Virus record (IMG/VR): IMGVR_UViG_3300030118_001815
Span: 1-22,501 of that record
Strand: one strand, 5' to 3'
DNA: 22,501 nt
Origin: a virus
This document shows positions 1-22,501 of the stretch, piece by piece. The notes below the pieces were generated by a model. That model had not been told where the DNA came from. It did not search any database and worked only from the letters and a program-made list of their open reading frames with translations. How positions within the stretch are numbered: the stretch's first letter is position 1; every line of letters starts with the position of its first letter. The translations under genes and the position numbers were made by a program.

Positions 1-139
1 TTTTATATTCAAGTTCTCCATCCGCAAGTTTTTGTGCATGTTTTGTTTCAGCATCAGCCATTAACATTTTAGTTTGCTGACGTTTTGCATATATATGAGA
101 ACCAGCTTTAATTGCAAGTTTAACTGCGCTTAACCACAT
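1..139 (-). CDS. Conserved small phage protein, partial (runs off left edge)
   Basis: An open frame starts with ATG at 139 and reads 46 codons to the window edge without a stop. It begins MWLSAVKLAIKAGSHIYAKR and continues with a basic, then mixed-charge helical stretch rich in K, Q, A and E. The first ten bases overlap the end of the DUF3310 gene (ATGTGGTTAA), so translation is probably coupled. The pattern MWxxxxxLAxxA followed by a charged helix with KxxMxDAExxHAxxxxxGE is one I associate with a conserved small protein near phage lysis genes. Its function is not known to me, and the C-terminus lies outside the window. Confidence 0.7.
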   Translation of the reverse strand, partial: MWLSAVKLAIKAGSHIYAKRQQTKMLMADAETKHAQKLADGELEYK

Positions 140-372
140 TTTAATTCCTTTGCTAATTTACAATAATGAATTATTTTATCATATCTCTCAGCATCATTCT
201 CGCCTTTTTTTTGCCTCACTGCATATTTCACAATGTTACCATCAAAAAAGTCTAATTTGTGTGATGCTATTAACTCAATAGGTTGAATTTTGTTTATGTA
301 GTGCTTACCACCTATTTGAGTGTTAAGAGCGCTCTCCGTGGCTCTATGGCCGTTTAAATGTGCTTTTTTCAT
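130..372 (-). CDS. DUF3310-like small protein
   Basis: An 80-residue protein. Its core, IGGKHYINKIQPIELIASH followed by LDFFDGNIVKYAVRQKKG and a final helix with YDKIIHYCKLAKEL, matches the DUF3310 pattern (HY, QPIE, L.FF.GNI.KY..R.K, K..HY). These proteins are common in phages of Gram-positive and marine bacteria, sometimes as the C-terminal part of larger nucleotide-related proteins; no activity is established. I chose the ATG at 372, not the in-frame ATG at 390, because it overlaps the upstream stop as ATGA and has AGGAG about 7 bases upstream. The 3' end overlaps the next gene by ten bases. Confidence 0.8.
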   Translation of the reverse strand: MKKAHLNGHRATESALNTQIGGKHYINKIQPIELIASHKLDFFDGNIVKYAVRQKKGENDAERYDKIIHYCKLAKELKCG

Positions 373-1067
373 ACTATATCTCCTATCCAATCCCCTTTGT
401 TATTTAAAATCATCGGTAGTAATCTAGGTATGCCATTTATTATGATTCCACAACCTATAATAAAACGAGTCTTGAAATTTTTTGCGTATGCAAATGCCAT
501 GGATTTTTGGTTTATAAGACACCCCACATTCATGCCAAAAAATATGTTGTCAGGATTTGCCCAATAAGAAATAACAAATTTTGTGTGATAATGACCTTGT
601 ACTGCTGACATACCCATTGTTTGTGAAACCTTGAGAATATCCGCACTTCTACCATGAGTAAAAAAACATCGCTGACCATTTGACATAGTAAGTGTTATAT
701 CGTCGGTCCATTTCCATTTTTTTGTTCCTAAGAACTCGCCATAATCTTTTAAGAACTCTTTACTCATTCCATGTTTCAAAGCTCTACGATAAACTAAGCT
801 AGAATGGTTACTATCTACTTCTGTTACATTTGGAAATATATCTTCTAATTCTTTTATATATTTTCTAGCTTCTTTAAGTTCATGTCCTGCAGAAAAAAGA
901 TCAGGGTTGGAATCATGCATACTTATTGCGTGAAAGTCTAAACTATCGCCAATATTTATAATTGTATCTGGTTTAAATTCTTTTTTTATATTTTTTAAAA
1001 ATTTAAATGAATCCTTGTGATGATAAGGGATGTGCATATCAGAGATTACGAGGATACGTTTATTCAT
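369..1067 (-). CDS. Calcineurin-like metallophosphoesterase
   Basis: A 232-residue protein with the metallophosphoesterase metal ligands in order: D10-x-H12 in ISDMHIPYH, D41 in NIGDSLDF, N87-H88, H138 in FFTHGRS, and H159-x-H161 in QGHYHT. Two metal ions would sit between the two beta sheets and hydrolyse a phosphoester; the substrate (nucleotide, nucleic acid or phosphoprotein) cannot be read from the sequence. The usual GNH[ED] motif reads S-N-H-S here, keeping the Asn and His ligands but losing Gly and the acidic residue. It sits after the lysis block and overlaps the DUF3310 gene by four bases (ATGA). Such phage enzymes are often put in DNA metabolism, but this neighbourhood does not settle the role. 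Confidence 0.88.
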   Translation of the reverse strand: MNKRILVISDMHIPYHHKDSFKFLKNIKKEFKPDTIINIGDSLDFHAISMHDSNPDLFSAGHELKEARKYIKELEDIFPNVTEVDSNHSSLVYRRALKHGMSKEFLKDYGEFLGTKKWKWTDDITLTMSNGQRCFFTHGRSADILKVSQTMGMSAVQGHYHTKFVISYWANPDNIFFGMNVGCLINQKSMAFAYAKNFKTRFIIGCGIIINGIPRLLPMILNNKGDWIGDIV

Positions 1068-1086
1068 ACAAGTATCCCTTGTATAT

Positions 1087-1317
1087 TTATTTGCTTAAAA
1101 AGTAAAGTACTTGACCGATGAATAGTAACGCAACAGCTCCTACTCCACCTATCAACCAAAATAATAGACTATCGAATTTGTCATTAATTTTTTCTACATC
1201 CATGTGTAGATGTTTTAAGTGATTTGTTTTTATGTGTCTTATTTCTTTTTTTAATCCCTCTATATGTCCGTATACACTAATTAAATGTTCTCCTGTAGTT
1301 TTGGGACTTTTAGGCAT
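1087..1317 (-). CDS. Holin-like / XhlA-like membrane protein
   Basis: A 76-residue protein. Residues 1-50 are a soluble, His- and Lys-rich amphipathic helix (EHLISVYGHIEGLKKEI, then HLKHLHMDVEKINDKFD). Residues 51-74 are one strongly hydrophobic segment, ending YFLSK. The order of cytoplasmic coiled helix followed by a C-terminal membrane segment is that of XhlA/haemolysin-type accessory lysis proteins. I chose the ATG at 1317, whose first base is the last base of the upstream stop (TAATG), over the in-frame ATG at 1332. Endolysin lies three genes upstream, so a holin or holin-partner role is likely. A single membrane span cannot distinguish a class III holin from another small membrane protein. 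Confidence 0.65.
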   Translation of the reverse strand: MPKSPKTTGEHLISVYGHIEGLKKEIRHIKTNHLKHLHMDVEKINDKFDSLLFWLIGGVGAVALLFIGQVLYFLSK

Positions 1318-1640
1318 TACTCTATACAACAAACACTTAGTTTGCCATCTCCTACATTTGAAGAACCTTCATCATCATCATCATCTCCATTACTTGCTCT
1401 TATAACTGCAATTTTATCATCTGCTTTGCATCCAAAAAGTTCTACATGCCTTGCTGGTAAAAATATTCCGTTGGTAGTAGTTACAGTAGGATTTGTTCCA
1501 AATAAAATATAACAATTTTTATCAGAACAAAGTCGTACTTTACCAGATCCTGTTACTAAAGCTGAAGATTGAGTAGAAGTTCCTGAAAAACTAATTACTT
1601 CAATGTGTGTATCTGAATCTGGTAGAGTTATTATGTCCAT
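1317..1640 (-). CDS. Unknown 107-residue protein with Asp run and C-terminal Cys pair
   Basis: I do not recognise a named family. The protein is predicted to be mostly beta strand (SALVTGSGKVRLCSDKNCY, then NGIFLPARHVELFGCKADDK), with cysteines near residues 38 and 43, another in FGCKADD, and a final CC in SVCCIE. A run of five Asp residues, encoded by five consecutive GAT codons (1371-1385), lies near the C-terminus. It starts by TAATG coupling after the AT-hook-like peptide and ends by TAATG before the holin-like gene. The compact beta character would suit a small virion surface or decoration protein, but that is only a guess. Confidence 0.7.
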   Translation of the reverse strand: MDIITLPDSDTHIEVISFSGTSTQSSALVTGSGKVRLCSDKNCYILFGTNPTVTTTNGIFLPARHVELFGCKADDKIAVIRASNGDDDDDEGSSNVGDGKLSVCCIE

Positions 1641-1735
1641 TACATTTTCTTTCTTTTTTTCTTCATTTTAGACATTTTATTTTTTTTTCTAGGTCTTCCT
1701 CTTTTTGACCCATAAGTTCCTTTACCCATTGGCAT
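1640..1735 (-). CDS. 31-residue highly basic AT-hook-like peptide
   Basis: The sequence is MPMGKGTYGSKRGRPRKK followed by a Lys/Met-rich tail (NKMSKMKKKRKKM). Its core K-R-G-R-P-R-K-K is a textbook AT-hook (GRP flanked by basic residues), which binds the minor groove of AT-rich DNA. A strong Shine-Dalgarno site (AAGGAGA) lies about six bases before the ATG, and the stop overlaps the next gene's start as TAATG, so it is almost certainly translated. The MPMGKGTYGSK opening recurs in small proteins of marine phages in my knowledge, usually beside lysis or structural genes. DNA binding is inferred from the motif only; it could also be packaged with DNA or bind RNA or membrane. Confidence 0.75.
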   Translation of the reverse strand: MPMGKGTYGSKRGRPRKKNKMSKMKKKRKKM

Positions 1736-1750
1736 AGTTTTCTCCTTGTT

Positions 1751-2230
1751 TTAGTTTGTTATTTTACCACCTGACCATTTAGCATCAGGCAATCCATTTT
1801 TATACGATTTTCCATCGTATGTCAGTACTTGTTTTCTATTACTTCCATCTTTGTATGAAACATGAATCCAACCACTATTAGCTTCTCCTGTCCAATATTC
1901 TAAAATTAGTTGGTCAAAGTCGCAGTTATGTTGAATCCATAAAGCTACTTGAAGATTAGATACTCCAGCAATTTCAAAATCAGTTGCGTTTCCTGTGGTG
2001 TGTTGTGATGTAGGTTTTGAACCTATAGCTTCGCATAATTCTGGCGATCTATAACCAGATGTAATTGTAATTGGTTTATCAAACTTTGCTCTTACAGGCT
2101 CAAGTATTTCATAGCATAAATCTGTAAGGTTCTTAATCTCTCCACTTCCAGCTTTATTTTTAATACCTTTTCTTGTAGCAGTTTGTGATTTTTCAAATTC
2201 TTCTAATTTAAAATGCTTTGATAATTGCAT
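1751..2230 (-). CDS. Peptidase M15-family endolysin
   Basis: A 159-residue protein of the M15A / VanY-like zinc peptidase type, which cleaves peptide cross-bridges or stem peptides in peptidoglycan. The zinc ligands are clear: H77 and D84 in the S-x-H-x-x-G-x-A-x-D motif (SQHTTGNATD) and H123 in WIHVS. ITSGYRSP at 56-63 is the usual substrate-side motif, and E111 in QLILEY is the likely catalytic acid. There is no cell-wall binding domain and no signal peptide, so release through a holin is expected; a holin-like gene lies three genes downstream. The start at 2230 has GAGGTAA just upstream, overlapping the end of the previous gene. Confidence 0.93.
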   Translation of the reverse strand: MQLSKHFKLEEFEKSQTATRKGIKNKAGSGEIKNLTDLCYEILEPVRAKFDKPITITSGYRSPELCEAIGSKPTSQHTTGNATDFEIAGVSNLQVALWIQHNCDFDQLILEYWTGEANSGWIHVSYKDGSNRKQVLTYDGKSYKNGLPDAKWSGGKITN

Positions 2231-2232
2231 TA

Positions 2233-3282
2233 TTACCTCGCTGTTGTTGGGATTCCTGTAGATGTTACAAATGGAGACTCTGCAAATGTCATGTAGATAT
2301 AATTTGAACCAGAACCATTCACTGCTGCACCACTTTGTCTAGCTTTAAAACCATTAGATAAAATATCTATTGGGCTATCTGTACTTTCTGAACTATTTGC
2401 ATTTGGAAGTAGTCTATTGTTTTCTCCATTGTAGCCTTCTCTTTTATTATCACAAATAAACCAATCTTCTCCTGAAGCATTAGTTTGTTTTACTAAAACA
2501 AAACTCGGTTTGAACCCTGTATATATAAATGTACCATCTGCATTTCCATTTCCTGTGTAGCTTCCGAACTTGCTGTAGCCTTTTTTCTCTGCGAAAAAAT
2601 AAGCTACATAGTTTTCTGTGTTTCCATTAACATCATCATCATTTCCAAATGTTATTACAGTTGAATTTGGGTCAGTGTTGTTCCATCTTCCAGCAACTCC
2701 TGGTGTTTGTGCGGGAGATGTTGCATCTAATTCAATATATTTTCCATTACCGAGTGTTGAGTAGAAACAAGTCCAAGGGTCAACATTACTTCTATTTTTA
2801 ACCCATACAACACTAGGTGTTACACCCAACCCATGACCAACTGTTGCACCAGATGTTCCATTTCCTGTATAAGACACAATAGAGAAGCCAGCAGTAGTTG
2901 ATGCAGAAACACTTGAAGTTATACTTCCATCTGTATTTGAAACTGCTGTTGTGTTTGATGCTCTCCAACTCCACGCAACATAATTTTTTGAACTAGCATT
3001 TACTTGAGAAGATGAACTATTTAAAGTGAAACCATCGCTATCATAAGAACCTACTCTATTATTTGTTTCATCAGCACTATTACTATTTGATTTTCTTCTA
3101 TCACTAAATGTTACAGAATCAGTAATAACATGACTTATACCAGAATCAGTTCTATTTTTAATCCATAACCAATCTGGTTTGAATCCTACTCCTGTAATTG
3201 CATTTGATGATGTTCCATCTCCTGAGTACAGTTTAGTATTAAAATAATCTGTTGGTTTATCTAATCCATTTGTGTAACTCAT
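2233..3282 (-). CDS. Tail fibre protein with DUF7483-like C-terminus
   Basis: A 349-residue beta-rich protein built of three related units. Each has a short-chain strand motif: FKPDWLWIKNR near residue 30, VTPSVVWVKNRS near 155 and FKPSFVLVKQT near 258, paired with YTGNG-type strands and closing with NYVAW, NYVAYFFAE and NYIYMTFAESPF. The last unit (about 240-340: SYTGNGNADGTFIYTGFKP, then PIDILSNGFKAR) is the pattern I know as DUF7483, found at the C-terminus of marine phage tail proteins. Ser, Asn and Gly are abundant, as is usual in receptor-binding fibres. Its start shares a base with the stop of the LamG/SPRY gene (TAATG). Adsorption is the likely role. Confidence 0.8.
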   Translation of the reverse strand: MSYTNGLDKPTDYFNTKLYSGDGTSSNAITGVGFKPDWLWIKNRTDSGISHVITDSVTFSDRRKSNSNSADETNNRVGSYDSDGFTLNSSSSQVNASSKNYVAWSWRASNTTAVSNTDGSITSSVSASTTAGFSIVSYTGNGTSGATVGHGLGVTPSVVWVKNRSNVDPWTCFYSTLGNGKYIELDATSPAQTPGVAGRWNNTDPNSTVITFGNDDDVNGNTENYVAYFFAEKKGYSKFGSYTGNGNADGTFIYTGFKPSFVLVKQTNASGEDWFICDNKREGYNGENNRLLPNANSSESTDSPIDILSNGFKARQSGAAVNGSGSNYIYMTFAESPFVTSTGIPTTAR

Positions 3283-4718
3283 TATCCATACTCCGCTAAG
3301 TTTTTAGTGCATAGTGCATAATATCCTGATGGTACAGAATATTCAAAGTTTCCATAGCCATTACCATCACTATTTCCTGATGAGATTGTATGTATTGGAT
3401 TTCCAAAGTTACAATCAAAAGGATTTACATAACTTCTATCTCCATCTCCTATACAAAAGAAATATGTTTCTCCTGTTGTTAAATCATATGCTGAGCCTGT
3501 TCCTGTACTTCCACTTTCGGGGTCGCCAGAATTTTGCCAAACTCCATTTTTAGAAAAGTATAATTTATGATTATCTAAATCTAATGCTACACCTATAATA
3601 TCTGTACTCCAAGCATCTCCGTAAGTTGGTGCAGTATTATTATTATATTTTCTGCCACTAACATAATATCCGTAAGAATGTGGTTGATGTCCAGGATATT
3701 CATCAATTCTTGCATCTTCTTCTGGTCTATAACTTACACCAACCATACCATTTTGGTTTGATGCACTTCCACCTTTAAATTCTGCATACCATTTACCTGA
3801 TGATACTCCTATTGAAGATGGTGCGTACCATTGTATTGAGCCTGTTGTTGATCCATGTATTTGAAGATTACCCTCTCTAAATACAGGCTCGTTTGCAGTT
3901 CCTGTTTGTACTACAAGTGGATTTAATGTTGCAAAATTATTAGTACAAGTATCAGTAGTTTGATCAATAGATGTTAGATTGTTCACAGTAAAGTCATTAT
4001 TATTACCAGATACATCATTACCTAAAGCAGAGCTATCTTCAAAGTCTAAATAGAATCCATTTGTGCCAAAGGTTAATTCTGATACATCTTTTGGCTTCCA
4101 TATGTTTGAATCTTCATCAAATTCTCCAAATGATGTTGGGTCTAAAGATTGATTATCTAAATAAACACATTCTGCTATATAACCATTAAAATAATTTGAT
4201 GTTCCTACTGCACCAATAGTATGTTCTGTTCCTGAACCAATACCAAATGGGCGTAAATCCCTATTTTGTTCTGGATAATCTGAAGTGTTAAAAGATGTTT
4301 CTTGTACACCATTGACATAAATTCGAACTCTATCAGAAGCAGTTGATTGAGTAGTGTCAACTCTTACAACTATATTATAGAAAGCACTTGTATCTCTAAA
4401 AAGTCTATTTGTTTTAACTGTTGAAGTGCCACTTGGTGAAAGAAATGAAAAAAATTCAAATCTGTCGCTACTATCAAATCTTATTATATCTGTTTGAAAT
4501 CCATCTGAAGACCTATAAGCTGAAAATAAATCTTGCGTTGTACCTGTTTTTGTTTTTTTAAACCATGCTGAAAAGGTCAATTTTTTTTTTGAATCTGCGT
4601 CTTGAGAATATGTTTTGCTTAATTTAGGAGAATCTGATGGATTTGATCTGTATGAGTTAGCAACTTCATAACCCTCATCTTTGATTGAATTAGTACCAAG
4701 TATTAATGGTGCTGTCAT
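3282..4718 (-). CDS. LamG/SPRY-domain tail fibre protein
   Basis: A 478-residue protein. Residues about 25-200 form a concanavalin/LamG-like domain (LTFSAWFKKT near the start, YNIVVRVDTT, RIYVNGVQETSF, YIAECVYLDNQSL). A linker with ALGNDVSGNNNDFTVNN, frequent in marine phage tail proteins, follows. Residues about 285-450 look like a SPRY/B30.2 domain (GVSSGKWYAEF, YGDAWSTDIIGVALDLDN, KLYFSKNGVWQ). Both folds bind carbohydrate or protein ligands, which suits host recognition. The gene starts by TAATG after the fibre chaperone and ends by TAATG into the DUF7483-like gene, with which it probably makes a functional pair. An A10 run at 4581-4590 codes for part of SKKKL near residue 45. Confidence 0.82.
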   Translation of the reverse strand: MTAPLILGTNSIKDEGYEVANSYRSNPSDSPKLSKTYSQDADSKKKLTFSAWFKKTKTGTTQDLFSAYRSSDGFQTDIIRFDSSDRFEFFSFLSPSGTSTVKTNRLFRDTSAFYNIVVRVDTTQSTASDRVRIYVNGVQETSFNTSDYPEQNRDLRPFGIGSGTEHTIGAVGTSNYFNGYIAECVYLDNQSLDPTSFGEFDEDSNIWKPKDVSELTFGTNGFYLDFEDSSALGNDVSGNNNDFTVNNLTSIDQTTDTCTNNFATLNPLVVQTGTANEPVFREGNLQIHGSTTGSIQWYAPSSIGVSSGKWYAEFKGGSASNQNGMVGVSYRPEEDARIDEYPGHQPHSYGYYVSGRKYNNNTAPTYGDAWSTDIIGVALDLDNHKLYFSKNGVWQNSGDPESGSTGTGSAYDLTTGETYFFCIGDGDRSYVNPFDCNFGNPIHTISSGNSDGNGYGNFEYSVPSGYYALCTKNLAEYG

Positions 4719-5338
4719 TAAATCTCCTCTGGAAATTCAGCTAATGGTCTTGTGATATTACCATCGTCATCTTCTGTGTATTCGTATAATGCTTTTAGTT
4801 GATCTACTGTTGTGCAGTTGTCTATTGAAGTTTCCATTTCATTTGATTTAGTTCTGACATTTGCTCTGTATGTTGTAACTGCACTAGGTACAGAATAATC
4901 TGAAACTTCTGTTGCTTTGACTACTTGCCAATCATGTTTTGCAAGAAGATTAGATGCTTGTTCTTTTATAATTCTTTTTTTAATAGTTTTTAAACCCTCA
5001 ACTTTTACATCTCCAACAGATTTATCATCTGGTAAGTCTCCATCATCGCTATCTTGTTGTGTCCATAAACTATCATTTAATTGTTTAGCAGTTGCAGTTC
5101 CCCAAGATTCTGTAACTTGACCATTTGCAAATGAATAAGATGAATCTGTGTTTATGTAGTATTCTGGGTCTTTGTAGTTTGTTTTATCTACTACTATTTC
5201 GTAAATACCTATTGCTTCTTTTTCAGCAGTAGTCCAAAGTTCAAATATTTTTGCTGGATACCTTACATCTCCTATTACTACTGATTTAGGATAATTGATA
5301 TATTGTGTGATCTGATTATTTTCTACTATTGCGTACAT
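4718..5338 (-). CDS. Probable tail fibre assembly protein
   Basis: A 206-residue acidic protein. The N-terminal half is beta-like (MYAIVENNQITQYINYPKS, then RYPAKIFELWT). The C-terminal half is helical, with KKRIIKEQASNLLAKHDWQV followed by PSAVTTYRANVRTKSNEM, which resembles the conserved end of tail-fibre assembly chaperones (helix with LLaxxDW, then YR..vR). It lies between fibre genes, where such chaperones usually sit. I chose the ATG at 5338 because GAGAG lies five bases upstream; a GTG at 5350 would add four residues and overlap the previous gene. It ends by TAATG into the LamG/SPRY gene. Confidence 0.62.
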   Translation of the reverse strand: MYAIVENNQITQYINYPKSVVIGDVRYPAKIFELWTTAEKEAIGIYEIVVDKTNYKDPEYYINTDSSYSFANGQVTESWGTATAKQLNDSLWTQQDSDDGDLPDDKSVGDVKVEGLKTIKKRIIKEQASNLLAKHDWQVVKATEVSDYSVPSAVTTYRANVRTKSNEMETSIDNCTTVDQLKALYEYTEDDDGNITRPLAEFPEEI

Positions 5339-5339
5339 C

Positions 5340-6053
5340 TTAACTCTCACTTAAATTTAATGTTCTACCTACTTCTTGCCAAACTGAACCATTATATCTA
5401 AAAACTAAAATATCAGTTTTGCCATCTGTTGAAGTAAATGTTGGTGCTGTACTTCCAGCAAATTCAAATACAGTGTTGAATGCGATTGTGTGCGCACCAT
5501 TGTAATTTATTTCTAAACAAATAAAAGCACCCTCAACTGAATTAGTTGGTGCAGAGAAAGTAGTGTTTTCTGTTGTTAGATGATATGCGTTCGGTTTAGC
5601 TTGTACGTCCCAAGCTACTGCATTTGATGATGATGTTAAAGATTGTTGAGGAATATATGCTAAATCGTTAAACTTAATTTTTCCTGTTCCATTAGGTGTA
5701 AAATTAATATCTCCATTTGATGTTGTAACAAAAGCATTACCATTAACATCTAAATCGCCACCTAATTGTGGTGTTGTATCTGAAACAATATCAAATGAAA
5801 CTGTACTATCTATAAAATTTACTGTGTTTGCAGTGTAATCTATTGTTGCAAAACTTATATCATCTGAGCCATCAAAAAATTTTATTGTTGGAGAAGAAGC
5901 TGACGTAGTATCTAACCACATTGTACCCGCAACTGCACCACTTGGTCTTGATGTTCCAGATTGCATTGTATTAATTGCAGAAAGTGCGTTATTTAAATCC
6001 GACCTAAAGCTTGGGAAGGATTGGTTCGCTATGTTCATGTCGTGTTGTGCCAT
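5340..6053 (-). CDS. Tail fibre / tail-associated structural protein
   Basis: A 237-residue protein. The N-terminal helix (NIANQSFPSFRSDLNNALSA) is followed by a short strand unit with GTMWLDTTSASSPTIKFFDG, a pattern typical of marine phage tail fibres near their virion-attachment end. The middle holds DTTPQLGGDLDVNGN, followed by NFTPNGTGKIKF, repeated in the fibres of many phages. The C-terminal 90 residues look like a small beta domain ending FRYNGSVWQEVGRTLNL. AAGGAG lies about 12 bases before the ATG. Placement directly after the J-like protein supports a fibre or tip attachment role. No enzyme motif is visible. Confidence 0.72.
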   Translation of the reverse strand: MAQHDMNIANQSFPSFRSDLNNALSAINTMQSGTSRPSGAVAGTMWLDTTSASSPTIKFFDGSDDISFATIDYTANTVNFIDSTVSFDIVSDTTPQLGGDLDVNGNAFVTTSNGDINFTPNGTGKIKFNDLAYIPQQSLTSSSNAVAWDVQAKPNAYHLTTENTTFSAPTNSVEGAFICLEINYNGAHTIAFNTVFEFAGSTAPTFTSTDGKTDILVFRYNGSVWQEVGRTLNLSES

Positions 6054-6070
6054 AATTTCTTATACTCCTT

Positions 6071-8932
6071 TTAGAATCCTTTTGCAATAAAATCGAATGT
6101 TTTTGAAACTCCTGTATCTGAACTGTTAAAAAATGCAACGTCAAAGCCATTAACACTTTTGTTTGATACTGTGAAATAGTCTCCTGTACTCATTCCTTGT
6201 CCTGTAACACCCACAGCATAATTAACAGATTTAAATGGGTTTGTAAATGTGATTGATTTAGTTCCTGTACCAGAAACAATGTCATTTCCACTAAATATTC
6301 TATCTTGCATGTCTATTGAAACTGTTACAGCTGTTACTACAGGAGTTGAAGAATTATCCCTTGAAATCAGTACTACTCTAAATTTAAAATATCTGGCTTC
6401 ATATTCTCCAATTACAAATGTTCTAAAATCTGTGAAAGTAACATTATCATCAGAAGTTGCTATTTCGATATGAGCATTACAGTTTGCGGCAACGTCTCCA
6501 TCAAAGTTTGAAGAAGCAGAATCGAAAAGTCCTGAACGATTATCGAACAAATCATCTGGGTTATCTGCTGTTTGAGTTAATGATGCAGTAATTCTAGCAG
6601 TATGTTTAGCACCTATATCAATTACATCTGCAAACTCATAATTTCCTGTAGATACAAAATCAGCATTAGCAACACCAGAATCAAAAAATCTAGTTGTTTC
6701 ATCATCAAACAAACCTGATGCACTATCGAATAATTCTGAAGAATCTAACTCAATAGCACCATCTGTAATTACTGTGTTATTTGTAGTTCCAGCAAATGAT
6801 GGGTGTTCTGATTGAGTTGCAACTGCATTAAAATTCAAAGCTCCTGTTACATTTGATATTACTGCTGTGGCATTAGAACTAAAATTACCAAGTTTATCAA
6901 CTGCTTTTATTAAATAAGTCCCTGATCTAGCTGGAACAGAAATAGATGTTGCTGGTCTAGATACTTTTTCAACTAATGCAACAGAGTTCTGCCAATCAGC
7001 AGTTCCATCGGTAGCTTCAGAGAATCTAAGATTATAATATGCTAAATCTAAATCTGGTATTTGTTCCCAACCTAGATGAGCTTCTTGTCCTAAGATATTA
7101 CAAGAAAAATCAGTAACATCACTTGGTGGTTCAATTGCACCAACAATAGTTCTTTGTGCAGAAACATAAGTTGAAGATACACCCAAAGTATTAACCGCTT
7201 TAACTCTTACATCATAAGTTTCTTGGTCAATTACGTTAAGAACTCTATGTGTTAATCCACTACCTTGCGCATAAATAATAAAATCTGTATCTGTACTTTT
7301 CTTATATTCGACTTGGTAATAATCTATAAATGAATCAGTACTTGCACCAATAGTTACGTCTAATGCAACGATTACAGTTCCATCATTATATTCAATTAAA
7401 GTATCATCTAATGTAACACTAGCTGGTGGTTGAATTGTGAACGGATTTGGCAAATTAGTTGTTGGAACTGCAGTAGCTTGTGTTTTTGTAGCCCACGTAT
7501 AATGCGCATCCTGATGTTCTACTAAATCTAAACCTAGTGTGTAATCAGGGTTAAATTTAATTGATAAAACTCTAAAAGGCTTTGCACTAAAACCTATTGA
7601 AGAATGTGTAATATTTACAATATCTCCAATCGCTAAGTCATACGCACTAAACGAAACATTTAAAGAAAGTCTTAATGAATCTCTAGTTCGTCTAAGTATA
7701 ACTTCTGCCATTTCTTCAGCTTGATATGTATTTGTAATAACTTTACCAAAATCAAATCTACCCTCTAACAAAAATCCACCATCACTCGCTTTCATTGTTG
7801 CATGTTGATCTGCACTCGGTAATCCAGAGTCATCTAACGGTGGGTACTGTACTTCATCAACCTGATAATTTCGATCGGGATTAACATAACTAACAATAAC
7901 TCTGTTAAATTTTTCATTTTTATCAGGGGTTTGCAAAGTATATCCACCTATAATATCATCTTCTGTTATAGTTATTGATGCAGTTCCTGTTGTTTCAATA
8001 ATTAAACTATATTTTCCTTGAGTATATGGTAGATAACCTCTGCAACCTTTTAAAAGTTCTCTAACATTATCTAATAATTTTTTTGAAGTATCTAAAACAG
8101 CATTTGCATCAAAAATGTTTATATCACTTCCACCAGAATAAGGTGTTACTTGAGTTTCACAAACTTGTGAAGCATCATAAAAACTTTGTAAATTTATTTC
8201 ACTTGTAGATAAACCTTTTCCGTATCTTTCATTAGTTAAATAATCTAATAAACACCAAGCTGGGTTTGATGTAAAAGCTGGACTTTGTGCGACTAAACTT
8301 GAATTATAAGATGTAACTTTTTTACCTTGTATAACTGCTTGTACTTTTGGAACACCTGAAAACACATCTTGATTCCATTTAAATCTTAAAGCTAAATATG
8401 ACAATCCTGATAATTTATGGTTGGTTCCCCAATTAGATAAAGTTGAAAGTAATGAACTTGCAGATTGTCCGTCAGTTCCATAATGAGGTTCAACTGTAAT
8501 TAAACTTTCTCCATCTTTATAATAATTCGAATCTGAACTATCTACTGTTCTTTGAACATTATCTTCTAAATCGCCTGACCATGTTACAACACTATCATCT
8601 ACTCTAATTTCTGTAATATCATTTATCTCTCCCTCTGACATTACTAGAGCGATATACAGATAGGTGTTGTCAGTACCTGAAGTTTCTACAAAAGCACGCA
8701 CACCACCTACTAATCTTGTTCCATAAATAACTGGTATATTTGCATCATTACTTTGTTTGTTAAGTAGTACTCCTGTTTCAAAATCATCTGCTTCATTTAA
8801 TCCGTAATCAGGTAAATCAGGAACTTTAGGTCTAAATAACCATGCTAATGCAATTGTTGCAATTAATTTAACAACAGGATTAACTCCTAAAATACTTGAA
8901 ACAAAACTAACTGCACTACTTAAAATACCCAT
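6071..8932 (-). CDS. Tail tip / host-specificity protein J-like
   Basis: A 953-residue central tail tip protein, somewhat shorter than lambda gpJ. The N-terminus has a hydrophobic stretch (about 20-33). Next comes the conserved J-type opening around PVIYGTRLVGGVRAFVETSG, then the tail-hub region with LTNERYGKGLSTSEIN, an ITEDDIIGGY segment and KVITNTYQAEEMAEVILRR followed by a YDLAIGDIVNITH barrel. Two fibronectin-type III-like modules occupy about 505-695. The last 250 residues hold a peculiar set of FD repeats (LFDSASGLFDDETTRFFDSG and LFDNRSGLFDSASSNFDGD) and a C-terminal beta domain ending FDFIAKGF. It starts by TAATG after the DUF2163-like gene. Its role is to cap the tail tube and contact the host; receptor specificity is not readable. 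Confidence 0.9.
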   Translation of the reverse strand: MGILSSAVSFVSSILGVNPVVKLIATIALAWLFRPKVPDLPDYGLNEADDFETGVLLNKQSNDANIPVIYGTRLVGGVRAFVETSGTDNTYLYIALVMSEGEINDITEIRVDDSVVTWSGDLEDNVQRTVDSSDSNYYKDGESLITVEPHYGTDGQSASSLLSTLSNWGTNHKLSGLSYLALRFKWNQDVFSGVPKVQAVIQGKKVTSYNSSLVAQSPAFTSNPAWCLLDYLTNERYGKGLSTSEINLQSFYDASQVCETQVTPYSGGSDINIFDANAVLDTSKKLLDNVRELLKGCRGYLPYTQGKYSLIIETTGTASITITEDDIIGGYTLQTPDKNEKFNRVIVSYVNPDRNYQVDEVQYPPLDDSGLPSADQHATMKASDGGFLLEGRFDFGKVITNTYQAEEMAEVILRRTRDSLRLSLNVSFSAYDLAIGDIVNITHSSIGFSAKPFRVLSIKFNPDYTLGLDLVEHQDAHYTWATKTQATAVPTTNLPNPFTIQPPASVTLDDTLIEYNDGTVIVALDVTIGASTDSFIDYYQVEYKKSTDTDFIIYAQGSGLTHRVLNVIDQETYDVRVKAVNTLGVSSTYVSAQRTIVGAIEPPSDVTDFSCNILGQEAHLGWEQIPDLDLAYYNLRFSEATDGTADWQNSVALVEKVSRPATSISVPARSGTYLIKAVDKLGNFSSNATAVISNVTGALNFNAVATQSEHPSFAGTTNNTVITDGAIELDSSELFDSASGLFDDETTRFFDSGVANADFVSTGNYEFADVIDIGAKHTARITASLTQTADNPDDLFDNRSGLFDSASSNFDGDVAANCNAHIEIATSDDNVTFTDFRTFVIGEYEARYFKFRVVLISRDNSSTPVVTAVTVSIDMQDRIFSGNDIVSGTGTKSITFTNPFKSVNYAVGVTGQGMSTGDYFTVSNKSVNGFDVAFFNSSDTGVSKTFDFIAKGF

Positions 8933-9498
8933 TATTCTCTACCCCATTTTATATCTAATACAGTTTGAGAACTAAAATCCATTCCTACATCCGTACTAAA
9001 AAATCTTTGTTGTGATGTGTTATTACTTTTTCTACCGTTCTTTTTTTCAAAATCTGCCCAATGAGAAACTATACTTAAACCAATAACACTTGTTGTTTTA
9101 GTTTCATTAATTGAAAAACTTTCTACATTTCCTTTATATAATAAAAAAGGATCAGCTATTAAAGAATTAGTAGAATCTAACAAACCTCTATAAATAGTAA
9201 CTTCATCATTAGTAACGTTTTCATTTAAAACAGTTGAAATAAATGTTTGATCTGCTCCTGATAAAGATAATGATACACTTGACTTAGTTATATCTATTTG
9301 TTCAGTAAAATCTGAAACACCAATTATAAAATCTGATGGATTATAAGTTACACTAGATCCTGATACAGAAGAAGTTAAAGAAAAAGAGCAGTCAGTAAGA
9401 TTAACAGGAGTGCTGAAGCCAATAGTGAGTAAGTGAACGGGTCTAATATCATTCGTCGCTAATGCTGTCTTGATTGATGATGTTAAATTCCTTGTCAT
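8932..9498 (-). CDS. DUF2163-like tail tip protein
   Basis: A 188-residue protein starting MTRNLTSSIKTALATNDIRP, the usual opening of DUF2163-like tail-tip proteins, with VHLLTIGFSTPVNLTDCSFS next and a strand-rich core (SVSLSLSGADQTFISTVL, then LLYKGNVESFSI). It ends in a conserved tail (NTSQQRFFSTD, then FSSQTVLDIKWGRE) that I associate with proteins just upstream of J-type hub genes. It probably joins the distal tail ring to the J-like hub. The start overlaps the preceding small gene by 50 bases, and the stop overlaps the J start as TAATG. No NlpC/P60 peptidase gene follows, although one commonly does in this arrangement. Confidence 0.75.
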   Translation of the reverse strand: MTRNLTSSIKTALATNDIRPVHLLTIGFSTPVNLTDCSFSLTSSVSGSSVTYNPSDFIIGVSDFTEQIDITKSSVSLSLSGADQTFISTVLNENVTNDEVTIYRGLLDSTNSLIADPFLLYKGNVESFSINETKTTSVIGLSIVSHWADFEKKNGRKSNNTSQQRFFSTDVGMDFSSQTVLDIKWGRE

Positions 9499-9679
9499 TA
9501 TGCTTCTCGTAAGTTGATCTAGTTATAGTTTCAGTACCTTTTAACATAGTAATTTCAAACTTGCCATTAGGTTTTTTATATTCTTTCAAGTCGTTTGTTT
9601 TTATATCTATTTCGCTTTCATCAACTATAGCTTCAGCTACAAAGTCAGCAGTAATAATATGGGTTATTTTATATTTCAT
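9449..9679 (-). CDS. Small tail-region protein of unknown function
   Basis: A 76-residue protein with no family I recognise. It opens MKYKITHIITADFVAEAIVD, alternating strands, followed by an acidic and basic middle (ESEIDIKTNDLKEYKKPNGK) and a C-terminal tail rich in N, D, K and E. No hydrophobic segment or cysteine is present. It starts by TAATG after the distal tail gene and overlaps the start of the DUF2163-like gene by 50 bases, so it is co-translated with tail tip components. It may be a small tip or assembly protein; position is the only evidence. Confidence 0.7.
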   Translation of the reverse strand: MKYKITHIITADFVAEAIVDESEIDIKTNDLKEYKKPNGKFEITMLKGTETITRSTYEKHNDKEFNIINQDSISDE

Positions 9680-10278
9680 TAAAGAGCTTCTTCTACATCC
9701 AATTCAAATCTATATAGTACATTTCCATCTTTATCACTACCAGCCGCTCCAAACTCTTGAATATCATTTGTTAAATAAACTGTAAAAGAAACATCATCGT
9801 AAGTTATATTTGCAGAACTAACTGCTGTTGTCAAAGGCGGTTCAATAGTTATTGATCCTGTTGAAGCATCTGCATGATCAGATACAATCATATATACTTT
9901 GTCATGGTTTGAAAATTTTATAAAATCTCCAGCTTTCAATGTTCCTGTTCCTGTACCACCTAAAGTTATAGAAGTTGCTCCAGCACTAGCTGTTCCGTTT
10001 GGTGTTCCAGCAATAGTACCTCTTGAGTTTTTTATTTCAGGAGGAACAATAGTAAAATTTTCTTTGCCTGATCTTTGTTTAACAATAAACGCCATAAGTT
10101 CGCCATAAATATCTGATCTGTTTCCTGTAACTATACTAATAGAAAATGCCCATCTTTGACCATCTATTTGTCTTGCAAGTTTTTTACCTGATACAGAAGT
10201 TGAAAGAATAGTATTTTGTATAGACTTTATTCCAAAAGTACTAAATTTTGCATTTGATATTGGAAACGCACCTGACAT
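9679..10278 (-). CDS. Distal tail (Dit-like) protein
   Basis: A 199-residue protein directly after the tape measure, where distal tail proteins sit. The first 70 residues (LARQIDGQRWAFSISIVTGN, then YGELMAFIVKQRSGKENFTI and PPEIKNSRG) fit the tail-ring domain pattern of RW..., aF...qrG and nF.l.P. The middle (about 115-165) is an inserted beta barrel with LKAGDFIKFSNHDKVYMIVS and SITIEPPL, a module common in phage tail proteins. The C-terminus (VLYRFELDVEEAL) returns to the ring domain. It would form the ring at the tail end to which the DUF2163-like and J-like proteins attach. It starts by TAATG after the tape measure. The exact family is uncertain. Confidence 0.65.
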   Translation of the reverse strand: MSGAFPISNAKFSTFGIKSIQNTILSTSVSGKKLARQIDGQRWAFSISIVTGNRSDIYGELMAFIVKQRSGKENFTIVPPEIKNSRGTIAGTPNGTASAGATSITLGGTGTGTLKAGDFIKFSNHDKVYMIVSDHADASTGSITIEPPLTTAVSSANITYDDVSFTVYLTNDIQEFGAAGSDKDGNVLYRFELDVEEAL

Positions 10279-12227
10279 TAGATTAAGCTCTCCTTACCTC
10301 TTTCATTAACTGCATTGTTAATTAACTGAGTAATTGTTCCTCTTGATCTTATAAGAAGTTCTTCAAAACCTGAAGCATCAACTGTATTAATGTTAAAATT
10401 AACAGTTGTTGTTCCTCCTCCTAATCCTCTTGCAGTTTGAGTTATTTGTCCTGTTTGATTTGGCACGAAAATTTCTGGCCCGTTTTCTCCAACCAATGTA
10501 GGTGTTCCTTTTGATACTGCACCTCCAGAAGCTTTAGATGGTCCACCAAAAAATCCCCCACTTAAAGCATTAAATAATATTGCTCTTTTTCTTTCTGTGT
10601 TTTGTGATCTAAGTAAATTTAATTTATCTGCTTCAGCTTCTACTTCTTCTTGGTTTAAAATTTTATTTATTTGTCTTAATGCTATTTCTTCAATTAGTTG
10701 TGCAATAATATTTACCATTATACTTTGTGCTATTTCTTTCAAAGTCATGTTTAATTTTTTTCCTGTTACAACTACTTCTGCTAATCCTTTAGCTAAATTT
10801 CTAACAGATCCAATAATACCTTTAGCAACTCTTTCGTTTATACTTTCTAATTCTTTTTTTACTTTTTCTTTTAATATTTCACTTACTTTACCAAAACTAA
10901 ATCCTGTTTCTTTTGCTTCTTCTTTAACTTTACCAGCAAGTTCTAATAATTTTTTCATTTGTTCGTTTGAAAGTATCATTCTTGCTTCTACCTTTTTAAA
11001 AAACTCATTTAATGCTCGAGAACTTTTCATCCATTCTTCAGTGTACTCTCCACCTTTTTGAGTTTCTTTATTAACTTCAGCTAAAGGTTTTTTTAATTGT
11101 TCAGCTATCTCTAATAATTCTTTATTTTGTTTTAAAATTTTTTCGTAGCCTTCTTTACTAACTAAGAATAGACTTTTTCTTGTATCTAATATTTTTTGAT
11201 TAAAGTTTACAAAGTCTTCCAACAATGTTCCTAACTTCGATCTTATTTCATCAATAAATCCTCCTATTAATAATACTAATCCTTTACCTTTTGCTCCTAA
11301 CATAAGGAAACCAAGTATTCCAAATTCTCTTGCACCTGGAGGAAGTGATCTTAAAACTTCAAGCAATCCTTTTATAGCTTTACCTACAAATTCAAATACA
11401 GGTCTCATAGCATCTACAATAATAGCTCCACTTAATAAAACATTTTTAGTAGTAGCAATTAAAAAATCTGAAAGTCTTCCACTTAACTCTGTTAAAACTT
11501 CTGAATTATTTTCTATAATTTCATTAATCTCAGCAAGACCATTTTTTATAAAATCAAAAAATCCAGCTCTATTAGTCTCAAGTTTAAATTTAAAAAGTTT
11601 ATCTGATAACATTGACAGTGTTCCTGTAAACGTAACTGCCATAACTTCCATAGCTTTACCAAACTCTCCATCAGGACCAAATACATCATTAAATGCTTTT
11701 CTAGTTTCTTTAGCTGTTGCTTTTGCTCCAGCTTCAAAACCTAACATTTCTCTAACACCTTTTTCTCTAAAAATATCAGCCGCCGCTATACCACCAGCAA
11801 ACGCTCTTTGAATTTGTGTTGCAGTAGTTTGAAAATCTATTCCTGTTACTGTTGCAACATTACCGGTAATCTCTAAAATTTTTGCTAAGTCTTCTGCATC
11901 TTTAGATACAACTGCAAGATTTCCTGAAGCCGCTGAAATGTCTTCAAGAGAGAAAGGTACTCTTGCCGCAAAATTAATTAATGTATCAAATGCTTTGTTA
12001 CCCTCTTCCATTCCTTTAAATAGGAATGCAAATCTAACTCCTAAATTTTCTACTTGTGATCCAACATTAACTAATGAACGAATAACTAATGCACCACCTA
12101 TTCCAGCTAATGCACTTTGAATTGAAAATACCGTTTTTTGTAATCTACCTAATCCAGCTTGAACTGTTCCAAGAGCTTGTTTTGTTTTATCTTTTGCAAG
12201 AATATTTATAAGTAAATTTTGTGCCAT
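10278..12227 (-). CDS. Tape measure protein
   Basis: A 649-residue protein, the longest in the tail-tube block, directly after the G/GT chaperone. Predicted long helices alternate with hydrophobic stretches at about 38-54 and 302-325. The 340-480 region is rich in Lys/Glu heptad-like helices. Residues 568-595 hold the motif typical of lambda-type tape measures (GGAVSKGTPTLVGENGPEIF followed by VPNQTGQI). The N-terminal third (QVENLGVRFAFLFKGMEEG, then SLEDISAASGNLAVV) matches the usual tape measure region. The length is short for the family and predicts a tail of roughly 100 nm at about 0.15 nm per residue, an estimate and not an observation. No peptidase or lysozyme domain was seen. Confidence 0.92.
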   Translation of the reverse strand: MAQNLLINILAKDKTKQALGTVQAGLGRLQKTVFSIQSALAGIGGALVIRSLVNVGSQVENLGVRFAFLFKGMEEGNKAFDTLINFAARVPFSLEDISAASGNLAVVSKDAEDLAKILEITGNVATVTGIDFQTTATQIQRAFAGGIAAADIFREKGVREMLGFEAGAKATAKETRKAFNDVFGPDGEFGKAMEVMAVTFTGTLSMLSDKLFKFKLETNRAGFFDFIKNGLAEINEIIENNSEVLTELSGRLSDFLIATTKNVLLSGAIIVDAMRPVFEFVGKAIKGLLEVLRSLPPGAREFGILGFLMLGAKGKGLVLLIGGFIDEIRSKLGTLLEDFVNFNQKILDTRKSLFLVSKEGYEKILKQNKELLEIAEQLKKPLAEVNKETQKGGEYTEEWMKSSRALNEFFKKVEARMILSNEQMKKLLELAGKVKEEAKETGFSFGKVSEILKEKVKKELESINERVAKGIIGSVRNLAKGLAEVVVTGKKLNMTLKEIAQSIMVNIIAQLIEEIALRQINKILNQEEVEAEADKLNLLRSQNTERKRAILFNALSGGFFGGPSKASGGAVSKGTPTLVGENGPEIFVPNQTGQITQTARGLGGGTTTVNFNINTVDASGFEELLIRSRGTITQLINNAVNERGKESLI

Positions 12228-12229
12228 AG

Positions 12230-12726
12230 TTATTTTTTCATTGCTTCTTTGGATCGTTCACTTTCATCTAACATAAAGGCAACCCAAAGGTTAAACTCAT
12301 ATTCACTCATCTGACCTAACTCAGAAAAATTTATTTTGAGCCTATCTGCTACTATTAGCATATTTTTAAGCTCTATGTCAGTATTTACTTTTTTTTTAAA
12401 TCCTCAGCGCTTGGAGTTTGTACCATAGCAACAGCTATTTTGGAAAGTACATCTGAATCAACTTTATGATTTAATGCTAGTTTGTCTTCAAGGGAGAATA
12501 ATTTGTTACCATCTTTGTCTAATGCTTTCATTACGACAACATCGGCTAACAAACCAGCATCATTAAGGTTTTCTGTTTTGTTGAATAGTTTTTTCTTTTC
12601 AGCAAGAGTTATAGGTTGCCAATATATAGTAGTTGGATTACCTTGTTCGTCTTGCCATTCAGGAACTTCAATAGATTGTACACCTAGAGACTCAAAATGA
12701 GATTTTGCTCTATCGATAATCTTCAT
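12230..12726 (-). CDS. Tail assembly chaperone GT, -1 frameshift product
   Basis: This is the extended product made if ribosomes slip back one base at the A9 run (12389-12397). The first 113 residues equal the zero-frame protein. The -1 frame then adds 52 residues, VNTDIELKNMLIVADRLK onward, with a conserved-looking MSEYEFNLWVAFMLDESE end, stopping at 12230, three bases before the tape measure ATG. This reproduces lambda G/GT: G coats the tape measure and the T part recruits major tail protein. The extension is open for its whole length, has no start codon of its own with a ribosome site near the junction, and fills an otherwise unexplained 150-base gap. The total is 165 residues. Confidence 0.85.
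12385..12726 (-). CDS. Tail assembly chaperone G (zero-frame product)
   Basis: A 113-residue protein between major tail protein and tape measure, the position of lambda gpG. It begins MKIIDRAKSHFESLGVQSIE and has a WQPITLAEKKKLF motif typical of small tail chaperones that bind the tape measure. It ends SAEDLKKK at a TAA directly after the slippery run, so the stop itself lies in the frameshift window. There is no clear Shine-Dalgarno site before the ATG; the preceding stop is eight bases away, which suggests coupled translation. The ratio to the longer GT form would depend on frameshift efficiency. Confidence 0.85.
   Translation of the reverse strand: MKIIDRAKSHFESLGVQSIEVPEWQDEQGNPTTIYWQPITLAEKKKLFNKTENLNDAGLLADVVVMKALDKDGNKLFSLEDKLALNHKVDSDVLSKIAVAMVQTPSAEDLKKK
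12388..12394 (-). other. Programmed -1 ribosomal frameshift site (A AAA AAG)
   Basis: Read on the minus strand, the zero-frame codons are GAT TTA AAA AAA AAG TAA. The heptamer A AAA AAG is the efficient slippery sequence of E. coli dnaX. It lies within nine consecutive A residues, and the zero-frame stop follows at once. A Shine-Dalgarno-like GAGGA lies six bases upstream (12401-12405), at a distance that could stimulate slippage in the dnaX manner. I saw no convincing downstream stem-loop or pseudoknot. RNA polymerase slippage on A9 could give the same product. Confidence 0.82.
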
Positions 12727-12734
12727 AAATTATA

Positions 12735-13124
12735 TTATGATACAGTTCCTACAGTTAAAGCACCTGTTCCTTGAAAAGTAATACTTCTTGAAACTACACC
12801 ATCTAAAGTATTTGAAATTGACATTCCTGTAACAATTCCACTACCTGAGTATGAAGCATCGCCTGATGTATTACCCTCTGGAAGTAATGTAAAAGTTAAA
12901 GATGATCCTACTGTCATTTCTTCTTGTGAAGTATCTGTTTCATCGTAGTGAGCTTCGATAGTTCCACTAAATGAAGTTCTTCCAGCTAAAAATGTTTTTG
13001 CAGAATCAGATAAAGCTGTATCTTCAACAACATCGCCTGTAGTTTCTAAAGTAAAAGCAGTAACTTCGCCTGTTACGTTAGATCCTGTTTTGACGACACC
13101 TTCTTTTCCGTGATGGGTTGCCAT
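12735..13124 (-). CDS. Major tail (tube) protein
   Basis: A 129-residue beta-rich protein starting MATHHGKEGVVKTGSNVTGE and continuing with FTLETTGDVVEDTALSDSAK and TSFSGTIEAHYDETD. The pattern resembles small tail tube proteins of marine siphophages, including the GTA-type layout in which the tube protein lies between tail terminator and chaperone. AAGGAG lies about ten bases upstream, one of the better ribosome sites here, as expected for an abundant virion protein. It is encoded just before the G/GT chaperone and tape measure. At 129 residues it is shorter than lambda gpV and has no C-terminal Ig-like domain. Confidence 0.82.
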   Translation of the reverse strand: MATHHGKEGVVKTGSNVTGEVTAFTLETTGDVVEDTALSDSAKTFLAGRTSFSGTIEAHYDETDTSQEEMTVGSSLTFTLLPEGNTSGDASYSGSGIVTGMSISNTLDGVVSRSITFQGTGALTVGTVS

Positions 13125-13252
13125 GATTTATTCTCCTTTTTAATTTTAGTATTAGTGATAGGTTTATAACCTAGCTTTTCATAGTGCGCAAGATTATTTT
13201 CGTTAATTGTAATCTCGTCATTACCTTTTTTTAATTTTATATCTTTTGCCAT
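13073..13252 (-). CDS. Small 59-residue protein overlapping the major tail gene
   Basis: An open frame from ATG at 13252 gives MAKDIKLKKGNDEITINENN and then LAHYEKLGYKPITNTKIKKE. The last part runs out of frame through the first 52 bases of the major tail gene and stops at 13073. The KKGNDEITI...LAHYEKLGYK stretch looks like a real small domain (a basic strand, then a helix with a YKxLGYK end) that I believe recurs beside tail genes of marine phages. The overlap contains the tail gene's Shine-Dalgarno site, so ribosomes finishing here would cross the major tail start. The C-terminal 16 residues are probably only a by-product of the overlap. No function can be assigned. Confidence 0.6.
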   Translation of the reverse strand: MAKDIKLKKGNDEITINENNLAHYEKLGYKPITNTKIKKENKSWQPITEKKVSSKQDLT

Positions 13253-13271
13253 AATATTAATTATATTTTAT

Positions 13272-13418
13272 TTAGTCTAATTCTTCAAGTTCTTCCTCAT
13301 CTGGCTCATAATCTTCATAAGGGTTCTCGTTTTCTATTTCTTCTTTGATTTCCTCACAAAGTAATGAAATCTTATCATTAAGTTTTTCTATTTTTACTAA
13401 CTTTTTCAATACACTCAT
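13272..13418 (-). CDS. Small acidic 48-residue protein
   Basis: The ATG at 13418 shares its first base with the stop of the tail terminator gene (TAATG). It reads MSVLKKLVKIEKLNDKISLL, then CEEIKEEIENENPYEDYEPD and EEELEELD before TAA. The N-terminal half is an amphipathic helix and the C-terminal half is almost entirely acidic. The overlapping start and the absence of other coding explanations in 13255-13417 support translation. Very acidic small proteins in head or tail operons can act as assembly partners or DNA mimics, but nothing here decides between these. Confidence 0.6.
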   Translation of the reverse strand: MSVLKKLVKIEKLNDKISLLCEEIKEEIENENPYEDYEPDEEELEELD

Positions 13419-13855
13419 TAAACAGTACCAGATTGATGTTCATAAATTACTCTTACAATCATAGAAACACCTCCATACGGAAATAGAGTTCCAGCATCTG
13501 TTTCGATACTAACAACTTCTGTATCTAAAGCATTTCCACCTCTTGTTATATCAGTTTCTAATGCTTCTTCAATAACTTCCATAAGTTGATTTCTAGCAGT
13601 ATCAATATTTGTTTCATTTGTCTTTACAAAACCTGATACTAGAAATTCTAGATTATTTATTCTTGTTTTTGCTCCACTACCTAATTCTTGGTCTTCTTTT
13701 ATTTCTTCTTGTGTTTGAATTAGTACTGCTGGAAATTGTTGTTCAGATAATTCTTCTAACGGAAATGGTTGTCTAGTTACTTTCTTAATAGTTAAAGCAG
13801 TTATACCAGATATAGTAGTTGCAATATTACTTGCTATGTTTTCTCTTACACTCAT
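13418..13855 (-). CDS. Tail terminator-like protein
   Basis: A 145-residue protein in the position of tail terminators (lambda gpU, HK97 gp10-type region), after the gpG-like protein and before the tube protein. It has an N-terminal helix (MSVRENIASNIATTISGITA), a strand with FPLEELSEQQFPAVLIQTQE, a central strand (NNLEFLVSGFVKTNE), a helix with ARNQLMEVIEEALE, and a final strand (VSMIVRVIYEHQSGTV). This alpha/beta order matches minor tail U-type proteins that cap the tail tube before head joining. The start overlaps the upstream stop as ATGA. The assignment rests on fold-like pattern and gene order. Confidence 0.72.
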   Translation of the reverse strand: MSVRENIASNIATTISGITALTIKKVTRQPFPLEELSEQQFPAVLIQTQEEIKEDQELGSGAKTRINNLEFLVSGFVKTNETNIDTARNQLMEVIEEALETDITRGGNALDTEVVSIETDAGTLFPYGGVSMIVRVIYEHQSGTV

Positions 13856-14313
13856 AATTTTAATCTTCTAAGTTCTTTTGATACTAAGTTTTCAAATTGT
13901 CTTTTTATAACATTTTCTACTTTTTTGTTAAATCCAAAAAAAGGTCTTTCAGGAAGATTGCCTGATCCTGTTTGATGCCAATAAGCTCTTTTTGCCATTC
14001 CCATATCATTAAAATAAACTTGTGCTTTGTAGTTACTAACAGTTCTTGATTTCATGCTTTGCAACATTCTATTTGAATCTTTTAGATCAACTACTGTTTT
14101 ACCTTTCAAAGCTGAGTACTCAGGAGAGTAAGCAACAAACCTACCAGAAGTATATTTCTCTCCTCGCTTAGTTTTTTCTTCAATTATTCTTCTAAGTTGT
14201 TCTCCAGCTTGATCTAATCCTTTTTTAGTAATATGAGGAAATCTTCTAAGAAATCTGTTAAACTTCTTTTGTATTTGTTTTGTATTAGTTGAAAAATTAA
14301 TTGATAAAGCCAT
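13852..14313 (-). CDS. Mu gpG-like virion morphogenesis / neck protein
   Basis: A 153-residue basic protein. The N-terminal helical region (NFSTNTKQIQKKFNRFLRRF, then KGLDQAGEQLRRIIEEKTKR) is followed by DSNRMLQSMKSRTV and AYWHQTGSGNLPERPFFGFN. The last segment is the hallmark of the Mu gpG / phage virion morphogenesis family (HQ.G....iP.RPFlG). Such proteins act at the head-tail interface or in tail completion. The start shares a base with the upstream stop (TAATG), and its end overlaps the tail terminator start (ATGA), so three neck genes are translationally linked. Confidence 0.85.
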   Translation of the reverse strand: MALSINFSTNTKQIQKKFNRFLRRFPHITKKGLDQAGEQLRRIIEEKTKRGEKYTSGRFVAYSPEYSALKGKTVVDLKDSNRMLQSMKSRTVSNYKAQVYFNDMGMAKRAYWHQTGSGNLPERPFFGFNKKVENVIKRQFENLVSKELRRLKL

Positions 14314-14798
14314 TATCTAATAAGTCTTCCTGACCCATGTAAGTTTTCTCTTTCAGCAACACTAATAGTTCCTGTACTATCAGCATCGTATTCAACTCCA
14401 TCTTCAAGTATCTTTTGAAACTCAATATTGTATTGGCTATTATAAAACTCAATCATTCTTTCGAATCTATCTTTATCAGCTTCAGGTCTAAATTTTGTTA
14501 ATGCTGGAAAAAAGAATTTTCCTAAAAATAAATAAACACCAGCTCTAGTAAATTGATCTAAATTAACTTTTGTATTATCTAACTCTACAGTATTTAAAAC
14601 TGTAATATCTGTAAAAACATTTGTTTTGTATGTTTGCCACCACTTAATTCTTAATTCTCTTAAAATATCATCTGTTGTTAAACCTAACCATGTTGTTACT
14701 TTTGCATCGCTTGATCCTATTCCAAAGTCAAAAGCATCTGGTTGATAAGTTTGAACATCTGCAACTGTAATAACATCTGAGCCTGTAAAGTTTGCCAT
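14313..14798 (-). CDS. Head-tail adaptor protein
   Basis: A 161-residue protein placed directly after the major capsid gene, the usual position of HK97 gp6-type connectors. It is mostly helical after an N-terminal start of MANFTGSDVITVADVQTYQP. Helices include TTDDILRELRIKWWQTYKTN, LDQFTRAGVYLFLGKFFFPA and DKDRFERMIEFYNSQYNIEF. It ends with VAERENLHGSGRLIR. The helix-rich core with a flexible C-terminal tail suits an adaptor ring binding the portal. AAAGGA lies nine bases before the ATG, and a strong hairpin separates it from the capsid gene. Family identity is by position and secondary structure more than by residues. Confidence 0.65.
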   Translation of the reverse strand: MANFTGSDVITVADVQTYQPDAFDFGIGSSDAKVTTWLGLTTDDILRELRIKWWQTYKTNVFTDITVLNTVELDNTKVNLDQFTRAGVYLFLGKFFFPALTKFRPEADKDRFERMIEFYNSQYNIEFQKILEDGVEYDADSTGTISVAERENLHGSGRLIR

Positions 14799-14816
14799 AA
14801 TAAATCCTTTAAGTTG

Positions 14817-14843
14817 TTAGTGGGGGATTTCTCCCCCAACTAA
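14817..14843 (-). terminator. Hairpin after the capsid gene (processing site or partial terminator)
   Basis: A G5/C5-based inverted repeat. The left arm TTAGTGGGGGA pairs with the right arm TCCCCCAACTAA through eleven pairs, with one bulged base and a TTTC loop on the plus strand. It is by far the most GC-rich structure in this AT-rich window. On the minus transcript it falls ten bases after the capsid stop and upstream of the adaptor's Shine-Dalgarno site. No run of U follows it, so complete termination is unlikely. Partial termination, or protection of capsid mRNA from 3' exonucleases, would raise capsid over adaptor. Confidence 0.7.
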
Positions 14844-14852
14844 GTCTAATTA

Positions 14853-15704
14853 TTAAAGTGCTGAATCAGTTGTTACTTGACAACCAAAATCATCTTTAAC
14901 TACACCTGTTCCGTATGTAACAGTTCCAACAATTTCTGTTGCTCTTAGAGATGCGTCTCTTTGAGTTTCAATTTTGAAATCTGTTTTCATAGCTAAACCA
15001 AGTGATTGAGGATGGAATACACCACCTACAGAATCATCTGATCCATCTACAGCTAAGTTTGCATTTTCAAAAAGATCAATTCCAAATACTGTTCCAACGT
15101 AACCATTTCTTAAAGTTTCGTTAGCAATATCGCTAAGAGCATTTGCTCCTGTTGAGTAACCAGCATTAGTTAATGATTTTTTTAAGTTAAACATAGCTTT
15201 TGGATTAAACACACCATAGTAAGGTCTTGGAATGTTTAAACCTCTTAAAGTAGCTTCTGCTTTTAATAAAAGATCAGCAGTTAATTCAGTTCCAGCCGCA
15301 CCTAAGTCATTACCTGATGCAAATGAACCAAACAAAGCACCTAAATCAGTGTCTACTTTTTTAGCAATTGCTTCACCGAATAATTTACCGATGTCAGCCG
15401 CAACGTCTCTTGATGCAGTATCTCTACCTAAGTCAGTAAGAGTTGTCATTACACCTACTTCAGAAGCAGTTATTGTTGCTTCAGTTGGGTTGATAGCTGT
15501 GTTTGATAAATCAGTTGCTTCTGCTACTGCCGCCGCACTGATGTTTGGATATACAGGAACAGCTACTTGTTTGCCTTGTCCTGTGATGTTGTAAGTCGTT
15601 ACCAAAGGTCTCATTACAGAAGTTTCTTGGAAGTTAAAAATAGCTTCTTGGATAATTTCTGTATACAGTTCCGATAGCGTCGACGATGTTGTTTCGTTAG
15701 CCAT
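14853..15704 (-). CDS. Major capsid protein (HK97 fold)
   Basis: A 283-residue protein following the scaffold gene. It has the N-terminal helix and arm (MANETTSSTLSELYTEIIQE, then AIFNFQETSVMRPLVTTYNI), the E-loop segment (PVYPNISAAAVAEATDLSNT), the P-domain spine helix (AADIGKLFGEAIAKKVDTDL), and an A-domain ending with VGGVFHPQSLGLAMKTDFKI and a C-terminal GVVKDDFGCQV. The order fits small HK97-fold capsid proteins without a fused delta domain, consistent with the separate scaffold. TAGGAG lies about eight bases before the ATG. No prohead protease gene is present nearby. Confidence 0.9.
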   Translation of the reverse strand: MANETTSSTLSELYTEIIQEAIFNFQETSVMRPLVTTYNITGQGKQVAVPVYPNISAAAVAEATDLSNTAINPTEATITASEVGVMTTLTDLGRDTASRDVAADIGKLFGEAIAKKVDTDLGALFGSFASGNDLGAAGTELTADLLLKAEATLRGLNIPRPYYGVFNPKAMFNLKKSLTNAGYSTGANALSDIANETLRNGYVGTVFGIDLFENANLAVDGSDDSVGGVFHPQSLGLAMKTDFKIETQRDASLRATEIVGTVTYGTGVVKDDFGCQVTTDSAL

Positions 15705-15716
15705 TGTAAGCTCCTA

Positions 15717-16427
15717 TTAATTGTTAATTGTTAATTTAGGATTTAAAGTGAACCCTTGACGTTGCTTACGCATTTCTGCATAAACTTTTCTGTCAGATGG
15801 ATTATTCAAATCCAAGTCGCCTATTGATCTGGGTTTTTGGCTATTACCACCGATACTACTCTGGCTTCCTGATCCAGACAGAGACCCTTGACGGAAATGT
15901 GGGTTAGTATCTAAAAACTCCTTTACTCGTTCTTCAACTGATAAAGGTTGTCCTTTTTCGTTATATCTTATGTTGCCATTTTGATCAAGTACTTCAACTC
16001 TATTATCTTCTGATAATTGTACTTCTGATTTTAACAAAGATACTACTTGGTCAGGATTAATTGCTTTGTTAGTTGAAGCAAGAGCTAGAATTTGTTTATC
16101 AATTCTTTCTGCTTTAACTTCTGATTTAATTTTATTTATTTCAGCTTCTTTTTCAGCAAGTCTTTGTTGCATAATCTTTTCGACTTCTTGTTTAGATTTT
16201 GCTTCTTCTAATTCTTTTTGTTTTAGAAGTTCTTGCTTTTTAGTTTCTTCTTCAGCTATCTTTTTTTCATATTTATTACGTTCAGCCATAACTCTAGATG
16301 CAATCATGTTATCTATTTGACTTTGCGTAAATGTTTTTGTTTCTTCTGTTTTAGTTTCAGTAGCTTCTGTTGTAGTAGCTTCTGTATTCTCATTTGTAGG
16401 TTGAGCAACCTTATTTTCTTCTGACAT
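15717..16427 (-). CDS. Capsid scaffolding protein
   Basis: A 236-residue, highly charged protein. The N-terminal 35 residues are Thr/Glu-rich and probably disordered. A long coiled-coil-like helix follows from about 36 to 120 (TQSQIDNMIASRVMAERNKY, then repeated K/E/Q heptads). After it come ALASTNKAINPDQVVSLLKS and a Ser/Gly/Asn-rich linker before a basic end (RKVYAEMRKQRQGFTLNPKL). That layout is typical of phage scaffolds that sit immediately before the capsid gene and are removed after assembly. AAGGAG lies seven bases before the ATG. No protease motif (Ser-His-Asp) is visible. Confidence 0.88.
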   Translation of the reverse strand: MSEENKVAQPTNENTEATTTEATETKTEETKTFTQSQIDNMIASRVMAERNKYEKKIAEEETKKQELLKQKELEEAKSKQEVEKIMQQRLAEKEAEINKIKSEVKAERIDKQILALASTNKAINPDQVVSLLKSEVQLSEDNRVEVLDQNGNIRYNEKGQPLSVEERVKEFLDTNPHFRQGSLSGSGSQSSIGGNSQKPRSIGDLDLNNPSDRKVYAEMRKQRQGFTLNPKLTINN

Positions 16428-16435
16428 CTTACTCC

Positions 16436-17455
16436 TTATTCAGTTATTATGTTTCCGCTTTCATCATACCAATCTGGATTGACAAAGCTCCATTGATGAC
16501 GACAGTTATAACCACCTCTAACTAAAAGTGGATCTCCAGACTTTTTGCCTTTCCAAGACTTACTTGCCCAAAGTTCTTTGACCTCATCAATCGTAAATAG
16601 TCCTCCTGGTCTTGTATCATATTCCCCACTTCTTACAAGCCTACAATGATCTCTGGTTGTAGGGATAATGTTTCCGAAATACTTACACATTGTTAAACCA
16701 GCTTCTATTGATTTATGTAAATTAAGTTGTGCGTCAAATTCTCTAAGTCCATCATTAAGAATCTGTCCAGCATATCGTTTCATGTTTTCGCCTGACCTAG
16801 TAGTTGCATATTTAGATTGTAATGTTTGAATATTTTTATCTAATCTATTTCTAATAACAGCTCTTTCAGGACCAGCTATTCTTCTAACTCTAACTTCATC
16901 TCTTTTTATTTGAGTTATTAATTTATTTACAGCCTCATCATCAGCAGTAGCATAGATTCCATTTATTGTTTGTCTAAGTTCTCCTTGCAACTCAGTAAAG
17001 TTAGTTCCTACTAATGTACTTTGATAAATTTTATCTGAAATTGTTCTTGTAAATGTATTTGCAACATCCTTGAATTGAGTAAATGTTTGTCTTTTTAAAT
17101 TTTGTATAACAGATAAGTCAGAATCAGTTAGTTGTTGGAACTCAACAGGGATACGTCCAATAGTTTTAAATGCTCTTTCTATTCTTTTAGCTTGTTTTGA
17201 ATAACCCTCTCTAACAACTTTATCTGACCATGCTAAGTATTCTCTTTCTAAAATTTCTCTAATGATAGGTCTTGATGCAACTGCCGCTTTCAGTTCAAAT
17301 AACTTACCCTCTTTGATAGGAAGTGTTCCAGCATAAGCTATAACTTCTTTTTCAATTTTATCTAAAGCTCTTATTAAATCTTCATAGTATCTTGCTTCAG
17401 CTAACTCTATTTGAGAGATTCTATAATTTGCCATTTGTTCAACAATATCGGACAT
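16436..17455 (-). CDS. Minor head protein (SPP1 gp7 / Mu gpF-like)
   Basis: A 339-residue protein. The first 230 residues are helical and charged. The last 90 carry the family signature: CKYFGNIIPTTRDHCRLVRS, then TIDEVKELW, and GGYNCRHQWSFVNPDW. Cysteine-rich endings of the form C...C.l..G........H..CRc.w are typical of SPP1 gp7 / Mu gpF-type head morphogenesis proteins, which associate with the portal. In most phages the gene directly follows portal, but here a reversed five-gene cassette separates them. No Shine-Dalgarno site is obvious before the ATG at 17455, which is odd because the next two genes have strong ones. Confidence 0.85.
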   Translation of the reverse strand: MSDIVEQMANYRISQIELAEARYYEDLIRALDKIEKEVIAYAGTLPIKEGKLFELKAAVASRPIIREILEREYLAWSDKVVREGYSKQAKRIERAFKTIGRIPVEFQQLTDSDLSVIQNLKRQTFTQFKDVANTFTRTISDKIYQSTLVGTNFTELQGELRQTINGIYATADDEAVNKLITQIKRDEVRVRRIAGPERAVIRNRLDKNIQTLQSKYATTRSGENMKRYAGQILNDGLREFDAQLNLHKSIEAGLTMCKYFGNIIPTTRDHCRLVRSGEYDTRPGGLFTIDEVKELWASKSWKGKKSGDPLLVRGGYNCRHQWSFVNPDWYDESGNIITE

Positions 17456-17633
17456 GAAAGTTAAATATCATTAAAAGTCTAAAAAACCAAGCAACAGATA
17501 AAATAAATTTTTTTTCGATTGGTAACTGTAACTCATTTTTTACAAATTAGACAAAATCGTTTAGAACCTACAGGATGTGTAAAACCGAATGTTGTATAGT
17601 AGGGAATGAAAAAAAAACAAAGAGGAGAAAAAA
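17456..17633. promoter_or_regulatory. Divergent intergenic region, candidate promoters both ways
   Basis: This 178-base AT-rich region separates the minus-strand head gene from the plus-strand cassette, so it should contain the plus-strand promoter and possibly one for 17455. On the plus strand a -10-like TATAGT lies at 17595-17600, about 11 bases before the A-rich leader. No good -35 hexamer stands at the expected spacing. It also holds a T8 run near 17510-17518. On the minus strand only weak sigma-70-like hexamers can be found. Promoter function is inferred from gene orientation more than from motifs. Confidence 0.4.
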
Positions 17634-17813
17634 ATGATCATGTCAAAAAGATATTGGGATGAACTAATAGAGAAATCTAAAAACGAAAACTTAGATCCTT
17701 TAGAAGTTGTTCCATTACATGAACAAGAACAAGAAGGCAAAATTCTAGATGAAGAATCTAGATGGATGCTAGCTAAACAAAAAATACTAAACGGAGGAAA
17801 AACAAATGAATAA
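17634..17813 (+). CDS. Small cassette protein 1 (59 residues), unknown
   Basis: The ATG at 17634 is preceded by AGAGGAG at good spacing. It reads MIMSKRYWDELIEKSKNENL, then DPLEVVPLHEQEQEGKILDE and a C-terminal helix with SRWMLAKQKILNGG. It is charged and mainly helical, with no membrane segment or cysteine. The last eight bases overlap the next gene's start (ATGAATAA). It has no family I recognise. It is the first gene of the plus-strand cassette. Its mixture of short, charged, soluble genes resembles early host-takeover genes of other phages, but that is inference. Confidence 0.65.
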   Translation: MIMSKRYWDELIEKSKNENLDPLEVVPLHEQEQEGKILDEESRWMLAKQKILNGGKTNE

Positions 17814-17976
17814 AAGACAAGAAAATTTATTAATGAAAGCTATGAACGATGGAATTAAATTAGAGAAATCTAGGCATCCTGACTTTGATGAAAATAAACA
17901 TAAGATCAAAGTTACCATAGATACTATTAATGGAACTCATCTAAAGTTAAATTTTCAGAAAGTAGATAAAAAATAA
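17806..17976 (+). CDS. Small cassette protein 2 (56 residues), unknown
   Basis: The ATG at 17806 overlaps the end of gene 1 by eight bases and has GGAGG about eight bases upstream. It reads MNKRQENLLMKAMNDGIKLE, a helix, then KSRHPDFDENKHKIKVTIDT and a strand pair ending KLNFQKVDKK. The pattern is a short helix followed by a beta hairpin. No catalytic or metal-binding motif is visible, and I do not recognise a family. A 60-base gap follows before the next leader, so the cassette may have two transcription or translation units. Confidence 0.6.
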   Translation: MNKRQENLLMKAMNDGIKLEKSRHPDFDENKHKIKVTIDTINGTHLKLNFQKVDKK

Positions 17977-18036
17977 CCACTAACTATGCTCTGTAATAAT
18001 TGTTGATCCTAATAATGGAATATACGAGGCTTAGTT

Positions 18037-18063
18037 ATGAAAAAAACAAACAGAGAGGAAAAA
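18037..18063 (+). promoter_or_regulatory. A-rich leader with Shine-Dalgarno, second copy
   Basis: The segment ATGAAAAAAACAAACAGAGA followed by GGAAAAA leads into ATG at 18064. A near copy, ATGAAAAAAAAACAAAGAGG followed by AGAAAAAA, leads into ATG at 17634. In the second copy the first ATG is in frame with the gene and would add nine residues (MKKTNREEK). In the first copy it opens an unrelated 18-codon frame. The shared element is therefore the A-tract and the GAGG ribosome site and not a peptide. A -10-like TATACG lies at 18021-18026. Confidence 0.5.
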
Positions 18064-18342
18064 ATGATACACGAAAACAAAGCAAACATCGGAGACACAA
18101 TAAGAGCTTATGACTTCCAACCTAGAGAGGGTGTTGGTCATTATTTTATTGAAGGTAAAGTTATTGAAAAAGGTAACTGTGATAACAAATATTACAAATG
18201 TTACAAAATTGCTTTAACTAGAAAAATTGCAAATGGAAAAGATGTTACTCCAAAAGTTGAAGATAACATTTGGTATGTTCCTTTTGAAATTTACTACGAT
18301 GAACATGAAAACAGAGTAACAAAAATAGAGGAGAAGAAATAA
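18064..18342 (+). CDS. Conserved hypothetical protein, cassette gene 3
   Basis: A 92-residue protein. It reads ANIGDTIRAYDFQPREGVGH, then YFIEGKVIEKGNCDNKYYKC and a strand with YKIALTRKIANGK, and closes NIWYVPFEIYYDEHENRVTK. This alternates beta strands around a small barrel. The pattern IGDTIRAYDF...YxEGxVIE...Y.I......G......vPxE......RV is one I associate with a small conserved protein of unknown function in marine T4-like and other phages. I prefer ATG 18064 because GAGAGGAA lies just upstream; ATG 18037 is in frame but has no ribosome site. Its stop overlaps the ArdC-like gene (TAATG). Confidence 0.72.
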   Translation: MIHENKANIGDTIRAYDFQPREGVGHYFIEGKVIEKGNCDNKYYKCYKIALTRKIANGKDVTPKVEDNIWYVPFEIYYDEHENRVTKIEEKK

Positions 18343-18584
18343 TGTACTACAATCTATATACAAAAAAAGAGTTCTCAGGTAAGAATCTTGAGAAATTACA
18401 ATCTACAAACCTACAAGGTGGGTTTTGTACTTTTAACCAAGCTAGAAAGATGGGTGCTACTATAATCAAAGGAAGTAAGTGTGTGGCTAAACTTTCTAGA
18501 ATGGTACAGGATGGTAAGAAAGAAGAATTTAGAAGCTATCCTGTTTTTCATGAATCACAAATCAAACCAAGGGAGGAAAACTAA
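18342..18584 (+). CDS. Mini ArdC N-terminal-domain-like protein (possible anti-restriction)
   Basis: An 80-residue basic protein. Residues about 28-75 follow the ArdC N-terminal domain pattern: TFNQARKMGATIIKGSK (family form TFkQAxelGgxvxKGeK), then a strand with AKLSRM, a charged loop, and FRSYPVFHESQI (family form y.VFNv.QI). In ArdC and TraC primases this domain binds single-stranded DNA, and ArdC protects incoming DNA from restriction. The usual C-terminal metalloprotease domain is absent, as is the N-terminal YxxW-type segment. It is joined to both neighbours by TAATG. Anti-restriction or ssDNA binding is an inference from motif similarity. Confidence 0.65.
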   Translation: MYYNLYTKKEFSGKNLEKLQSTNLQGGFCTFNQARKMGATIIKGSKCVAKLSRMVQDGKKEEFRSYPVFHESQIKPREEN

Positions 18585-18823
18585 TGGATAATTTTATTGC
18601 TATTCAACCAATAGGAAGTTGGAATGTTGAGTTAATTAACATGAACCAAGTTCAAAATATTATTCTTTCTGTCAAAGGCGATGCTGATGACAGAGCAATA
18701 ATTAAATTTGTTGGTGGTTATAATTTAGATGTAAAAAAATCTGAACTTCTAAAAAAAATGAATAAAGATGTTTCATCTATGGAAAATAAAATAGAAGATA
18801 TAAGACTAAAAAGAGTTGTTTAG
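18584..18823 (+). CDS. Small cassette protein 5 (79 residues), unknown
   Basis: It reads MDNFIAIQPIGSWNVELINM, then NQVQNIILSVKGDADDRAII and KFVGGYNLDVKKSELLKKM before a charged helix ending IRLKRVV. The core (N...V..I........I.F.GG..L.V..S.....k) is a small beta sheet pattern also seen in FlbD-like and LytTR-like small proteins; the resemblance is weak and should not be taken as a family call. It is the last gene of the plus cassette and stops 17 bases before the convergent portal stop. The start shares a base with the upstream stop (TAATG). Confidence 0.62.
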   Translation: MDNFIAIQPIGSWNVELINMNQVQNIILSVKGDADDRAIIKFVGGYNLDVKKSELLKKMNKDVSSMENKIEDIRLKRVV

Positions 18824-18834
18824 TTAATTAACTT

Positions 18835-18869
18835 AAGGGGTTACTGTATAGGTTCTGCAGTAACCTCTT
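18835..18869 (+). terminator. Hairpin ending the plus cassette (convergent with portal)
   Basis: AAGGGGTTACTG (18835-18846) pairs with CAGTAACCTCTT (18858-18869), giving a 12-pair stem with one G-U wobble in plus-strand RNA and an 11-base loop. In minus-strand RNA the wobble becomes an A-C mismatch, so the stem is better for the plus direction. It starts 12 bases after the cassette's last stop and lies across the end of the portal gene. The downstream plus sequence is pyrimidine-rich (CTTCTTCAACTTC) but has no long U run, so termination efficiency is uncertain. Confidence 0.55.
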
Positions 18870-20253
18870 CTTCTTCAACTTCATCTTGAGTAAATTCTCC
18901 AACTTCAGCTTTAGCATCAATCTCATCAAAGATCATTCCTAACTTCTCATCATCATCGACTATTGATCTTGCTATCTCTTTGTCTATTTCTTTAGATAGT
19001 GTTGGCGATCCTACATTGATGGCTTTTGCTTGTTGATAGAACATAAGATCAGAAGCGTAATCTCTAATATTGAATGTATCAGGATAATTTATTTCTCCGT
19101 CAAACTCTCTACCTTGGAACTCAGCAAAAAGTTTAAATAATTGTTCTTCTGCTAACTGTAAGTGATCTGCTTTTTCAGATAGTCTAGCATTCAATAATTC
19201 AAATTCTGTTTGTAAAGCTATTCCTGATGCAATTTGAGTTTTAGTTGTTCTTACTGCTCCAACATGACTAATTCTATCAATAGCTTCAACTTTAGTTTTG
19301 ATTGAATCCATGATCGCTTGTAAGTTTTGACCTGATGGTTGTAGTAGATAAGGTTTTAAGTTTGGTTCCATTTCTTCTGGGATTTCAATTATAGCACCAG
19401 CTCCAGCTGAAGCATTGACACCCGGTGTCTTAACTAATGATGGATGGTTTGTTAATCTAACAAGTTGTTCAATTTCTGAATATTCATTGTAAATAGATTT
19501 TTGTAAGTCAGCAATATCTGAAAGGTCGCTCATGCCAATTCCTCTTTTGTGAGATTTAGAATTGTACAAAATAACTGCTGGTATTTTACCTAAGCGATTG
19601 GTAACAGTATCTATTAGTTTAGGGTCATCATAATCACTTTTTTGATATACAGTTTCAATTCGATCTGGATACCAAAGTCTAAAGTATATCCCACCCTCTT
19701 TATCAACTTCTTCTCTAATCTTCATATAGTTAAGAACGTATCTGCCGTTGACTAATCTCTCAAAGTTCCAATCAAATACGTTCTCAGGAGTAACTATAGA
19801 TAAATAAGGTCTAATCTCTGCTTCAAGTTCTTGTGCTAAAGTTTGTGTTGTGAAAGTTGGTTTATCTAAAAATAAAAAACAATGACCGTATATAGATGCA
19901 AAGTTTTGAGCTTGTTGTATTACTGTATTAAAATTATTACCATCTAAGTCAGCATCTTTTAAGAATCTTTCTAAACTAGGATCGTCAGCTAAGTTTCCAA
20001 AATCTCTGCTTGGTTTAACTCTAAATAAAAATGAAGAATAAATTTGAATAATATTTTTACAATGATTGTCTAATGCTGTGTTGCCTAGTCTTTTTGCATA
20101 TTCGTTATCAAGTTCTAAATTATATCTATGTAAGTATTGTCCAGCAGAATAATCAAATCCACCATTATAAGATCGAATATAGAACTCCCACTTATTTACG
20201 CTTTCTTCGTAGTCTTTGTGTACATCTAATATTTCTTGCCTTGAATATGCCAT
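18841..20253 (-). CDS. Portal protein
   Basis: A 470-residue protein directly after the large terminase gene. Visible parts include the N-terminal region (MAYSRQEILDVHKDYEESVN), DNHCKNIIQIYSSFLFRVKP leading into a wing-type segment, an ASIYGHCFLFLDKP strand, YLSIVTPENVFDWNFERLVN, LVRLTNHPSLVKTPGVN, and a helical clip/crown region with AIDRISHVGAVRTTKTQIAS. The C-terminus is strongly acidic (TQDEVEEEEVTAEPIQ), as in several portals. Length and gene order fit the dodecameric ring that gates DNA entry and anchors the terminase. It begins one base after the terminase stop. The downstream minor head gene is displaced by the reversed cassette. Confidence 0.9.
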   Translation of the reverse strand: MAYSRQEILDVHKDYEESVNKWEFYIRSYNGGFDYSAGQYLHRYNLELDNEYAKRLGNTALDNHCKNIIQIYSSFLFRVKPSRDFGNLADDPSLERFLKDADLDGNNFNTVIQQAQNFASIYGHCFLFLDKPTFTTQTLAQELEAEIRPYLSIVTPENVFDWNFERLVNGRYVLNYMKIREEVDKEGGIYFRLWYPDRIETVYQKSDYDDPKLIDTVTNRLGKIPAVILYNSKSHKRGIGMSDLSDIADLQKSIYNEYSEIEQLVRLTNHPSLVKTPGVNASAGAGAIIEIPEEMEPNLKPYLLQPSGQNLQAIMDSIKTKVEAIDRISHVGAVRTTKTQIASGIALQTEFELLNARLSEKADHLQLAEEQLFKLFAEFQGREFDGEINYPDTFNIRDYASDLMFYQQAKAINVGSPTLSKEIDKEIARSIVDDDEKLGMIFDEIDAKAEVGEFTQDEVEEEEVTAEPIQ

Positions 20254-20254
20254 A

Positions 20255-21490
20255 TTATTTCATTGTCCATCTTAATGGTTGTGAATTTGGTGTTTGAACG
20301 ACTAGAGGTTTAATGTAATCAATCATGTATCCCAAAGCATCATTCATATGGTCAAATCCATCTTCTTTATTCGGAATGTTGGTATCTTCCTTATAAGTTT
20401 GTCTTTGTAATCCTTTTATCAAAGTTTTGCAAGATTTACTAACAAAAATATATCGATTGCCTTTAGAATCTTTTAGTTTCGAATTGACAGCATTAATCCT
20501 ATCTCTAACAGCTGGGTGTTTATGTTTAACTTTAACTTGGAAACCAGCATTTTGTAAAATTGATAAGTCAGTTCTTCCTCCAGCAGAAGTCTTTCTTTGT
20601 CTTGAAGCTGGATCAGGATAAATAAATATTGGCATTTTAGTTCCGTATCTGTTTCTTATTTCTTCACACATTTCATCAGTATTAGAGCCATAAATGACTA
20701 CTTCGTCTACAATATAGATTCGATCTTTCTCAATTTGACTAACACAAGCTGACATTGGCGATACGTTGAAGTCCATTCCAATATGTAAAGATTTATTCCA
20801 ATCAATACTTCTCTCAACAACAGATTCTACAGGATGAAAGTTATAATAAATAGATCCAGCATAGTTCTCAAACGTACCTTCAAATTCTTGTCTAAATGTT
20901 CTTTGATCTAAGTCTAATCTTGCTTGGCTAATCTCATCTTCACTAACCATACCACCATCTAATGTAGTGAATTGAAAACTATCCCATTCAGTATCTTGTT
21001 TTCCTTTAAGATACATTTCATAGGTCCAATTTCCATAACCTTTTGGAGTACCACACATAAGAACATGACCCATAGTATCTGCTACACTTGCTCTTAGTAC
21101 TTCAAACCAAGTTTTTTTATCTATGTCAGCAAATTCGTCTAAAATTAAAAAATCAAGTCCTGTACCACGAAGTGAATCATAATTGTCAGCACCTTTAAGA
21201 GATATTGTACTATGAGATTTTTTGATTGTGATAGTCATAGTTGTTTCGTTAATATCTTCAATCCAATTAAATTGATTTAACATTTCTTTTAAACTAGACC
21301 ATGCAATCTCTTTTGCCATCTTAAACGTAGGAGCAACATACCAAATTTTTTTATTTGGTTGAGAGGCATACTTCATCATTTCAGTAATACAAAGATAAGT
21401 CTTACCAAATCGACGACCTGATATTAAAACTCTAAATCTTTTGTTACTTGATGATACTTTAAGTTGTGGTCTTGTTAGAGTGATCTTCAT
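20255..21490 (-). CDS. terL: Terminase large subunit
   Basis: A 411-residue DNA packaging motor with ATPase and nuclease domains. Walker A is SGRRFGKT at 24-31, Walker B is LDFLILDE at 112-119 with catalytic E119, and the coupling motif is CGTP at 146-149. The RNase H-like nuclease has D239 (GMDF), D292 (IYPDP) and D383 (DHMNDALGY) as metal-binding acids. All expected motifs are intact. It overlaps the upstream small gene by 32 bases, has no obvious Shine-Dalgarno site, and ends one base before portal. No small terminase gene was recognised in the window. The packaging strategy (cos, pac or other) cannot be told from this sequence. Confidence 0.96.
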   Translation of the reverse strand: MKITLTRPQLKVSSSNKRFRVLISGRRFGKTYLCITEMMKYASQPNKKIWYVAPTFKMAKEIAWSSLKEMLNQFNWIEDINETTMTITIKKSHSTISLKGADNYDSLRGTGLDFLILDEFADIDKKTWFEVLRASVADTMGHVLMCGTPKGYGNWTYEMYLKGKQDTEWDSFQFTTLDGGMVSEDEISQARLDLDQRTFRQEFEGTFENYAGSIYYNFHPVESVVERSIDWNKSLHIGMDFNVSPMSACVSQIEKDRIYIVDEVVIYGSNTDEMCEEIRNRYGTKMPIFIYPDPASRQRKTSAGGRTDLSILQNAGFQVKVKHKHPAVRDRINAVNSKLKDSKGNRYIFVSKSCKTLIKGLQRQTYKEDTNIPNKEDGFDHMNDALGYMIDYIKPLVVQTPNSQPLRWTMK

Positions 21491-21680
21491 TGCAAAAATA
21501 ACTTACAACCAATCTTTGTTTGTTAAATTTATCTTCAAATGTTTCTGTAGTTTTTATTATTTGTTCTGCACCAGCTTTAACACATTCTGACCAAGTATCA
21601 AATCTTTCTGTAGGTATTCCTATAGTTTGACAAGTTCCTGTCAAAGATGAACAAATTGATAAAATTAAGATAAACTTCAT
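21459..21680 (-). CDS. Small secreted cysteine protein
   Basis: A 73-residue protein with a short signal-like N-terminus (MKFILILSICSSLTGTC) followed by an exported-looking domain. Three further cysteines are at 17, 33 and 63 in the pattern C...f.tWseC..aG...Y.C, ending NEDHSNKTTT. I recall similar W..C...G small proteins from marine phages. There is no clear lipobox, so this is not clearly a lipoprotein or a spanin. It starts by ATGA after the previous gene and overlaps the terminase start by 32 bases. A periplasmic role such as superinfection exclusion or lysis help is possible but unproven. Confidence 0.65.
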   Translation of the reverse strand: MKFILILSICSSLTGTCQTIGIPTERFDTWSECVKAGAEQIIKTTETFEDKFNKQRLVVSYFCNEDHSNKTTT

Positions 21681-21892
21681 TTTGATAATATTATCTTTTT
21701 TATTGATAAACTTCCATCTATATTTTTTTCAAGTTCTGCTTTTGTTTTAATACATGAATATTGTACGTTCTCTTGATAAACTCTTTCTGCTTGTCTTTTT
21801 CCTTTTAAGCATTGAACCATAGATTCTTGGATTCTATGTTCTTTGATTTCGTTATTAATTATCATTAATAATGCTACAACAGTTTCAATCAT
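21677..21892 (-). CDS. Small conserved Cys-pair protein, unknown
   Basis: A 71-residue protein beginning MIETVVALLMIINNEIKEHR: a hydrophobic or membrane-associated first helix followed by a charged turn. Two cysteines (about 28 and 47) lie in MVQCLKGKRQAERVYQENVQ and YSCIKTKAELEKN, and could form a disulphide outside the cytoplasm. It ends with a basic strand (SLSIKKIILSK). It starts by TAATG after the 136-residue membrane gene and ends by ATGA into the secreted cysteine gene. The pair resembles a small export-linked module, but I cannot name it. Confidence 0.6.
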   Translation of the reverse strand: MIETVVALLMIINNEIKEHRIQESMVQCLKGKRQAERVYQENVQYSCIKTKAELEKNIDGSLSIKKIILSK

Positions 21893-22302
21893 TAGTGATT
21901 ACCATTTCCATTAGTGTATTTTATTTCTCTGTTACTATCTTTTAGCTTCTCAATATCAATTAATGCCTTTTCCATTTGCTTTTGTAAAAACTCAATATTA
22001 ACTTTGTTAGTCATATTCATTTCTTGTGTAGCTTGTAGCTTTTCAACTTGTTTATACAAATCTTCAATAAGCATAAACTGTTCACTATCTGCTGGAAGTG
22101 AACCTAACTGACCTCTTGGCCATTTTATTCTAAATTCTGTATTCTCAGTTAAATCTTTTTCCATTAATTCTAATCTATTATTTAATTGGTTTTGAGTTTC
22201 AATAATACCAAAATATGCCCAAACACCTACTGCAACACCTGTAATAATACTTATTAAAGATTTTATATCTGTGCTAACTTTACTTGATTCATTTATCTTC
22301 AT
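21892..22302 (-). CDS. Membrane-anchored coiled-coil protein
   Basis: A 136-residue protein. A basic, soluble N-terminus (to about 15) precedes one membrane segment (about 16-34, LISIITGVAVGVWAYFGI). The rest is a helical, charged, probably coiled-coil stretch with NQLNNRLELMEKDL, LIEDLYKQVEKLQATQEMNM and IEFLQKQMEKALIDIEKLKD, ending with a polar NGNGNH tail. A central insert (FRIKWPRGQLGSLPADSEQF) breaks the helix. It resembles holin-like or cell-envelope-facing phage proteins located just before the terminase in marine phages. It starts 14 bases inside the preceding 30-residue peptide and ends by TAATG. Holin, anti-holin and attachment roles are all possible. Confidence 0.65.
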   Translation of the reverse strand: MKINESSKVSTDIKSLISIITGVAVGVWAYFGIIETQNQLNNRLELMEKDLTENTEFRIKWPRGQLGSLPADSEQFMLIEDLYKQVEKLQATQEMNMTNKVNIEFLQKQMEKALIDIEKLKDSNREIKYTNGNGNH

Positions 22303-22381
22303 TTGACCATACCCATAATAATATTGCTATTACACCTAATATACAAATTGTTATACTTATTGAACAACCTATTTCCCACAT
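22289..22381 (-). CDS. 30-residue transmembrane peptide
   Basis: The ATG at 22381 shares a base with the upstream stop (TAATG). It reads MWEIGCSISITICILGVIAI, then LLWVWSNEDK before TGA at 22289. About 21 residues (5-25) are continuous hydrophobic sequence, with two cysteines in the segment and a short charged end. The reading frame overlaps the 136-residue gene by 14 bases. Being so short, it is supported mainly by TAATG coupling and the clear membrane segment. Small membrane peptides before the terminase could act with a holin-like protein. Confidence 0.5.
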   Translation of the reverse strand: MWEIGCSISITICILGVIAILLWVWSNEDK

Positions 22382-22501
22382 TATTTTCTACCTTTTATTA
22401 TCCAATAAAATAAACCAGAAAGAATAATCCAATACCATACACAATATGGGAATATTGTTGCAAAATTTTTAGGTAGTAATAAAAACCCAATCTTATCTAG
22501 C
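22381..22501 (-). CDS. Membrane protein, partial (start outside right edge)
   Basis: An open frame enters from the right edge and stops with TAA at 22381-22383. The visible 39 residues read LDKIGFLLLPKNFATIFPYC, then VWYWIILSGLFYWIIKGRK. Both halves are hydrophobic with many aromatic residues and a basic end, so this is the C-terminus of a membrane protein. The stop overlaps the ATG of the 30-residue peptide (TAATG). Nothing more can be said without the sequence to the right. Confidence 0.5.
   Translation of the reverse strand, partial: LDKIGFLLLPKNFATIFPYCVWYWIILSGLFYWIIKGRK

Follow-up and report, generated by a model that had tools for sequence, protein, structure and literature searches.

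What purpose is served by a block of small genes that lies between the portal gene of a phage and the next gene of its head module, on the opposite strand to both? This question is raised by a stretch of 22,501 nucleotides (hereafter, the window; IMG/VR virus record IMGVR_UViG_3300030118_001815), in which an earlier note, made from the letters alone, had pointed to five reversed small genes between the portal and a head gene. This arrangement was borne out: the ORFs at 17634–18823 are on the plus strand and the flanking genes on the minus strand. The locus consists of the following features, in order of coordinates.

16436..17455, minus strand: head protein gene, the right wall of the slot; located directly after the portal in relatives with an empty slot
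17456..17633, no strand assigned: divergent leader between the head gene and the cassette, with the conserved block CTACAGGATGTGTAAAACCGAATGTTGTATAGT and a −10-like TATAGT at 17595–17600
17634..17813, plus strand: cassette gene 1, 59 aa; the constant first gene of the cassette in this clade
17806..17976, plus strand: cassette gene 2, 56 aa, pI 9.8; missing from some relatives but found in most
17977..18063, plus strand: inner leader before gene 3, with a conserved non-coding block of about 65 nt
18064..18342, plus strand: cassette gene 3, 92 aa; frame open from 18037; a variable position
18342..18584, plus strand: cassette gene 4, 80 aa, pI 9.6; solo ArdC N-terminal domain
18584..18823, plus strand: cassette gene 5, 79 aa; the variable last gene
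18835..18869, plus strand: 3′ hairpin of the cassette, terminator-like, −18.5 kcal/mol; overlaps the last codons of the portal gene
18841..20253, minus strand: portal protein gene, the left wall of the slot; PHROG 145 (portal, 6.1e-63) and Pfam SPP1_portal

The portal protein is 74–76% identical to those of the Pelagibacter phages HTVC026P, HTVC111P, HTVC112P, and HTVC202P, and sequence comparison assigns the source of the window to the group of HTVC111P and HTVC112P, relatives of which infect SAR11. Given that three close relatives are 33–35 kb long, the 22.5-kb record is probably a fragment. In three close relatives, the cassette is the sole multi-gene unit opposite in strand to the rest of the genome. 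The head gene corresponds in position to HTVC112P gp30 and to the gene that follows the portal in 89 relatives with empty junctions (see below). Profile searches (PHROG and Pfam) gave no match of its own for this gene, so that the designation “minor head protein,” used in the earlier note, is putative and positional. In HTVC026P (L112:4914-6740), the head gene that follows the portal encodes 608 aa, compared to 339 aa in the window, and includes a long added C-terminal part.

Strong GGAG-type ribosome sites precede all five cassette genes, start and stop codons overlap between genes 1 and 2, 3 and 4, and 4 and 5, and the sign of both the GC and the AT skew reverses across exactly the cassette stretch. 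For gene 3, the start at 18064 was preferred to 18037 because this ATG is the sole one of the gene with a good ribosome site. Comparison of the window with its relatives yielded Ka/Ks values of 0.09–0.29 for gene 1, 0.04–0.27 for gene 2, and 0.14–0.15 for gene 4, indicative of purifying selection, which argues that these three are real genes; the signal for gene 5 is weaker (0.72, from a comparison with one distant homologue). Given the purifying selection, the ribosome sites, and the skew, we rejected the possibility that the ORFs are spurious. We likewise rejected an integrative element, satellite, or transposon with an enzyme of its own because the content amounts to ORFs of 56–101 aa only. 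No tRNA or known RNA was found in the cassette, and none of its products matched PADLOC defense proteins.

The history of the locus was traced by collecting the portal gene and its head-gene neighbors from IMG/VR and isolate genomes and measuring the intergenic interval. This yielded 114 distinct junctions between portal and head gene, 89 of them empty, with a gap of −1 to 6 nt (typically TAATGAATG), and 25 filled, with 0.35–1.45 kb each; because similarity to the window guided the choice of scans, 25/114 is not a population frequency. Among the isolates, HTVC112P and HTVC026P have empty junctions, and HTVC111P and HTVC202P each carry one reversed hypothetical gene (gp32 and gp29, respectively) in the same slot. 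These isolate genes share the site and the orientation with the cassette but consist of a single gene each, with unrelated cargo and a different leader. The most direct comparison is provided by L055 (empty) and L060 (filled), which have flanks that are 99.6% and 99.3% identical and in which the insert of L060 is placed exactly between the portal stop codon and the head-gene start codon. Comparison of filled/empty pairs revealed no repeats bordering the junctions. When slot occupancy was mapped onto a tree of 103 portals, parsimony required 13 changes, at least nine of which are forced by well-supported branches. Thus, comparison of the portal-to-head interval across relatives revealed a variable region rather than the same genes in the same place, and core-gene status of the cassette was rejected based on the 89 empty junctions and the changes on the tree. 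The proposal of the earlier note that the cassette is a moron or a gained island is accordingly well supported: the slot is variable and usually empty in relatives, its cargo is exchanged, and, as in morons, the unit is inserted between genes that are adjacent in close relatives (the empty junctions and the L055/L060 pair).

In all 25 filled junctions, the gene-sized ORFs that could be traced between relatives are oriented opposite to the head genes. So strict a bias, maintained over at least nine supported state changes and with a hairpin located at the point of convergence, could be taken to mean that the reversed unit is a timing switch, in which convergent early transcription hinders leaky readthrough from the portal into the capsid genes until late in infection. 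This explanation appears improbable to us, considering that 89 of the 114 junctions are empty, those of near-identical phages included, and that purifying selection acts on the coding sequences of the cargo, which would be superfluous for a pure switch.

Both ends of the cassette are conserved. In the divergent leader, the block CTACAGGATGTGTAAAACCGAATGTTGTATAGT is near-invariant across 12 relatives, whereas the adjoining non-coding bases vary. The block in the inner leader, which may be a promoter, a leader, or an exchange anchor, is, in the alignment, nearly invariant ahead of whichever gene fills position 3 of the cassette, and a pattern derived from it matched 10 viral contigs, nine of which had already been mapped to the cassette. 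The inner leader was rejected as a structured RNA (fold z −2.0 compared to chance, with folds that differ among relatives). Leader types recur with different cargo: one precedes seven unrelated cargos and another precedes three. The “own leaders” of the earlier note are thus real as conserved blocks, and a promoter within them is a candidate; for this AT-rich DNA, shuffled versions matched the consensus −35/−10 hexamers at least as well. Filled slots with one type of leader (L052, L060, L111, and others) have AGAACAA repeats immediately upstream of the start codon of the head gene.

The 3′ hairpin, also claimed previously, stands out from shuffled sequences on the plus strand (z −5.1) and, to a lesser extent, on the minus strand (z −3.9). 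A pattern scan did not recover it, probably because the scan accepts only hairpins with short loops and a T-run. The stem is retained in 10 members of the clade, and HTVC202P retains the common stem by paired changes, with AGGCGATC..GGTCGCCT replaced by AGGCCATC..GGTGGCCT. Hairpins at the end of the portal gene are present in 23 of the 25 filled junctions (the exceptions are L052 and L060) and in none of the 89 empty ones. Possession of such a hairpin agrees with another feature of morons, a terminator of their own, although, given that the U-tail is weak in the window, termination at this site is putative.

The combination of constant ends with variable content suggests exchange by homologous recombination. 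The cargo comprises about 21 sequence-unrelated families, for which, gene 4 aside, searches against PHROGs yielded nothing convincing; two families are common to the clade of the window and a distant lineage (L010/L094 at 55% identity and L030/L095 at 29%). Within the clade, genes 1 and 4 are nearly constant, and genes 2, 3, and 5 are swapped. Gene 1 itself is a mosaic, with two swapped versions of the C-terminal half among relatives. Genes 1, 2, and 5 have no match in annotated phages. The version of gene 3 in the window has no sibling in viral contigs, and database searches recovered a single relative, a short hypothetical gene in Synechococcus phage BUCT-ZZ01 (42.5% identity, E 4e-10). Relatives of gene 5 with 46–56% identity occupy the same slot; its predicted structure is confident (pLDDT 90.1) and beta-rich, with a C-terminal helix, and matched no solved structure above noise.

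Gene 4 belongs to a recognizable family. Its product matches Pfam PF08401 (ArdC-N) with 26.8 bits against a cut-off of 22.6, over residues 3–58 only; all 18 homologues examined match ArdC-N, and PF08401 scores above the cut-off in six related records. Among solved structures, ArdC itself is the only sequence relative. AlphaFold modeling (pLDDT 87.6) followed by a Foldseek search gave ArdC (6sna) as the best match (TM 0.75; VIA Z 9.1 over 77 residues, rmsd 2.9), followed by the beta-hairpin domains (BHD) of Rad4 with Z 5, a relationship between ArdC and Rad4 that is reported in a domain survey (PMC5512222) and likewise by the ArdC crystallographers (PMC7213743). The conserved VFH-x-S-Q-I of gene 4 is the counterpart of the VFNADQ squiggle motif (VFxxxQ). 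Thus, gene 4 resembles ArdC of plasmid R388 (PDB 6SNA, 6I89) in that it matches the N-terminal, ssDNA-binding domain of that protein in both sequence and predicted fold and shares the squiggle motif, but it differs in being phage-borne, only 80 aa long, and devoid of the metalloprotease domain, and any ArdC-like activity of it is putative. The next gene, gene 5, has no Pfam match. Gene 4 is a member of the ArdC-N domain family and not a full ArdC. The published ssDNA-binding data concern R388 ArdC; for gene 4, a DNA-binding role is probable.

The homologue of gene 4 lies elsewhere in 31 contigs from related phages, at the head of a leftward operon that includes the exonuclease and is divergent from an XRE-type regulator. 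Ten contigs, all from the clade of the window, carry gene 4 in the slot instead; in this clade, only the slot copy is present, without an early-operon gene 4. In the contig L087/L220, an empty slot coexists with a gene 4 homologue in the early operon, and no record searched contains two copies. ArdC-N is absent from the isolates HTVC026P, HTVC111P, HTVC112P, and HTVC202P, and cargo genes other than gene 4 were not found in the early operons of relatives. We refer to the operon as early based on its content, namely, the regulator, exonuclease gp03, and a primosome-like gene. In close relatives, the first early genes are preceded by a leader (..TTAGTTATGAAAAAAAACAAACAAGGAG) similar to those of the cassette. 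Together with the home position of gene 4, this resemblance makes early expression of the cassette likely, so that the “early-expressed” label of the earlier note gains indirect support from the relatives, but not from the promoter hexamers. In L029 (5790-6267), a distant gene 4 homologue (50%) lies downstream of the portal gene, on the same strand as the portal, and the small gene before it is similar in style to the gene preceding gene 4 in L004.

Two observations, the first place of gene 4 in the exonuclease gp03 operon and its occurrence as a single copy per genome, in either the early operon or the slot, are compatible with gene 4 being a replication/recombination accessory ssDNA-binding protein of the early program that was relocated in the clade of the window, the remainder of the cassette hitch-hiking with it. 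We treat this scenario as tentative, for the lack of ArdC-N in the four isolates implies that such a protein is dispensable, and the cassette genes that flank gene 4 are freely swapped.

The explanation that we prefer, with a probability of roughly 0.7, is that HTVC111P/112P-like pelagiphages have a moron-type exchange slot at the portal/head-gene boundary, now filled by the cassette, which is probably transcribed early and provides a putative DNA-binding ArdC-N protein along with accessory takeover factors. Cargo would move through homologous recombination within conserved flanking genes and within the leader and hairpin ends. Host RNA polymerase would transcribe the cassette early, from the leader of the cassette itself, with the transcript ending at the 3′ hairpin, and the late transcript, from the portal to the head genes, would run over the cassette in the antisense direction. 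Early in infection, the free-standing ArdC-N would be expected to bind phage DNA that is single-stranded or partly open and to shield it from host nucleases; alternatively, it could assist the phage exonuclease and recombination genes, which are its operonic partners in relatives. The other four small proteins would be accessory takeover factors.

A more specific proposal, close to the anti-defense role raised in the earlier note, is that the cassette is a dedicated anti-restriction or anti-defense island, in which gene 4 blocks type I/II restriction in the manner of the plasmid ArdC, and the other genes counter other defenses. Gene 4, a solo ArdC-N above the Pfam cut-off, is the only gene behind this claim: apart from it, genes 1–5 showed no anti-defense match in PADLOC or profile searches. 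The protease activity of R388 ArdC is dispensable for antirestriction (PMC7213743), the turnover of the slot is like that of an arms-race locus, and the QueE, QueD, and GTP cyclohydrolase genes of close relatives could feed DNA modification against restriction. However, restriction systems are reported to be lacking in eight SAR11 MAGs and in all but one of more than 100 SAR11 genomes (PMC9516812, PMC7029224), a scarcity that weakens a simple anti-restriction role, and the home operon of gene 4 is linked to an exonuclease. We therefore regard the island proposal as doubtful and favor an early DNA-binding accessory role, in shielding or processing phage DNA, of which anti-restriction would be one possible form.

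The classical morons, which look alike (PMC7067206), invite yet another reading, lysogenic conversion, in which the cassette would be expressed from the prophage of a temperate phage. We consider this very unlikely. Ten related records, of which four are isolate genomes and several are possible fragments, yielded no phage integrase (PF00589), so that lysogen benefit is an unlikely rationale for the moron, and among 84,980 bacterial and archaeal species genomes, a single one yielded the portal family, on a 6-kb contig. This contig of the phage group (L204) is binned with a Bacteriovoracaceae MAG, probably incorrectly.

The earlier note considered the cassette the best candidate for an undescribed system, but its general kind is known, since antisense morons, for example, STMMW_20121 of prophage ST64B, have been described in late regions (PMC7067206). 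Morons are accessory loci set among structural genes, with a promoter and a terminator of their own. The slot resembles phage morons, this antisense one included, in harboring an extra unit on the opposite strand between conserved late genes, with a 3′ hairpin and relatives that lack the unit. It differs in that its phages have no detectable integrase, so that a benefit to a lysogen is improbable, and in that its cargo is multi-gene, at one fixed site, strictly reversed, with recurring ends and a promoter of its own that is only a candidate. Exchange hotspots adjoining packaging genes are known as well (PMC9122126). Like the P2/P4-like anti-phage hotspots described there, the slot is a single locus near packaging genes in which unrelated cargo turns over fast; those hotspots, however, serve the hosts of prophages or satellites and contain known defense systems, whereas the slot holds about 21 tiny, mostly unassigned families, and the host of its phages has few recognized defenses. 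Our literature search, which was incomplete, found no description of a fixed pelagiphage slot in which exchangeable cargo, always reversed, lies between recurring ends and includes a solo ArdC-N.

The anatomy of the slot and cassette is well supported, and what was a cluster of ORFans is now placed in an exchange slot that has been mapped and for which naturally occurring empty/filled pairs exist, so that the effect of the cargo can be tested in near-isogenic phages. SAR11 and its phages rank among the most abundant organisms of the sea, and the slot bears on the question of which early proteins are important to a phage whose host has almost no recognized defenses. That reversal has been strict over at least nine supported state changes is a testable regularity on the tolerance of accessory genes inside late operons. 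Speculatively, the slot might be a dedicated reversed cargo bay of SAR11 phages, where about 21 unrelated families of small takeover or counter-defense proteins, exchanged between phages by recombination at fixed ends, would act against unrecognized SAR11 functions or defenses, the reversal being selected for cargo that is on early and silent late.

Several features of the related genomes outside the slot were also observed. The close relative G003 (L197:12444-14351), as well as G001 and G002, encodes a QueE-like radical SAM protein, a QueD-like PTPS, and GTP cyclohydrolase I, the latter fused to a phosphoribosyltransferase-like N-terminus; these genes possibly represent a 7-deazaguanine DNA modification pathway. 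In HTVC111P, HTVC112P, and HTVC202P, the exonuclease-bearing early operon is opposite in strand to the late genes (the survey covered L110, L205, L206, L207, and G001–G003), whereas in HTVC026P and the clade of the window, the two are on the same strand.
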